Of a DNA stretch of 64,000 nt, positions 1-64,000 are shown piece by piece. How positions within the stretch are numbered: the stretch's first letter is position 1; the number at the start of each line of letters is the position of its first letter. The DNA comes from Myxococcales bacterium (GTDB taxonomy: Bacteria; Myxococcota_A; UBA9160; UBA4427), in assembly GCA_012960035.1 (NCBI GenBank), contig DUBZ01000116.1:1-64000 (forward strand). The letters are read 5' to 3'. Below the pieces are notes generated by a model. It made no database searches. It was not told the DNA's origin and saw only the letters and a list, made by a program, of their open reading frames with translations. The position numbers and the translations under genes are program-made.

Positions 1-45
1 TGATTTGAGGACACGCAGTAGCTTCGTGGTTGCTCGACTCGCCAT
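1..45 (-). CDS. 5' end of an unidentified gene (cut by window edge)
   Basis: An ATG at 45-43 on the minus strand is preceded by a good ribosome binding site (GGGAGGTGAGAACC directly upstream), and the frame stays open to the window edge. The visible peptide is MASRATTKLLRVLKS. It lies downstream of prmC in the same direction, so it may be the next gene of that operon. Fifteen residues are too few to name a family. Confidence 0.4.
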   Translation of the reverse strand, partial: MASRATTKLLRVLKS

Positions 46-159
46 GGTTCTCACCTCCCAAGCAGGCTCAGCAATTCGATCCGTGAATCGCGCTTACCTG
101 CCGCTAGAAAACAAAGTCACCGGGAACCTTCGCCGGCGTCCATGAACGCTCCGGCTTCG

Positions 160-1116
160 CTACCCGTCGGTTTTTTCCTTCTGTCCCTCGCCGGCGCTTC
201 CGTGTCTTGCACTCACTACCCGGGCATGCCCAGACAAATCGTACAGCACTTTCACGCTCGTCATCTCTGCCTCGCGACACCAACTTGCAACGGTGTCTGC
301 TTGGCGCGGATCCAACTCTACGAGGAACAACCCTCCATCATTCAGTGCGGCGCCGACCTCACTTACCAGAGGCTTGAGAACCGCATATCCGTCGTCTCCA
401 CCGAACAACGCCAACTCGGGCTCATGAGAAAGTTCCCGTGGCAGCGCATCTTGCTCCGCTCTGGCGACATAGGGAGGGTTGGAAATCACCAGATCGAACA
501 CTTCATCCGAGACAGCCGCAAAGAGGCTTCCCTCTAAAAACCGTACTCGATCACACAACTGCAACTTGTCGGCATTTAAACGCGCAACCTTAAGCGCAAA
601 GATGGAAACGTCGGTTGCCGTCACGATTGCGTTCGGCCGTTCGCTCGCAATAGCGAGGGCGATTGCACCCGACCCAGTGCCGAGATCAAGCACGCGATAG
701 GCGTAATCGGGGTCAGGCATCGCATCGAGTGCGGTACTGACGAGAAGTTCGGTCTCGGGACGCGGCGTTAACACGTCGCTCGTCACCGTAAGTTTCATTG
801 ACCAAAATTCTCGCTCACCCAAAAGCAGTGAGACTGGGATCCGTTGCTGCGCTCTCTTTTGCACCAACTCTCGAAACGTGGTGCGGTCGACGGCCGACAC
901 TGTGTTTTCATAGTTTACGTAGAGGTCGAGACGCGACATCGACAGCGCGTGAGCGAGCAGGACTTCGGCATCGAGACGCGCACCCTCTACACCGTTGCGC
1001 TTGAGGTAGTCCGTCGTCCATTGCAGTAATTCAAGAACCGTCCAGGTGCGTTCGCGCGTGGCGGGTTGCGCGTCTGGCGCCTTCGAAGTCGGCGGGGGCG
1101 TGGACGACTGGGTCAC
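160..1116 (-). CDS. prmC: Peptide chain release factor N5-glutamine methyltransferase
   Basis: PrmC (HemK) methylates the glutamine of the GGQ motif in release factors RF1 and RF2, which speeds peptide release. The 318-residue protein has the expected N-terminal helical domain and a SAM-binding Rossmann fold with VLDLGTGSGAIALAIA. The catalytic NPPY signature is in DLVISNPPYVARA. It starts 10 nt after the prfA stop, the usual pairing of enzyme and substrate. The N-terminal 20 residues are rich in Ser, Pro and Thr and may be a flexible extension. No clear terminator follows. Confidence 0.97.
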   Translation of the reverse strand: MTQSSTPPPTSKAPDAQPATRERTWTVLELLQWTTDYLKRNGVEGARLDAEVLLAHALSMSRLDLYVNYENTVSAVDRTTFRELVQKRAQQRIPVSLLLGEREFWSMKLTVTSDVLTPRPETELLVSTALDAMPDPDYAYRVLDLGTGSGAIALAIASERPNAIVTATDVSIFALKVARLNADKLQLCDRVRFLEGSLFAAVSDEVFDLVISNPPYVARAEQDALPRELSHEPELALFGGDDGYAVLKPLVSEVGAALNDGGLFLVELDPRQADTVASWCREAEMTSVKVLYDLSGHARVVSARHGSAGEGQKEKTDG

Positions 1117-1126
1117 GGGGCGGCGC

Positions 1127-2191
1127 TCAGTCTTCCATCTTCGCCAGCATCACGCTGCGAACGCCGTCGAGAAGTTCTTTGAGGTCGCCTTCGAGAACCG
1201 AGTCGAGTTTGTGAAGGGTGATGCCCGCGCGATGGTCGGTAATTCGGTTCTGCGGGAAGTTGTACGTGCGGATCTTCTCGCTGCGCTCGCCGGTCCCAAC
1301 TTGTTCTTTACGTTCGCTGGCTCGTTCGGCGTTCACACGTTCCGTTTCGAGGTCGAGAAGTCTCGAGCCAAGCACCTTCATGGCTTTGGCTTTGTTCTTG
1401 TGCTGGCTCTTTTCGTCCTGACATTGAACGACAAGCCCCGTCGGCAGGTGAGTAATTCGCACTGCCGAATCGGTTGTGTTGACGCTCTGTCCGCCAGGAC
1501 CACCGGCCCGCATCACATCGATGCGAAGGTCTTGTGGATCGATTTCGACGTCGACGTCTTCCGCTTCGGGCATAACCGCCACAGTCACAGTAGACGTGTG
1601 AATCCGCCCCTGCGCTTCGGTCGTGGGCACGCGCTGCACTCGGTGAACACCGCGCTCGTACTTGAAGCGACTGAATACGTCGGTGCCGTTGATCATGGCG
1701 ATCACTTCTTTGAAGCCACCTCCGGGAGTCTCGGAGCTCGAGATCATCTCGACCTTCCATCGCAGCCTTTCCGCGTAGCGGACGTACATCCGAAAGAGAT
1801 CTCCGGCGAAGAGCGCAGCTTCATCACCGCCTGTGCCAGCACGAATTTCGAAGATGGCGTTCTTTTCGTCTCGCGGATCTTTCGGAATGAAGATTTCGAA
1901 GAGTTGCCGATCGAGGTTCGCGAGCTCTTCGATCAGGCTTTCGAGTTCGCCACGTGCCATTTCGGCAAGCTCGGGGTCGTCCTCGTCGCTCATCTGCCGC
2001 GCTTCGTCGAGTTCGCGAACGACTTCTTCGTAACGCCCCCCAATTCCAACAACAGGGCGAAGCGAAGCCAAGTCTTTCGCGAGTTCCTTGAAACGACCGG
2101 GCTGACTCGCGACGTCGGGGTCGGCGAGCTGTCCTTCGATCTCCCGACTGCGCTCATTGGCTTCGGCGATGCGTTCGAGATACTTGGACAT
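1127..2191 (-). CDS. prfA: Peptide chain release factor 1
   Basis: RF1 recognises UAA and UAG stop codons and triggers hydrolysis of peptidyl-tRNA. The 354-residue length is normal. The catalytic GGQ loop is visible (RAGGPGGQSVNTTDSAVRI), as is the codon-recognition domain with HRVQRVPTTEAQGRIHTST. The gene sits between rho and prmC on the same strand, an arrangement common in bacteria. The upstream 146-nt gap to rho holds two short hairpins (2277-2334). Confidence 0.98.
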   Translation of the reverse strand: MSKYLERIAEANERSREIEGQLADPDVASQPGRFKELAKDLASLRPVVGIGGRYEEVVRELDEARQMSDEDDPELAEMARGELESLIEELANLDRQLFEIFIPKDPRDEKNAIFEIRAGTGGDEAALFAGDLFRMYVRYAERLRWKVEMISSSETPGGGFKEVIAMINGTDVFSRFKYERGVHRVQRVPTTEAQGRIHTSTVTVAVMPEAEDVDVEIDPQDLRIDVMRAGGPGGQSVNTTDSAVRITHLPTGLVVQCQDEKSQHKNKAKAMKVLGSRLLDLETERVNAERASERKEQVGTGERSEKIRTYNFPQNRITDHRAGITLHKLDSVLEGDLKELLDGVRSVMLAKMED

Positions 2192-2276
2192 TAAAAATTC
2201 TTCAAACCGTCAAAACAAAAATTAGTTGATTGGGATACGTATTATAAGGACAAATCGGAGCGAGCCACCATGTTTC

Positions 2277-2334
2277 GATGCGACGCAGTCGCATCCCGAG
2301 CAGCGATGTTTGGTTGCGGCCTACGGCCGTAACC
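2277..2334 (-). other. Pair of triloop hairpins between rho and prfA
   Basis: Two inverted repeats lie just after the rho stop. The one at 2312-2334 has ten-base arms with one internal mismatch and a 3-nt loop. The one at 2277-2295 is a perfect palindrome, GATGCGAC-GCA-GTCGCATC. Neither is followed by a run of T on the transcribed strand, so they look more like processing, attenuation or REP-like elements than intrinsic terminators. The core GCGACGCAGTCGC recurs exactly at 35212-35224. Confidence 0.6.
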
Positions 2335-2337
2335 CGC

Positions 2338-3825
2338 CTATGAGTTCATCGACTCCAAGAACTCGTCGTTCGATTCAGTCGCCTTGATCTTGCCGAGCAA
2401 GAACTCCATCGAATCAACCGGTGACAGCGGTGCCAACACTTTGCGCAAGATGTACATGCGGTTCAGCGTCTTGTCGTCGAGCAAGAGTTCCTCGCGACGC
2501 GTCGCCGAGCGGTTGATGTCGATTGCCGGGTAGGTGCGCCGATCTGCGAGCTTGCGATCGAGCACGAGTTCGCTGTTGCCCGTGCCCTTGAACTCTTCGA
2601 AGATGACTTCGTCCATGCGCGAGCCGGTGTCGATGAGTGCTGTGCCGACGATCGTGAGGCTCCCGCCCTCTTCCACGTTGCGCGCCGCGCCAAAGAAGCG
2701 TTTTGGCTTGTGGAGCGCGTTGGAATCGACGCCACCCGAGAGGATCTTGCCCGAGTGCGGCACGACGGTGTTGTGCGCACGTGCGAGGCGGGTAATCGAG
2801 TCGAGCAGGATCACGACGTCGCGCTTGTGCTCGACGAGGCGCTTCGCCTTGGCGATCACCATGTCGGCCACCTGGACGTGGCGGCTTGCCGGTTCATCGA
2901 AGGTCGACGAAATGACTTCGGCCTTCACCGTACGCCGCATGTCGGTCACTTCTTCCGGACGTTCATCGATGAGCAGCACGATGAGATACGCCTCGGGGTG
3001 ATTTTCTGCAATCGCGTTCGCGATGTCCTTGAGGAGCATCGTCTTCCCCGCTTTGGGAGGAGACGTAATGAGCGCGCGCTGCCCCTTCCCGATCGGAGCA
3101 ATGAGGTCGACGATGCGCGTCGTAAGCCCGTTGGACTTCAACTCCATCACGAACTTGTCTTCCGGATAGAGCGGCGTCAGGTTGTCGAAGAGGATCTTGT
3201 GCTTCGCGTTTTCGCGGGGCTCAAAGTTGATCTCTTCGACCCGGAGGAGCGCGAAGTAGCGCTCGCCCTCTTTCGGAGGCCGGATCTGGCCCTTGATGGT
3301 GTCGCCAGTCTTGAGATTGAAGCGGCGGACCTGCGAGGGAGACACGTAAACGTCGTCCGGCCCGGCGAGGTAGTTCTGGTCCGGGGCGCGCAGGAAGCCG
3401 AAGCCGTCCTGCAGTATTTCGAGCACGCCTTCGGCGAAGATCCGGCCACCCTTGGCGGTCTGCGCCTGAAGGATCGCAAAGAGCAAGTCGGCCTTGCGCA
3501 TGCCGGCAGCGTTTTCGATCGAGCGCTCGTTCGCGAAGCCCATGAGTTCTTCCATCGTGAGCGCCTTCAGCTCCGGAACGAAGATTTTCTCCTGGCCGTT
3601 GTCTTCCGCGGCAGCCTCTTCCTCGGCGAGCTCGTCGTCGCTCGGGAAATAGTCCCGCTTGGCGTTCTGCTGTTTATTGCTACCGCCCGAATTGCCCTGG
3701 GTGCGATTGCCGCCACTGCCCCCACCGCCACGAGACCGGCGCCCGCGACTGCGGCGTCGAGACGAGTTCGATGACGCACCGTTGGAGTTGGAATTGCCCG
3801 GTTCGTTCGCGCGCTCAGTGCTCAC
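2338..3825 (-). CDS. rho: Transcription termination factor Rho
   Basis: Hexameric RNA-dependent ATPase that terminates transcription at unstructured C-rich RNA. The protein is 495 residues, longer than E. coli Rho (419). The extra part is an N-terminal, probably disordered Arg/Gly/Ser/Asn-rich region (about residues 1-75), as in many high-GC bacteria. It is followed by the cold-shock RNA-binding domain ([20 protein letters not shown]), the Walker A sequence [14 protein letters not shown], Walker [14 protein letters not shown] and the Q/R-loop region. It heads the rho-prfA-prmC group. About 870 nt without a convincing gene precede it. Confidence 0.98.
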
Positions 3826-4697
3826 AGAATCATCTCATTATTGGTGTTCGGGCATTTGATTTGCCACGACGTACGTTTGTGTTTCACAGGGAAGGCTTGT
3901 GGCGGCTTCGTTGGTGCGGGTTCGGAATTGCGTTGGGATCGGAGCCGCGAGTGGGGAGGTTCTCGACGCGGTTCAGTTTGCTTCGGCGCGGTCGCGCGGG
4001 ATGTTGGGAATCGCTCCGCAGGGTCGGGCGTGGTTCACGACCCTGTTCGTCGGGTGCAGTAATGAGGTCTTCCCTCGTTGGTTCGGACATTTGCGCCCAA
4101 AAGTTGAACATCAATTTTGTGAGGATGTCTTCACTGTGCGAGTGGGTTCGCCGGACCCGAATTTCGAAGCGATGTCGGGCTCGCGCGCGTCTGCTTTGTT
4201 TTGGGCGTTGCCTGGAGACTCCATCTCGCGTTCGTGAAACGAGTCGGCCGGGCCTGTGTGGGTTCTCAAAACCCAGGCGCCTTCCGATGTTGGGATTCTA
4301 AACCGAATCGCGTTGTAATTGAAATACTTGGCTCGTCGTTTTGCAGACGCGCTGGAATGAAGAGTCGTGCCTGACGCAGAACCTCAGGCCACCGGTGGCC
4401 CACCGACTCGGTTGGCAATCGGCCACGCTCGGACAAATGTCAGAGCGAAGATAGAAAGGTAGATATAGACGGCTTGCGTCAAAAATTGGTTTTGGGAGTG
4501 ATCGTGGTGTGTGTCGCCGTTTTGTGCGCGACGCATCGAGGGCTCGGGTGCGGCCGATCGGGCCATAACACTAGTCCCTGACACCGATTCCGCAAACGCC
4601 TGTTTGAATCATCGTTACGTCGGTCGCGGTTCGGTCTTGGTCGTCCAAAGGGGTGACGCTTTGCGTCATTGTGGCATGCGTCATTTTGAAAATGCTC
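3826..4697. other. Gene-free region upstream of rho
   Basis: No reading frame here looks like a real protein: the open frames are short, Arg/Ser-rich and lack family motifs. It probably holds the rho promoter and a long leader, consistent with the rho autoregulation known in other bacteria. Two inverted repeats are visible: a perfect 14-bp palindrome GGCCACCGGTGGCC at 4387-4400, and TGACGC-TTT-GCGTCA at 4654-4668 followed by another GCGTCA half-site at 4678-4683. I see no tRNA-like cloverleaf. Confidence 0.5.
4654..4668 (-). promoter_or_regulatory. Inverted repeat just downstream of pgeF
   Basis: TGACGC and GCGTCA arms separated by TTT form a perfect 6-bp hairpin about 30 nt past the pgeF stop. 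A third half-site lies ten bases further on. It could be a weak terminator of the rluD-pgeF unit or a protein-binding site. There is no clear T-run on the minus strand, so its role is open. Confidence 0.35.
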
Positions 4698-5384
4698 TCA
4701 ACGGCAGGAGGTTGCGATGAAGTGGACCATTCGACCGGCGGCCTCTCCGTCGCGCCGATAGGAATGGAATTGTGAGCCCGAGCACGAGGTGCAAGCGTCA
4801 TCGAGCGCGGCCCTAAACGGTTCATCAACGCCCGAGCGTTCAAGAGCGAGCAGCGCCAGCTTGCCGAGCGCGAGTCGGGCATGGCCCGGGCGGGTCGCCG
4901 TAGACGCACCCTTGACCGCCGCTTCGCCAAAGCGCAGCGTCATCGCGTCGAGGACCGGGGCGTCAACCTCATAACAGCACGGTCCGACATGCGGACCCAC
5001 GACGGCACAGAGTTTTTCGCTCGCCGGCGACTGATCAATCAATGACGCGATGCCCGCCTCGATGACACCTTGCGCGAGACCCCGCCAGCCCGCATGAACC
5101 GCAAGCACCGCTTGCCCCGATTCGTTGCAAACAAGAATTGGGACGCAGTCGGCGGTGATGATTCCAATCGTTTGACCCGGTGTAGACGTGCAGATGGCAT
5201 CGGCCTCTACGTCGCCGATCGCCCCGACCGCGACCGCATCGACACTCAAGTGATGAACCGCGACACCGTGCACTTGTCTCGGAAGGAATGTCCCACTCGG
5301 CGGTTTGCTCGTCCGCGTTCCAAAGCCGTGCGCCACGCCGCAACGCGCAAGGATCGGGTGAACGATCGCGTCGCTTTCCCTCAC
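4698..5384 (-). CDS. pgeF: Purine nucleoside phosphorylase / laccase-domain protein YfiH family
   Basis: Member of the YfiH/PgeF (multicopper polyphenol oxidoreductase) family. Family proteins act on purine nucleosides, and PgeF in E. coli edits peptidoglycan precursors. Metal-binding residues are visible in the conserved places: FLPRQVHGVAVH, ITADCVPILVC and AVHAGWRGLA, then GPCCYEVD and the C-terminal CTSCSGSQFHSYRRDG. At 228 residues it is slightly short but complete. Its start overlaps the rluD stop by 4 nt, so the two are translationally coupled, as in many bacteria. Confidence 0.93.
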   Translation of the reverse strand: MRESDAIVHPILARCGVAHGFGTRTSKPPSGTFLPRQVHGVAVHHLSVDAVAVGAIGDVEADAICTSTPGQTIGIITADCVPILVCNESGQAVLAVHAGWRGLAQGVIEAGIASLIDQSPASEKLCAVVGPHVGPCCYEVDAPVLDAMTLRFGEAAVKGASTATRPGHARLALGKLALLALERSGVDEPFRAALDDACTSCSGSQFHSYRRDGEAAGRMVHFIATSCR

Positions 5385-6406
5385 GCGTCGCTCTCGCTTG
5401 CGTCCTCGATTGGATCGCGCTCCAGAAGCGCGCGTTCAAAGTCGGCGAGGTCCGGTGCAAGCGGCGTGGTGTAGTCGAGTCGCTCTCCCGTTGCCGGATG
5501 CGTAAAGCCAAGCCGCATCGCGTGGAGCGCGGGGCGCGCAAACTCGATCTTCACTCCGCGACCGCGCTTTTCTTTGCGCTGGCGCCCGTACACGGGATCC
5601 CCCGCGATCGGCATACCCTGGGAAGAAAGGTGAACCCGGATCTGATGCGTCCTTCCCGTTTCGGGGTGGACTTCAACTTTGCAGATCCCACTGCTCGGAA
5701 AGCGCGCTGCGATCCGCCATCGCGTGCGCGCCGGGCGGCCATTTTCGGTTCGTACCGACATCCGCTTGCGGTCCCGTGCATGACGTCCGATCGGAGCATC
5801 GACTTCCCCCGACTCCGCACTGGGGAGTGAACGCACAAACGCCCAGTAGGTTCGGTCGATGGTGTGATCGTGAAACTGTTTCGAAAGGTGCTGATGTACG
5901 GCGATCGTCTTCGCGGCGACCATCACGCCCGAAGTTCCGCGGTCGAGTCGATGAACGATGCCCGGACGCAAGGGGTCGTCGACCTGCGCGAGTTCAGCGC
6001 AGTGATGAAGCAAGGCGTTGACGAGCGTGCCCGTCGCATGGCCCGGCGCCGGGTGCACCACCATGCCGGTCGGTTTGTTGATTACAATCAAGCTGTCGTC
6101 TTCGAAGAGAATGTCGAGGTCGATCGGTTCGGGGAAAACGCCACTCGGCGGTGTTTCGGGAATGCGCGCCGTCACGCGATCGCCAGGAGACACTTTGCGA
6201 CTCGCTCGCGCGGGACGCTCGTTTACTTCGACGAGCCCGTCGTCGATCCAGCGACGCACCTGGGCGCGGGCCGTGGCGACACGCTCGCTCACGAGCGCAT
6301 CGAGGCGCCGACCCCTTTCATCTTCTGCTACGTCAAATGAAAATTCGCCGCCAGGCGATTCAGCATCGATCGCGAGGTCCTCGTCCTCTTGTATGGGGTC
6401 GGACAT
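5381..6406 (-). CDS. rluD: Ribosomal large subunit pseudouridine synthase RluD-type
   Basis: Converts uridines in helix 69 of 23S rRNA to pseudouridine. The 341 residues comprise an acidic N-terminal extension (1-25), an S4 RNA-binding domain (about 30-85, RLDALVSERVATARAQVRRWI) and the RluA-type catalytic domain with IVHRLDRGTSGVMV, which carries the catalytic Asp. The substrate position (RluD rather than RluC or RluA) is inferred from overall layout and the pgeF linkage. It is transcribed ahead of pgeF with a 4-nt overlap. Confidence 0.94.
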   Translation of the reverse strand: MSDPIQEDEDLAIDAESPGGEFSFDVAEDERGRRLDALVSERVATARAQVRRWIDDGLVEVNERPARASRKVSPGDRVTARIPETPPSGVFPEPIDLDILFEDDSLIVINKPTGMVVHPAPGHATGTLVNALLHHCAELAQVDDPLRPGIVHRLDRGTSGVMVAAKTIAVHQHLSKQFHDHTIDRTYWAFVRSLPSAESGEVDAPIGRHARDRKRMSVRTENGRPARTRWRIAARFPSSGICKVEVHPETGRTHQIRVHLSSQGMPIAGDPVYGRQRKEKRGRGVKIEFARPALHAMRLGFTHPATGERLDYTTPLAPDLADFERALLERDPIEDASESDA

Positions 6407-6473
6407 CGGTGTGACCTGCTTGCGAACCGGATTGCGCGACGCGATGGCGTCGCGTGCGGACCCGCCGCTCGAA

Positions 6474-7160
6474 CTAGTACGCGGAAGCAGAACGCGAAGT
6501 GCGCTTGCTTGGCGCGCGTGCTGCTTCGACGCGCTCCATGTACGTGTTTGCGACTCGACGTGCGTCGAGGCCGATTGCGCGCGCGTAGGCGCTCACAAAT
6601 CCGCGAACATAAACCTCCGCCGGCAAGCGATCGAAGGCTTCGTCTTCGATATAACGGAGATACTTCACCATGACCTTGGTGACGTCTGAAATCTGATCAA
6701 GTTCAACACCGCGACGCATACGACTGCGCCGAAGTGCCGCGCCGTCGAAGCTTTGATTTTCTTCGTCGATGTCGGCATCGGCATCTTCAATGACTTCGAC
6801 CGCCGTCGCGACTTCAGCGGCAGCGACCCGCGCTTCGCGTTCGTATTCTTCGCGGTCCGATATCGAGGCGTCGGTGAAGTCCCGCGCCGCAGCCATCGGC
6901 GTTATGGGTTCCTGTCGCTTGATTCCAACCTCGGCGTCATATCGTTCGCGATCGCCGGGATCGGCGAGGACACGGTAGGCCTCGTCGATGCGGCCACGAA
7001 TGGCCGCGGCGTCTTCGTTGCTGAACACGGAGTAGAGCCCCATCGCGCCGTCGGCATACGCGGCACGGGTCAACCGGTACGCACGCTCGATGTCTTCACC
7101 GCCGGCCCCCGGCTGAACTTCGAGAACTTCGTAATGATCCTGCTCGTCCAATGCCTTCAC
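6474..7160 (-). CDS. J-like domain fused to RodZ-type helix-turn-helix
   Basis: The 228-residue protein has an N-terminal segment resembling a J domain (HYEVLEVQPGAGGEDIERAY, then RIDEAYRVLADPGDRERYD). The HPD triad needed to stimulate DnaK is absent: that stretch reads AYADGAMGLYSVF. The C-terminal part (about 155-215) is a HTH_25 domain as in RodZ (LRRSRMRRGVELDQISDVTKV, then YVRGFVSAYARAIGLD). No transmembrane segment is seen, so it is probably cytosolic. Its GTG start directly follows the stop of the MinD-like gene (TAA then GTG), so the two are coupled. A role in cell-pole or cell-shape positioning is inference. Confidence 0.85.
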   Translation of the reverse strand: MKALDEQDHYEVLEVQPGAGGEDIERAYRLTRAAYADGAMGLYSVFSNEDAAAIRGRIDEAYRVLADPGDRERYDAEVGIKRQEPITPMAAARDFTDASISDREEYEREARVAAAEVATAVEVIEDADADIDEENQSFDGAALRRSRMRRGVELDQISDVTKVMVKYLRYIEDEAFDRLPAEVYVRGFVSAYARAIGLDARRVANTYMERVEAARAPSKRTSRSASAY

Positions 7161-8279
7161 TTACACGCACCTCCCGGAACCTGAGGAGTTCGTCTGTGTT
7201 GTTGATTTAACAGGTGATTTAACAGGTGATTGAGTCGCTGAGGGACTCGATGTATCGAATGATGGGGTCCGACCCGCCGCAACTTTACGGGCGATTCTTT
7301 CCAAGTAGATCGATGCGTCGGACTTGGGACGGAATTCAACGAGCGGCGTCTTCGCGGCGATCGAAAGTCGCACGTCGTCATCTTGGTTCACATAACCCAA
7401 GTATTCAGCATCAATGCCAAAGTACTTTCGGCACACACTCGACATCGCGAATCCAAGCTTGATGTCTTCGGCGGTGCGCACGTTGTTGACCACGATGCGG
7501 GGGCGAAATTCGCGCATCGTCTGAACAAAACGCGCACCATCCGCGCCGTCGAGCGATTCGATCTCACGCATCAAGTCGAGCGGGGTTCGAAGCCCGCTTT
7601 CATTGCGCTGATCCATCGCCGTGGTGACCAGCTTGCGTACGCCGTGACCCACCATCGCGAGCCGCATCCGTCGATAGAATGCCGCGCGCAAAAACGTGTA
7701 TGCGTTTTCGAGGCTCGTTGGTTCGGGAGACACAACCACCAGGCCTTCGTCAGCGACGAGGAAGTAGTCGAGCACCGCAGAGTGCACACCCGCTCCGAGG
7801 TCGAGCAACACAAAGTCAGCTTGCAGTCGCCGCAGTCCGCGCATGAGACGCACGCGTCGCAAATGTGTGGGCTGCGCTTCGCTCAAGTTTGCATGGGTGC
7901 CGGCAATCATCCGCACACCTGGGATCGGCGTATCGAAAACCAACTTGCCAAGATCGTCTTCGCGCTGCGCGACAAAATCGGCGAGGCTCGCGGTCGGTGT
8001 CGGCGCCCCGAGGCACGTGTGAAGGTTTGCGCCTTCAAGGTCAGCGTCAACGGCGATCACGCGGTAGCCCGCGCGCGCTAGACACGTCGCAATGTTGGCA
8101 AGCATAAAGGACTTCCCAACGCCCCCCTTGCCGCCGCCCACGGAGATGATTCGCGCAGGCTGACCCACGGCATGATGGCCGGAAGTGCCGCCGGGCATCC
8201 TTGCGCTGGAACTCGTTCCGTCCATTCCCTCGGTACCGTCTCGGCCTAAGGTCATGCACGCACCTGTCTTTTTGAACAT
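7161..8279 (-). CDS. MinD/ParA-like P-loop ATPase
   Basis: Deviant Walker A ATPase of the MinD/FlhG group: ISVGGGKGGVGKSFMLANIA near residue 45, then VIAVDADLEGANLHTCLG and the switch DFVLLDLGAGVHSAVLDYF. The 372 residues include a long FlhG-like C-terminal half. There is no flagellar gene in the window. The last residues contain a duplicated SPVK encoded by a 12-bp tandem repeat (7204-7231). Several Met codons precede the P-loop, so the start could be up to about 30 residues later. It is co-transcribed with the J-like/HTH protein that follows. Membrane or nucleoid positioning is the family role; the cargo is unknown. Confidence 0.88.
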   Translation of the reverse strand: MFKKTGACMTLGRDGTEGMDGTSSSARMPGGTSGHHAVGQPARIISVGGGKGGVGKSFMLANIATCLARAGYRVIAVDADLEGANLHTCLGAPTPTASLADFVAQREDDLGKLVFDTPIPGVRMIAGTHANLSEAQPTHLRRVRLMRGLRRLQADFVLLDLGAGVHSAVLDYFLVADEGLVVVSPEPTSLENAYTFLRAAFYRRMRLAMVGHGVRKLVTTAMDQRNESGLRTPLDLMREIESLDGADGARFVQTMREFRPRIVVNNVRTAEDIKLGFAMSSVCRKYFGIDAEYLGYVNQDDDVRLSIAAKTPLVEFRPKSDASIYLERIARKVAAGRTPSFDTSSPSATQSPVKSPVKSTTQTNSSGSGRCV

Positions 8280-8343
8280 CGCACGGCATGTCCCCCCAAA
8301 CCATTCGCCGTTCTTCGCTTGCAGTCTTGCTGATGGTACTAGC

Positions 8344-8946
8344 TTATGACGCCGACTGATTAAATTCGAGCGCCTTGTCGTAATCCCCTAAGAAGGGTTG
8401 CCACTCTAGATAGCGCACGCCGTGTGGCATTACGCTCATCAACGGTGACCAGCGCGGTCGGCGCGGAACACTTCGCAGCTTCAGCCCCGCTTGTTCGGGA
8501 GTGCGGCCTCCCTTTTTTCGGTTGCACGAGATGCAGCAACAAACAACGTTTCCCCATGTCATCTTGCCACCCTGGGTGCGTGGGATGACGTGATCGAGGT
8601 TGAGATGGGCTCGACCCGGACGCGCGCTGCAGTACTGGCAGGTGCTCTTGTCCCTGGAAAAGATGTTGGCACGGCTAAAGCGCAACTGCTTTCGCGGAAC
8701 CCGATCAAATACGCGAAGCAAAATGACGCGGGGCACCGGGATCGGGCCGCGCAACGTCCGAATACAGTCCTTTGTGCGAGAGGCCGGGCCGCCGGACTCA
8801 CACCAACTTTCGAAGTCGAAGGTTTCGTAGTTCTCGTTGACCGCGGTTGCGCCGCCCTGATAGATCAAAGAGAAGGCTCGGCGCACCGACGTCACATGAA
8901 TCGGCAGAAACGAACGGTTAAGGACAAGAACGCTCGAGTTCAACAT
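8344..8946 (-). CDS. HNH endonuclease
   Basis: A 200-residue HNH nuclease of the McrA-like group with two zinc pairs and the His-Asn-His core: CQYCSARPGRAHLNLDHVIP, then NVVCCCISCNRKKGGRTPEQ. I choose the start at 8946 (MLNSSVLVLNRSFLPIHV), because this is the typical family N-terminus and the open frame upstream of it overlaps selA and looks non-coding. No clear Shine-Dalgarno is present. It lies 37 nt downstream of selA on the same strand. Such proteins are widespread outside restriction systems and the target is unknown. Confidence 0.85.
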   Translation of the reverse strand: MLNSSVLVLNRSFLPIHVTSVRRAFSLIYQGGATAVNENYETFDFESWCESGGPASRTKDCIRTLRGPIPVPRVILLRVFDRVPRKQLRFSRANIFSRDKSTCQYCSARPGRAHLNLDHVIPRTQGGKMTWGNVVCCCISCNRKKGGRTPEQAGLKLRSVPRRPRWSPLMSVMPHGVRYLEWQPFLGDYDKALEFNQSAS

Positions 8947-8983
8947 AGATCGCGCGTAAAACGTACCAAAAGGAGTATTGCGT

Positions 8984-10411
8984 TCAACGCACCGCAAATT
9001 CGACCGCCGTAACAACGTGCGGAAGTTCGTCGTCCGCAAGTGTTCGAAGGTCGAGACACACCGTGTCGTCCCGCACGCGACACAGCACCGGAATCGGTGC
9101 TTCTCGCAGCCTTCTCGCGATCTGGGATGCCGACGCGCCAGAGGGCGTGCCGCGAATTGCGACAACCCAACTTTCAAGTTCGAGCGAGGGAAGCGAACCC
9201 CCTCCAACTGGAACCGTGTCCTTCTCGACACTTAATGTCACTTCCGAGAGGCCGAGACTCTCGAGCATGCCCGCGAGTTTGTGCGCGCGCGCCGCAACGT
9301 CTTCTCCGGAAGCGCACAGCATCTTGGTCACGGGAATGTCACTTTCTGCTCGGCCTTCGAGCATCGCGTTCAGCGTCCAGTCCAGAGCCGCGATCGTCAT
9401 CTTGTCCAGGCGAAGCGCGCGCGCGAGCGGGTTCTTCTTCACGGCCGCGATCGTGGCTTCGCCACCGAGAATGATTCCCGCCTGCGGTCCGCCGATCAAT
9501 TTGTCGCCGGAAAAGCAAACCAAGTCTGCACCCAACGCCATTCGTCCGGGCGCGAAGGCTTCGCGCGGAATGCCACGGTCCGACAAGTCGACCAGGGTGC
9601 CCGCACCCAAGTCCTCGATTACCGGGAGATCGTGTGCGTGGCCGATTTCCACCATCGTCTGTAAGTCGACTTCCTTTGTGAAGCCGCGTTGTTCGAAATT
9701 GCTGCGATGCACCTTGAGTAGAAGACCCGTCTCGGGGCCAATGGCATTTTCGTAGTCGTGAGGATGTGTGCGATTCGTCGTCCCGACTTCGACCAGCTTG
9801 ACACCCGCGCGCTCCATGATGGCCGGCACTCTGAACGAGCCCCCAATCTCCACCAACTCCCCTCGGGAAACGACAACTTCGCGCCCGGACGCCAAGGTGT
9901 TGAGCGCCAGTAAGACTGCGGCGGCATTGTTGTTTACGACGGTTGCAGCGGGAGCACCGGAAAGCAGGCAGATTTTTTCGGCCACTTCCTGAAGGCGGTT
10001 CCCCCGACGGCCGGTCTCCAAGTCGAGCTCGAGATCCGAGTAACCCTTCGCAGCCTCCGCGGCGGCGTCCGCGGCGCCGGCGGCGATCGGTGAGCGGCCC
10101 AAGTTCGTGTGGAGAACCACGCCTGTAGCGTTAAGGACTCGCACCGGATGCGGAGCAAGGAGCTTCCCCGCCTCGGCCGCGACCCGAATCGCCCACGAAG
10201 TCTCGATCAAGGCCGTGAACTCGCCTTGACTTGCCCCGCGAGAAATCAAATCTTCAGCTTCTGAACGGGCAGACCGTAGAACGGAACGAGAGGCCGCGAT
10301 AATGGCCCATTCAGACAACTCAGGGCACGCGTGAGCGACTTCGCGACTGAGTTTGTCTACTGAAGGCAAGTCCCTTCGCGGGTCTGGGTTGACGCCGTCG
10401 CTCAGATCCAT
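8984..10411 (-). CDS. selA: L-seryl-tRNA(Sec) selenium transferase
   Basis: PLP enzyme that converts seryl-tRNA(Sec) to selenocysteinyl-tRNA(Sec) with selenophosphate. The 475-residue length matches SelA. Characteristic sequences are VRVLNATGVVLHTNLGRSPI, the cofactor-binding ATVVNNNAAAVLLAL, and LVCFSGDKLIGGPQAGIILG, which carries the PLP lysine. It implies that the organism makes selenoproteins. Neither selB, selD nor a selC tRNA is visible here, and the next gene is an HNH nuclease rather than the usual selB. Confidence 0.97.
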   Translation of the reverse strand: MDLSDGVNPDPRRDLPSVDKLSREVAHACPELSEWAIIAASRSVLRSARSEAEDLISRGASQGEFTALIETSWAIRVAAEAGKLLAPHPVRVLNATGVVLHTNLGRSPIAAGAADAAAEAAKGYSDLELDLETGRRGNRLQEVAEKICLLSGAPAATVVNNNAAAVLLALNTLASGREVVVSRGELVEIGGSFRVPAIMERAGVKLVEVGTTNRTHPHDYENAIGPETGLLLKVHRSNFEQRGFTKEVDLQTMVEIGHAHDLPVIEDLGAGTLVDLSDRGIPREAFAPGRMALGADLVCFSGDKLIGGPQAGIILGGEATIAAVKKNPLARALRLDKMTIAALDWTLNAMLEGRAESDIPVTKMLCASGEDVAARAHKLAGMLESLGLSEVTLSVEKDTVPVGGGSLPSLELESWVVAIRGTPSGASASQIARRLREAPIPVLCRVRDDTVCLDLRTLADDELPHVVTAVEFAVR

Positions 10412-11433
10412 GATTGTTCTTTCAAGATTTTTGGTCGGCCCAGGCTGGGTCGACTCTGGAAATGCAAAGCAAATTGCGGACTGCAGACAAGTTGTAGGCA
10501 GGTCGCATAACGGAAAACGAGTTCAGCGTAAAATCGGCGGCGCAGTCGATCCAATTTAAGACAGTTAGTCGAATCATGGTGTCAGCAAGACGACTGCGAC
10601 AAAAACGAACGCTGAGCGAAAAAATAGTACGGAAAGCGAGGGTATAGCACTCGAACATCGCCTCGGAACGATTGAGCAAAGCAAGCGAAAAACCGCCAGT
10701 CGAGGTGTTTAGAGATGTTCGAGAGATGCCCCCGCGGGACCATGACACACGCAGCCAGCCGACTTTTTGTTGAGGGACATTGAAAAACAAGACCTCAATC
10801 AGTGGCTCATGCGTTGGTCTAGATGACGGACGTTCAAACCAACCAACCAAACAGGAACACGGGAATCGTCAATCGTGAGAACTCGTTGCGACACAAATTG
10901 CGAGCCACGCCCAGCGCGAATTGCGCTGGCTAGGTAGAGCAAGGCCACTAGGCCAAAGCGCAACGTCAGACCTTGTAACCACCACAACGATGACGACAGA
11001 TCTCCCTCCGAAAAGTCCGCTAGACCCGTCAAAAATCCCACTTCCGACCGTTAAATTGCTCTGTCTTCCGGAGCGTCAATCGAGATGGACAGCGGCGGGG
11101 ATGCTGCTTAGCCATGGGACTCGTGAGACATAGAGCCAGCCTTCGCCGCTTTTGAAGTGAAAACCTGTGCGAGTCATTGATTCAAAACATCAATTCGAGA
11201 TTCAGACCACGAGAGTCAACGACCTGTCGAGGCTGCGACATTACGCCTCGGTACCCGCCTAGTCCCCGCCACAGCCCGACCGATCGCGCGACGATCGACG
11301 TGCCAAGAATAGACCCTCAGTAGAAACTCGAAGCGGCTCGCCAGCGTCGAAGGAGATGACAAAAACGCCGACACGGCAGCGCAGAAAGTTGCGCGCCGAG
11401 CCCGGAAGTCATCGCCTCGTTAACGGACGCAAA
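10412..11433. other. Long gene-free region between selA and RNase E/G
   Basis: About 1 kb without a believable gene separates the divergent selA and rne/rng genes. It must hold both promoters. A perfect hairpin (CCAGCGC-GAATT-GCGCTGG) sits at 10911-10929. A smaller one (GATCG-CGCGA-CGATC) lies near 11282-11296. Long structured leaders are known for RNase E mRNA, which controls its own stability in E. coli, so part of this may be a regulatory 5' UTR. I found no tRNA-Sec, tmRNA, RNase P or SRP RNA signature. Confidence 0.5.
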
Positions 11434-13587
11434 ATGCAAAACGAAATTATTATCAACGCCGACGCCGGGGAAACCCGCGTCGCGATCCTAGAACGATCCA
11501 CCTTTACAGAGCTCTACATCGAACGTGACAACGACCGCAGTGTCGTTGGCAATGTGATCAAGGGACGCGTCGGACGCGTCTTGCCCGGCATGCAAGCCGC
11601 CTTCGTGGACATCGGCCTCGAAAAGGCCGGTTTCCTCTACGTAGGCGACTACTTCCCAGTCCTGGAAGCGAACAAGAGCGCAAACAGCGATACCAGCAAT
11701 GGCCGCCGCAAGCGCTACGGACGCGGGAGAACGCCCCCGAAGATTGAGACGGTCCTGCGCGAAGGCCAGGACGTCGTTGTGCAGATCGCCAAGGAACCGA
11801 TCGGCACCAAGGGCGCACGCATCACCTCGAACATCTCGATCCCGGGACGACACCTTGTCCTGACACCGGGCTCGAACCGCGTCGGAGTTTCTCGCCGCAT
11901 CGACTCGGACAAAGAACGACGTCGGCTGCGCGAGATCGTGGAACGACTCCGGGTCGACGACCTCGGGTTCATCATCCGTACTGCCGGTCACGGCGTTCGC
12001 GAAAGCGACCTCGAAGCCGACATCAAGTACCTCACCACGGTGTGGAACAAGGTCAAGAGCAATATGGAAACCCATTCATCGCCATCGATCTTGTACTCCG
12101 AACTCGAGCTCCCGCTCAAGATGATTCGCGACTTTGCGAACGCCGAAACAAGTCGCATCTCGATCGACTCGAAGCCGGTCTATGAAGAGTTGAAGACGTT
12201 CGTCGACAATTTCGTCGCCGCACCCAAACCCAAGATCGTTCACTACACCGAGCCCACGCCGATCTTCGACGACTTCTCCCTTGAATCGAAGATCTCCGAA
12301 AACCTCGAGCGCAAGGTGATGCTCAAGAACGGCGGTCACTTGGTCTTCGATCAAGGCGAAGCCCTCACCGCAATCGACGTCAATACCGGCCGCTTCACGG
12401 GAAAGCGCGATCTCGAAGAGACGATCCTGCGAACCAACCTCGAAGCGGTTCGCGAAGTCGTGTACCAGCTTCGCTTTCGCAACATCGGTGGCTTGATCAT
12501 CATCGACTTGATCGACATGGAAACAGCCGATCATCGAGAGAAGGTTTACCGTGCTCTTCAAGAAGCGCTGCGCACCGACAAGTCGCGCACCAACATCTTG
12601 AAAATCTCGGAGCTTGGACTTGTCGAAATGACGCGCAAGCGAACTCGCGAGAACCTGCTTCAAGTTCTTTGCGAATCGTGCTCGTACTGCGAAGGACGTG
12701 GCTTTGTGCTTTCGCGCAAGAGTGTCGCCTTCAAGGTGCTGCGCGAAGTGCGCAACGACTTGCCGCGCTTTAGCAGCCGACGCATCGCGATCAGCGTGAA
12801 CCCACTGGTCGCCGAGCAACTCCTGCGGGACGGACAAAAAGGTGTGGTGCAGCTCGGTGAAGAGCTTGGCCGTGAAATCGAAGTTCGCGCGCGCCCTGGG
12901 ATCCACCAGGAACAGTTTGAAGTCACCGCACTCGACGCCGGCCCGCCGGTTTCGATTCCGCTGCGCTGGCTCGACGGACCGCGGCCGAAGGCAGAAACAG
13001 AAGACGGCGAAAACAAGCGCCCGCGACGAGGTCGCGGACGCCGCGGCGGAGGCCGAGACGCGGCGGCAGAAAATGCCGAAGGCCAAGAGGATGAAAATAC
13101 CGAAGGCGCTGCAGAGGCGACGGAAGCTGCAGAGGGCAGTGCATCCGAAGTCACGGAGTCCCCGAAGGGTGCATCCGAGGAGAGTGCGGCCGTAGAAGCA
13201 CCCACGGAGACTTCCGAGCCGAAAACTTCCGTTGTTGCAGCCGAAGCCGCTTCCACTCCTGAATCAGAATCCGAGACGCCAAGTGGTGCCGCGACTGAAA
13301 CCAATGGCGTCAGAGTGCCGGCACGTCGAACTTCGGCCTCGTTGACCGCCACCATGTCGTCTCTGGACGACGATGATGTCCCGGAAGAACCCGAACCCCC
13401 GCTCGAAGCCGAGCCGGTGGAGCTCAATCCCGAAATCAAACCCGAAACATCCCAGGCTGGCGGAGGCGACGAAGCCGCCGAAGTCCCTGAGGAGTTCGAA
13501 GCTCTGGCGATCGAAACGCCGGAAGTGCTTGACGGCGAACCGGAAATGCGGATACTCCCCGGCTCTCGCAAGCCTGAGGAGTCATGA
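11434..13587 (+). CDS. rng: Ribonuclease E/G family endoribonuclease
   Basis: Endoribonuclease for rRNA maturation and mRNA decay. The start at 11434 (MQNEIIINADAGETRVAILE) matches the family; an in-frame ATG at 11356 would add 26 basic residues. Of 717 residues, the first ~490 contain the S1 domain (residues 35-130 with an insert), the catalytic aspartates in AIDVNTGRF and IIIDLIDME, and the zinc link CESCSYCEGRG. The last ~230 residues are a low-complexity tail: an Arg/Gly patch (PRRGRGRRGGGRD) followed by a long Glu/Ala/Thr-rich segment. The tail resembles the scaffold half of RNase E more than bare RNase G, so rne is an equally fair name. The stop overlaps the rplU start. Confidence 0.95.
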   Translation: MQNEIIINADAGETRVAILERSTFTELYIERDNDRSVVGNVIKGRVGRVLPGMQAAFVDIGLEKAGFLYVGDYFPVLEANKSANSDTSNGRRKRYGRGRTPPKIETVLREGQDVVVQIAKEPIGTKGARITSNISIPGRHLVLTPGSNRVGVSRRIDSDKERRRLREIVERLRVDDLGFIIRTAGHGVRESDLEADIKYLTTVWNKVKSNMETHSSPSILYSELELPLKMIRDFANAETSRISIDSKPVYEELKTFVDNFVAAPKPKIVHYTEPTPIFDDFSLESKISENLERKVMLKNGGHLVFDQGEALTAIDVNTGRFTGKRDLEETILRTNLEAVREVVYQLRFRNIGGLIIIDLIDMETADHREKVYRALQEALRTDKSRTNILKISELGLVEMTRKRTRENLLQVLCESCSYCEGRGFVLSRKSVAFKVLREVRNDLPRFSSRRIAISVNPLVAEQLLRDGQKGVVQLGEELGREIEVRARPGIHQEQFEVTALDAGPPVSIPLRWLDGPRPKAETEDGENKRPRRGRGRRGGGRDAAAENAEGQEDENTEGAAEATEAAEGSASEVTESPKGASEESAAVEAPTETSEPKTSVVAAEAASTPESESETPSGAATETNGVRVPARRTSASLTATMSSLDDDDVPEEPEPPLEAEPVELNPEIKPETSQAGGGDEAAEVPEEFEALAIETPEVLDGEPEMRILPGSRKPEES

Positions 13588-13901
13588 TGTACGCCGTTGT
13601 CCATACTGGTGGGAAGCAGGTCCGAATGAATACGGGCGCTGCTGTCCGAATTGAAAAACTCGGTGGCGAGGTCGGTGACACGATCGAGTTCAGCGAAATC
13701 CTGATGATCGGCGGCGACGAAGGTGTCAAGATCGGAGCCCCGCGCGTCGACGGGGCCAAGGTCGTTGGCACCATTACGGCTCAGGGCAAGCACCCGAAGA
13801 TCCGCGTCTTCAAAATGAAGCGCCGGAAGGGTTACCGCCGCACGCAGGGCCATCGACAGGCCTACACCGAAGTTCGCGTCGAGCGAATCGACTCTCTATA
13901 G
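13584..13901 (+). CDS. rplU: 50S ribosomal protein L21
   Basis: Standard L21 of 105 residues (MYAVVHTGGKQVRMNTG, then GKHPKIRVFKMKRRKGYRRTQGHR in two adjoining stretches). Its first ATG overlaps the rng stop (ATGA), with a TGAGGAG ribosome binding site inside rng. A second ATG follows directly at 13587, so the mature start may be one residue shorter. It is followed by an unusual tandem repeat that includes its stop codon, and then by rpmA. Confidence 0.98.
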   Translation: MMYAVVHTGGKQVRMNTGAAVRIEKLGGEVGDTIEFSEILMIGGDEGVKIGAPRVDGAKVVGTITAQGKHPKIRVFKMKRRKGYRRTQGHRQAYTEVRVERIDSL

Positions 13902-14022
13902 GACCGCTGAAGGCTCGATCTATAAGACCGCTGAAGGCTCGATTAATTTTTAGACCGCTGAAGGCTCGATTAATTTTTAGACCGCTGAAGGCTCGATTAA
14001 TTTTTTAGACCGCTGAAGGCTC
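13902..14022 (+). repeat. Five tandem copies of an 18-bp unit between rplU and rpmA
   Basis: The core GACCGCTGAAGGCTCGAT occurs at 13902, 13926, 13953 and 13980, with a truncated copy at 14008. Successive start-to-start distances are 24, 27, 27 and 28 nt. Spacers are AT-rich (TAATTTTTA or CTATAA). The first copy begins immediately after the rplU stop, and the bases CTATAG around the stop reappear as CTATAA before copy two, so the duplicated unit included the stop region. The unit is not self-complementary. Related GCTGAAGGCTC sequences occur upstream of proA. Confidence 0.9.
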
Positions 14023-14088
14023 CGTTCAGAGAATTCCGAACAAAAGCTCGCTTGAGCGACCCAGCAGGAAGTCAAAGGAATCAGCACC

Positions 14089-14349
14089 ATGGCGCATAAA
14101 AAGGGACAGGGTAGTTCACGCAACGGCCGCGACAGTAACGGCCAACGACGTGGCATGAAGATTTTCGGCGGCCAGGTCGTCCGCGCCGGCAACATCCTCA
14201 TGCGCCAGTGCGGAACCAAGATTCACCCAGGCAAGGGCGTTGGTCTGGGTCGCGACTACACTTTGTTCGCGCTGATCGACGGCACCGTGCGCTACGGCAC
14301 GTCCAGAGGCCGCACGGTTGCTTACGTTGACGGTTCGGTAGACAGCTAG
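14089..14349 (+). CDS. rpmA: 50S ribosomal protein L27
   Basis: Canonical L27 of 86 residues. The N-terminus [20 protein letters not shown] reaches the peptidyl transferase centre, and [20 protein letters not shown] follows. There is no Firmicutes-type cleavable N-terminal extension. Order rplU-rpmA-obg is the classic arrangement, but here rplU and rpmA are separated by 187 nt carrying tandem repeats. Confidence 0.98.
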
Positions 14350-16869
<2,520 letters not shown>

Positions 16870-16896
16870 TCTCGCCACAAGACGCGTCTTCATTCT

Positions 16897-16926
16897 GCTG
16901 AAGGCTCGTATTGGGTTGAAGGCTCA
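16897..16926 (+). repeat. Two copies of the GCTGAAGGCTC-type motif upstream of proA
   Basis: GCTGAAGGCTCG (16897-16908) and GTTGAAGGCTCA (16915-16926) match the core of the rplU-rpmA tandem repeat. They lie in the 111-nt proB-proA spacer, about 55 nt before the proA start. A more diverged copy may follow (AAAGACTCCGTCC, 16937-16949). Confidence 0.6.
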
Positions 16927-16980
16927 CTGTCGGCAAAAGACTCCGTCCATTTCCACCGCTCTTTGAAACAGGAACACCAC

Positions 16981-18237
16981 ATGGAACTCCGCGACGAAAT
17001 CCTCGACATTGCAAAGCGCGCAGCACTCGCTGGCGAAGCCCTTGGTGACCTCGGTACCGAGACCAAGAACGCTTGGATTTTGCGCTCCGCCGAGCTTCTC
17101 GAAGAAGCGAAAGAGACGATCCTCAAAGCCAACCAACTCGACCAGAAGGAAGCGCGCGAAAAAGACGTCGCAACTCCGCTGGTCAACCGCCTTTCGATCG
17201 CCGGCGGCAAGTGGGACAACATGATCCAGGGCCTGCGCGACATTGTCGCCTTGCGGGACCCGGTGGGTGAAGTCACCGAGAGCTCCATCCGACCCAACGG
17301 CCTGCGCGTTGCGCGCATGCGCATCCCGCTCGGTGTCATCGGCATGATCTATGAGTCGCGACCGAACGTCACCGTCGACGCCGCCGCGCTATGCATCAAG
17401 GCGGGGAACGCCGTCGTGTTGCGAGGCGGGTCCGAGGCCTTTCATTCAAACCAAGCGCTTGGAAAGGTGTTGCAACAAGCCGCACGAGAGACGGGCGTCC
17501 CCGAAGACGCGATTGCGATCTTGCCGACAACCGATCGCGCCGCGATCGACGTGCTCCTCAAGGCCAACCAGTTCATCGACTTGATCATTCCCCGCGGCGG
17601 TTCGGGCTTGATTCGCAAAGTGCTCGCCGACTCAACGATCCCGGTCATCTGTCACGACGCCGGCATTTGCCATGTATTCATTGACGCAAGCGCGGACGCC
17701 GACATGGCGACTAATATTGTCCTCGACTCCAAGCTGCAGCAGATGGCGGTCTGCAATGGCCTCGAAACCTTGCTCTGCCATCGCGACGCGGCCGACACCG
17801 TGCTTCCCCAAGTTTTGAAGGCGCTACATGAGCAAGGAGTCGAGCTTCGCGGTGACGCGGCAACTTGCGCCGTCTTTGCCGAAGCCAAGTCCGCAGCCGA
17901 AGACGACTGGACGGCGGAATACCTCGACAAGATTCTTGCCGTCAAGATTGTTGAAGACATCGACGGCGCGATCGAACACATCCGCCGCTACGGCTCGGAC
18001 CACACCGAGATCATCGTCACGAACGATTACAACAACTCCCTCGCGTGGCAGCGTCGGGTCAACTCCTCAACGGTTGGCGTCAACTGCTCGACGGCCTTCT
18101 CCGACGGATTCCGTCTAGGGTTGGGGGCCGAGATCGGTGTCTCGACATCGAAGCTTCACGCTTATGGGCCGATGGGTCTCGAAGGTCTCACGACGCTCAA
18201 GTTCATCTTGACCGGCGAGGGTCAGCTTCGCGAATGA
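16981..18237 (+). CDS. proA: Gamma-glutamyl phosphate reductase
   Basis: Second step of proline synthesis: NADPH-dependent reduction of glutamyl phosphate to the semialdehyde. I place the start at ATG 16981, since AGGA lies at a good distance upstream; a TTG at 16963 is less likely. The 418-residue protein has RIPLGVIGMIYESRPNVTVD, the catalytic cysteine region LQQMAVCNGLETLLCH, and the C-terminal VNCSTAFSDGFRLGLGAEIG. It overlaps the nadD-rsfS start by 4 nt (ATGA). Confidence 0.97.
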   Translation: MELRDEILDIAKRAALAGEALGDLGTETKNAWILRSAELLEEAKETILKANQLDQKEAREKDVATPLVNRLSIAGGKWDNMIQGLRDIVALRDPVGEVTESSIRPNGLRVARMRIPLGVIGMIYESRPNVTVDAAALCIKAGNAVVLRGGSEAFHSNQALGKVLQQAARETGVPEDAIAILPTTDRAAIDVLLKANQFIDLIIPRGGSGLIRKVLADSTIPVICHDAGICHVFIDASADADMATNIVLDSKLQQMAVCNGLETLLCHRDAADTVLPQVLKALHEQGVELRGDAATCAVFAEAKSAAEDDWTAEYLDKILAVKIVEDIDGAIEHIRRYGSDHTEIIVTNDYNNSLAWQRRVNSSTVGVNCSTAFSDGFRLGLGAEIGVSTSKLHAYGPMGLEGLTTLKFILTGEGQLRE

Positions 18238-19439
18238 CGACCGAGATCTCGAAAGGCGACGCCCGTCGCATCGGGATCTTCGGCGGCACCTTCAACCCGA
18301 TTCATCAGGGCCACTTAAAGGCAGCGCGCGAAGTCGCAACGGCGCTGGACCTCGAACGCGTGGTCTTTGTCCCGAGCGCGAACCCGCCACACAAGACTGA
18401 CCTCGCCCATGACCCCATCGCACCCGCCACCGATCGCATGCGCTGGGTCGAGGCCTGCGTCGACGGGATCGCGGACTTTGAAGTCAATGGACTCGAACTC
18501 GAACGCGCAGGAGCGTCGTACTCGATCGACACCCTGACATCCGTCACCAAAGAACTCGCCCCGGCGCGCCTATTTTTCATCTTGGGCTACGACGCCTTCA
18601 TCGAAATGGGGACCTGGCGTGCACCTGGCGAAATCTTGGAGTTGGTGGACGTCGTGGTGATGAGCCGACCCCCGGCCGACCCCGGGCATCTGGGTGAATG
18701 GCTCCCCGAGTTCGCCCGTGACCTCGTCGACATCGCCGAGGACGGGAAGTCCGCGGCGAACAAACAGAGCGATACCCACATATTCGCTCTGAACATCGAC
18801 GCGCTCCCGATCTCGGCGTCTCAGATCCGGATCGATTTGGCGAATGGAAACTCAATCGCTGCACAAGTCCCCGAACAAGCCCTCGACGAAATCGTTTCAA
18901 GTGGCCACTATGGGGCCCCGCGAAATTCGGCCGCGGCAGCGAACGACGCAGAGCAGACTGAAGAACACGAAGAAAAGATTGAAGAGCAAGTGAAAGGAAA
19001 CACCGTGGAAGCCGCGCAATCCCCCCCCATCGAGCCCATGACGGAGCAACTTCGCGCGAAGCTCGGCACGGTGCTCGAAGCCGCCCTCGAGCGCAACGGC
19101 CAGGAGCCCATCGCACTTGATGTGCGAAAACTGACTTCGTATACCGATTGCATCGTCGTCGTCACCGGAAACTCGAACCGACAACTACTCGCGATTAGCG
19201 AGAGCATCGTGACCGCGCTCAAGCACACAGGCGACCACCCCCTGGGTACCGAGGGGAGCAAGGGAACGAGCTGGGTCTTGATCGACGCGAACGACGTCGT
19301 GGTCCATGTGTTCGAACCCGACAGCCGCGAACTTTTCGACATCGAAGGTTTGTGGGGTGACGCACCACGCGTCGAACTCGACATTCCAGACGCAGCACCA
19401 AGCGACACCGCGACACCGGTCCCCGCCCCGACCGCCTAA
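18234..19439 (+). CDS. nadD: Fused NadD (NaMN adenylyltransferase) and RsfS (ribosome silencing factor)
   Basis: One 401-codon frame covers two normally separate proteins. Residues about 12-225 are NadD, which makes deamido-NAD: GIFGGTFNPIHQGHL with the HxGH motif, SYSIDTL, and ISASQIRI near 193-200. Residues about 232-268 are an acidic, Ala-rich linker. Residues about 270-380 are RsfS, which binds L14 to block subunit joining: DVRKLTSYTDCIVVVTGNSN, then VLIDANDVVVHVFEPDSREL and IEGLWGDA. There is no stop between the domains. An AAAGGAAA sequence (18993-19000) precedes an in-frame GTG at 19005 (codon 258), which could start free RsfS. The gene overlaps proA by 4 nt. Confidence 0.93.
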   Translation: MTTEISKGDARRIGIFGGTFNPIHQGHLKAAREVATALDLERVVFVPSANPPHKTDLAHDPIAPATDRMRWVEACVDGIADFEVNGLELERAGASYSIDTLTSVTKELAPARLFFILGYDAFIEMGTWRAPGEILELVDVVVMSRPPADPGHLGEWLPEFARDLVDIAEDGKSAANKQSDTHIFALNIDALPISASQIRIDLANGNSIAAQVPEQALDEIVSSGHYGAPRNSAAAANDAEQTEEHEEKIEEQVKGNTVEAAQSPPIEPMTEQLRAKLGTVLEAALERNGQEPIALDVRKLTSYTDCIVVVTGNSNRQLLAISESIVTALKHTGDHPLGTEGSKGTSWVLIDANDVVVHVFEPDSRELFDIEGLWGDAPRVELDIPDAAPSDTATPVPAPTA

Positions 19440-19502
19440 GAGCGCATCATCGAAGTTTCAATACCAGGTCTGATATCGGTCACCCGCCCTTTGCTGCGCG
19501 GC

Positions 19503-20249
19503 ATGCTCGACCTCGTGCTCCCGACGGTTTGCGAAGAATGTCGCGCGCGTTCTGTCTACCGGGCCAGGACAGCCGACGACGCACCGGCGCACATCCCGCG
19601 TGTTCTGTGTGCCACGTGTGTCGGCAGGTTGTCCTTCATGGAAAACCCTGGCTGCACGCACTGTCAGCGTAAGTTGGCTACGTCACAAGCCCCCCGCCGC
19701 TGTACCGCTTGCATGCGTGAACGGACGGCACTTGGTTCGTGTACGGCCCAGGTCGCGTTTACGGGTAACGCTGAAAAATGGATCCACGCGTTCAAGTATC
19801 CCCACCAAGGAATTGCGGGGCTGGATCCCGCGCCCATCGCGATCGCAAAAGCACTTGCCCGCGATGCTGCCCAAACGTCGCCGGCGCCATTTCCGGACGT
19901 CGTTGTCCCGGTGCCACTCCATGTCCGTCGTTTGCGTAGCCGAGGCTTCAACCCAGCTTCACAGCTCGCCCGCGCGATCGCAAAACAAACAACGAGCGGC
20001 TTGGTCACCGACCTGTTGCTTCGTCACCGCGACACACCCACTCAAACCAACCTCGGCCGAAACGCCAGACGCAAGAATGTCCGAGGTGCATTTTCGTGCA
20101 CGCGAAACGCTCCCGACAACGTGTGGCTCGTAGACGACGTCGTCACAACCGGGAGCACGCTCGAAGAAGCCGCGCGCTGCTTGAAGGCCGCGGGCGCGAA
20201 GAGCGTCCATGCAATTTGCATCGCCCGCACACCCGAACGTTTTCGCTAG
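19503..20249 (+). CDS. ComF-family phosphoribosyltransferase-like protein
   Basis: A 248-residue double-zinc-ribbon phosphoribosyltransferase. Four Cys pairs are visible (CEECRAR, CATCVG, CTHCQRK, CTACMRE), then VVVPVPLHVRRLRSRGFNPA and the PRPP-binding loop VWLVDDVVTTGSTLEEAARC. The ATG at 19503 is chosen over an in-frame TTG at 19491. ComF proteins assist DNA uptake in competent bacteria, but many homologues sit outside competence loci and their substrate is unknown. It ends facing a convergent signalling gene with a shared hairpin between them. Confidence 0.9.
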   Translation: MLDLVLPTVCEECRARSVYRARTADDAPAHIPRVLCATCVGRLSFMENPGCTHCQRKLATSQAPRRCTACMRERTALGSCTAQVAFTGNAEKWIHAFKYPHQGIAGLDPAPIAIAKALARDAAQTSPAPFPDVVVPVPLHVRRLRSRGFNPASQLARAIAKQTTSGLVTDLLLRHRDTPTQTNLGRNARRKNVRGAFSCTRNAPDNVWLVDDVVTTGSTLEEAARCLKAAGAKSVHAICIARTPERFR

Positions 20250-20251
20250 AC

Positions 20252-20275
20252 GTCTGCGCGACAGAAGGCGCAGAC
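20252..20275. terminator. Hairpin between convergent comF-like and signalling genes
   Basis: GTCTGCGC and GCGCAGAC form a perfect 8-bp stem with an 8-nt loop, placed exactly between two converging stop codons (20249 and 20278). No T-run follows on either strand. It could act as a bidirectional transcript end or RNase barrier. Confidence 0.6.
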
Positions 20276-20277
20276 TC

Positions 20278-21351
20278 CTAGCGCCCGAGTGTTTCGCAGA
20301 TCACCTCGCGCAAACGATCCGGGTCGAGGGGCTTCTTGAAGATCACGCCCTCAAGACCCTTCATGCGTGCGCGCTTGATGATGTGATCTTTGTCGTAGTG
20401 GAAGGCAGTCATCATCAAGACCGGCAAGTCGGGATGCGTTTCTTTGAGGGTCAGATACAGCTCATGGCCATCCATCTTGGGCATCACGACATCAGTGAGG
20501 AGCAGATCGAAGCGCTCTTGCTTGATGTACAAAAGAGCTTCCGCACCGTCGGTCGCGGTTTTTACTTCGCAGCCCGAGTTCACCAAAATTTCTTGCAGCG
20601 AATGACAGATGCCGGTGTCGTCGTCCGCGACGAGGATTCGACTTCCAGCGAGGCGATCGCGCCAACGCTGCACCGCGGCTTCGGGGTCATGCCGGTGTTT
20701 GAGATCGATCATGCGTGCGCTCGCGATATAGCTCACGGTTTCGTAGCTGTCGGTTTCGACCATTTCACCGAGGCGTTCGAGGATGTGAGTGATGCGCTCA
20801 ACCTCGCGACGGATCGCATCGATGCGTTCGGTTTCGACCGAGGCGTCATTCTCTTGTGCGAGGGCGTAAATGTCGCTTTCGAGCAGAGCGGTTTGATTCA
20901 GGATCACGGCAAGCGGGTTGTTGATCTCATGCGACAACCCGACCGCGACTTCACCAAGGGTTGCGAGCTGATCACGATGCAAGATGTCACGCAGGTCTTT
21001 CGCGTAACCGATCGTGCCGTTCTCCGTACCGTCTTCGTTGTAAATGATGGTGCCGGAAATCGCGACCGGTATCTCTTTCCCGCTCTTTGAGTTAAAGCAG
21101 GTTTGAAAAGTCTCGACGATCCCTTTGCCGCCGTGCTCTTCGCTCCGCATCGCGGTCATCACACGCCTGGCTTCTTCGATGCTCTTGTACAAGCGAGAGA
21201 CATGCACGCCCATGATCTCGTCGGACTTGTAACCCAGGCCGCGTTGGGCACCGTCGTTGTAGTAGTCGACGTTGCCTTCCTTGTTGGTCGCGATCACGAT
21301 GTCGGTCGACCGGTCGGTGAGAGACTGAAGACGGTCTTTCGAAAGTGTCAT
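20278..21351 (-). CDS. PAS - histidine phosphoacceptor - receiver protein without ATPase domain
   Basis: A 357-residue signalling protein. Residues about 8-120 form a PAS domain (STDIVIATNKEGNVDYYNDG, then IPVAISGTIIYNEDG). Residues 125-200 form a HisKA dimerisation domain with the H-box VGLSHEINNPLAVI (His141). Residues 237-355 form a receiver with acidic pair DDD at 243-245 and phospho-acceptor Asp287 (LLLTDVVMPKMDG). There is no HATPase domain with N, G1 or G2 boxes between them. It therefore cannot autophosphorylate alone; it probably relays phosphate or works with a partner kinase. It is not obviously in an operon. Confidence 0.88.
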   Translation of the reverse strand: MTLSKDRLQSLTDRSTDIVIATNKEGNVDYYNDGAQRGLGYKSDEIMGVHVSRLYKSIEEARRVMTAMRSEEHGGKGIVETFQTCFNSKSGKEIPVAISGTIIYNEDGTENGTIGYAKDLRDILHRDQLATLGEVAVGLSHEINNPLAVILNQTALLESDIYALAQENDASVETERIDAIRREVERITHILERLGEMVETDSYETVSYIASARMIDLKHRHDPEAAVQRWRDRLAGSRILVADDDTGICHSLQEILVNSGCEVKTATDGAEALLYIKQERFDLLLTDVVMPKMDGHELYLTLKETHPDLPVLMMTAFHYDKDHIIKRARMKGLEGVIFKKPLDPDRLREVICETLGR

Positions 21352-21400
21352 TCGTGGGTCTCTCGATCTGCCATCAACTGAGTCCCTACCTCTTGAGCGT

Positions 21401-21446
21401 TCACTTCTATTTTTTCGTTTTCACTTCTATTTTTTCGTTTTCACTT
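21401..21446 (-). repeat. 20-bp tandem duplication abutting the trxB stop
   Basis: TCACTTCTATTTTTTCGTTT occurs at 21401-21420 and again at 21421-21440. A partial third copy (TCACTT) then runs into the trxB stop codon (TAA, read as TTA at 21445-21447). On the transcribed strand the unit is A-rich and carries TAG and TGA triplets. It is not a hairpin. Confidence 0.9.
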
Positions 21447-22389
21447 ACTCGATACCTTGCTCGGCAAGCCAGCGTTCCGATTCAATCGCCGCCATGCATC
21501 CGGTGCCTGCGGCCGTAACGGCCTGGCGATACGTCGGGTCCGACACATCGCCACACGCGTAAACGCCTTCGATGGATGTTTGCGTCGTACCCGGTTTCAC
21601 TTTGACGTAGCCCGCATCGTCGAGGTCGAGCTTGTCAACGAACAGGCTGGTATTCGGTTGGTGGCCGATCGCGATGAAGACGGCTTCGACGTCGATGTCT
21701 CGTTCGCTGCCGTCGTTGATGTCCGCGAGGCGAACCCCCGTCACGTAGTCTTCGCCGACGACTTCTTTGATTTCACTATTCCACGCAAAATCGATCAGCT
21801 CATGGTTCATTGCGCGCTCGGCCATGATCTTGCTGGCCCGCAACTCCTCGCGTCGATGAATCACCGTGACCTTGGTCGCAAACCGGGTGAGGAAGAGCGC
21901 TTCTTCCATCGCGGTGTCGCCGCCGCCGACGACCGCCATCGCCTTATTGCGAAACAATGCGCCGTCGCAGGTCGCGCACGCCGACACGCCGTTGTTCATC
22001 AACCGTTGTTCAGAGTCGATCCCGAGCCAGCGCGCTGAAGCACCGGTGGATACGAGCACCGCGTCGGCGGTAAATGTTCGGTCGGCCGTTGACACTTTGA
22101 AGGGTCGCGACGAAAAGTCGACTTCGGTTGCGTCTTCGTTATAGAGCGTGGTGCCGAAGCGCTCCGCTTGCTTGCGAAACAACTCCATCATTTCTGGGCC
22201 CGACACGCCTTCGGGAAAGCCCGGGTAGTTTTCGACGTCGGTCGTAAGCATGAGCTGCCCACCGAACTGCATGCCACAGATCATAATCGGGTTGAGCTGC
22301 GCGCGCGCGGCATAGATCGCGGCCGTGTAACCCGCGGGTCCACTTCCGAGAATCAAAACTTTGGTGTGATCTGCTGCCTGCGCCGACAT
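21445..22389 (-). CDS. trxB: Thioredoxin reductase
   Basis: NADPH-dependent flavoenzyme that reduces thioredoxin. I choose ATG at 22389 (MSAQAADHTKVLILGSGPAG) with GGGGAAG upstream; an earlier in-frame Met at 22443 adds 18 residues. The 314 residues show the FAD-binding GSGPAGYTAAIYAAR, the redox pair CATC (VSACATCDGALF), the NADPH-binding VVGGGDTAMEEALFL, and the C-terminal GVYACGDVSDPTYRQAVTAA. Thioredoxin itself is not in the window. Confidence 0.97.
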   Translation of the reverse strand: MSAQAADHTKVLILGSGPAGYTAAIYAARAQLNPIMICGMQFGGQLMLTTDVENYPGFPEGVSGPEMMELFRKQAERFGTTLYNEDATEVDFSSRPFKVSTADRTFTADAVLVSTGASARWLGIDSEQRLMNNGVSACATCDGALFRNKAMAVVGGGDTAMEEALFLTRFATKVTVIHRREELRASKIMAERAMNHELIDFAWNSEIKEVVGEDYVTGVRLADINDGSERDIDVEAVFIAIGHQPNTSLFVDKLDLDDAGYVKVKPGTTQTSIEGVYACGDVSDPTYRQAVTAAGTGCMAAIESERWLAEQGIE

Positions 22390-22505
22390 GACTTCCCCGC
22401 TCAACTGATCTTCCGTGGTGTTTTGCGGATGGTAAGCCCGCACTTGGTCGGTTGCCAGCAGATTGCGTGGAAGGCGGCGGTTCAGGCGCGGTTGTCCCGG
22501 TTTGA

Positions 22506-22521
22506 GGGACGCAGCCGTCCC
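22506..22521 (-). terminator. Short hairpin after the membrane-protein gene
   Basis: GGGACG-CAGC-CGTCCC begins two bases beyond the stop codon at 22524. There is no T-run. On the transcribed strand the sequence GACGGCTGCGTC resembles the triloop palindromes at 2277 and 35211. Confidence 0.5.
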
Positions 22522-22523
22522 GA

Positions 22524-24176
22524 CTAAAGAGGCTCAGTGATGGGAAGCTCTTCCCACATCAGCTGAAGAAACACACCGATGAAAAAGGACAGAAAGGTCA
22601 TCACGAGCACGGCCGAAGGAAATGCCATCATGGGCTCCACGCCGATGACGCGAGGCAGTTCGCCGATGAACGGCACCACGGCTGACTCGGCGAGGGTTCG
22701 AGCAGTGTCGCCGTCTTCGGCCGGCCAGTTGCGCAAGATCATGAAGCGCCCAACCAAGTTCGTCATCACGACACCGATCCCAAACGCCTGAAGGACACCG
22801 AATAGGAAAATCGCCCGGGCCCGAGCAAACGCCTCTTGGGTACGCTCGATGCGCTGGTGCACTTCGACGTAGATGTACAGCATGGTGACGAGGCCCAAGA
22901 ACAGCGAAACCGCGCCTAGGATTAAGAACGGCTGATTGGCAAGATCCCAGACTTCGTCGATCAAGAACACCGGCAAGTAGCCGACGATAATGCCCGCTCC
23001 AATTCGCGGAACCGAGCTGTGAAAGAACGACAGATCGTGCTTCCAGCAAAAGCGGTAGAGCAGGAACCAGGCCGCCGCGCCGTTGACGAGCACCACCTCG
23101 GCGGAGCACAAGTAGTTGAAGACAGTCGGGTATTGCTCGTACCCGAAGCTCGCGGCGATGAAGGGAGACATCAGGGCCAAGAGCATGAGCGAGTGGTTGC
23201 GCGGGGTGTGGATGGACAGATTCTTGGCATCGGAGCCCGCACCGTTGGTGAGCGCGGCGTCGTGGTGGATCAACGCAGCTGAATGCCTGACGTCGTAGTG
23301 GCGCAAGAACCAGCGCTCGAGCTTGTCGAGAATCCGCCGGCAATCGCGTCCCTTTCGGCGCAGGTACGGCACGAGATGGCTGCCGCGCTCGATCTCGAGG
23401 GACGGGTTCGTGCAAATTGCCCGCAACACCTCGGTCTCGCGGTCTTCGAAGGGCGAGTCTTCCTTTTCGAAAGCCTTGTTGTCTTCGTCGAGACAAGCCC
23501 CCTCGAGCCAAAGGTAAAATGAGCGCTCCGCCATGCGGACCACCATCCGGTTTACGGCATCGACGTCGCCGCTTTCCATCGTATAGAAGAAACCGCCCTC
23601 ACTCGAGTCGTCGGACGGGTCCACGGGGTCCACTTCGCCCGAGATGTACTGCGCGAGGTACTCGGGCGTAACCCGCCCTTCGACCAGCTCCGTAAGTGAC
23701 TTGTACGTGATCTTTCGCATGAGCAGCAGCGCCACCCTGGCGCGGCGCTGTTCGGTGAGTTCTCGCGAGATGAGAAACCGAGTCGAGAGCTGGCAAAAGA
23801 GCGCCACGTCCTGATGGACCCGCAGACGCGGCTCCCCGGTAAGCCTCTGTCCCACGTCTTCGAGCAGGGCTTCGAGGTACTGGGGCACCCGACTCAAGAG
23901 GCGTACCAAGAGATCTGTGGAGTCGCGCCGGTTGGCCTTGGGGGAAAGCAACTCGGGACGGTTCAGCAGGTCGTCGAACTGAAAAAACAATTCAGCGGGG
24001 TCGTGGGAATTGCTGTGGAAAGAGAACGTTTCGGGAAAGACGCGCACGTAGCCTTCCCCGTGGTCGCACTCGAAGCGAACTTCGCGGGCGTGGAAAGCAA
24101 ACGTAAAACGGAAGCTCAGCGAGAGGCGGTCGATCCGCATCTCAATGCGTTTGAGCCCACCCTCTTCGGCCGCCAC
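22524..24176 (-). CDS. Unknown protein with C-terminal membrane domain
   Basis: I do not recognise this 550-residue protein. The first ~320 residues are soluble and charged, with FRFTFAFHAREVRFECDHGE at the start and a Cys/Arg-rich YLRRKGRDCRRILDKLERWF near 280. From about 325 to the end there are roughly six hydrophobic segments (for example LMLLALMSPFIAASFG, FLILGAVSLFLGLVTMLYIY, VLVMTFLSFFIGVFLQLMW), so the C-terminal half is membrane-embedded. The GTG start follows the stop of the upstream response-regulator gene by one base (TAG C GTG). It is thus the last gene of a three-gene unit with a DUF1232 protein and a response regulator. It may be the output or sensor of that unit. Confidence 0.8.
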   Translation of the reverse strand: MAAEEGGLKRIEMRIDRLSLSFRFTFAFHAREVRFECDHGEGYVRVFPETFSFHSNSHDPAELFFQFDDLLNRPELLSPKANRRDSTDLLVRLLSRVPQYLEALLEDVGQRLTGEPRLRVHQDVALFCQLSTRFLISRELTEQRRARVALLLMRKITYKSLTELVEGRVTPEYLAQYISGEVDPVDPSDDSSEGGFFYTMESGDVDAVNRMVVRMAERSFYLWLEGACLDEDNKAFEKEDSPFEDRETEVLRAICTNPSLEIERGSHLVPYLRRKGRDCRRILDKLERWFLRHYDVRHSAALIHHDAALTNGAGSDAKNLSIHTPRNHSLMLLALMSPFIAASFGYEQYPTVFNYLCSAEVVLVNGAAAWFLLYRFCWKHDLSFFHSSVPRIGAGIIVGYLPVFLIDEVWDLANQPFLILGAVSLFLGLVTMLYIYVEVHQRIERTQEAFARARAIFLFGVLQAFGIGVVMTNLVGRFMILRNWPAEDGDTARTLAESAVVPFIGELPRVIGVEPMMAFPSAVLVMTFLSFFIGVFLQLMWEELPITEPL

Positions 24177-24177
24177 G

Positions 24178-25329
24178 CTAGAGCACCCGCTGTTTCGGGT
24201 TCTCGCCGGACTCGTAGTACGACTCGACTCGCTTGCCCAATAGTCGGACCCGTTCCGGGGGCTCGACCGACTGGGGCCACCGCTTGTTCGCGATCCGCAT
24301 GCGTTCGATCAGCATTTGCGCGTCCGGGTAGTCCTCGCGGCACATGAGGTCTTCGATTTCGATCCAGCTTGAGATCGCGGTCTGGGTTCGCGTCACCCGT
24401 TCACTCAACAAGGACATGCTTGGCGACGTGACCGCAGTACCGCCGACTTCCTGGTCGAGCTTCGACAATTCGGCAAGCGCCGCATCGAGGGCTTCCCGCA
24501 ATTCGCCTTCCAGCTGAGAGACCCCAACCACGAGTTCTTCGAATTTGCGCCGCAGCGGCTCGTGAGAAATTTCTTTGAAGAGCAGAACCCGCCCGAGTGA
24601 CTCGCCGCCGCGCCCTTTCAGCCCGCGAGCGCTAATGCGCAAACGGTGCGCCGCACTGCCGACCATGACTTCAAGGTCCTCGAACGACCCGCCCTTGTCA
24701 TTCGCGACACCGGCCACAGCCTCAGCAATCTTGTCGAGCCCACGTCCAACCAAAAACTCACCGATCGCGACCCCGATCGGGTCTTCTTCGATCTCGAGGT
24801 ACTTGCGCGCCGGGTGGTTGACCGCCTGAATGTCTTCGTTGGCGTCGAGCGCGATCGCCCCCGTCTCGAAGCGATCCATCACAGCTTCGAGAAACAAGTT
24901 CGCGCGACCCAGGCCTTCAACCAGCCTGCGATTCTCCACGGTAAGCGCGTAGTGGTTCGCCGCGTTCTTGACCGTCTGCTTGAGTTCTGCGGGCTCCCAA
25001 GGCTTATCGAGGTAGGCGTAGATATGACCGTCGTTGATCGCCTGAATTGTCGCGTGTGAATCTGCGAACCCTGTGAGCATGATACGCACCGTGTCGGGAT
25101 GCTGCTCATAGACCTCGCGCAGAAATTCGACGCCGGTCATGTGCGGCATGCGCTGGTCGGTGAGCACCACGGCGATCGGTGGCTGCTCGGCCAAGATCTC
25201 GAGCCCACGGCGGGCGTCGTTGGTCGTGATGACTTCATAGTCGTCCATAAACGTGAACGACATCGTTTCGAGGATCGCGTCCTCGTCGTCAACAACCAGC
25301 AAGCGTGGTGGATCGGAGCGTTCCGTCAT
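24178..25329 (-). CDS. Response regulator with PAS-like output region
   Basis: A 383-residue protein. Residues 8-125 form a receiver (RLLVVDDEDAILETMSFTF, phospho-acceptor Asp58 in VVLTDQRMPHMTGVEFL, YLDKPWEPAEL), very like the RpfG/HupR type. Residues about 145-250 look like a PAS fold (LEAVMDRFETGAIALDANED). The rest is a coiled-coil-rich tail without an HD-GYP, GGDEF, DNA-binding or kinase domain. It lies between the DUF1232 gene (12 nt upstream) and the membrane protein (1 nt downstream), so the three are probably one signalling unit. Confidence 0.88.
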   Translation of the reverse strand: MTERSDPPRLLVVDDEDAILETMSFTFMDDYEVITTNDARRGLEILAEQPPIAVVLTDQRMPHMTGVEFLREVYEQHPDTVRIMLTGFADSHATIQAINDGHIYAYLDKPWEPAELKQTVKNAANHYALTVENRRLVEGLGRANLFLEAVMDRFETGAIALDANEDIQAVNHPARKYLEIEEDPIGVAIGEFLVGRGLDKIAEAVAGVANDKGGSFEDLEVMVGSAAHRLRISARGLKGRGGESLGRVLLFKEISHEPLRRKFEELVVGVSQLEGELREALDAALAELSKLDQEVGGTAVTSPSMSLLSERVTRTQTAISSWIEIEDLMCREDYPDAQMLIERMRIANKRWPQSVEPPERVRLLGKRVESYYESGENPKQRVL

Positions 25330-25341
25330 AGGTGACCTGGC

Positions 25342-25902
25342 CTAGAAGCCGACCTTTCCCTTTGCCGCGTCTTTTGTTTTGCGCGCAACGACGTCGGCTC
25401 GGAGTTTCTTTCGCATCTCGTCGAGGCGACCGGGCAACCGGTCTCCCGCAACCTTGGTCCACGGCTTGAGTTCCGCGCCGTCACGAAATTTTCGAAACTT
25501 CCGAAACGCCCAGAGCTCGTGTTTGAATTCTTCCTCGACGAACTTGATCATGATGGCGTCGTCGAGAAAGCCCAATACCGGGATCTCGTCGGGGATCAGA
25601 TCTTCGGGGTTCGCGAAGTACGCCAGCGCACCCAGTACCTGGCCCCGGATTGCCTTCGGGGGTCGGTAGTCTTCGTCGGTGATAATTTTCGCCAAGTCTT
25701 CGAGGGATCCGACTGCTTCGAGGATAAAGCGCGGGGTGTTCTTCTTGGTTCGCATCAACGTCACAAGCCCTGCTGCAGAGCTTACGATTTCGCCTTCATC
25801 CGTGGTCGCGGCATTTGCGCGAGCACGCCGAAAGAGCTTGCGAAAGTACGTGACGTCATCCTCGTCGAGGTTGAAACTGACCTTGAACGAACTGGCTCCC
25901 AT
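25342..25902 (-). CDS. DUF1232 (YkvA-like) protein
   Basis: A 186-residue protein with the DUF1232 core ALAYFANPEDLIPDEIPVLG-FLDDAIMI, a short segment common in small proteins of unknown function. The N-terminus (FKVSFNLDEDDVTYFRKLFR) is also seen in longer DUF1232 proteins. No signal peptide is present. It is the first gene of the unit with the response regulator and the membrane protein. The function of the family is not established. Confidence 0.85.
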   Translation of the reverse strand: MGASSFKVSFNLDEDDVTYFRKLFRRARANAATTDEGEIVSSAAGLVTLMRTKKNTPRFILEAVGSLEDLAKIITDEDYRPPKAIRGQVLGALAYFANPEDLIPDEIPVLGFLDDAIMIKFVEEEFKHELWAFRKFRKFRDGAELKPWTKVAGDRLPGRLDEMRKKLRADVVARKTKDAAKGKVGF

Positions 25903-26125
25903 GCCGACCTTTCCTCCGAGCGTCGTGAGCTCGCTGTATCCGATTAGACGGTAACGCGCTTTGCTGGCCTGACCCCGACGTGGGTTCGCCCACGCGAGCA
26001 GCCAAATCTACTATGACTCGACGATCGACATCAGGGCGCTGTACGTCCACTCCACCGATGACCGTAATCACCGCAATTCGCCAGCGAAAACGGCCGAGTT
26101 CGGTTTGGCGGGCCCGCCGACTCTA

Positions 26126-27472
26126 TCAATACTTGGCACTCGCAATCAAGCTGTCCATCGATCCGTTCCATTCGCCCCGCCAGCTTTCGAGGGTTTGCTC
26201 GCCAGGGCTCAAGCCCCGCTCGATCACCGCGTGGAGCGGGTCGAGAAAGCCTGTTTCGCTGCCGTCTGCTTCACCGCGCGCAATCATGGCGGTGAGTCCC
26301 GCCTCGGAAATCGCAACCAGTTCACGTGCCAGCTCAAGAACCGGGCGCCCCGCGAAGTCGGCGGCAAGGCCGCGGCGGGCGACGTCCACCAACCCGTCGT
26401 CTCGGTCGTGAGCGCTGGCACCCCCGACCAGGGACCAAACCGCATCCCGTGCCCCTGCGTCGTAGAGAATACCCTTCCAGAGTGCCGGAAGCGCGCAGAT
26501 CATTTCGCGAGACACCGCGTCGGTGCCACGAACTTCGACGATGCGCTTGAGACGAATCTCGGGGAAGAGAGTCGTGAGGTGAGTGTCCCAGTCTCCGATC
26601 GTCGCGCGATGGCCGTCCAATCCGTTCTGCATGAAATTGCGGAACGTGAGGCGCGTCGCAGGCAAATACTGGTGATCGCGCACGATGAAGAACATCGGAA
26701 TGTCGAGCGCCCACTCGATGTAGTCGCGATAGCCAAAGTCCGGCTCAAAGACGAATTCCAAGATGCCACAGCGGTCGGGATCCGTATCGCGCCAAATGTG
26801 AAGGCGTCTTGAAACGAAACCATTCTCTTTGCCTTGGGCGAGTGGGCCGTTCGCAAACAAGGCGGACAACGGTGTGGTGCACGCCATCGCGGCGCGCATC
26901 TTGCTCGCCATGTCGGCTTCGCTCGCGTAATCGTAGTTGGCTTGAACGGTCGCGGTCGAATGCATCATGTGAAGCGACAAGTCACCGCGCGTCGGCAGAT
27001 AACCGCGCATGATGTCGTAGCGCGCCTTCGGCATCTTGGGCGTCTGGTCGACGTGGTGAATGGGGTCGTGTCCAATGCCAAGCCACAGGATTCCCATGTC
27101 GTCCGAAATACTTTGCAGCAATTTGACGTGATCGTTGAACTCGGCGCAGGTTTCTCGCGTGTCCCGAAGTGGGGCGCCGGACAGTTCGAGCTGACCGCCA
27201 GGTTCGAGGGTAATGCTCGCGCCGCCTTTCTTTAGCGCGATGAGATTTGGGCCCTCAAGCACGCGCTCCCAACCATCGACCGCAGCAACGCGCTCAAGCA
27301 GTGCCCCGATCCCGCACGGGCCGTCATAGGTGACACGCGCGTGGGTGTCGGCATAGATGCCGATCTTCTCGTGCTCGGTTCCGACCCTCCAGTCTCCGAC
27401 CGGCGTTTCGGCGTCCACAAAGTACTCAACGAGATCGCCGTTCCCCTCAATGGGGAGGCTAGATTCTTGCAC
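26126..27472 (-). CDS. gshA: Glutamate-cysteine ligase (plant/alpha-proteobacterial type)
   Basis: First enzyme of glutathione synthesis, GCS2-type. The 448-residue length fits. Matching sequences are VGTEHEKIGIYADTHARVTY, SITLEPGGQLELSGAPLRDT, ILWLGIGHDPIHHVDQTPKM-PKARYDIM and MMHSTATVQANYDY. No gshB is nearby, but a glutathione S-transferase lies at 36462, so glutathione use is coherent. The gap before DUF1232 (25903-26125) shows no gene. Confidence 0.95.
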   Translation of the reverse strand: MQESSLPIEGNGDLVEYFVDAETPVGDWRVGTEHEKIGIYADTHARVTYDGPCGIGALLERVAAVDGWERVLEGPNLIALKKGGASITLEPGGQLELSGAPLRDTRETCAEFNDHVKLLQSISDDMGILWLGIGHDPIHHVDQTPKMPKARYDIMRGYLPTRGDLSLHMMHSTATVQANYDYASEADMASKMRAAMACTTPLSALFANGPLAQGKENGFVSRRLHIWRDTDPDRCGILEFVFEPDFGYRDYIEWALDIPMFFIVRDHQYLPATRLTFRNFMQNGLDGHRATIGDWDTHLTTLFPEIRLKRIVEVRGTDAVSREMICALPALWKGILYDAGARDAVWSLVGGASAHDRDDGLVDVARRGLAADFAGRPVLELARELVAISEAGLTAMIARGEADGSETGFLDPLHAVIERGLSPGEQTLESWRGEWNGSMDSLIASAKY

Positions 27473-27643
27473 CTGCGAACTCCCTGGGCGCTGAACTGAA
27501 AACGGCTTGGAATAAACCGCGCCTCAGCATATCGAACCCCATCGGATGCGCCCTTCGCCCCGAGAACAACGGTGGTTCCGCCGACGTGCAACGGACGAGG
27601 AAACGTACGGGACAGGGTTCGCGTGATGGGTGGGGCGCGCGCG

Positions 27644-28066
27644 TCAGGGTGTAAAGGCGCTTTCCAAAAACTCGGCCAGTACAGCGGCCAAGCCCGCGTC
27701 GATCCCCGCGTCATCGTCGAGATCGATTCGTTTACAGGGGCCTTCGTCTTTGCCCTGTTTGAACGGACCGACGAGGGTGATGGCGCCCTTGCTCTTTACC
27801 GTGACGATCACTTGATGACGACCGCGCGTCACGTCGAACTGCACCGAATGCAGATGTTTGTCATCGGTACGCGGGTCCGAAAGAACGACTTCGAGGTGAG
27901 GTGCGCCAGCGTCGCGCGCTGCGCGATGGAAGCCTTCTAGCCCGGCGCTCACCTTGCCGTGGATCTGATTCGCCCGAGCGCGGATTTCGCCTAAGCGGCT
28001 CGCAATCTCACTTTCGCGGGCTGCGAGACGTGTACCGACCTGCGCGAGTTCATCAGACAGAGACAA
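27644..28066 (-). CDS. Conserved-looking hypothetical protein
   Basis: A 140-residue protein with an N-terminal coiled-coil-like helix (DELAQVGTRLAARESEIASR) and a compact alpha/beta remainder (VQFDVTRGRHQVIVTVKSKG, then ITLVGPFKQGKDEGPCKRID). No signal peptide or membrane segment. Base and codon use match the neighbours and it fills the space upstream of gshA in the same direction, which supports a real gene. I do not recognise the family. Confidence 0.65.
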   Translation of the reverse strand: MSLSDELAQVGTRLAARESEIASRLGEIRARANQIHGKVSAGLEGFHRAARDAGAPHLEVVLSDPRTDDKHLHSVQFDVTRGRHQVIVTVKSKGAITLVGPFKQGKDEGPCKRIDLDDDAGIDAGLAAVLAEFLESAFTP

Positions 28067-28194
28067 GTACGGACTCCATGGGTGCCAACATCAAGTGTTG
28101 GCTTCGGTGGACGCCTGCTGTGGACTTGCGAGACACCCGTGGCTGGGTTTGTCGAAAGCCGCCTACCTATGTTTTTACCGGCTCTTGATGAGAA

Positions 28195-28258
28195 GCGCCT
28201 GCGGCGGGCTTATAAAAGCGCCTGCGGCGGGCTTATAAAAGCGCCTGCGGCGGGCTAA
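28195..28258 (-). repeat. Three 23-bp tandem copies after the M23 peptidase gene
   Basis: GCGCCTGCGGCGGGC followed by TTATAAAA occurs at 28195 and 28218; a third copy at 28241 ends differently (TAAGAAAAAAT). Each unit contains CGCC-TGC-GGCG. On the minus strand, the direction of the peptidase gene, each hairpin is followed by CTTTTATAA, so each unit resembles a short terminator. The array begins about 14 nt beyond the stop codon. Confidence 0.9.
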
Positions 28259-28271
28259 GAAAAAATAGCCG

Positions 28272-29699
28272 CTAGAGCGCGTTGCCCGCAAATTCGGAGG
28301 GACGACCTTCTCGCAAGTCGGCGAGCAACTGGTCGCGAACCAATTCGAAGTCCGACCAGGATGCATCGGCGACCGAGCGGTTCACCGGCTTGTTGTGATT
28401 CAGCGAAGCGGGGTTTACGTACTTGCCGTGCTTCGTCACCCGGAAGCAAACGTGAGGTCCGGTCGCGAGGCCTGTTTGGCCGACGTAACCGATGATCTGC
28501 TGCTGCCTTACTTTTTGACCCACCTTCAGGCCGGTACTGAAGTCGGACATATGGGCGTAATAGGAGACATAACCGCCGGCATGTCGGATCTTGACCAGGT
28601 TGCCAAAGCCGCCGTTCACACCGCGAAAGATCACCTCGCCGTCCGCAACACTCCAGAGCGGCGTGCCGGTGCGCGCCGCGTAGTCGATGCCGTGATGCGG
28701 ACGCACCACCTTGAGGATCGGGTGGTTGCGTGCGGTGCTGTACTTCGAGCTCACGCGGCTGTACTTCAGCGGAGCCACGAGATATTCCTGTTCGAGGGTT
28801 CCACCGTCGGGGCGAAAGTAGTGCCCGATGCCGTCTTCTTCTTCGAAGTACACGGCCGTGTGCTCGCCCGCAGAACCGTCGAACTTCGCAGCAAGAATGC
28901 GACCGGGGCGCACGTAGACTTCTTCGCCCTCATCTTCTAAGTAGAGTTTTTCGTACAAAATCGTGAAGCCGTCGCCGGCCTTGAGGTGGCGGGTGAAGTC
29001 GATGTCCCAGGCGAAGATGTCAGCGAACGCGCTCGCGAGAACCGGGTCGTGCCCCATCCCGCGTATGCTCTTATAGAGGGAGCTTTCTACGGTGCCGTGC
29101 ATGCGCTCGAGCTTTGACTGCAGCGGGATGGCTTCGCGTTCGACCGTGTAGCCGTCCATCGATTGTCTGAGCACCACAATTTCCTCGAGCGAAGGTCGGT
29201 AGCGGAAGCTGATGAGTTCGCCGTTTTCGTCGAGGCTCATGCGGAAGCTGTCGCCGGGCTGCGCTTTGCGGAAGTCGAACTTGGAGCGGATCCCTTGGTC
29301 GATCTTCCGCACCATCTGGGGTGACACATTGTTGAGACGCAGAACGCTCGAAACGGATTGGCCGCGAGCGAGCTTGCCGCGAATGATGCGTGAACCGAGA
29401 GAACTTACAGACGACGGAGCCGGGTCTTGCTCGGACTCAGACTGGTCCTGAAGCACCGCGGTCTCTTGGATGGCTCGGGCGAGTGCGGCGTGCTGCTCCG
29501 ACACAGGTGCGCTTGCTTGCGAAGCCGAACCGTCGGAGCGGTAGACCGGAAGAGAATTAATGGGGACCGAGGCGTAGCTGCCGACTTCGCCGGTGCGGTG
29601 AACCTTCTCGGCTTCGCTTGCCTGAAGTCCCGCACCAAAGCCAGCAATCAGCAGAAGACCGATGCTGGAAATTCGACGCGCGCGACGACCGAAGCCCAT
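28272..29699 (-). CDS. M23 family metallopeptidase (LytM/NlpD-like)
   Basis: Secreted zinc peptidase that cuts peptidoglycan cross-bridges, or an activator of amidases if inactive. I choose ATG 29699 (MGFGRRARRISSIGLLLIAG), which gives a signal peptide; an upstream in-frame Met at 29828 adds 43 implausible residues. The 475 residues have a LysM-like/OapA-like region (LARGQSVSSVLRLNNVSP, then FRMSLDENGELISFRYRP), a middle Csd3-like domain, and the LytM core with HHGIDYAARTGTPLWSVADG, YYAHMSDFSTGLKVGQKV and TGPHVCFRVTKHGKYVNP. The zinc ligands H-D, HxH-like and H are in place, so it is probably catalytic. Confidence 0.93.
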   Translation of the reverse strand: MGFGRRARRISSIGLLLIAGFGAGLQASEAEKVHRTGEVGSYASVPINSLPVYRSDGSASQASAPVSEQHAALARAIQETAVLQDQSESEQDPAPSSVSSLGSRIIRGKLARGQSVSSVLRLNNVSPQMVRKIDQGIRSKFDFRKAQPGDSFRMSLDENGELISFRYRPSLEEIVVLRQSMDGYTVEREAIPLQSKLERMHGTVESSLYKSIRGMGHDPVLASAFADIFAWDIDFTRHLKAGDGFTILYEKLYLEDEGEEVYVRPGRILAAKFDGSAGEHTAVYFEEEDGIGHYFRPDGGTLEQEYLVAPLKYSRVSSKYSTARNHPILKVVRPHHGIDYAARTGTPLWSVADGEVIFRGVNGGFGNLVKIRHAGGYVSYYAHMSDFSTGLKVGQKVRQQQIIGYVGQTGLATGPHVCFRVTKHGKYVNPASLNHNKPVNRSVADASWSDFELVRDQLLADLREGRPSEFAGNAL

Positions 29700-30006
29700 T
29701 CTATGCGTGGCCTTTTGTCCGTCACCGGATTCAGAACACAAGGATGCGTTCGCACGCCAAAGCGTGTCGCGGAGCGGACTACGCCGCGGGCCTGTTCTTG
29801 GCCCTTGCCGGGACGGGAGCGAGTACATCGGGGGTCTCCTTGGGGATCGGATTCCGGCGGCAATAATTAGCCTTCAACATGCATCTCTGCACGCAAATCC
29901 GCGTCTATCCTATAAATATAATGAGATCAGAAAACGAGAATCACCCCCCGGGACAGGGCGTTCGCGGGTTGCAGCCGCCATCATTCGGGGGCGACCGCGC
30001 AGACTC
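29700..30006. other. Promoter region of the M23 peptidase gene
   Basis: No separate gene is seen. The stretch around 29905-29935 is AT-rich and reads TCATTATATTTATAGGA on the minus strand, a plausible sigma-70-type -10 region for the peptidase gene. The aminotransferase ends at 30007 without an obvious terminator. Confidence 0.4.
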
Positions 30007-31350
30007 CTAGATCAGCTCTTGAATGGCCTGGTGGACGATCTCAAATAAGGGCTCGACGTCGTCTACTTCGAGGCACGAGAACGCAACCCGAAGGTCGTGC
30101 TTTCCGGTCGCGATCAGGCCGACACCGTGCTGGTCCAATAGATGAACGCGCAACCGCTCCGCCTCGACTCCCTTCAGCTCGATCAGCATGAAGTACCCGC
30201 TATTAAAGGGATAAACGTCCCAGCTTTCCTTGAACCGCGGCTGGTGGGAGATCTCGTAGACCCGGCTCGCCCGGGCGCAGAGTATGTCCGCCTTGGCCTG
30301 GCGCTCCGCGTCGACCTCAGGCGCCTCAAGGGCGAACTGGATCAGACTCTGGGACAAGTGCGGGACATTCGACACGCCCGCGCGGATCAGCCCTCGGACC
30401 TTCGCGTCGAGCACATCGCAAACGGCTTCGGCGCCCTGGCTCTGACCGGGCCCAAAAGTGAGAAACCCGCAGCGCAGACCCCAGACGAACAACTCCTTGG
30501 TCGCACCGTCGAGCTTCACCGCCAGGATATTGGGGTGGAGGTTCGTGAGCGGACCGAACAGAGACTCGGTCATCGAGTCGCCACCCAGGTGAAAGAAGAG
30601 ACCGAAGTAGGCGTCGTCCGTCAGAACGACGAGCTTGGTGCCGCGCTCCGCCTGGGCGCGCAGCGCCTTCACGATTTCCTCACCTTCCGCGGGAGTGGGC
30701 ATATAGCCCGTCGGGTTGTTGGGAAAGTTGAGCAAGACGATGAGCTTGTCCCGGCCTTGCGCGTTGCGTTCGAGCGCTTCGCCAAAGCCCGCAACATTGA
30801 AGCCTTCGCCTTCAAAGAAGGGGAACGTTTCGATCTTCGCACCAAAGTGATTTTCGAAACACAGCCGGTAGTTGCCCCAGAGCTTGTCGGGTAGCAGCAA
30901 CACATCGCCCGGGTCGACGAACAACTCGGCGGTGACCGAAATGCCGTGGGTGATCGCGCTGGTGGTTACAGGCTCGCCGAAGGTCTTGCCCGCAAGGCTC
31001 GGGTTCTCCGCAAGAAGCTTCTTGCGCCACGCATCGCGCAAACCGGGACGACCGGCCGGCGGCGCATAGGGGTAGATGTCTTTCGGCTCGAGGCCGGGCA
31101 CGCGCTGTTGAATCGAATCGAGGTACATCGGCCCGCCACCTTCGGTCGCGATACCGATGGTCGCGTTGAAGCGATGCGCCTTCGCCTTCGCTTCGGCGGA
31201 CTGCGTGAGGATGCCCTTTGGAAAGTATGCGCGCCGACCGTAGTCGGAGAGCATCGCGAAAACTTCGGGGGCGTTCTTCGCGAGCTTTTCATTGAGCTCA
31301 CTTGCCAGTGGATTGATAGATTGCTTTGCGGGGGTGTGGGCTTGGCTCAT
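30007..31350 (-). CDS. Class I/II aminotransferase
   Basis: PLP-dependent aminotransferase of fold type I, 447 residues from ATG 31350, which has a strong AAGGAAAG site upstream. Visible elements are YAPPAGRPGLRDAWRKKLLA, SAITHGISVTAELFVDPGD, LLNFPNNPTGYMPTPAEGEE, LTDDAYFGLF and the PLP lysine in KLDGATKELFVWGLRCGFLT. The closest group I know is the bacterial aspartate/aromatic aminotransferase-like family; substrate not determinable. The stop is followed by GAGTCTGCGC, as after the gene at 20278. Confidence 0.92.
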   Translation of the reverse strand: MSQAHTPAKQSINPLASELNEKLAKNAPEVFAMLSDYGRRAYFPKGILTQSAEAKAKAHRFNATIGIATEGGGPMYLDSIQQRVPGLEPKDIYPYAPPAGRPGLRDAWRKKLLAENPSLAGKTFGEPVTTSAITHGISVTAELFVDPGDVLLLPDKLWGNYRLCFENHFGAKIETFPFFEGEGFNVAGFGEALERNAQGRDKLIVLLNFPNNPTGYMPTPAEGEEIVKALRAQAERGTKLVVLTDDAYFGLFFHLGGDSMTESLFGPLTNLHPNILAVKLDGATKELFVWGLRCGFLTFGPGQSQGAEAVCDVLDAKVRGLIRAGVSNVPHLSQSLIQFALEAPEVDAERQAKADILCARASRVYEISHQPRFKESWDVYPFNSGYFMLIELKGVEAERLRVHLLDQHGVGLIATGKHDLRVAFSCLEVDDVEPLFEIVHQAIQELI

Positions 31351-31393
31351 GGGGCTTTCCTTGGTCGCGGAGCGCTCGATTCGGCGGGGAAAC

Positions 31394-31891
31394 CTACATC
31401 CGCAGATGCAGCACGTCCATAAGATCTTCGAATCCCCTGTTGCGCCAAAATGCCTGCCCTTCCGGGTTGCCGTGGGCGACGTTGACCTCCACGCGCTCGA
31501 CCCCCGAAGCTCGGACCCATTCAAGCCCCGCGTCGACGAGAACACCCGCAATTCCGCGACGGCGCTCCGACTTCCGGACCCCCAGATCGGTGATCTCCGC
31601 CCGCTCGGATTCGCGCAGAATCGGTGGCGACTGATCGACCCGAACGATCATCAGACCCGGCAGGTCGCGGTTTTCGTCGTAGAGCAGGATCAGGGTTTCC
31701 GGGTCGCGGAGCATTGCGGTCAGGAGGCCTCGCAACGTGTCGCCCGCGTCGGGCCGCATGGTGAAGAGCGGGTCGAGGGATTCGTGGTGGTGGGTGATCG
31801 CCGTCCACAGCGCCGCCACCCGGTCGAGGTCTTGGTGCTGAGCGGGTCGCACGCATTTTGCCAAGGCTCGACCCTTCGCCTCTACTGCCAT
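31394..31891 (-). CDS. GNAT-family N-acetyltransferase
   Basis: A 165-residue GNAT protein: RPAQHQDLDRVAALWTAI at the start, the acetyl-CoA-binding V-x-x-x-x-R-x-x-G-I-A in GVRKSERRRGIAGVLVDAGL, and NPEGQAFWRNRGFEDL at the end. It overlaps the upstream secreted-protein gene by 10 nt and precedes the aminotransferase by 43 nt. Substrate unknown. Confidence 0.9.
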   Translation of the reverse strand: MAVEAKGRALAKCVRPAQHQDLDRVAALWTAITHHHESLDPLFTMRPDAGDTLRGLLTAMLRDPETLILLYDENRDLPGLMIVRVDQSPPILRESERAEITDLGVRKSERRRGIAGVLVDAGLEWVRASGVERVEVNVAHGNPEGQAFWRNRGFEDLMDVLHLRM

Positions 31892-32571
31892 CGTTCGTCG
31901 ACTTCCTTTTCGGCAACGAGCTGGATCTTGCCTGCTCGCCTCATCACGAAGATGCCCTTCTGGGCGTCGTCGCGCGTGAACTCGCCCGACAATACCTCGC
32001 CCTTTCGGGAGGTTGTGGTGTAGAGCGTCTCGCCTTCGAGCGCGGTACTGCGGCCTCCGCTCATGCTGTCGCGCCTTCGAAACACGGGCTTACCGCCCGG
32101 GTCGACAATTTCCCAAGTTTGGCTGAAACCGATCACCGAGGCCGATTCACGGTTCTGGCGACCACTCGATCTATACCCCGTGACGACGTCCCCGCGAAGG
32201 GTTTTGGTGCGCACCCACTGAGGGTTCGCGGCGAGCCCACGTTCGATCTCGGCGCGCTGCGCTTTGTTGGGGTTCCAACTTCCCGACGACTTGATCTCGC
32301 GCCCGCCCGCGAGCGTTTGGTAGCGCCCCACGTCAGTTTTAAATGAAAGCTCCGAGTATTCAGTCCAGACCAACCGCGTGCCTCGGAGTTCGAAGACCCA
32401 AACCTTGTCTTCCCATCGCTTCCGGTCGTCAGAATTCACCGCCTGCGCGTCGTCGTAATTGACCACCACATACCAGGTCCCAAGCATCGCGTTCGTTTCG
32501 GTGTGCGCGACTGCGCTCGAAGCCACGAGAACGAAACACCCGGCAAGGGTCGCGATCCACGCTCTACTCAC
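31882..32571 (-). CDS. Secreted protein of unknown function
   Basis: A 229-residue protein starting at GTG 32571 after GAGGAAGCC. Residues 1-22 form a clear Sec signal peptide (IATLAGCFVLVASSAVAHTE). The mature part begins with a lipocalin-like GTWYVVVNYDD and contains many beta-strand stretches (WTEYSELSFKTDVGRYQTLA). No lipobox and no family I recognise. It is coupled to the GNAT gene by overlap. It diverges from the sigma-54 kinase-like gene at 33084. Confidence 0.8.
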   Translation of the reverse strand: MSRAWIATLAGCFVLVASSAVAHTETNAMLGTWYVVVNYDDAQAVNSDDRKRWEDKVWVFELRGTRLVWTEYSELSFKTDVGRYQTLAGGREIKSSGSWNPNKAQRAEIERGLAANPQWVRTKTLRGDVVTGYRSSGRQNRESASVIGFSQTWEIVDPGGKPVFRRRDSMSGGRSTALEGETLYTTTSRKGEVLSGEFTRDDAQKGIFVMRRAGKIQLVAEKEVDERWQ

Positions 32572-33083
32572 GGCTTCCTCCCTCGGGTTGGCGATCGACG
32601 CGTTTCTTTGTCAAAACTCTGCGGTCAAAGACGATCGATTTCACAGCAGGTTGCGGCTGATGAAAACTGCGGGCGATCTGCGCGTCTTACAGGGCAACTC
32701 TGACCTACCCCATGAAGACGGGCAACGACCGTCGCTGCGAGACGCGGGCGAAGGTTCGACGAGCCTTGGTGGGAAATTCTTTTCCAGTAATGAGTCGAAG
32801 CAAAGCACTTCGCTAGCGTTGTTGCCGATCGATGAAAAGAGTCTGATTTTCATTGAATCAAGATCCGAGCCGTCGCGGCGGTGACTTATGGCAGGTTCTG
32901 CCGGAGGGTTTACGCGTAGCTTTGTTGGCACACGCTTTGCGCTTACCTTCTATGGGTCAGTTTGCTTAAACATCGACCCAGACACTACTCCACACGAGCC
33001 CCCTAACGGCGCATTGCGAGCGACAACGCTTCTTTGACTCCATTGACCTCGCTTCGTGTGGGCAGTGCAATGGACAAGGCGGC
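32572..33083. other. Divergent intergenic region with a sigma-54 promoter
   Basis: No gene is apparent. The region separates two divergent genes and holds the sigma-54 promoter at 32926. A short inverted repeat CGAAG...CTTCG lies near 32788-32804. I see no copy of the palindrome found upstream of the second sigma-54 promoter. Confidence 0.55.
32926..32940 (+). promoter_or_regulatory. Sigma-54 promoter upstream of the kinase-like gene
   Basis: TGGCAC-ACGCT-TTGC matches the -24/-12 consensus TGGCAC-N5-TTGC exactly; the flanking extended positions (A after CAC, G after TTGC) are less ideal. A start about 12 nt downstream would give a leader of about 130 nt before the ATG at 33084. Confidence 0.75.
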
Positions 33084-35171
33084 ATGAGCATTTCTTCAAC
33101 ATTGTGGATCGTCCATCGGGATGCCCGGCAACGGGCCGCGCTAGCCCGCCTTGCGGGAGCGGGCGACAACACCTTTATGGGTGGACCCTCGGACGAATTG
33201 TTCGCGCGTGCGACGCCTGCGGACGTGGTGCTGCTCGCGCCGTCGGATGACTTCGAAAGCGAACTCGAATTCGCGCATCGCTTCGCGCCGCAGTTGCCTG
33301 ACTGCACTTGGATCGTGCTCCCAGCCAGCGGCGAACACGCCGAAGCAAAACGACTCTTCGACAGTCTTCCCGCCGCCTTCCTGAAGTTCCCGCCGCGCCC
33401 CGAGCGCCTGCGCAGCATGATCGCCAAAGCGACCGGACGGCGCGGCGTCGACTCCCTTTCGCGCCGCCGCGCGCGCAAGCTGCTTACCGCGCGGTTCGCG
33501 CGCTGGTTCATCGACCTCGACATGCCCGACTTGCTGCACGCCCTCGACCCTCGGCTCGCCCACTTGCCGCTTCTGATTCGCGGCGAAGTCGGCACTGGAC
33601 GTGGCGTCGTGGCTCGTTACGTCCACGCTTTTTGTGGCGACAATCAGGCCGAACTCCTGCATGTGCCGTGCGGGGGGCTCAGCAGCGAGGCGGAACTCAT
33701 CGCCTTCATCGAGCAAGCCAATGGCCGCAGGGGGCATTATCGCCAGACCATCTGGCTTGAAGACGCAGACGAACTTCCCGCTCCGGTACAACTGCGCGTT
33801 CGCGACTGGATCGAATTCGGCATCCCCGAAACGGTGCTCCGAACAACGACCGTGCGCTTCATCGTGACCGCTCGGGAAAGCGTCGCAGAGGACGCCCTCG
33901 ATGACGACGAAGGCTTCCCCTCTCCACCCAGCTTGAACGCCGGGCTCTCGAACGCGTTGTCGAGCCTTGTCATCAGCCTCCCCGCGCTGCGCGAGCGAAC
34001 CGGCGCCACCGAAGCGTTCGTCGCCGACACTGCGCTCAATTGGTCAGAATCTCTCGGCGAACGGCAACGAGGGTTTGCACCCGGCGCCATCCGAGAACTC
34101 AACACCTACCCGTGGCCGGGCAACATGGCGCAGCTCAAAGCTGTGGTGTTGCGCAGCCTGTCACACACGAGTGCGAACCCCCTTGAAGCGCATCACGTCC
34201 GTTTTCACGACGAGTCGCTCCCCACGCCAGAATCGTCACTCCCCGTGGCCAACTTCGTCGACCCTTTCCCCGACCCTGAAGTGTCGGAAGAGGATTTGCC
34301 AGAACTGGAACCGCTTCCCGAAGACGTGACGTTGGCCCCGCGTACGACGGCCCATCAAGAGACGTTCGTGGGAAGCCCGGATGTCGCCGTGTCTCAGGTT
34401 GAATTTGAAGAAGCGGGCCACCCGCTCGCGGAGCCATCGCCGAGCAGCGCGCAGCCACTCAAGTTGCCGGCCACGCCTGAATTTGACGAAGGGGGTCTGC
34501 GACGGCTCGTCGGTGCGCTCGCCCACGAGGTTCGAAACCCATTGGTTTCGATCAAGACATTTTCAGAGCTGCTTCCTGAGCACCACAGCGACGAAGACTT
34601 TCGCAACCGCTTTGCCGAGCTGGTGGGCAACGACGTCCGACAGATCGAAAGCGTCGTGTCTCGGTTGCAAGACCTCGCCAACCTCGCGCCCACTCGACGC
34701 GAACCGGTCGATGTCGCGTCGATGATCGACCGCGTTCTAACGGAGCAGCGTCCGCTGATCCAGGAGCGACACCTCTTGCTCCTCAAAGAACTCGACCGGA
34801 CTGCGCCCTACGTCCTCGCAGACGAGGGACAACTCGAACGTGCGATTGCCGGCGTCCTCGCGACTGCGATCGAAATGGTGCCCGAACGCGGCGACGTCTA
34901 CTTGGCGTCGAAACACAACTCCCAGGGCTTCGCTGGACAACCCACCGTGCGGGTCTTGCTCCGCTATCACGTGCCGAGCCTCGGCCGCCCGCTTGGCGAC
35001 TTGCTGCAAGACGCCGGCTTCCGCATCGAGGGCATCACGCAAAGCGAAACATCTCTCGATTTTTTGATCGCCGAAGCGATCGTGCGCGCGCAAGGCGGTG
35101 CCATGACGATCGACACCACGGACGCGCAAGAGACCGTCATCGTGATCGACTTGCCCGCCGCTTCGAGTTAG
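33084..35171 (+). CDS. Fusion of a degenerate NtrC-type activator with a degenerate histidine kinase
   Basis: A 695-residue protein with an unusual order. Residues 1-118 resemble a receiver (LWIVHRDARQRAALARL to AAFLKFPPRPERL) without the acidic pocket. Residues 145-365 resemble a sigma-54 AAA+ module: P-loop GEVGTGRGVVARYVH with Arg in place of the Lys (R173), WLEDADEL as Walker B, and TYPWPGNMAQLKAVVLRSL as the end. It has no GAFTGA loop and no HTH. Residues 370-465 are an acidic linker. Residues 470-540 are HisKA (GALAHEVRNPLVSIKTFSEL, His481). Residues 545-695 follow a HATPase outline but lack clear N and G boxes. It is expressed from a sigma-54 promoter. Probably a regulatory pseudo-activator/kinase; exact role unknown. 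Confidence 0.85.
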   Translation: MSISSTLWIVHRDARQRAALARLAGAGDNTFMGGPSDELFARATPADVVLLAPSDDFESELEFAHRFAPQLPDCTWIVLPASGEHAEAKRLFDSLPAAFLKFPPRPERLRSMIAKATGRRGVDSLSRRRARKLLTARFARWFIDLDMPDLLHALDPRLAHLPLLIRGEVGTGRGVVARYVHAFCGDNQAELLHVPCGGLSSEAELIAFIEQANGRRGHYRQTIWLEDADELPAPVQLRVRDWIEFGIPETVLRTTTVRFIVTARESVAEDALDDDEGFPSPPSLNAGLSNALSSLVISLPALRERTGATEAFVADTALNWSESLGERQRGFAPGAIRELNTYPWPGNMAQLKAVVLRSLSHTSANPLEAHHVRFHDESLPTPESSLPVANFVDPFPDPEVSEEDLPELEPLPEDVTLAPRTTAHQETFVGSPDVAVSQVEFEEAGHPLAEPSPSSAQPLKLPATPEFDEGGLRRLVGALAHEVRNPLVSIKTFSELLPEHHSDEDFRNRFAELVGNDVRQIESVVSRLQDLANLAPTRREPVDVASMIDRVLTEQRPLIQERHLLLLKELDRTAPYVLADEGQLERAIAGVLATAIEMVPERGDVYLASKHNSQGFAGQPTVRVLLRYHVPSLGRPLGDLLQDAGFRIEGITQSETSLDFLIAEAIVRAQGGAMTIDTTDAQETVIVIDLPAASS

Positions 35172-35210
35172 CCGAGCACCCGCCAAGCCACGATCCGAAC
35201 GACACATTGT

Positions 35211-35225
35211 GGCGACGCAGTCGCC
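35211..35225. other. Triloop palindrome between convergent genes
   Basis: GGCGAC-GCA-GTCGCC is a perfect hairpin between the stops of the kinase-like gene and the DHH gene. Its 13-nt core GCGACGCAGTCGC is identical to that in the palindrome at 2277-2295. There is no T-run on either side. Confidence 0.7.
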
Positions 35226-35226
35226 G

Positions 35227-35245
35227 AACTAAGCCCAACTAAGCC
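35227..35245 (-). repeat. Two tandem AACTAAGCC units after the DHH gene
   Basis: AACTAAGCC occurs at 35227-35235 and 35237-35245, ending 5 nt from the DHH stop codon. On the transcribed strand each unit reads GGCTTAGTT and includes a TAG. Confidence 0.65.
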
Positions 35246-35250
35246 GAACA

Positions 35251-36213
35251 TTACGCTGAATATAACGCGGTGAATTGATCCATGAAGTCGTCGAGTTGAT
35301 CGCCGGGTAGGTTGTTGATGCCCGCCGCCGCTTCGCGGCCGCCGCCAGTCGGGAACCGTCGGCAAAGATCCGACGCGCCCACCTTATTGCTCAGCGGCGC
35401 ACGAACACTGATCAGATAGGTACCGTCGGGACGTATCGTGATCACGGCATGCGCGCGGCCCGGCGCGCCGTTCACCAATTCATTACTGAAGACACCGCTA
35501 GCGCGACGCGCCCAAGGTTCGTCGGGAAACATGAATACTGCGGTTCGGTCTGACACCCGCGAGGGCTTGGTGCCCCTGGCTCGCGCCATGTCGTCGCGAT
35601 AGCCGGTCTCCAGTTTTTCAAAGTGTTGCGCGCCGTCCTCTACAAAGTCGAGCGGGTCCGCGTATGCGCTGACCAGGCCGTAGAGCTCCGCGGGCCGAAA
35701 GTGCAGGTCGTCTTCTGTCGCCCCGTAGCCGTTGTAGTTGATGTAGATGCCGAGGCTCTTGAGTGTTTCGATGTTGCCGCCGCTGAGCGACAGCGGGTCG
35801 GCGAGCGCCTCGGCACTGGCATTGAGGTTGTCGCCAAATGCGCCCACAACGGCCCAGCGCACAAACGCGCCACCGAGATGTGCGTTCATCAAAATGCTGG
35901 TGCAAACGTCGGGCGAGGTATCGATCAGGGTTTTGAGACCCGGCTCGGCCGGAATGTCGCCGGCAAAGTGGTGGTCGACGTAAAAGATGCCGGCTCCGAC
36001 CTCGAGTGCCTCAACGACCGCGGCGCGATTTTTATCGAGGGAAATATCGAGCACGGTGACTTCGTCGCCAGCTTCGATGCCGGCCTGGCCCACGAGTGCG
36101 ATGTCGCGCTTCACGCCCGTTACGAGTCGGCTTTTGGCCGGCTTTGCGTTGCGGAACTGCGTGAGTGCGCAGATGCCATCCGCGTCTCCATTGAAGACGT
36201 CAATCTTCGCCAT
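35251..36213 (-). CDS. DHH-family phosphoesterase-like protein
   Basis: A 320-residue DHH/DHHA1 protein. The start at ATG 36213 (MAKIDVFNGDADGICAL) has a strong AAGGAGAC site. Motifs: NGDADGIC (metal-binding Asp residues), VLDISLDKN, FYVDHHFAG (the DHH motif), and the C-terminal GGGREAAAG, in which Arg replaces the usual His of DHHA1. Related proteins cleave short RNA or cyclic dinucleotides, or act as exopolyphosphatases; which one cannot be told. It lies inside the sigma-54 locus but on the opposite strand. Confidence 0.88.
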   Translation of the reverse strand: MAKIDVFNGDADGICALTQFRNAKPAKSRLVTGVKRDIALVGQAGIEAGDEVTVLDISLDKNRAAVVEALEVGAGIFYVDHHFAGDIPAEPGLKTLIDTSPDVCTSILMNAHLGGAFVRWAVVGAFGDNLNASAEALADPLSLSGGNIETLKSLGIYINYNGYGATEDDLHFRPAELYGLVSAYADPLDFVEDGAQHFEKLETGYRDDMARARGTKPSRVSDRTAVFMFPDEPWARRASGVFSNELVNGAPGRAHAVITIRPDGTYLISVRAPLSNKVGASDLCRRFPTGGGREAAAGINNLPGDQLDDFMDQFTALYSA

Positions 36214-36461
36214 GTTGTCTCCTTGAGCCCGAACGAAGGGAGCTGTGCCGCGGGGGAGTGTTCGTGCCACGCAGATAACGGGACTGTACCGGAAGTCCGC
36301 GTCCGCATAAATCATGTCGCGCTCGCATTCGGCGGCGCGTGGTCGGGCCGTTATGTACCCGTTACTCTTCGGCGCACTAGAAAATCAGTTTTCATTTGCC
36401 CAGGCTTTACAGTTAAACAGCCCCGTTCAAAAGCCTGGTCATCACCTCTCTGGAGAGAACC

Positions 36462-37079
36462 ATGAAGCTCTACAATTCAATCGGCCCCAACCCCCACCTT
36501 GTGCGCATCTTTGCCAAAGAGAAGGGCATCAATCTCGACATCGAAACCGTTGACCTCATGGCGGGAGAAAATCGACAGGATGCCTACAAGACAAAGAACT
36601 CGCGTGGCCAAACGCCTTGCCTCGAGCTCGACGATGGAAGTGTGATCTCGGAAACCCTCGTGATCTGCGAATACCTCGAAGACATTCAGTCCGACCCGGT
36701 TCTGATTGGGTCGTCGCCCGCAGAAAAGGCGAACACCCGGATGTGGACGCGCCGTGCCGAGATCGCCATCACCGCCCCGATGACCGACGGCTTCCGCTTC
36801 TCCGAGGGTTTGCCTTTGTTCAAAGACCGCATCCGCACGATCCCCGAAGCGGCCGACGGCCTGAAGGCCACCGCGCAGGATGGGCTTGCCTGGCTCGACA
36901 AAGAAATTGCCGGGCGCGACTTCATCGCGGGCGACAACTTCAGCCTCGCAGACGTCTTGCTGATTTCGTTCTTGATCTTCGGCGGCCAGGTGGGCCAGCC
37001 AATCGACCCAAGCCTAAAGAATGTGGCGGCCTGGTACGAGCGCGCTTCGACCCGCGAATCCGTTGTGAGTACGGCGTAG
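36462..37079 (+). CDS. Glutathione S-transferase
   Basis: A 205-residue GST with the thioredoxin-like N-terminal domain (MKLYNSIGPNPHLVRIFAKE, RGQTPCLELDDGSVISET, where the Ser/Thr side binds the glutathione glutamyl group) and the all-helical C-terminal domain (AGDNFSLADVLLISFLIFGG). GGAGAG lies just before the ATG. It ends 124 nt before the NtrC-type regulator; a functional link is not evident. Confidence 0.93.
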   Translation: MKLYNSIGPNPHLVRIFAKEKGINLDIETVDLMAGENRQDAYKTKNSRGQTPCLELDDGSVISETLVICEYLEDIQSDPVLIGSSPAEKANTRMWTRRAEIAITAPMTDGFRFSEGLPLFKDRIRTIPEAADGLKATAQDGLAWLDKEIAGRDFIAGDNFSLADVLLISFLIFGGQVGQPIDPSLKNVAAWYERASTRESVVSTA

Positions 37080-37203
37080 CGCTCATCTACAAAGATCCAG
37101 AAAGGTCCACCAAGACCCGTCAAGATCGTCGAACGCCGGATTGACCGCGCGCTGAGCAAAGCTTGGCGCGCGGTTCGCGTTGGCGCGTGTTAATGTCCCA
37201 CCG

Positions 37204-38586
37204 ATGGCCTTTGTATTAGTGGTCGACGATGAGATCGGCGTACGCGAATCCCTGCGTATGCTGCTTAAGAGCGAGTTTGACGTCGAAACAAGTCCAGACG
37301 TCGAAACTGCCTTGCGCATCATCGGCGATCGGCTTCCCGACCTCATTATCCTCGACCTCGTGATGCCCGGACGCGGCGGCATCGACTTGCTGCGCGAACT
37401 TCGCGACCGCGGCATGGCCGTACCGGTCGTCGTACTCACCGCCTCCAACACGATCGACGCCGCGGTGGGCGCAATGAAGCTCGGCGCCGCCGACTTCATC
37501 ACCAAACCGTTCGAGGTCGAAGCGCTCCGCATCAAGCTTCGTCAGTTACTTCAACACCGTGAACTCGAGCGCGAGGTTGCGCGCTTGCGCGACGAAGTCG
37601 CGGGGCGTGAGCGCCTGGGCCGCATGACGGGCAAGAGCCCAGTCATGCTCGAACTCTTTCGCACGATTGAACGCATTGCCGACTCAAAGGTCAGTGTCTT
37701 GATCTCGGGCGAAAGCGGCACGGGCAAGGAGTTGGTCGCCCAGGCGATCCACGACGTTGGCCCGCGACACGACAAGCCCTTTATCGCGGTCAATTGCGGC
37801 GCGATTCCCCATGACTTGATGGAGAGCGAATTGTTCGGCCACGAACGCGGCGCCTTCACGGGGGCACACGACCAGCGTATCGGCCGGTTCGAAGCTGCGA
37901 ACGGCGGCACGCTGCTGCTCGACGAGATCGGCGAACTCGACCCGAGCCTTCAGGTCAAGTTACTGCGTGCGCTGCAAGAGAAGAAGATCGAACGCCTGGG
38001 GAACCCCCATTCGATCGACGTAGATTGCCGCATCATCACGGCGACCAACCGCAACCTAGAACGCGAGATCGAAACCGGTCGTTTTCGCAGCGACCTCTTC
38101 TACCGGATCAACGTCATCACGGTCGAACTCCCGCCCCTGCGCGAGCGGCGGGAAGACGTACGCCTGCTCGCCGATACCTTCATCGAGCGAATCGGTAAAG
38201 AAGACGGACGAAAGCTTCACTTCGACGCTACGGCAATCGCCGCCATCGAGCGGTACACGTGGCCCGGCAATGTGCGCGAACTCGAAAACGCCGTCGAACG
38301 CGGGGCAGCGCTCTGCCAAAGCGGTCTGATCCGCCTCGAAGATCTGCCAGATTCGATCGTGTCTTCTGGCCGCAGCGACAGGCTCCGAGAGGAATTACGT
38401 ACCGGTAGCGGGGCGTTTGAAGAAACCGTCGGCAGGTTCGAGTGCGAGCTCTTGCTAGAAGCCCTGGAACGCCAGCGATGGAATCAAACCCGTGCCGCCG
38501 AAGATCTAGGTGTGACCCGACGCGTCCTGAAACTCAAGATGGACCGCTTCGACATCGTCGCCCCGGATATCGAAGCCGGCGAATAG
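37204..38586 (+). CDS. NtrC-family sigma-54 response regulator
   Basis: Complete enhancer-binding activator of 460 residues from ATG 37204. Receiver 1-120: VLVVDDEIGVRESLRMLL, phospho-acceptor in LIILDLVMPGRGG, FITKPFEVEAL. AAA+ 140-370: ISGESGTGKELVAQAIHD (Walker A), FGHERGAFTGAHDQRIGRFE (sigma-54 contact loop intact), GGTLLLDEIGELDPSLQVKL (Walker B) and RYTWPGNVRELENAVERG. Fis-type HTH 415-455: LLLEALERQRWNQTRAAEDL and GVTRRVLKLKMDRF. A perfect sigma-54 promoter and a palindromic candidate enhancer lie directly downstream, so the PilZ operon is its likely target. Confidence 0.95.
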   Translation: MAFVLVVDDEIGVRESLRMLLKSEFDVETSPDVETALRIIGDRLPDLIILDLVMPGRGGIDLLRELRDRGMAVPVVVLTASNTIDAAVGAMKLGAADFITKPFEVEALRIKLRQLLQHRELEREVARLRDEVAGRERLGRMTGKSPVMLELFRTIERIADSKVSVLISGESGTGKELVAQAIHDVGPRHDKPFIAVNCGAIPHDLMESELFGHERGAFTGAHDQRIGRFEAANGGTLLLDEIGELDPSLQVKLLRALQEKKIERLGNPHSIDVDCRIITATNRNLEREIETGRFRSDLFYRINVITVELPPLRERREDVRLLADTFIERIGKEDGRKLHFDATAIAAIERYTWPGNVRELENAVERGAALCQSGLIRLEDLPDSIVSSGRSDRLREELRTGSGAFEETVGRFECELLLEALERQRWNQTRAAEDLGVTRRVLKLKMDRFDIVAPDIEAGE

Positions 38587-38612
38587 GCGCGCGTATCGTC
38601 GCCCCTCCGGGT

Positions 38613-38628
38613 TGTTCGCGCGCGAACA
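38613..38628. promoter_or_regulatory. 16-bp perfect palindrome, candidate enhancer site
   Basis: TGTTCGCGCGCGAACA is fully symmetrical and lies about 200 nt upstream of the -24 element, the usual distance and form for an NtrC-type activator binding site. It starts 27 nt after the stop of the activator gene. No second copy is visible in the window. Confidence 0.6.
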
Positions 38629-38806
38629 GTCCCACCCCCTTGGCGTTCAATTTGGAACAGATCCTCTTTCCTTTTTGTTTTCACTATCTTACGTGAATGC
38701 TGCTCGGGAGCCGTTCGAGATCGAACAAGCCCGCAGGGGAGTTGGCGCGAGCTGTGTTCGACTGGGAGCGAAATTCCCAATTAAAATCAGCTAGTTGAGA
38801 AAGTTT

Positions 38807-38828
38807 TGCCAGCTACTGATAGCTGGCA
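38807..38828. promoter_or_regulatory. Inverted repeat overlapping the -24 element
   Basis: TGCCAGCTA and TAGCTGGCA, separated by CTGA, form perfect 9-bp arms. The right arm contains the first bases of the -24 box (TGGCA). A protein bound here would block sigma-54 polymerase, so this is a candidate repressor operator; alternatively it mirrors the -24 sequence to form a second, divergent -24 half. Confidence 0.55.
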
Positions 38829-38839
38829 CGGCACTTGCT
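38824..38839 (+). promoter_or_regulatory. Perfect sigma-54 promoter of the PilZ operon
   Basis: CTGGCACG-GCAC-TTGCT matches the extended sigma-54 consensus at every conserved position. With the -12 C at 38838, transcription should start near 38850, only about 3 nt before the ATG of the next gene. Confidence 0.85.
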
Positions 38840-38852
38840 TTAGTAAGAGACC

Positions 38853-39164
38853 ATGCAGCAAGTTGAACCTCAAAGCACGCGACAAACCAGCGAACAACGC
38901 GGTGTCGTGCCGGTCGCTGACCTCGAAGTCATCAACCCCACAGGTTTTGCAGCTTGGAAGCCGCGGGCTCCGGAATACGCAGCGGCATCTGCAACTTCCT
39001 CACCAAGCCCTTCGACGTCATTCAAGTTGGAGCCCCAGGTCGTAGGCGTGCTCTGCGAGATCGCTCGAATACCAGGACGAACTGAATCCCCTAGCGAAGC
39101 TCTGAACGCGTACGTGTTCGCAAACCGCTTCGACCAGAATGTAAACGGAGAGTTGGCCCGATGA
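38853..39164 (+). CDS. Unknown small protein, first gene of the sigma-54 PilZ operon
   Basis: A 103-residue protein I do not recognise. It has a Gln/Thr-rich N-terminus (QQVEPQSTRQTSEQRG), a Ser/Pro/Ala linker ([12 protein letters not shown]) and a short ordered C-terminus (VVGVLCEIARIPGRTESPSE, then ALNAYVFANRF). No signal peptide or membrane segment. The case for a real gene is the sigma-54 promoter just before it and the ATGA overlap with the PilZ gene. No Shine-Dalgarno is present, in line with a nearly leaderless mRNA. Possibly a partner or regulator of the PilZ protein. Confidence 0.65.
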   Translation: MQQVEPQSTRQTSEQRGVVPVADLEVINPTGFAAWKPRAPEYAAASATSSPSPSTSFKLEPQVVGVLCEIARIPGRTESPSEALNAYVFANRFDQNVNGELAR

Positions 39165-39577
39165 GTGCTGTTCAAAGTAGTGCCATGCAGATCGACACCA
39201 CATCTATCAATCCGAGCACCCTACAGAGCCGCGAATCGCGCCGCGACGGACTTCGCCAAGTCGGCTTCAGCCCTTTCCCGCGTGTGAGTCTCGACGCCGG
39301 TCAGACCTTGGGTCTGCTCATCAACGAATCTGACTCGGGCTTCTGCATGATTGCAAGCGACCGCGAAGAGGTCGGAGACCTGCTTCGCGTGATGGTGCGC
39401 GGTCTTCACGGCCACACGTCGCGCGACGTTGTCGCACGCGTGGTCTGGAGCGAAGCCACCGACGCAGGACGCTGCCGCATGGGCCTCAAGCTCCTGCGCG
39501 AGAATCAGCCGCAAATGGTACGCATGCGATACGAGAGTGAGCACGCGTTAGATCGATTCGCGACGAACCGAGGCTAA
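39161..39577 (+). CDS. PilZ-like domain protein
   Basis: A 138-residue protein resembling a single PilZ domain: an N-terminal ESRRDGLRQVGFSPFPRVSL in place of the RxxxR segment, a central beta region (GQTLGLLINESDSGFCMIAS where DxSxxG would be) and RDVVARVVWSEATDAGRCRM-GLKLL. The c-di-GMP residues are only partly matched: R-R is present, DSDSGF is close to D/NxSxxG. GGAGAG precedes the start, and the gene is coupled to the upstream gene by ATGA. Role inferred: sigma-54-controlled second-messenger output, possibly without c-di-GMP binding. Confidence 0.7.
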   Translation: MSAVQSSAMQIDTTSINPSTLQSRESRRDGLRQVGFSPFPRVSLDAGQTLGLLINESDSGFCMIASDREEVGDLLRVMVRGLHGHTSRDVVARVVWSEATDAGRCRMGLKLLRENQPQMVRMRYESEHALDRFATNRG

Positions 39578-39625
39578 GCCTCGCGGAAACCGCGCAACGG
39601 GGGACCGAAAGGAAAGACAGTTCTA

Positions 39626-39832
39626 TGGGGTCCGGCGATCATCCGGGGGGGTGTCGCCGGTTCCCAAACTGACGAATGGGGCCGGTGGCAATAAATCCGG
39701 GGGGGTAGTCACCGGCTCCCGTTTTCAGATCACATCCATCAGGACGAACCCGAACTCAGGGTCCGCGAGATGACGAGAGTTAAATTAGAGGGCTGGCAGC
39801 ATTAAATCCGGGGGGGTTGCTGCCGGCTCTTT
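39626..39832 (+). repeat. Three covarying hairpins with an identical seven-G loop
   Basis: Hairpin 1: arms CCGGCGA/TCGCCGG at 39632-39638 and 39654-39660. Hairpin 2: arms at 39678-39689 and 39708-39719, core CCGGTG/CACCGG. Hairpin 3: arms at 39787-39801 and 39818-39832, core CTGGCAGCA/TGCTGCCGG. All three loops contain ATCCGGGGGGGT, and hairpins 2 and 3 share AAATCCGGGGGGGT. Stem positions 5 and 6 change in both arms together (C-G/T-A/C-G and G-C/G-C/A-T). This argues for selection on RNA structure. A smaller hairpin (CGCGG-AAA-CCGCG) lies at 39582-39594. The array follows the PilZ gene, so it may be a 3' UTR RNA. Confidence 0.85.
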
Positions 39833-39838
39833 TTTTTC
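39787..39838 (+). terminator. Intrinsic terminator formed by the third seven-G hairpin
   Basis: The third hairpin has about 15 pairs including G-T wobbles and is followed by eight T residues (39830-39837). It is the likely end of the PilZ operon transcript, placing the first two hairpins inside that RNA. Confidence 0.8.
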
Positions 39839-39979
39839 GGTCGTGCTTTTCGAGTTTGAAATGCGGGGCGAATCAACTTCAACTCTGATGTCCGGCCGCG
39901 GACACAATTGGGAGTACTGGCAGCAAACGCGGGTCCCTTCGCGGGGTTCTTGATCTCGCTGCTGCTAGAATTGCCATCC

Positions 39980-40381
39980 ATGTTTGGAATCGGACCGCTC
40001 GAACTCACTGTGATCCTTGTTGTTGCCCTGCTCGTAATGGGCCCGAAGAAGTTGCCCGAACTCGCTCGCACCCTCGGGCGCGGACTTGCGGAATTTCGTC
40101 GGGCTTCGAACGACCTCAAGCGCAGCATCGATATGGACCTCGAAGACCACAAGATCGAGCCGCCAGCGGGCCCCGCTCAAACCGGCGTGTCCCACGTTGC
40201 GTCAAAGAAAGGCCAAGAGGTCGGCAGCAACACGAAGACGAAAGCCGAGCCACACGGCGAAGATCCGCTTGATCCGAAGCCTGAGTCCGAATTAGAAACC
40301 GAACCCGCGGACGACGACCCCATCCCTGCAGCGAGCCCCGCGCCCGCCGTAAAGCGCGAGACGGAACCGCCGGTTGACTGA
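39980..40381 (+). CDS. tatB: Sec-independent translocase protein TatB (TatA/B family)
   Basis: A 133-residue TatA/TatB protein from ATG 39980 ([20 protein letters not shown]). One N-terminal membrane helix is followed by an amphipathic helix ([20 protein letters not shown]) and an acidic, Pro-rich tail. The Gly-Pro hinge and the length fit TatB; with only one such gene here it could serve both roles. It overlaps tatC by 8 nt. Confidence 0.92.
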
Positions 40382-41135
40382 TCACGAGCTACCCATCACC
40401 GATCACCTCGCTGAGCTGCGCTCGCGCATTTCCTGGGTGTTGGGCTGTTGGTTTATCGCGGCCGGGCTTTCATACGCGTGGGCGGAACAGATCTTTGCCT
40501 TCTTGCTCGAACCCGCACTCGCGGCCCTTGGCGACGGCGCTTCGCTGCAATCGATCGCGCCCACCGAGATCTTCTTCACCTACGTGAAGTGCGCCCTGCT
40601 CGCGGGCTTCATCTTTTCATCGCCGATGTTCTTCTGGCAGGGTTGGGCCTTCATCGCACCAGGCCTCTATGACGGTGAGAAACGCCACGTCGTTCCGTTT
40701 GCGTTTTTGTCGAGCATCCTCTTTGCCACCGGATCGTTCTTCGGATACACGATCGTTTTCCCGATCATCTTTGAATTCTTCAACAGCTTCAGCAACGAGA
40801 TGGTGATTTCGGCATGGACGATGCGCGAAGTCTTTTCGCTCACGACCCGACTCTTCCTCGCGTTTGGCGTTGCGTTCGAGTTGCCACTGTTGGTCTTCTT
40901 CCTCGCGATGGCGGGCATCGTCACCGCGAAGCAGTTGCTTTCCTTCACTCCGTACGCCGTACTCTGTGTTTTCGTCGCCGCCGCGCTCCTGACGCCACCC
41001 GATGTCGTAAGCCAGTTCTTCCTTGCCATCCCAATGATCGGCTTGTATCTGGCCGGAGTGGGGGCCGCGTTCTTGGTAGCCAAGCGGAAGAAACATGATG
41101 AAGACGAGACGAGCGAGTTGACCCCCGAGGACTGA
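40374..41135 (+). CDS. tatC: Sec-independent translocase protein TatC
   Basis: Six-helix TatC, the signal-peptide receptor of the Tat system. The 253-residue protein begins at TTG 40374 inside tatB ([20 protein letters not shown]) and includes the conserved periplasmic and cytoplasmic loops ([60 protein letters not shown]). The C-terminus is charged ([17 protein letters not shown]). Confidence 0.97.
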
Positions 41136-41246
41136 GCGAATGTCTCGTCTGGGGCGCGTCTAGAACCGCCCCGAAGATCACAAGTTCCCGCTACCGTGAG
41201 CGGCCGCATCTGCGGCGCCGTTTTCTAACCAAAAGGACGACCCCCC

Positions 41247-42020
41247 ATGACCGACCTCATTCGCAGCGAGCGCAAAGGCGCGATCGCGATCTTGACCCTG
41301 GACCGGCCCAAGACCCTCAACGCCTTGGACGAGTCGCTCCTCCTCGCGCTCGAAGCCGCGGTGCACGAAGTTGCGATCGACAAAAGCGTTCGCGCGGTGA
41401 TCGTGACCGGCGAAGGCCGCGCGTTTGCGGCGGGAGCGGACATCGAAGCGATGAGTCACATGAGCGCGACCGAAGCCGAAGCGTTCAGTCGCCTCGGACA
41501 CCGCGCATTTTCGGCACTCGAAGAATTGGCGGTCCCCAGCATCGCTGCGGTAAACGGTTTTGCGCTCGGCGGTGGATGCGAACTCGCGATGTCGTGCGAC
41601 TGGATTTACGCGTCAACCAAGGCGCGCTTCGGCCAGCCCGAAGTCAAGCTCGGCTTGATCCCCGGCTTCGGCGGAACGAGCCGCCTGGTTCGCCGCGTGG
41701 GTGTCGCGTGGGCGAAAGAGCTGGCGTGCTCGGGCCAAAACCTGGTTGCCGAAGAAGCGCAACGCATCGGGCTCGCAAACCGCATCTTCGAACCCGACGA
41801 CCTTCTGCCCAAGACCCTCGAGGCCGCCGAAGCCGTCGCAGCCGCGGGACCACACGCAGTGCGGTCCGCAAAGCGGGTGATTCAACAAGGGCAGGATGCA
41901 GATGTTCGCACCGCCCACGCGCTGGAGCAGAACGCGTTCGGGTTGGCGTTCTCACGACCGGAGAAGACCGAAGGCGTTGGGGCGTTCTTGGAAAAGCGCG
42001 ATCCGACATTCGAGGATTGA
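41247..42020 (+). CDS. Enoyl-CoA hydratase/isomerase family protein
   Basis: Crotonase-fold enzyme of 257 residues. Oxyanion-hole segments are AFAAGADIEAM and AVNGFALGGGCELAMSCDW; the catalytic Glu pair is in PEVKLGLIPGFGGTSRLVR. It is very like short-chain enoyl-CoA hydratase (crotonase/PaaF type). AAAGGA precedes the ATG. No other beta-oxidation gene is adjacent, so the pathway cannot be stated. Confidence 0.94.
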   Translation: MTDLIRSERKGAIAILTLDRPKTLNALDESLLLALEAAVHEVAIDKSVRAVIVTGEGRAFAAGADIEAMSHMSATEAEAFSRLGHRAFSALEELAVPSIAAVNGFALGGGCELAMSCDWIYASTKARFGQPEVKLGLIPGFGGTSRLVRRVGVAWAKELACSGQNLVAEEAQRIGLANRIFEPDDLLPKTLEAAEAVAAAGPHAVRSAKRVIQQGQDADVRTAHALEQNAFGLAFSRPEKTEGVGAFLEKRDPTFED

Positions 42021-42148
42021 TGCGACTTTGATCGAACGTCGAAGCCCCTCAAGGACGATATCGACCTATTTCCATCCCCGCGGAATGATTGACGGGCTGA
42101 AGTGCCCTTTTGTGTTTTTTGAGAAACCGGGCAGCAAACTCAAGTACA

Positions 42149-42168
42149 GACGACCGGGCCTGGTCGTC
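42149..42168. terminator. Hairpin between convergent hydratase and malic enzyme genes
   Basis: GACGACC and GGTCGTC form a perfect 7-bp stem with a 6-nt loop, 9 nt from the malic enzyme stop. There is no T-run. Probable shared transcript end. Confidence 0.5.
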
Positions 42169-42176
42169 GCAAAACC

Positions 42177-43463
42177 TTATAGATTCGAGATGTCACCGAC
42201 GGTTTGCTGCAACGATTTGGCGTACTCGGCGACGTCGATGTTGATGCGTGCAACACCCGACTCCATCGCGGCGGTTGCCACGGCGGGAGCCACGTACAGA
42301 AGTACGCGCGGATCGAAGGGCTTGGGGATGATGTAGCCCGGCGAAAAGTCGAAGTCTTCGCCCGGGTACGCGTGCTTCACCGCTTCGGGCACCATCTCAC
42401 CACGGCGGGCTAGTTCTGCAAGCGCGCGCACAGCGGCGAGCTTCATGGGTTCGTTGATCTGCGTTGCGCGCACGTCGAGTGCGCCACGGAAGATAAACGG
42501 GAACCCCAAGACGTTGTTCACCTGGTTGGGGTAGTCGGAACGGCCCGTCGCGCAGATGGCGTCACGCCGCACCGCGTGTACGTCCGAAGGCGTGATCTCG
42601 GGGTCGGGGTTCGCCATCGCGAAGATGATGGGTTGCGGTGCCATCGAGTCGACCATCTCTTTGGTCACGATGCCCGCGGAAGAGCAGCCCACGAAGACAT
42701 CTGCACCCACCATCGCTTCCGCGAGTGTGCGCCGGGTGGTCTCGATCGCGAATTCTTCTTTGTAAATGTTCATCCCGTGTTCGCGACCTTTGTAGATCAC
42801 GCCACGGCTGTCGGCCATGTGCAGGTTCTCGGCCGGAACGCCCAAGTCTTTGTAGAGCTTCGAGCACGCAATCCCGGCTGCGCCCGCACCCGAGATGACG
42901 ATCTTGATCGACTCCATGTGGCGGCCGGTGAGCATCACTGCATTCAGGAGTGCCGCTGCACTAATGATCGCCGTGCCATGCTGGTCGTCGTGAAAGACCG
43001 GGATGTCGAGGCTTTGATTCAAGCGCTTTTCGATCACAAAGCACTCGGGCGCACGGATGTCTTCGAGGTTGATGCCCCCGAAGGTCGGTGCGATCAGTTC
43101 GATCGTTCGAATAATTTCTTCGGGGTCTTGGCTATCGATTTCGATGTCGAACACATCGATGTCGGCGAAGCGTTTAAAGAGAACGCCCTTGCCTTCCATC
43201 ACCGGCTTGCCAGCCAGTGCGCCAATGTTGCCCAGTCCGAGGACCGCGCTGCCATTCGTAATCACCGCGACCAAATTGCTCTTCGCCGTGTAGCGATAGG
43301 CAGCATCTGGGTCGGCCTGAATTTCCATGCACGGCGCCGCGACTCCCGGCGTGTAGGCGAGGGAAAGATCGTCAGCCGTCTTACAGGGCTTGGTGGGAAC
43401 TACTTTGATTTTCCCGGGGCGGCCGTTCTCGTGATAAGCGAGTGCTTCTTCTTTCAGTCCCAC
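42177..43463 (-). CDS. maeB: Malic enzyme (short form)
   Basis: Oxidative decarboxylation of malate to pyruvate with NAD(P). The 428-residue length matches the compact malic enzymes without the phosphotransacetylase domain. Key sequences: [40 protein letters not shown] (substrate/cofactor), [17 protein letters not shown]-type [20 protein letters not shown] (metal-binding Asp), and [16 protein letters not shown] for NAD(P). A possible IclR-type operator lies about 95 nt upstream. Confidence 0.96.
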
Positions 43464-43979
43464 GTGGACATTTCCCTATGCCGCTACAGGGGGGGGTGTA
43501 CGCGACTCACTTTGACGTTCCCCACGTGTTGGCCTCCACCTGAGACCCCGGGGATACGAAATTCCGATTTCGAAGATCGAAGTTTTCAAAAATAAAATCC
43601 GATTCTATCCGACGTCTCCCGTCTCGGGAACCCGATAGGCATGGAGTTTCAGGGACTTGCACCGCCGAGCCCCGGGTCGCGCGCGGAAACGCATCGACCC
43701 GTTGTGACACGTGAAGGCGAACCCCTACGACGAGCGAAGATACACCGTGGCGTGGAACGGACCAGCTATTTCTCAGTGGGCAGCAAAATTCGCCGCACTG
43801 CGAATGCCAGCCGCTCGCTGCGCGAGATCACAGATCCACGTGATCCAACGACGTGATGACGCCGTGGATGCCTACGGACCGCCCAACACACGCGATCGCC
43901 GAACTTGGGTTCTGACATGCGCGGTTTGTGCGTCAACCGACTCGTCGAACGACCCCGAGCGAACCACCCAGAAATCGAG
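43464..43979. other. Intergenic region between maeB and the IclR gene
   Basis: About 515 nt with no believable gene. It contains an eight-G run (43487-43494), an AT-rich section near 43586-43604, and the inverted repeat at 43558. It should hold the maeB promoter. Confidence 0.5.
43558..43571. promoter_or_regulatory. GAAAT-N4-ATTTC inverted repeat upstream of maeB
   Basis: GAAATTCCGATTTC has perfect 5-bp arms. IclR-family operators are often short palindromes with GAAAT/ATTTC-like arms, and an IclR-type gene is the next neighbour. The link is inference. Confidence 0.35.
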
Positions 43980-44759
43980 CTACCCCAGGTTCCGACTCAA
44001 CCGCTCCGCCGCATCAACCACCGCCGGCGCAACAGCCCCGAGCAGATGATCTTCGGACAGACGGAACGCCGGGCCTGAGACCGAGATCGCAGCGACAACG
44101 TTGCCGCCGTCGTTGAGGACCGGAGCCGCGACACAGCGCAGACCCGCTTCGCACTCTTCCATGTCGACGGCGAAACCCTGAAGGGCCACGGAAGACAGGT
44201 GCTCCACAAACTTGTGGGGATCGGTGATGCTGTTGGGCGTGAGCGCGACCATCCGGTGGTCTTCGACCAGGCCAGACGCGAACTCTTCTCTCGCCTGTGC
44301 GTCGAGGCCAGCCAAAAGAACCTTGCCGATGGCCGTGTTCTGAGCCGGAAGCCGCAAGCCAACGCGAGAGGCGGTCGTGATCAACCGCCCCGGGACTTCG
44401 GCGTCGAGGTGAATCACTTCGCCGCCACGCAGCGATGCGATGTGGGCAGTTTCGGCGAGGGACCGACTCAGCTCTTCGAGGATCGGACGCGCGCTGCGCA
44501 GGAGCGAGTTGCCCCGGGCAAAGGATCGACCGAGTTCCAAGCAGCCCGTTCCGAGACGGTACCGCTCACTTCGTGCACTCTGCTCGATGTATCCGTTCTC
44601 TTCGAGAGTCGCAAGAAGACGAAAGACGTTGTTTTTGTGCAGGCTTAGACGACGGGAGAGATCGCTTACCCCGATCTCGTCTTCTTCTGAAAACATTTCC
44701 AAAACTCGCAGTGCGTTGCTGACCGTCTGAATGGAGTAATCGCTCTTCGCTTTCGTCAT
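43980..44759 (-). CDS. IclR-family transcriptional regulator
   Basis: A 259-residue regulator. N-terminal winged helix: ALRVLEMFSEEDEIGVSDLS, then RRLSLHKNNVFRLLATLEEN and GYIEQ. C-terminal effector domain (about 80-255): HLDAEVPGRLITTASRVGLR, then PAQNTAIGKVLLAGLD and VAAPVLNDGGNVVAAISVSG. IclR proteins often control catabolic or anaplerotic genes. Malic enzyme is the nearest gene downstream on the same strand and a candidate target. Confidence 0.94.
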   Translation of the reverse strand: MTKAKSDYSIQTVSNALRVLEMFSEEDEIGVSDLSRRLSLHKNNVFRLLATLEENGYIEQSARSERYRLGTGCLELGRSFARGNSLLRSARPILEELSRSLAETAHIASLRGGEVIHLDAEVPGRLITTASRVGLRLPAQNTAIGKVLLAGLDAQAREEFASGLVEDHRMVALTPNSITDPHKFVEHLSSVALQGFAVDMEECEAGLRCVAAPVLNDGGNVVAAISVSGPAFRLSEDHLLGAVAPAVVDAAERLSRNLG

Positions 44760-44980
44760 GAATTAGGCTGCTCTCAGATGCAAGGGGTTAGGGGGTGGCT
44801 GTGTGTGTGTGCTGGGCCGTGATGGGTCTTTGTTGCCGCTGACCGTTGCTGACTTCTCGCCGTGCCGTGCTTTCGATTGTTGCGATTCGCTGACTAGGTC
44901 TCGCTTGTTGGTGCCAGTGCTTGGCTTAAATGCTTGGCTTAAATGCTTGACGCAAGTCATTGGTTTCCAACGACCAAGAC

Positions 44981-45526
44981 TTACATGGGCCAAAACGAAG
45001 TCGACCCGGGTTGAGCTTGTCGTGGCTGCTCGAGTTGTTGTAGATGGATTTGCAGAAATTGCTCGTTCTCGAGTGCGTCGCGAACCCGTGACGGGACCGG
45101 CCCGCCTTGCTCTGCCGAGAACCCAAAGATGGACGGACCGTTCAGTACACGGAAGGCTGCGTCATGAATTGCACTGACAGAACTGCCGGCTGAGACGCCG
45201 ACAAACGCGTCAACAGTCGCGTCAACAGTCGCGTCAACAACAGAAGCCTCAGCGATCTCAATAGCTGACTCGGGGTCCGTGTAATACACGGCGTAAGTAG
45301 AGCCGGCATCGGGCTTGGCGATGGGCTTGGCATCGGGCTTGGCACCGGGCTTCGCGACGACGGGCATTCCGAGAAGGAGCGCGGAGCGCGCCTCGCAATC
45401 TTCGGCAATGGGTGCTGCTGCGTCAAAACTGGGCTTCATTTGCGCACGGCTCGGTGGAGCATCAGGGGGGGGAACACCGAATTTAAGCTTCGCGGCCAAC
45501 GGCCGGTCTTCATGTTGCTTCTCCAA
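44981..45526 (-). CDS. Possible low-complexity protein
   Basis: A 181-residue frame that would start at TTG 45526. It contains a KPxA repeat (AKPGAKPDAKPIAKPDAG) and a VDAT repeat (VDATVDATVDAF), encoded by short near-perfect DNA repeats (for instance CGTCAACAGT at 45205-45240). The composition is unlike that of ordinary enzymes, and no ATG or strong ribosome site is seen. It may be a real repeat protein or a non-coding region expanded by slippage. The flanking 44760-44980 also holds short repeats: a TG run near 44799 and a duplicated GCTTGGCTTAAAT near 44928. Confidence 0.35.
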   Translation of the reverse strand: MEKQHEDRPLAAKLKFGVPPPDAPPSRAQMKPSFDAAAPIAEDCEARSALLLGMPVVAKPGAKPDAKPIAKPDAGSTYAVYYTDPESAIEIAEASVVDATVDATVDAFVGVSAGSSVSAIHDAAFRVLNGPSIFGFSAEQGGPVPSRVRDALENEQFLQIHLQQLEQPRQAQPGSTSFWPM

Positions 45527-45903
45527 GACGGCGACTTCTTATCGCAACCGCCCTCGAACTGTCAACGACTCGCCACACACGCTGGTTATAAATAACACCA
45601 TATGGCGTCACGGCCCGTGGGACGTTCCCGATCCAAAAGGAAAATTTCTACGCCAGTTTATTTGTGATCAAACCAAAGTTTTTCGTCACAGCGAACGCCG
45701 ACTCGTTGTCGCACACACGACGTTCGAAAACCACGTCAACCCATCGCGCCACGCGCGACCTTGTAAAGCATGACGACAGTCCAACATTGCGCTGCAAGCG
45801 CGACGCGCTCGACCCCGCGCAATGTAAATTCATCATTGCCAGATCGAAATTGCACCAGCAAGAAACGGGTTCAATTCGCGGGGGATTGTGTGAAGGTATC
45901 GGG
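45527..45903. other. AT-richer gene-free spacer
   Basis: About 375 nt with lower GC than the surroundings (for example GGTTATAAATAACACCATAT near 45583-45603). I see no convincing gene, hairpin or known RNA. It probably carries the promoter of the frame ending at 44981. Confidence 0.4.
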
Positions 45904-46440
45904 CTAGCGAAGTTCGTCGGGATGCAACGCGCCATCCCCCCAAACCCGCGGCGACATTTCGCGCGCTTTGTCGAGGAGATCGCCCCCCTCTTCTACATCG
46001 CCTGCGTCATAGAGGGCGCCGCCCCTCAGTCCGAGTAAATGGACTTCCATCTCAGGTTCGACCTCACCCTGCATGCGGAACAACGAGTCCGCTCGATCCA
46101 AAAACTGCAGCGCGCGCGTTGGGTCTTGGGCTTCGACATGATGCCGTGCAATGGCGAGGTACGCGTACGGGTTCGACGCATCGACCTGTAGAGCGCGCTC
46201 ATAGCGTGCCTGTGCCCGCGGCTCATCGCCACTGGCGTCTGCCACCAAGCCCTCGTCGATCAACCGCAGAGAGGCGCGACGGGCGGCGTCGCCCGCTTCG
46301 ATCACATCGCGAATCCGCACCGGCTCGACGCCGAGATCCCTCGCACCGAACGTTTCACAGCCGGTGGCCCCGGCGAGCGTCAGCACGACGATGAATACTC
46401 TTGCGGTGGAGGGAAGGCTCGAGTGATACACAAAACCCAC
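45904..46440 (-). CDS. TPR-repeat lipoprotein
   Basis: A 178-residue lipoprotein: residues 13-28 are hydrophobic and end in a lipobox (LAGATGC, lipidated Cys28). Two or three TPR units follow (EPRAQARYERALQVDASNPY, then ARHHVEAQDPTRALQFLDRA). It lies 73 nt downstream of the PBP1B gene on the same strand. In E. coli an outer-membrane lipoprotein (LpoB) activates PBP1B, and TPR-bearing LpoA activates PBP1A. That analogy makes this a candidate partner, but it is inference from position and domain only. Confidence 0.85.
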   Translation of the reverse strand: MGFVYHSSLPSTARVFIVVLTLAGATGCETFGARDLGVEPVRIRDVIEAGDAARRASLRLIDEGLVADASGDEPRAQARYERALQVDASNPYAYLAIARHHVEAQDPTRALQFLDRADSLFRMQGEVEPEMEVHLLGLRGGALYDAGDVEEGGDLLDKAREMSPRVWGDGALHPDELR

Positions 46441-46513
46441 GACTTCGGACCCCTTTCAATCTTCAGCGACTGCGAGCTTGAGAGTTCGCGGCAATGTCAT
46501 TGTGAGTTTCGGC

Positions 46514-49048
46514 TTAAAAGAGTTCTCGAAGCCAGCCGAATACGCTGTCGTCGTTCTTGTTGCGGTTGTTCTTGCGATTTTCGTTGCGCCTTCCTTGCCG
46601 ACGCCGCTTTCGTTTGATCTCGCGCTCTCGATCCCCCGCGGCGACTGCACGAATTCCTCTTCCGTCGCAGATCTCGTTGGGTTCCGTTCCGACGAGGAAG
46701 AGTTCGCTCTTTCGACTCGGACAACCCGAAACCGCAAGAGCACCCGACTCGGGATCAATCTCGAGTCGTTCAATATTGCGAGGCGGAATAAAGACACCAT
46801 GCGGCCGGTTTCCCATCGATTCTTTTATAAAGTTTGCCCAAATTGTAAGCGGTCCCTCGCTACTCGAGATCCCAATACTGCGCGGTTCATCAAAACCCAG
46901 CCAAACTACGGCCACCAACTCAGGTGTGAAGCCGACAAACCACAGATCCCGTTCATCGTCCGTGGTCCCAGTCTTGCCCGCAATCGCGCCTTCCAACTGC
47001 ATGCTGCGCAATCTTCGGGCAGTGCCGCGATTCACGACTCCCTCAAGAAGAGATACGCCGAGGTAGGCGAGGCCAGGGTCGAGGACTTGTTCGAGTTCGA
47101 GCTTGCGTTGTTCAAGGGTTTGGTTTTCAGCTGTAACGTCTTCGAACGTATGTGGCGTCGGCCGAATGCCGCCACTCGCTAAGGTGGAATACGCGCGCGC
47201 GATTTCGAGCGGAGAGACTTCCGCGGTCCCCAATGCAAGGCTCGGTACCAGAGGCAGGTAGCTCTTTACCCCCATGCGTCTCGCCATCTCGGCCACTCGA
47301 TCGAGCCCGACGTCGAGCGCCAGGCGAACCGACGGAACGTTGAGCGACTTTTCGATCGCGGTGCGCAGCGGAACCGGTCCGCGAAATTTGTGGTCGTAGT
47401 TCTGCGGCTGCCATAGGCCGTCGCGGGTCTCGATTTCGAGCGGACTGTCGTCCAGCAAGGTCGCCATCGTCGCGACGGGACGACGGTCTCGGTTTTCTAA
47501 TGCGGCCAAGTAAATGAACGGCTTGAAGACACTGCCCGCGGCCCGACGTGCCTGGGTGCAGCGATCAAACTGCGAACTTCCGTAGCTGCGCCCGCCAACC
47601 AGAGCGAGTATCTCACCGGTCTGCGGGCGCATTGCGAGCACACAGCCTTGCAGGCGCTTGGTGGGGTCATCGTTCTTTAGCGCGGGCTTACGCGCTTCGA
47701 TCGCGTGCAAACCCTCGACGAGTGCGCGCTCGGCCGCACGCTGCAGTCGCGAGTCGAGGGTCGAGTAAATCCGCAACCCTTCGGTCTGCAACAGGTCGCG
47801 ATCGTAGACTTCGGGGAGCTGCCGGCGCAGCACGTCGAGGAAGTAACGCGCGTCACCCGCGTCATCGAGGGGCGCCGCCACCTCGATCGCCGTCGCGCGC
47901 GCCCGGTTGAAGGCATCCATGTCGAGTCGACCCTGCTTGCGCATCAGCTCGAGCACCAAGTTACGGCGCTCGAGCGCTCGGGTCGGATTGCGGTGAGGCG
48001 ACAGCCGGTTCGGGCTTTGGATGATCGCTGCGAGCAACGCCGACTCCGCGGGCTGAAGGTCGTCGACGCGCTTGCCGAACAGGAAACCACTCGCCTCGCC
48101 AACCCCGTGGATCGACGTCGAGCCCCGCCTTCCGAAATAGATCTCGTTCAAGTAGCTCTGCAGGATTTGGCGCTTCGAATAACGCGCCTCGACGATCAAG
48201 GCCATCACCGCTTCCTGGAGCTTGCGGCGCAACGTTCGCTCTGGGGTCAGAAAGAAGTTCTTCACCAACTGCTGGGTGAGCGTGCTTCCCCCCTGGCGCA
48301 CACCTCCCGCGCGCAAATTTGCGAGCACGGCGCCACCGATCCGGGTCAAATCGACTCCGCGATGGGAGGTGAAGCGTCGGTCTTCGACTGCGAGAACGGC
48401 GTCGATCAGATGTTGGGGGACGCGGTCGATGCTCACGAGTTCGCGCTGTTGGCGGTCGCTGCCGAAGTACGACCCGACAAGCTCCGGTTCGAGCAGCACG
48501 GCACCCACTTCGCGCGATCGCGGCAGCTCTCGAATCTCCGCGATGAGGTCACCTTTGAAGCGGATCACGATGTCGCGCGCGGGCTCGGAACGGGTCGGAT
48601 GACTAAATGCGCGAAGGAAAACTCGCAGCCGGTTGTCGGTCCAGCGATAGAGCCCCGGGCGCAGGGCTCGACCCGTCGTGATCTTCTGCTCGCGGTACCC
48701 CAACCGCTGCAGCGTGCCGCGAAGGTCGATCAATTTGGCGTTGAGACCGGGATAAAGGATGCCCGGTGCAGAAAAGACTTTGCTCGGCACCAAGAAGCGC
48801 TGGCCTTCGAAACGACTGACCACGATGCGGTCCATCGAAACGATCCAGCTGGAAGCCCACACCCCAGCGAAGAAGGCACCAACGGTGAGAATCTTGACCA
48901 GCGCTCTGCGCCAACGACGCCCCCTGCCTGAAGCCGACGGCTTCTTCGAACCGCCGCCTTTCTTGCGAGCGGTTTTGCGCGCTGGCGCTTTGCGCGCGGC
49001 GGCCTTGCGTTTTGGCTGCGAACTCCCCTTGGTCACCCGGGTCCCCAA
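46514..49048 (-). CDS. mrcB: Penicillin-binding protein 1B
   Basis: Bifunctional peptidoglycan synthase, 844 residues. A long basic N-terminus (KAAARKAPARKTARKKGGG) precedes one membrane helix (about 50-70). Then comes a UB2H domain (VPSKVFSAPGILYPGLNAKL), the glycosyltransferase (AVLAVEDRRFTSHRGVDLTR, GGSTLTQQLVKNFFL, EIYFGRRG) and the transpeptidase: SVFKPF (SxxK serine), SLNVPS (SxN) and GKTGTT (KTG). The C-terminal 40 residues are an Arg/Lys/Asn-rich tail. UB2H is specific for PBP1B. Confidence 0.96.
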   Translation of the reverse strand: MGTRVTKGSSQPKRKAAARKAPARKTARKKGGGSKKPSASGRGRRWRRALVKILTVGAFFAGVWASSWIVSMDRIVVSRFEGQRFLVPSKVFSAPGILYPGLNAKLIDLRGTLQRLGYREQKITTGRALRPGLYRWTDNRLRVFLRAFSHPTRSEPARDIVIRFKGDLIAEIRELPRSREVGAVLLEPELVGSYFGSDRQQRELVSIDRVPQHLIDAVLAVEDRRFTSHRGVDLTRIGGAVLANLRAGGVRQGGSTLTQQLVKNFFLTPERTLRRKLQEAVMALIVEARYSKRQILQSYLNEIYFGRRGSTSIHGVGEASGFLFGKRVDDLQPAESALLAAIIQSPNRLSPHRNPTRALERRNLVLELMRKQGRLDMDAFNRARATAIEVAAPLDDAGDARYFLDVLRRQLPEVYDRDLLQTEGLRIYSTLDSRLQRAAERALVEGLHAIEARKPALKNDDPTKRLQGCVLAMRPQTGEILALVGGRSYGSSQFDRCTQARRAAGSVFKPFIYLAALENRDRRPVATMATLLDDSPLEIETRDGLWQPQNYDHKFRGPVPLRTAIEKSLNVPSVRLALDVGLDRVAEMARRMGVKSYLPLVPSLALGTAEVSPLEIARAYSTLASGGIRPTPHTFEDVTAENQTLEQRKLELEQVLDPGLAYLGVSLLEGVVNRGTARRLRSMQLEGAIAGKTGTTDDERDLWFVGFTPELVAVVWLGFDEPRSIGISSSEGPLTIWANFIKESMGNRPHGVFIPPRNIERLEIDPESGALAVSGCPSRKSELFLVGTEPNEICDGRGIRAVAAGDREREIKRKRRRQGRRNENRKNNRNKNDDSVFGWLRELF

Positions 49049-49230
49049 TTTAAAGCGTCTCCCCGGGGGCTCTCACCACCCCGACGCGCAGCCTAGCAGT
49101 TCGCCGCGCTCCACTTCAGTTCACGAACGATAAGCCGAACTCGTAGTTAGAAGTCGTCACGTCAGAGGTTGTGGTTCTGCTTGGAAACCGCGAGATTACC
49201 CGAGTTCAATTATCCGATCGGTTCGTCGTT

Positions 49231-50697
49231 ATGGCAAAAGACCCCAAAACAGATTCAACGCGTGCCGGGGGTTCCACCAAACTTTGGGGGGGCCGCTTCA
49301 GCGGTGCCACCGACCCAACGGTCGAGCGATTTTCCGCTTCGGTCCACTTCGACAAAGCGCTTGCCCGCTACGACATTCGCGGGTCAATCGCCCATGCCCA
49401 GATGCTGGGTAAGACTGAGCTCATTCCCGGTGACGACGTCGAGGCGCTGGTCTCTGGCTTGAAGGCCATCGAAGCCGACATCGAGGCGGGGACGTTTCCA
49501 TTCGATCCCGCACTCGAAGACATCCACATGAATATCGAGTCGCGCTTGCGCGAACAGATCGGTCCGGTTGCGGGCAGACTCCACACGGGGCGCTCGCGCA
49601 ACGATCAGGTCGCGACCGACACGGCACTTTACTTACGTGAGACTTGTTGGGCAGCGCAGATGAGCCTGCTGAGCTTTCGGCAGACCCTGGTCGCCCGCGC
49701 GTCCGAGCATATCGACACGATCCTACCCGGCTACACTCACTTGCAGCGCGCCCAACCCGTGCGCCTCGCGCATCACTGGCTCGCGTATGCGGAAATGCTC
49801 GAGCGCGACAGCGAGCGGTTTGCCGACTTGGGGCGACGCATTCGCCGCTGCCCCCTTGGTGCGGGCGCGATCGCGGGTTCAACGCTTCCCCTCGACCGCC
49901 ATCACACCGCGAAGGCACTCGGTTTCGAAGAACCCACGCGCAACAGCATGGACACCGTTGCGTCGCGAGACTTGACCCTTGAGTTTCTCTCGGCCACGGC
50001 GATTTGCATGGTGAACTTGTCCCGCATCGCAGAAGAGCTTGTGATCTGGTCCTCGACAGAGTTCAATTTTGTGACCCTGGCCGACGCATACTCGACGGGA
50101 TCGAGCCTGATGCCCCAAAAGAAGAACCCAGACGTCCCCGAACTTGTTCGCGGCAAGAGTGGCCGGGCAATCGGCAACCTCGTGTCGCTACTCACCACGA
50201 TGAAGGGGCTGCCACTTGCCTACAACCGGGACATGCAGGAAGACAAAGAACCGCTCTTTGATTCGGCCTTGACGCTGCGCGACAGCATCGACGTCCTCAA
50301 TGGGTCGATCTCTACCCTGCAGGTCTGTGAAGCCGCCATGGCGGCAGCAGCCCAGGACCCGATGCTCCTCGCAACCGACCTCGCCGAGATCCTCGTCGTC
50401 GAAAACGTACCCTTCCGCGAAGCCCACGAAGTGGTGGGCAAGATGGTCGGGCAGTGCGCGCGCGACGGCGTCACCCTCGATTCCTTTAGCCTCGATGAAA
50501 TGCAGGCCTTCCACCCTGCGTTCTCCGCGCCGGCGAGCGAACTTTTGAATCTCGAACGCAGCTTCGAGCGACGCAACCTCGTCGGCGGGACCTCGCGCGA
50601 ACAGGTCAGTCGCGCCGTGGAAATCGCGACCCAGGACCTTCATACCCAGGCGATCGAACTCGAAGCCGCGGGCCAGCAGGTCGAGGGCACGCAATGA
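49231..50697 (+). CDS. argH: Argininosuccinate lyase
   Basis: Last step of arginine synthesis. The start at ATG 49231 is chosen; an in-frame GTG at 49171 would add 20 residues. The 488-residue protein has KLWGGRFSGATDPTVERFSA, HTGRSRNDQVATDTALYLRE, and the family signature GSSLMPQKKNPDVPELVRGK. The stop overlaps the start of the small lipoprotein gene by 4 nt. A divergent promoter region (49049-49230) is shared with PBP1B. Confidence 0.97.
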   Translation: MAKDPKTDSTRAGGSTKLWGGRFSGATDPTVERFSASVHFDKALARYDIRGSIAHAQMLGKTELIPGDDVEALVSGLKAIEADIEAGTFPFDPALEDIHMNIESRLREQIGPVAGRLHTGRSRNDQVATDTALYLRETCWAAQMSLLSFRQTLVARASEHIDTILPGYTHLQRAQPVRLAHHWLAYAEMLERDSERFADLGRRIRRCPLGAGAIAGSTLPLDRHHTAKALGFEEPTRNSMDTVASRDLTLEFLSATAICMVNLSRIAEELVIWSSTEFNFVTLADAYSTGSSLMPQKKNPDVPELVRGKSGRAIGNLVSLLTTMKGLPLAYNRDMQEDKEPLFDSALTLRDSIDVLNGSISTLQVCEAAMAAAAQDPMLLATDLAEILVVENVPFREAHEVVGKMVGQCARDGVTLDSFSLDEMQAFHPAFSAPASELLNLERSFERRNLVGGTSREQVSRAVEIATQDLHTQAIELEAAGQQVEGTQ

Positions 50698-50891
50698 GCC
50701 GCATCGTCGCAGCCTGGTTGTGTTGCACCGCGTTGGTGTGCGGTCTCGCGTGCGGGAAATACGGTCGCCCGGAGCGGCTTGCGCCAAGTTCATCGGCTGT
50801 GAGCGCTTCCGCCGACGCGGCCCCGGCCACGCCCGCGGAAACACCAGACGCAAGTGACGACGGCGACAAGAAGAAGTCCCCGAAGCGTTAG
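50694..50891 (+). CDS. lptM: LptM-like (YifL) small lipoprotein
   Basis: A 65-residue lipoprotein with signal peptide and lipobox (ALVCGLAC, then GKYGRPERLAP), followed by a short Ala/Ser/Asp tail. LptM of E. coli has the same plan (Cys-Gly-x-x-Gly-Pro-Leu) and also sits beside dapF; it assists oxidative maturation of LptD. The gene order argH - lipoprotein - dapF here supports the call. The residues after Cys are only similar, so confidence is moderate. Confidence 0.7.
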   Translation: MSRIVAAWLCCTALVCGLACGKYGRPERLAPSSSAVSASADAAPATPAETPDASDDGDKKKSPKR

Positions 50892-51084
50892 GGCGCCCGC
50901 ACGTTCGCTTGCGGCCGCCCGACCCCCAAGGCGTGCTGCCCGGTTGCCGACAAACAATCGACGGGTACGGCGGCTTGGAGCGGGAGTTCAAACGCGCCGG
51001 CACCCGGCGGAGATCTCGGTCCACGTCCAACCCATTTATCAAGCGACTTTTTCGTCAGACTTTTTTGGCATAGGATCGACTCCA

Positions 51085-51945
51085 ATGAGCAATCAACCCA
51101 AAGAAATCCGCTTCACCAAAATGCACGGCGCAGGCAACGACTACGTCGTCCTCGACGCGATCCGCGACCCCATGCCCGACGACCTTGCCAGCTTTTCGCG
51201 GCGCGTCGCCCACCGCAACTTCGGCATCGGCGCCGACCAGGTCTTGGTTGTGCGCAATTCTCAAGACGCCGACTTCCGGATGGACATCTACAACGCCGAC
51301 GGCTCACAGGTTGAGATGTGCGGCAACGGGCTGCGGGCCTTTTACAAGTTCTTGCGCGACGAAGGGCATACGACCCAGGACGCGATCACGGTCGAAACGT
51401 TGGCCGGGATCCAGAAACCCAGTGCGGCGGGAAACAACTTGTTCCATGTCGACATGGGTTTGCCCGTGCTCGAACCCGCGAAGATCCCCACCACGCTTGG
51501 CAGTGGCGATGGCCCGGTGCTCGACGTCGAGATCGACGTCGATGGCACCAAGGTCACGTTGTGTTCGGTGTCCATGGGGAACCCGCACGCGGTGGTGGTT
51601 GTCGACGATGTCGAAACGGCTCCCGTGCATACGCTTGGTTCTGCGATCGAATTGCATCCCGCGTTTCCTAACAAAGTAAACGTCGAGTTCATTCAGGTCA
51701 TCGACCGCACGCGTATCAAGCAGCGCACGTGGGAACGCGGTACCGGCGAAACCTTGGCATGTGGCAGTGGTGCGTGCGCGGTAGGCGTGACGAGCATGTT
51801 GCGCGGTGTGGTCGATCGCAAAGTCACCATTGAACTTCGCGGTGGTGAGCTCACGATCGAATGGCCCGACAACACGTCATCCGTTTTGATGACCGGGCCC
51901 GCCACCACAGTCTTTGCGGGCACGATCCCGCTCGAGGAGGTGTGA
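51085..51945 (+). CDS. dapF: Diaminopimelate epimerase
   Basis: Converts LL- to meso-diaminopimelate. The start at ATG 51085 (MSNQPKEIRFTKMHGAGNDY) fits the family. The two catalytic cysteines are in VEMCGNGLRAF and TLACGSGACAVGV. Length 286 is normal. It is separated from dapA by 2 nt, and dapA overlaps dapB, so dapF-dapA-dapB form a lysine/peptidoglycan precursor operon. Confidence 0.97.
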   Translation: MSNQPKEIRFTKMHGAGNDYVVLDAIRDPMPDDLASFSRRVAHRNFGIGADQVLVVRNSQDADFRMDIYNADGSQVEMCGNGLRAFYKFLRDEGHTTQDAITVETLAGIQKPSAAGNNLFHVDMGLPVLEPAKIPTTLGSGDGPVLDVEIDVDGTKVTLCSVSMGNPHAVVVVDDVETAPVHTLGSAIELHPAFPNKVNVEFIQVIDRTRIKQRTWERGTGETLACGSGACAVGVTSMLRGVVDRKVTIELRGGELTIEWPDNTSSVLMTGPATTVFAGTIPLEEV

Positions 51946-51947
51946 TC

Positions 51948-52820
51948 ATGTTTGAGGGAATCTTCACCGCACTCATCACGCCATTCAAAGACGGCAAGGT
52001 CGACGAAGCCGCATTGCGGAACCTCGTCGAACAACAGGTCGAAGCGGGCATTGCGGGGCTTGTGCCCTGCGGCTCAACGGGCGAGTCCGCCACGCTGTCC
52101 ACAGACGAACACAACGGCGTGATCGACATTGTGATTTCGGCTGCAGCAGGACGCGTTCCCGTCATTGCCGGCACAGGGTCGAACAACACCCGCGAAGCGA
52201 TCGGCTTTACCCAATACGCAAAGGACGCGGGCGCAGCGGGCGCACTGTTGCTCTCGCCCTACTACAACAAGCCCACCCAAGAGGGGTTGGTCGAACACTT
52301 CGTCGCGATCGCGGACGCAACCCAGATCCCGTTGATGCTTTACAACATCCCGGGTCGCACGGCGTCCAACATGCTGCCCGAAACAATTGCCCGACTCGCG
52401 GAGCACGAGTTCATCGTGGGTGTAAAAGAAGCGTGCGGCGATCTCGATCAAATTTCGCAACTCATCTCGCTGTGCCCGAGTGACTTCACGGTGCTATCGG
52501 GAGACGACTCTCTGCTTTTGCCCGTGATGGCAGTTGGCGGCAGGGGTTCGATCGCGGTCACGTCGAACCTGGCTCCGAAGCGCATGCTCGAACTTTATAC
52601 CTCGTTCCAGGCTGGCAACGTCAACCGCGCACGAGAGATCCATCACGAGCTTTTGCCCGTGATGAACGCGCTGTTCTGTGAAACCAACCCGATCCCCGTG
52701 AAGGCAGCACTTGCCCTCATGGGTCTCGTGCAAGGCGACATCCGCCTGCCCCTTACCCAAATCACGCAACCGAATCGCGACCGCCTGGAAGCGACGTTGA
52801 AAGAAGCGGGGATTCTCTAG
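51948..52820 (+). CDS. dapA: 4-hydroxy-tetrahydrodipicolinate synthase
   Basis: Condenses pyruvate with aspartate semialdehyde. ATG 51948 follows a GAGGAGG site within the end of dapF. The 290 residues form the expected TIM barrel: TALITPFKDGKVDEAAL, CGSTGESATLSTDEH, SPYYNKPTQEGLVEHF (catalytic Tyr), YNIPGRTASNM and VGVKEACGDLDQI (Schiff-base Lys). It overlaps dapB by one base. Confidence 0.98.
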   Translation: MFEGIFTALITPFKDGKVDEAALRNLVEQQVEAGIAGLVPCGSTGESATLSTDEHNGVIDIVISAAAGRVPVIAGTGSNNTREAIGFTQYAKDAGAAGALLLSPYYNKPTQEGLVEHFVAIADATQIPLMLYNIPGRTASNMLPETIARLAEHEFIVGVKEACGDLDQISQLISLCPSDFTVLSGDDSLLLPVMAVGGRGSIAVTSNLAPKRMLELYTSFQAGNVNRAREIHHELLPVMNALFCETNPIPVKAALALMGLVQGDIRLPLTQITQPNRDRLEATLKEAGIL

Positions 52821-53626
52821 TGGCTGTTGAAGACGTAGCGAATCAGAAACGCGTGCTCGTGGTCGGCGCACTCGGTCGCATGGGCGAACAGATCCGGGCT
52901 CAGGTGGCGATCCATCCCGAGCTTCGGCTTGGTGCGGCGCTCGAGCGTGCGGGGCATCCCGACCTGGGCTCGGCTGTCGAAGAGGACGTGGTCGTAACCG
53001 ACGACGTAAAGGCCGCGCTCCAAGGCTGTGACGTCGTGATCGATTTTTCGATCCCAACGGCGACGCTTACGAACTTGCACGCGGCAGCAGACGCGGGCGT
53101 TGCGTATGTCACGGGCACAACGGGGTTGAGTGTTGAAGAACGTGCGGAAGTCGCCGCCCTCGCACAGCGCATTCCCGTGATCCACGCCGCCAACTTTTCA
53201 CTCGCCGTGAATGTGTTGGGTTGGTTGTCGAGAGAGGCGAGCCGTCTTTTGGGCGACGAGTTCGATGCCGAGCTTTTCGAGATTCACCACAAAGCGAAGC
53301 GCGACGCGCCGAGCGGCACAGCGTTGTTTCTCGCTGAGGCGGTGGCCAAGGGGCGCAATCAATCCCTCGAAGACCATCAGGTGCTTGAACGCGCGGGTGA
53401 TATCGGTGCGCGTCCCGACGCGGCCATCGGCATCCAAACCTTGCGCGGCGGCGACAACCCCGGCGAGCACACGGTGATGTTCGTCGGCAATGGTGAGCGA
53501 GTCGAACTCATTCACCGTTCAGCCACCCGAGAACACTTTGCGAGTGGTGCGGTTCGCGCGGCGGCTTGGTTGGTCGGACGCGGAGCTGGGTTGTACCCGA
53601 TCGACCAGGTATTCGGACTGAAGTAG
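52820..53626 (+). CDS. dapB: 4-hydroxy-tetrahydrodipicolinate reductase
   Basis: Next step of the diaminopimelate pathway. Starts at GTG 52820, overlapping the dapA stop by one base (TAGTG). The 268 residues show VLVVGALGRMGEQIRAQVAI (NAD(P) binding), FSIPTATLTNLHAAADAGVA-YVTGTTG, and the catalytic IHHKAKRDAPSGTALFLAEA. It ends 24 nt from the convergent DUF5666 gene. Confidence 0.97.
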   Translation: MAVEDVANQKRVLVVGALGRMGEQIRAQVAIHPELRLGAALERAGHPDLGSAVEEDVVVTDDVKAALQGCDVVIDFSIPTATLTNLHAAADAGVAYVTGTTGLSVEERAEVAALAQRIPVIHAANFSLAVNVLGWLSREASRLLGDEFDAELFEIHHKAKRDAPSGTALFLAEAVAKGRNQSLEDHQVLERAGDIGARPDAAIGIQTLRGGDNPGEHTVMFVGNGERVELIHRSATREHFASGAVRAAAWLVGRGAGLYPIDQVFGLK

Positions 53627-53650
53627 CGGGGCTTCGCGCTAACCCGGACG

Positions 53651-54934
53651 TTACGGTTTGTTCGGAACGCGGTCGCTCACCGTGGGACGGTCGCTCACCG
53701 TGGGACGGTCGATCACCATGGGACGGTCGATCGGCTCGGGTCGCGGAGGAGGAGTCGGATGCGGGGGGCGCTCAGGCGGCCTCTCCCGATCGGGGGGCTT
53801 CGGTCGATCGGTTCTAGGGTTGTCGTGCACCTGCGGCTTGCTGGGCTTCGTGCGTTCGTCGACGCTGCTCGGCTTGACTCTGAGTATGGGACGCGCGCGG
53901 TGCGGCACTTCTACCCGGCGAATCGCGTCGATCCGCACTCGCCCCGCGTTGTCCCTCACGCCCAATACGCGCACCGGAACGTCGGGGCGCTTGGCGACAC
54001 GGTCCAAACTCGCGCGGTCAATTTCAACGCCACCGATCCAGGCGCGATCGTCTCCCGGCAGTCGCTCAATAAAGCCCTCAATGGAAAGACGCGAAGTCGT
54101 GTCGCCGAAGGTGGCGGCGGCGCGAATCACCGGCGTCTCGATTCTCGACTGCTCGACATTCCATGTCCCACTCGCATGCACAAAGTCGCCGTCATGAATT
54201 TCCGTCATACGCGTGCGCTGCGCCGCAATGCGTACGCCACCCACGTCGAGTACATCGTCATCCAGCCAGTGCGCGATCCCCGCAACACCGTCGGGCTGTT
54301 CTTCTTCGCGCCGGGCAATGTGCGACGCGTCGATCATTCCATCGCCTCGCCGCAGCCCACTGACAACAACGCGCTGGCCAACCTTGAGTTCGAGAGTGAA
54401 TCCGTCGGGCAAGATCACGGTCTGCCCCATAACGGTCAGCCGCGCTCGCTTGGCGTCGACAGCCGTGATCTGCCCCGCGAGCACACTTTGAATTGCGACC
54501 TTGGACGCCTTGAGGTCATCCCCTGTGCCTGTGGCTTCGATTGTGACGACTTGTCCAATGGCAAGCGCTTGGGTGTTCGACGCTTCACCGTCTTCGAGCA
54601 CGGGGGTCTCGTCGTCGTAGTGAACCCGCAGGCCATTGACGCAAATACTTCCGAAGGCGGTGATGGTTCCGTGGATCCCAGTACCCCCGATCCCGCTTTC
54701 GTCGCCACCCTGGTAGCCCGTCCCTCCGATGCCGCTTTCGTCGCCGCCTGTGCGCCCCGTTCCCCCGATGCCGCTTTCGTCGCCGGCGCGATAGCCCGTG
54801 CCCCCAATGCCAGCGTCCGAGTTCGCAAGCTGAACCCCCGAAGCGTTCGACCCCGACGCGCATGGGTTTTCTGCTCCCGCGGAAAAGGGCAAGACGAGCA
54901 ACAGCAGCGCGAGGGCGTACGCCTTAATCTGCAT
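53651..54934 (-). CDS. DUF5666-type exported protein with GIGGTG repeats
   Basis: Exported protein of 427 residues with a signal peptide (YALALLLLVLPFSAGAENPC). Residues 42-87 are four 13-residue repeats with GIGGTG. Then come three or four beta-rich modules typical of DUF5666 (FGSICVNGLRVHYDDETPVL, ALAIGQVVTIEATGTGDDLK, VSGLRRGDGMIDASHIARRE). The C-terminal 90 residues are Pro/Arg-rich with a repeated RPTVSD (53670-53737). It overlaps the upstream DUF6502 gene by 11 nt. The function of the family is unknown to me. Confidence 0.85.
   Translation of the reverse strand: MQIKAYALALLLLVLPFSAGAENPCASGSNASGVQLANSDAGIGGTGYRAGDESGIGGTGRTGGDESGIGGTGYQGGDESGIGGTGIHGTITAFGSICVNGLRVHYDDETPVLEDGEASNTQALAIGQVVTIEATGTGDDLKASKVAIQSVLAGQITAVDAKRARLTVMGQTVILPDGFTLELKVGQRVVVSGLRRGDGMIDASHIARREEEQPDGVAGIAHWLDDDVLDVGGVRIAAQRTRMTEIHDGDFVHASGTWNVEQSRIETPVIRAAATFGDTTSRLSIEGFIERLPGDDRAWIGGVEIDRASLDRVAKRPDVPVRVLGVRDNAGRVRIDAIRRVEVPHRARPILRVKPSSVDERTKPSKPQVHDNPRTDRPKPPDRERPPERPPHPTPPPRPEPIDRPMVIDRPTVSDRPTVSDRVPNKP
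54674..54811 (-). repeat. Intragenic 39-bp repeats encoding GIGGTG units
   Basis: Four consecutive 13-codon units encode GIGGTG-x-x-x-GDES; the last departs after GIGGTG. The DNA copies are near-identical, so this part can expand or contract without shifting the frame. Confidence 0.85.
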
Positions 54935-55793
54935 AGGTTTTGTCTCCACGCTTTGCGCGGAACGAGTAGATGCCGAGTCGCATGCGGTGGAGTGCACCCC
55001 CACGCTTGCCGTCTTGTTCCTGCAGTTCCATCGCGCGGCGGTTGACTGCGTGGAGCGCTTCCATGCCGCGCTCTTCTCCAAGCGCCAGAAGTTCGGCGAC
55101 CGATTCCTCGCTGAGCCCGGCGTAGTAAACGCTGCGCTCCAACATCGGCGGGTCTTCGTCCAGCAGGTTATGCGCGCCTGCCGCGATGTGGTCGTGAAGC
55201 GTGCGACCCAGTGAATGGGCCATTTCTTCGAAACTGCGACTCGGGATAAAGGCTTCCCCGTGGAGGACAACGCGGTCGCGATCATCGACGGTAACAACGC
55301 CGAGGCGAAGCCATTCGTCGAGGATCGAACGCGGACGAATGTCGCGGCTCACTTGAGAAACCAGATCATCGAAGCTCAGCTCTTGAGGCACGGCTTTGCG
55401 GGGGAGTGCGCGCGGGGCGCCATCTTCGTCCTGAAACTCCGGCCTCCCCGTCCAGCGCGCGACAATCTGGGCACCGAGCGTGACCGAGCGCGGGCGCGGG
55501 CTCTCTTGGGGCTCCGGGGCCAGGGTCTCTTCGCGCAGCCGGCGCACGTCTTTGCGGTGGATGCCGGTCAGTAGGTTGATGCGGCTGTCGGTCTGGCGCT
55601 TTCCCGCGATCTCAAACTCTTCGCCCGCGACCTCGACGTAGAGTTCCTTCAGCATGCCGGTCAGAATCGGGAAAGTGACCTGCTTCGAAAGCAGCAGATG
55701 GACGAGCGGCCGCAACAGCATGCGGATTGCAGACTGAAGCCCCCGGGAGGGACCTGCACTTTCTGGGCTCTGATTGTCTTCGACGGCCATCAC
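54924..55793 (-). CDS. DUF6502 family protein
   Basis: A 289-residue cytosolic protein. The N-terminal part has IRMLLRPLVHLLLSKQVTFP and a winged-helix-like DSRINLLTGIHRKDVRRLRE, as in DUF6502 proteins; the middle carries PRSILDEWLRLGVVTVDD. The likely start is ATG 55793, with another Met one codon later. It overlaps the DUF5666 gene by 11 nt; this pairing is one I recall from other proteobacteria. A regulatory (DNA-binding) role is plausible but unproven. Confidence 0.85.
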   Translation of the reverse strand: MMAVEDNQSPESAGPSRGLQSAIRMLLRPLVHLLLSKQVTFPILTGMLKELYVEVAGEEFEIAGKRQTDSRINLLTGIHRKDVRRLREETLAPEPQESPRPRSVTLGAQIVARWTGRPEFQDEDGAPRALPRKAVPQELSFDDLVSQVSRDIRPRSILDEWLRLGVVTVDDRDRVVLHGEAFIPSRSFEEMAHSLGRTLHDHIAAGAHNLLDEDPPMLERSVYYAGLSEESVAELLALGEERGMEALHAVNRRAMELQEQDGKRGGALHRMRLGIYSFRAKRGDKTYAD

Positions 55794-55926
55794 GATTCCT
55801 GAGCATGACTTGGTGTGGGAAATTTATCCACTTTAAATCGACAGCACAGCGAGAACCTTTAGCTTACCCCAGGGGGGAGGCAGTAGATCGTCGGCGGCAG
55901 CATTTTCGCCTGCGGCACCCGAGCGC

Positions 55927-55967
55927 AAAACGAAAGCAGCCCCGCCGCGCTTCGCGACGGAGCTGCT
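55927..55967 (-). terminator. Intrinsic terminator downstream of glnA
   Basis: On the minus strand, AGCAGC and GCTGCT close a GC-rich stem (55935-55967) with an inner CGCG helix and few mismatches. It is followed by TTTCGTTTT. It lies about 115 nt past the glnA stop, beyond two sets of tandem repeats. Confidence 0.75.
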
Positions 55968-55975
55968 GGTCCTTC

Positions 55976-56031
55976 TAAATAGGAACGCGTGGTCAATTTA
56001 GAACGCGCGGTCGAAATAGAAACACGTGTTC
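55976..56031 (-). repeat. Three degenerate 18-19-bp repeats downstream of glnA
   Basis: AATAGGAACGCGTGGTC, AATTTAGAACGCGCGGTC and AAATAGAAACACGTGTTC follow each other with one or two bases between. Substitutions largely keep the inner ACGCGT/ACACGT-like palindromes. The set lies between the glnA 3' repeat and the terminator. Confidence 0.65.
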
Positions 56032-56041
56032 GACGTCGCTC

Positions 56042-56093
56042 CTCGATGTCCGCCCTCGATATCCGCCCTAAATATCCGCCCTAAATATCGTAG
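56042..56093 (-). repeat. 13-bp tandem repeat that includes the glnA stop codon
   Basis: Four 13-bp units: CTCGATGTCCGCC, CTCGATATCCGCC, CTAAATATCCGCC and CTAAATATCGTAG. The last holds the glnA stop (CTA at 56081-56083) and final codons. Read on the transcribed strand, GATATTTAG (Asp-Ile-stop) is repeated downstream with GGCG between copies. Confidence 0.9.
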
Positions 56094-57496
56094 TAGAGCT
56101 CGAACTCGTGCGGATGCGGTCGCAAGCGAACCGGGTCGCACTCTTCTTCGCGCTTGTAGTCGATCCACGACTTGATGGTGTCTTCCGTGAAGACGTCGCC
56201 CTTGAGCAGGAAGTCGTGATCCTCTTCGAGGCAGGTGAGCGCTTCTTCGAGGCTCCCCGGCATCGACGCAATGTTGGATCGCTCTTCCGCCGACAGTGCA
56301 TAGATGTTCTTGTCGAGGGGGTCGCCGGGGGAGATCTGGTTCTCGATCCCGTCGATGCCCGCCATCAACATCGCACTAAATGCCAAGTAGGGATTTGCGG
56401 TCGGGTCCGGGTATCGAACCTCAATGCGCTTCGCCTTGGGGCTGTTGCTGTACATCGGGATGCGGCACGAGGCACTTCGGTTTCGACTCGACAATGCGAG
56501 GTTGACCGGCGCTTCGTAGCCCGGCACGAGTCGCTTGTACGAGTTCGTGGTCGGGTTCGTGAATGCAGCCAACGCACGACTGTGAGCGAGAATGCCACCG
56601 GTGTAGTGCAAGCCCAAGTCACTGAAGCCACCGTACCCGTCGCCGGCGAACAGCGGATCGCCATTCTTCCAGATCGACTGGTGACAGTGCATCCCCGAAC
56701 CGTTGCCTTCAAAGACCGGCTTGGGCATGAAGGTCGCCGACTGACCGTTCGCCATGGCGACGTTCTTTACCGCGTACTTGTACTTGATGACCTGGTCCGC
56801 CATCTCGCGCAGTGGGCTGAACTTCATGTCGATTTCACACTGGCCGGCGGTTGCAACTTCGTGATGCTGGGCTTCGATCGTGATGCCAAGGCCCTTCATC
56901 ACCATGCACATTTCACTGCGCAGGTCCTGCAAGGTGTCCGTCGGCGGCGTCGGGAAGTAACCCTCCTGGGCGCGCACCTTGTAGCTGAGGTTGCCACCGG
57001 GCTCTTCGGCACCGGTGTTCCACGAGGCTTCGGGGGAATCGACGGAGAAGTAACCGTGATCCGAACCCGTGCTGAAGCGCACATCGCTGAACACGAAGAA
57101 CTCGGCTTCGGGGCCAAAGAAGGCCGTGTCGCCAATGCCGCTCTGGGTCAGGTAGGTCTCGGCCTTGGTTGCGATGTAGCGCGGGTCGCGCGCGTAGCGC
57201 TCGCGGGTGATCGGATCGTAGATGTCGCAGATCATCACCAACGTCTTGTGCTTGTAGAAGGGGTCAATGAAGGCCGTCGAGGGGTCGGGGATCATGAGCA
57301 TGTCGCTCTCGTTGATCGCCTGCCAACCGCGAATCGACGACCCGTCGAAGCCTTGGCCATTTTCAAACACGTCTTCGTCGATGAAGTCGATGGGGTAAGA
57401 GCAGTGCTGCCACGTTCCGACAAAGTCGGTAAATCGAAGATCGACCATGACGCAGTCGTTCTTTTTCGCAAAGGCAAGAGCTTCTTTGGCGTTCAT
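56081..57496 (-). CDS. glnA: Glutamine synthetase type I
   Basis: Ammonium assimilation: glutamate plus ammonia to glutamine. The 471 residues match [78 protein letters not shown], and [20 protein letters not shown]. The adenylylation segment is present as [14 protein letters not shown], with the Tyr conserved. glnB lies upstream on the same strand, 196 nt away. I see no sigma-54 promoter before glnA. Confidence 0.98.
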
Positions 57497-57692
57497 TGAT
57501 GGTTCCTTGTTGATTGCGCTGCAGTAGTGACTACCGAGCGGATGTAATGGGGCTCAAGAGCGACGACGTTGTATAGCGCTCAGCGACGTGGACTCTTTCG
57601 AATGGCCCGTGATAGTTGGATCGTTCAAGCACGCCGCAAAGCGCTCGCCGCCGGCCGACATGAACACCGACGACAATTCGAAAAGACGACGA

Positions 57693-58644
<952 letters not shown>

Positions 58645-58905
58645 ATGCCCATGAGCGAGCGAGATTCGACGTCGATTGATCCGGAAGAATTTCGGGCGTT
58701 TCTCGAGCATGCCAACACACTTGGGGATGGTGGGACCAAGCCCCTCAAGCTGTGGCTCGAGCACGCGGAAACATGGCGGATCGCGCGCGCACTCAAAAAT
58801 TGCGGTGGCAACCGTTCTGCAGCAGCCCGCGAACTCGGGATCGGCCGCCGCACGCTGTACGCCAAGATGGAAAAACTCGGCATTACCGCGCGTTGGGGTC
58901 TATAA
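58645..58905 (+). CDS. Small Fis-type HTH protein
   Basis: About 86 residues from ATG 58645 (or 84 from 58651), both downstream of GGAGCGAA. The C-terminus is a Fis/HTH_8 domain: TWRIARALKNCGGNRSAAAR, then ELGIGRRTLYAKMEKLGI, the pattern at the end of NtrC-type activators. There is no receiver or AAA+ module, so it is a free-standing DNA-binding protein. It overlaps the convergent DUF2064 gene by 6 nt. Confidence 0.8.
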   Translation: MPMSERDSTSIDPEEFRAFLEHANTLGDGGTKPLKLWLEHAETWRIARALKNCGGNRSAAARELGIGRRTLYAKMEKLGITARWGL

Positions 58906-59601
58906 GCCTGCGCTTTGCCACAAGCCGTGTTGATCCGCGAAGGCGAGCGTCCGTGCACAACGGGTCGGCGGGATCGACTCCCGCACAGCGTGCAGACGCG
59001 CGAGATCCCACACCGTGTCGAGGTCGAAGCTTCCGTTCGTCGTCGTGGTCGTGAGCCCCGCCTCTGCAGCACGCGCGAGCGTGTCCCGCAAAACTTCTTT
59101 CGTGCTCATGCTGTGGTCAAAGATTTCACCGGCCGCAACGCGCAGGCCTATCGCGCCATAGCCCCCGTCTGGATCCGGGCTCGCGACGACATCATGGGTG
59201 TCGAGCGCGCGCACAACCGCAGCGAGTTCTTCCACGCCGAGAGCGGGGTTGTCGCTTCCGCGTAGGATCACGCATCTTGCGCCGCTCGCGAACCCACGTT
59301 TTACCTCGTACGCCATGCGTGCCCCAAGCCCATCGCCTGACTGCGCGACAACTGAAAACGACATCGGTGCAAGTTGGGCAAGACGATGCAAGGCGGGCTT
59401 CGGCGAAACCGTCAGTGTTCCGGCGAGTGAAAGCGTCTCGCACGCGCGTTCGCTTTCGGCGAGTACGTCGGCCAACATCTCACGATAAAACGCGGCCGCC
59501 ACCTCAGGGGTTAGGGCCGGCGACATGCGTGTCTTCACTTGACCGGGTTGGGGGTCTTTTGCAAAGACAACCAGCGCCGCGAAGTCAGGTCGGTCGCTCA
59601 C
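58900..59601 (-). CDS. DUF2064 / TIGR04282-type glycosyltransferase-like protein
   Basis: A 233-residue protein of the GT-A fold family named transferase 1, rSAM/selenodomain-associated. Visible motifs: ALVVFAKDPQPGQVKTRMSP (nucleotide-binding loop), VILRGSDNPALGVEELAAVV, SPDPDGGYGAIGL and NGSFDLDTVWDLARL. Start is GTG 59601, overlapping the previous stop by 4 nt (GTGA); longer frames run into the upstream gene. With the nucleotidyltransferase it forms a coupled pair that may build or modify a sugar-linked metabolite. Confidence 0.88.
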   Translation of the reverse strand: MSDRPDFAALVVFAKDPQPGQVKTRMSPALTPEVAAAFYREMLADVLAESERACETLSLAGTLTVSPKPALHRLAQLAPMSFSVVAQSGDGLGARMAYEVKRGFASGARCVILRGSDNPALGVEELAAVVRALDTHDVVASPDPDGGYGAIGLRVAAGEIFDHSMSTKEVLRDTLARAAEAGLTTTTTNGSFDLDTVWDLARLHAVRESIPPTRCARTLAFADQHGLWQSAGL

Positions 59602-60614
59602 GTACCCTGCGAGCCGTCGGAGACTACGTTGGAGCCCAAGGCTGCTTGTGGAATGGAGCCCAGCATCGCGCTTGCGCGCGCGTTCTCCCGTTGGGTCCAA
59701 ATTTCGAAGTTGGCCTGCACCTGGTCGTATTCTTCTTCGGTGTCGACGTCGATCGCGCAGCCACCCACTTCGCTCACCACGAAGCGAAAGCGGCAGTCGA
59801 GGAGCTTGCTGATCTCCCGTTCGTTGCGTCGCAACGAAATACCGCGGCTGATCCAATGCGCGATGCGCTTCCAGCCCCAACGATCCGCGAGCCCACCCAA
59901 GTGCATGATCAAGTAAAAGAAGACGATCGCGAGCCCGCCTTTTTCGAACAGCAGAATACTGCCGAGGCCGACCATGTTGCTGAACTCGCGCATATGACGA
60001 TATCGGTACATATCCTGCACGTAGCCGCGGTTGAGGATACGAGCGGGCTTCGCCAGGTGAAGATTGCTTTGACGCAGGCGTCCGTCGCGTAAGTTGAAGA
60101 ACGCGACGTCGAGACCCGGGCCTTCGGTCTCCGCACGACGATACGCTTCGAGTGAACCCTCGGTGACCATGCCAAGCACATAGTCGCAGCCGAAGCTGTT
60201 GCCCTCGTTGATAAAGAAAGAAATTTCCTGGGGAGTCGCAAACGGCAGATCCCCCGACAAATAGACGACTTCAAAATCGAGTTCGTCGCCCTCGGGCGTT
60301 TTGCCTTCCGGGGGCGCGCCCGGCAGAGCTCGCCGAAAAGTCTCCCACGCATTTTCGTAGAGGTTCGCGTGTTGTTCGGTGATCGTCAGCGGCTTGTGGA
60401 TCTGGTCTCGCAGGTTCGGGGCGTCGAAGACTGCTTTGAGGCGATCGCTGTCGCCAACGATCCAAACGCAGTCGACCTCCGCGACCTGCTGCAAGGTGAT
60501 GACGATCCGCGCGACCATGGGCACGCCGGCGACTTCCAAATAAACCTTGCTTTGACCGTAGACCGCCTTCGCGGCGCCGCGATCACCCGCCATGACGATG
60601 GCTGGAATTCCCAA
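59598..60614 (-). CDS. MobA-like NTP transferase family protein
   Basis: A 338-residue nucleotidyltransferase starting at TTG 60614 with GAGG eight bases upstream. N-terminal GT-A fold: AIVMAGDRGAAKAVYGQSKV, YLEVAGVPMVARIV and VVYLSGDLPFATPQEISFFI. A middle region is hydrophobic (GGLAIVFFYLIMHLGGLADR) and may touch the membrane; CAIDVDTEEEYDQV closes the domain. The Lys of the usual GGxxxR/K loop appears shifted. It is coupled to the DUF2064 gene. Substrate unknown. Confidence 0.85.
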   Translation of the reverse strand: MGIPAIVMAGDRGAAKAVYGQSKVYLEVAGVPMVARIVITLQQVAEVDCVWIVGDSDRLKAVFDAPNLRDQIHKPLTITEQHANLYENAWETFRRALPGAPPEGKTPEGDELDFEVVYLSGDLPFATPQEISFFINEGNSFGCDYVLGMVTEGSLEAYRRAETEGPGLDVAFFNLRDGRLRQSNLHLAKPARILNRGYVQDMYRYRHMREFSNMVGLGSILLFEKGGLAIVFFYLIMHLGGLADRWGWKRIAHWISRGISLRRNEREISKLLDCRFRFVVSEVGGCAIDVDTEEEYDQVQANFEIWTQRENARASAMLGSIPQAALGSNVVSDGSQGT

Positions 60615-60697
60615 GTCCCGAACCTCGGTTCCTATCTTCGTGAGATGTTCGTCTACGTTCTACGGTAAATGCTTCTCGCGAAGTGCTCGACCCCTGA

Positions 60698-60717
60698 CGC
60701 CCAACAATGTTTGGGCG
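60698..60717. other. Perfect hairpin upstream of the nucleotidyltransferase gene
   Basis: CGCCCAA and TTGGGCG form a 7-bp stem with a 6-nt loop, in the divergent region before the genes at 60614 and 60984. Possible 5' UTR structure. Confidence 0.4.
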
Positions 60718-60884
60718 GTTTCTGATCAATCGTGACCGATGTGCATTCACTTGTGCGCAATCGCGCGCAACCACAGAGATCCCCGCGAGAAATCTACCGT
60801 AGCGTAACCTCAGCAGTCGTGAGGTTGTGCCGAACCCCGGTTCGCGACGAAATTTTGCGTGGGGCATACTGGCTGCCCTTCTTC

Positions 60885-60906
60885 CCTATACCTCTATCTG
60901 TATAGG
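60885..60906. promoter_or_regulatory. CCTATAC-N8-GTATAGG inverted repeat
   Basis: Perfect 7-bp arms with an 8-nt spacer, 78 nt before the UbiA-like gene. The form suits a dimeric repressor such as a TetR or GntR type. The AT content of the arms also resembles a -10 region. Confidence 0.4.
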
Positions 60907-60983
60907 TCTAGAACCCAATCCACCCTACCACTCGGCTGGAGGCGGGTACGGTTTCCCTCCGCCTTGTCCACCCCCGGTGACGG

Positions 60984-61859
60984 ATGCCGATCGAACCCCA
61001 AAACCGAAAGACGCGCTCGCAAGCCGACTCCGCAACAGGTGAAGGCGCCTCAGGGGGAAATCGAGTTCTGAGGCTCTTTGACGCGCTTGCCCATTCGAGC
61101 GCAATCGCGGCGGGCGTTGCAGCGTCATTCGTCTGGGCGGTGAGTCTGGCCTTGGGTCTTGCGCCCGACGCCGCCGTCGTCACGCTTGCGGCAACCGGGA
61201 CGCTTGTGGTCTACAACGTCGATCGGCTCCGCGATGTCGAACGTGACCGCCTGCTCGCCCCATTCCGGAGCCAGTTCGTGGCTGAGAATCGGAAGCGCCT
61301 CGTCGCGCTGTCGAGCGTTGCGGCACTTGCGAGTCTTGTGAGCGCCGCCGTCCTCCCCACGTCGACCGCCGTTCTTTGCGGCGCGGTCCTGGCGCTGGGC
61401 CTGCTTCACCGTCGACTCAAACGCGTACGCGGGATCAAGACGCTTTATCTCACGGGTTCGTGGCTTTCGGTAACCGTCGGGTTGCCGGTGCTGGCCGCCC
61501 CCCCGAACGCGCGGCCCGACTTCGAAACCCTGTACTGGGTCGGCCTGGTGGTCGGGTGCGCGATTGTCTCAAACCTGATGGCGTCGAACCTCGACCGGCG
61601 CCGCGCAAACGAGAACCCAGGACACGCGAACGCGCAACGTCGACTCAACCCCGCAATTGCGGTCGCGGGCTTGGGGCTCGGCGTCGCACTCGTCGCCCCG
61701 GAAGCGCTGCGTGGTTTCGCGTTGATCCCAGGAGCGGAGTTTCTCGCCTTGTCTCGCTATCGCGCTCGCGAGCGCTACACCGCAGTCGTCCTCGACGGCG
61801 CGCTATTCGTGGGCGCGTGCGGCGCCATCGCGTGCTTCGTCCTATGGGGGCCCGGTTAA
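60984..61859 (+). CDS. UbiA-type prenyltransferase-like membrane protein
   Basis: A 291-residue protein with about seven to eight membrane segments (AAGVAASFVWAVSLALGL, ALSSVAALASLVSAAVL, AIAVAGLGLGVALVA). It has a UbiA-like Asp motif NVDRLRDVERD after the second helix, in place of NDxxDxxxD. The second Asp motif is LMASNLDRRR. The first ~30 residues are hydrophilic and a later start is possible. UbiA enzymes attach prenyl chains to aromatic rings or sugars; substrate unknown. Confidence 0.75.
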   Translation: MPIEPQNRKTRSQADSATGEGASGGNRVLRLFDALAHSSAIAAGVAASFVWAVSLALGLAPDAAVVTLAATGTLVVYNVDRLRDVERDRLLAPFRSQFVAENRKRLVALSSVAALASLVSAAVLPTSTAVLCGAVLALGLLHRRLKRVRGIKTLYLTGSWLSVTVGLPVLAAPPNARPDFETLYWVGLVVGCAIVSNLMASNLDRRRANENPGHANAQRRLNPAIAVAGLGLGVALVAPEALRGFALIPGAEFLALSRYRARERYTAVVLDGALFVGACGAIACFVLWGPG

Positions 61860-61990
61860 GCCGGCAATTGAAGTTGCTTCCCAGGACGCGAGTACCGCAT
61901 CTTTGCCCGCGCAACGATTCTTCTTTCTATGCGGGGCGTGCTGCGGACGACGCCTACCGCGCCAACCCGACCTCGATTGGACACCCCACC

Positions 61991-62848
61991 ATGAAGTTTT
62001 GGCTCATTGCCCCCTGGCTCCCCGCTGAAGAAATGATCGGCCTGGCACGTCATGCAGAGGAGTTCGGCTTCGAAGGCATCATGGGCGCTGACCACGGCTT
62101 CATCCCAAAGGAGATGACGGCCGACTACCTCTACAGCGAAGACGGTGCACCCCCCATTACGGGCGACATGCCGTACCCCGAAGTCTTCACAACCATTACC
62201 GCGATGGCGATGGCCACGACCCAGCTCAAACTTTCTACCGCCGTCTATGTCTTGCCACTTCGAAATCCGATCGAAGTCGCAAAGGCCACCGGCACCATCG
62301 CGCGCATTAGCGACAACCGTTTGATCCTCGGCGTCGGTGCGGGTTGGATGAAAGAAGAGTTCGACGCCTACGGGGTAGACTTCAAAACCCGGGGCAAGCG
62401 CATGGACGAATGCATGGACGTGCTTCGCAAGCTATGGGACGGCGGCTACGTCGAACATCATGGCGACTTCTTCGACTTCCCCGAAGTGGCCGTGGCTCCG
62501 GCGCCCGACAAACGCGTGCCCATCTACATCGGTGGCGATAGCCCGCCCGCGCTGCGACGCGCCGCAAGGGCGGGCCAGGGCTGGATTGGCGCGGGGAACA
62601 CGATCGACGAACTCCCCGCGATCCTCGGAAAGCTTGCCGACTACCGAAAGGAATTTGGAACCGAGGGCGAGGCATTTGAAACGGTTTGCCCGGTACGAGA
62701 GATCAACGAGACGGCGCGCTTGAAGGAACTCGAAGAACAAGGACTTTCGTCGATCGTGTTCGGCTTTGCGGACAACTATAAGATCCCGCTCGAAGACAAA
62801 CGCGGCTACCTCGACTGGTTTGCCAACAAGGTCATGTCCAAGTTTTGA
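61991..62848 (+). CDS. Luciferase-like (LLM class) F420-dependent oxidoreductase
   Basis: A TIM-barrel LLM oxidoreductase of 285 residues: LARHAEEFGFEGIMGADHGF, TTQLKLSTAVYVLPLRNPIE, RLILGVGAGWMKEEFDAYGV-DF, RVPIYIGGDSPPALRRAARA-GQGW. The TIGR03619-type pattern is closest. Start at ATG 61991 is the family start. Use of F420 or FMN is inferred from the family. It faces an amidohydrolase gene, a frequent pairing in catabolic lineages. Confidence 0.92.
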   Translation: MKFWLIAPWLPAEEMIGLARHAEEFGFEGIMGADHGFIPKEMTADYLYSEDGAPPITGDMPYPEVFTTITAMAMATTQLKLSTAVYVLPLRNPIEVAKATGTIARISDNRLILGVGAGWMKEEFDAYGVDFKTRGKRMDECMDVLRKLWDGGYVEHHGDFFDFPEVAVAPAPDKRVPIYIGGDSPPALRRAARAGQGWIGAGNTIDELPAILGKLADYRKEFGTEGEAFETVCPVREINETARLKELEEQGLSSIVFGFADNYKIPLEDKRGYLDWFANKVMSKF

Positions 62849-63042
62849 ACGCGGTGTGGGAACGGTCAAGCTAGGAGTCTGCGCGGTTGCGAGCGGCAAG
62901 CGCGACGGCGGCTCAATGGGGACGCCGGCCGATGTCTCGTCGTTCCGCGTTTGCGAGCCCGAACGCAAACGCGCCCGGTGCGTGAACAAGAAGTTCGGCA
63001 CCGGACGCGTGACTTGCGATTTCGCTGCGGCGTCTATCGACG

Positions 63043-63132
63043 CTACTTGATGAAGAGCATTTCCTGGTAGGTCGCGAGTGGCCAAAGGTCGTCGGCCTCA
63101 ATCGCTTTTTGTCGTGCAGCACTTCCGCTCAT
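63043..63132 (-). CDS. 29-residue microprotein resembling the end of glutamine synthetase III
   Basis: ATG 63132 is preceded at 9 nt by GGAGG. The peptide reads MSGSAARQKAIEADDL followed by WPLATYQEMLFIK and a TAG stop. The WP-x-x-TY/KY-x-x-(L/M)LF ending is, from memory, that of type III glutamine synthetases (GlnN), yet no synthetase frame lies upstream; the open frame upstream runs antisense to the amidohydrolase. Either a genuine small gene or a relic with a chance ribosome site. The flanking 62849-63042 and 63133-63427 show no other gene. Confidence 0.5.
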   Translation of the reverse strand: MSGSAARQKAIEADDLWPLATYQEMLFIK

Positions 63133-63427
63133 GGGTCTAGATCCTCCAGCGCCTGAATTGAGTTGGCGCGATCCGGCGGGAACAAAGGCAGACGGTATGC
63201 CTTGTGCGCAATGGCTCATTCGCCTGCGTTTACGCTGAATTGCGCGCGCAATGCCCATTTTTCTGGTCGAATTGTTTTGGTTCGTCACAGGCTCTTGAAG
63301 CCGGTGCAAATGAGTTGAACACGGGATCCGCGGGCATGCGATCCATGCGCGCGCTCTTGACGACGAAGAACTTACGATCGATCTGTTCGTCGAGCACGCC
63401 GTCACTTTCAATGGACCTGCGCGCGGC

Positions 63428-64000
63428 TCACCCCGGCAGCGCGATCCCGTACAACTTCGACGCGTTGTCCTGAAAGATCTTGCGCTTGCGGGTCTCGCTC
63501 CAATCGACGCTGACTTCGGCGATGTATTCCTGCACGTGCGGGTAGAGGCAGGTCGGATGCGGGAAGTCGGTTTCGAAGAGCACGTTGTCTTCGCCGATTG
63601 CATCGATCAATTTGGTCGGCGCGATCTTTTCGAACCAGAAGCAACCCCAGAAATGATCGCGGAAATATTCCGAGGGCCTCTTCTCGAGGGCGACCTCCGA
63701 TTGTGCGCCGGTTTCAATCCATTCGTAGTCGAGCGATTCGAGGACAAAGGGAATCCAACCGATCCCGCTCTCGACCGAAACGACCTTCAGGTTCGGACAG
63801 CGGTCGAAGATCCCGCTGTAGATCATGTTCGAACAGACACGCGAATTTTCAACAAAGAGCGCGGCCGAGCCCAGCGCCAGACGCCGGCGCATCCCGTTCG
63901 ATGGCCACGCCGCCCGGCCAAACATGTTGAACGAAGTCTCACTCGCACCGATGTGGAAGTTCACCGGGAGTCCCGTGTCGTTGCATGCATCCCAGAAGGG
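63428..64000 (-). CDS. Amidohydrolase family 2 metal-dependent hydrolase (partial)
   Basis: The C-terminal 190 residues of an amidohydrolase_2 protein; the gene continues past the window edge. Visible: VNFHIGASETSFNMFG (metal His region), CPNLKVVSVESGIGWIPFVL-ESLDY, FWFEKIAPTKLIDAIGEDNV-LFETDFPHPTCLYP (catalytic Asp in TDFPH). Such proteins hydrolyse or decarboxylate ring metabolites; the exact substrate cannot be told. Confidence 0.92.
   Translation of the reverse strand, partial: PFWDACNDTGLPVNFHIGASETSFNMFGRAAWPSNGMRRRLALGSAALFVENSRVCSNMIYSGIFDRCPNLKVVSVESGIGWIPFVLESLDYEWIETGAQSEVALEKRPSEYFRDHFWGCFWFEKIAPTKLIDAIGEDNVLFETDFPHPTCLYPHVQEYIAEVSVDWSETRKRKIFQDNASKLYGIALPG

Follow-up and report, generated by a model that had tools for sequence, protein, structure and literature searches.

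A conserved G-loop RNA hairpin behind a PilZ-domain gene in a family of uncultured Myxococcota

The locus and its three hairpins

The window, which here means the whole 64,000-nt stretch of DNA analysed, carries on its + strand, between a PilZ-domain gene and tatA-tatC, an array of three hairpins (Table 1). The PilZ protein contains the segments RESRR and NESDSG, which fit the c-di-GMP motifs RxxxR and NxSxxG. In relatives, a response regulator with an HD-GYP-like motif sits between a sigma-54 regulator and the PilZ gene. Positions 38853-39164 of the window hold a 103-aa ORF that has no Pfam match and whose start and C-terminal part match the response regulator of the congener G003 (E 0.009 and 4e-6); judging from these two alignments, the ORF looks like an internally deleted remnant of an HD-GYP-like response regulator.

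Table 1. Features of the hairpin locus and its flanking genes (positions in the window)
Feature	Positions	Strand	Sequence or structure	Evidence or remark
PilZ-domain gene, 138 aa	39161-39577	+		Pfam PF07238, E 5.7e-7
Leader motif	39599-39613	+	GGGGGACCGAAAGG	conserved within the genus
Hairpin 1	39626-39666	+	UGGGG-U-CCGGCGA-U-[CAUCC GGGG GGGUG]-UCGCCGG-U-UCCCA	fold; covariance model R1, 38.5 bits
Hairpin 2	39678-39720	+	stem GGGGCCGGUGGC/GUCACCGGCUCCC, loop AAUAAAUCCGGGGGGGUA	covariance model R1, 66.9 bits
Hairpin 3	39787-39833	+	stem GAGGGCUGGCAGCA/UGCUGCCGGCUCU, loop UUAAAUCCGGGGGGG	covariance model R1, 68.0 bits
Conserved loop 12-mer, copies 1, 2 and 3	39641-39652, 39695-39706, 39806-39817	+	ATCCGGGGGGGT	
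Extended -10-like box	39966-39980	+	TGCTAGAAT	immediately upstream of the tatA start codon (39980)
tatA	39980-40381	+		Pfam PF02416; conserved downstream neighbour
tatC	40374-41135	+		Pfam PF00902; conserved downstream neighbour

A preliminary description of this DNA had reported three hairpins with a shared loop behind the PilZ gene, and each copy of the 12-mer indeed lies in a strong hairpin. Minimum free energies range from -28 to -29.7 kcal/mol (z -3.4 to -5.2 relative to dinucleotide shuffles), none of 200 shuffles per hairpin folds as well, and the 268-nt region as a whole reaches a fold z of -6.0 (+ strand) or -4.0 (- strand). Hairpin 1 is a short form without the 5′ internal loop that appears in the predicted folds of hairpins 2 and 3, and hairpin 3 is trailed by a U8 tract (39830-39837). 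The same description assigned 12 constant bases to the loop. These are identical in all three copies, but in the predicted fold AUCC can pair with GGGU to leave a GGGG tetraloop, so that not all of them are unpaired. The 12-mer is confined to these three sites in the whole 5.5-Mb genome; it is absent from the reverse strand, and a reversed control pattern likewise gave no match. We rejected a coding explanation: the hairpins are spaced by 54 and 111 in the window and by about 55 in its congeners, and a reading frame is therefore not kept.

The extra run of five Gs at 39599-39603, noted earlier and confirmed here, belongs within the genus to a short conserved motif, GGGGGACCGAAA. The window's leader can, by prediction for the window, pair with UUUCGGUC (39835-39842) and thereby close the whole array. 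Likewise, GACCGAAAGG (39603-39612) and CTTTTTTTTCGGTC (39833-39842) form a possible pairing that encloses all three hairpins, and in genomes of genus g9 a similar GATCGGGG/CCCCGATC stem surrounds a single hairpin.

Conservation within the family

By its named records, the family to which the window belongs falls among metagenome assemblies of uncultured Myxococcota or "Deltaproteobacteria". Three congeneric genomes (G001-G003) carry three hairpins each at the same place as in the window; hairpins 2 and 3 show ATCCGGGGGGGT, and the orthologue of hairpin 1 has a shorter loop, ATTCGGGGGGGT. A first covariance model, built from seven of the window and congener hairpins, finds matches in 20 of the 30 family genomes, representing 7 of its 12 genera. 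In every matching genome the hairpin adjoins the single PilZ homologue on the same contig, and the model has no match elsewhere in these 20 genomes. Copies per locus number one to three, with three in the four congeneric genomes including the window and only one in five genomes of genus g11, in G006, G011, G017 and others, and likewise in genera g9 and g4.

A PilZ homologue was detected in 28 of the 30 genomes, and several that escape the model nonetheless carry something similar beside it: a divergent G-loop hairpin occupies the same place in G004, G005, G015 and G022, more divergent G-run hairpins were recognised by eye at the PilZ locus of G007 and G016, and G012 gives a weak match there. 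G009 has the PilZ gene with no recognisable G-loop hairpin. In G020 and G008 the search found no PilZ homologue and, likewise, no hairpin before tatA. Genus g10 (L043, L044, L045, L050 and L052) has beside PilZ a second hairpin type with the loop ATCGAATCGGGGGC, which precedes the AACCGGGGGGGTT type in four of the five loci.

Beyond the family, a second covariance model of 28 sequences, run against genomes from the order (80), the class (91) and the phylum (237), found no convincing member, in searches that score only some candidates per genome and may let weak members escape. The exception is G038, of family f10, where the corresponding position holds a weak hairpin with ATCTGGGGGGGT. Other weak matches (in G079, G073, G032 and G216) lack PilZ or tat neighbours; the G216 match, a U8 terminator that has a G run, we take as chance. 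The 12-mer also turns up in relatives, 20 of 61 genomes carrying it; at other places it lies mostly in coding-like sequence without a hairpin, which marks these as chance occurrences. In the sister family f7 (L138, L141 and L142), a run of six or seven Gs followed by UG precedes a GC-rich hairpin between PilZ and tatA, the G run lying before rather than inside the hairpin; this could be a divergent version of the element.

Selection on stem, strand and loop

Among the three copies of the window alone, the covariation claimed in the preliminary description is thin; with 28 hairpins from 19 loci it is beyond doubt. Standard pairs fill 98% of the stem pair cells in this set, which was aligned via the covariance model and hence in a way that favours the structure. 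Both sides have changed at 12 of the 13 stem pairs, in 58 cells as against 11.4 in shuffles, and none of 500 shuffles reaches any of the five observed measures. When the partner strand is slid by one to three columns, only 34-58% of the cells remain paired, and a manual alignment of orthologous hairpins from the genus displays the same covariation with zero broken pairs. The + strand has 35 G-U pairs and 2 A-C pairs, an excess indicating that selection acts on an RNA with the orientation of PilZ; neither a DNA palindrome nor an RNA of the opposite strand would yield such a ratio.

While the stems diverge, the loop retains a run of five to seven Gs, most often in the form A-[AUC]-[CU]-[CU]-GGGGGGG-U. 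Pairing between the four bases that precede the G run and the end of that run is possible in most members and leaves a G tetraloop. This inner stem is nearly invariant, with one replacement of G-U by A-U (in G014), and the NYCC/GGGU pairing is a prediction for which there is too little variation to serve as proof. At the level of sequence comparison, selection for pairing in the long stem and for sequence in the G-rich loop are both evident. Conserved position, compensatory stems and constant loop bear out the earlier view of a selected RNA as opposed to a simple duplication, and the covariance-model search then proposed did recover copies in relatives, at a conserved position and with compensated stems. 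That the hairpins exist as a selected RNA is, in our judgement, close to certain.

The parent transcript and the tatA promoter

The hairpins often start 4-36 nt past the PilZ stop codon, and the PilZ gene is probably their parent transcript. Downstream, 49 of 58 distinct tatA loci have a TAnnnT box at most 22 nt from the start codon, usually as GCTAGANT, as compared with 1.7% expected by chance. Read from these boxes, transcription of tatA most likely begins at its start codon or close to it, downstream of the hairpins; because the box adjoins the start codon, the hairpins stand upstream of the tatA promoter. Across the order, tatA appears to be near-leaderless, expressed from an extended -10 box a few bases upstream of its start. 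Given the position behind PilZ and the separate tatA promoter, the element is best read as part of the PilZ 3′ UTR. The region upstream of the array yielded no conserved promoter or processing site.

Relation to known RNAs

Searches against Rfam 15 gave no match, whether in the window at gathering thresholds, within 38580-40000 at E values up to 5, or in the loci of ten relatives, and no description of the element was found among the papers searched; the earlier impression that it belongs to no described RNA family holds. To our knowledge, structured RNAs of uncultured Myxococcota have been little described. Covariation this strong, together with absence from Rfam, makes for a clean new family entry: the element forms a new RNA family, though one of a familiar general type.

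Its closest working analogues are CcsR1-4 and mini-ykkC. CcsR1-4 of Rhodobacter sphaeroides are four homologous RNAs processed from the ccaF1 3′ UTR (PMC8307010). The present hairpins resemble them in being tandem, homologous and co-oriented behind a small protein gene. CcsR loops, however, carry a C/U-rich anti-Shine-Dalgarno-like motif, whereas the + strand loops here are G-rich and have no such motif. They differ also in their PilZ parent gene and Myxococcota clade, and in being known from sequence, so that processing would be a matter of analogy. Mini-ykkC comprises small repeated hairpins with conserved ACGR terminal loops suggestive of protein binding, as a potential 5′ UTR element of other genes (PMC2864571). 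The likeness lies in the small repeated hairpins with conserved terminal loops; the hairpins described here, in contrast, are 3′ of their gene and have NYCCGGGGGGGU in place of ACGR. In RNAs of the CsrB/RsmZ type, several hairpins offer a single partner a short loop motif that they share, and CsrA sites require GGA in the loop. Repeated hairpins with a shared loop motif are found here as well, but ATCCGGGGGGGT and its variants almost all lack GGA (the exceptions are in G014, G022 and g2), and the array has no stand-alone promoter that we could find.

What the hairpins may do

That the loop letters are conserved across genera, and that a locus holds between one and three copies, suggests recognition of the loop by a partner. 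The most likely reading is a 3′-UTR RNA element of the PilZ mRNA whose G-rich loop serves a trans-acting partner. In its fuller form, as a recognition element that is perhaps released as small RNAs, we hold this reading tentatively and give it somewhat less than an even chance. The long stem would cap the PilZ message at its 3′ end and present NYCC-GGGG-GGGU as a recognition site to an RNA-binding protein or a C-rich RNA, and additional hairpin copies would offer more such sites. The 3′ end may also be freed as a small RNA, by analogy with CcsR1-4 behind ccaF1 in Rhodobacter. Expression of a c-di-GMP effector operon might thereby be tied to a second, post-transcriptional circuit. For the PilZ protein as the partner, as had been proposed, co-occurrence is the one point in favour, and we regard the idea as weak.

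The main rival, somewhat unlikely in our view yet weightier than any other, is a plain terminator or 3′ stabiliser: hairpins that do no more than terminate and protect the PilZ transcript, with an unbound G loop that aids folding or polymerase pausing. They lie where such hairpins would be expected, after the PilZ stop codon and before the promoter that tatA has of its own; strong GC-rich hairpins behind a gene are what intrinsic terminators look like, hairpin 3 of the window with its U8 is the one terminator-like match, and pyrimidine-rich tails are frequent among the hairpins. Even so, most of the 28 hairpins are followed by no U tract; terminator loop sequences are not usually conserved across genera, and termination needs no two or three copies.

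It is less probable that the array acts as a trans-acting small RNA, targeting C-rich ribosome-binding sites by pairing through its G-rich loops, or as a sponge that mimics a Shine-Dalgarno sequence. GGGGGGU is complementary to ACCCCCC (41240-41246) just before the start codon of an enoyl-CoA hydratase gene downstream of tatC, where the window reads ACCCCCCATG (the start site as a whole being AAGGACGACCCCCCATG, at 41233-41249). Similar C runs occur at this gene in G001 and G002, and the genome has 24 start sites of the form AGGA-CCCCC-ATG. The run has shrunk to CCC in G003, however, and among the 80 genomes of the order that were counted such sites are equally frequent in families that lack the hairpin, so that the C-rich targets once proposed bear no sign of co-evolution. 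Throughout the order, the spacer between AGGA and ATG is commonly C-rich. Of the suggested pairing with the anti-Shine-Dalgarno sequence, a GGGGGGU/ACCUCC duplex can be drawn, but it requires a G-U at its centre, and GGAGG is absent from all the loops.

Cis-regulation of tatA and tatC, through read-through from the PilZ operon or at the tatA promoter, seems to us quite improbable. In nearly all genomes tatA is the gene after the array, and the hairpin abuts its -10 box in some, such as G038, yet a -10 box by the start codon leaves the hairpins outside the tatA transcript, and the PilZ-less G020 and G008 retain the tatA promoter without a hairpin. The two are also apart in G010, in which the hairpin lies 14 nt past PilZ, the remaining contig (about 380 nt) is without tatA, and tatA sits on a separate contig behind about 480 nt of repeat-rich sequence, the adjacency of the two contigs not being established. 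Long GC-rich repeats are present in G010 (L051 and L135) both behind the PilZ hairpin and ahead of tatA.

An RNA G-quadruplex formed by the array loops and the leader G5, which had been raised on the strength of three G7 runs and one G5 run in the window, is very improbable, because many genomes, those of g11, g9, g4 and other genera among them, retain a single hairpin and so do not provide four G tracts in one RNA, and NYCC can pair with half of each G run in the fold. A functionless chance or mobile repeat (REP- or MITE-like), which two or three similar adjacent copies might bring to mind, can hardly be credited given one conserved locus per genome with no copies elsewhere, strong compensatory change and strand-specific G-U pairs.

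Implications

Returning to the recognition element, its fixed position after a PilZ gene whose c-di-GMP motifs are intact, and the HD-GYP-type regulator in the operon of relatives, point to RNA-level control around c-di-GMP signalling. A G-run loop is unusual as a conserved recognition site, and identification of its partner would bring to light an RNA-binding protein not yet known or else a new strategy of base-pairing. A bolder idea, which we consider unlikely at present, is that the hairpins represent a new class of riboregulator, in which a G-run tetraloop in the 3′ UTR of a c-di-GMP effector captures a protein or C-rich RNAs. If true, such a riboregulator would couple c-di-GMP signalling to post-transcriptional control in Myxococcota.
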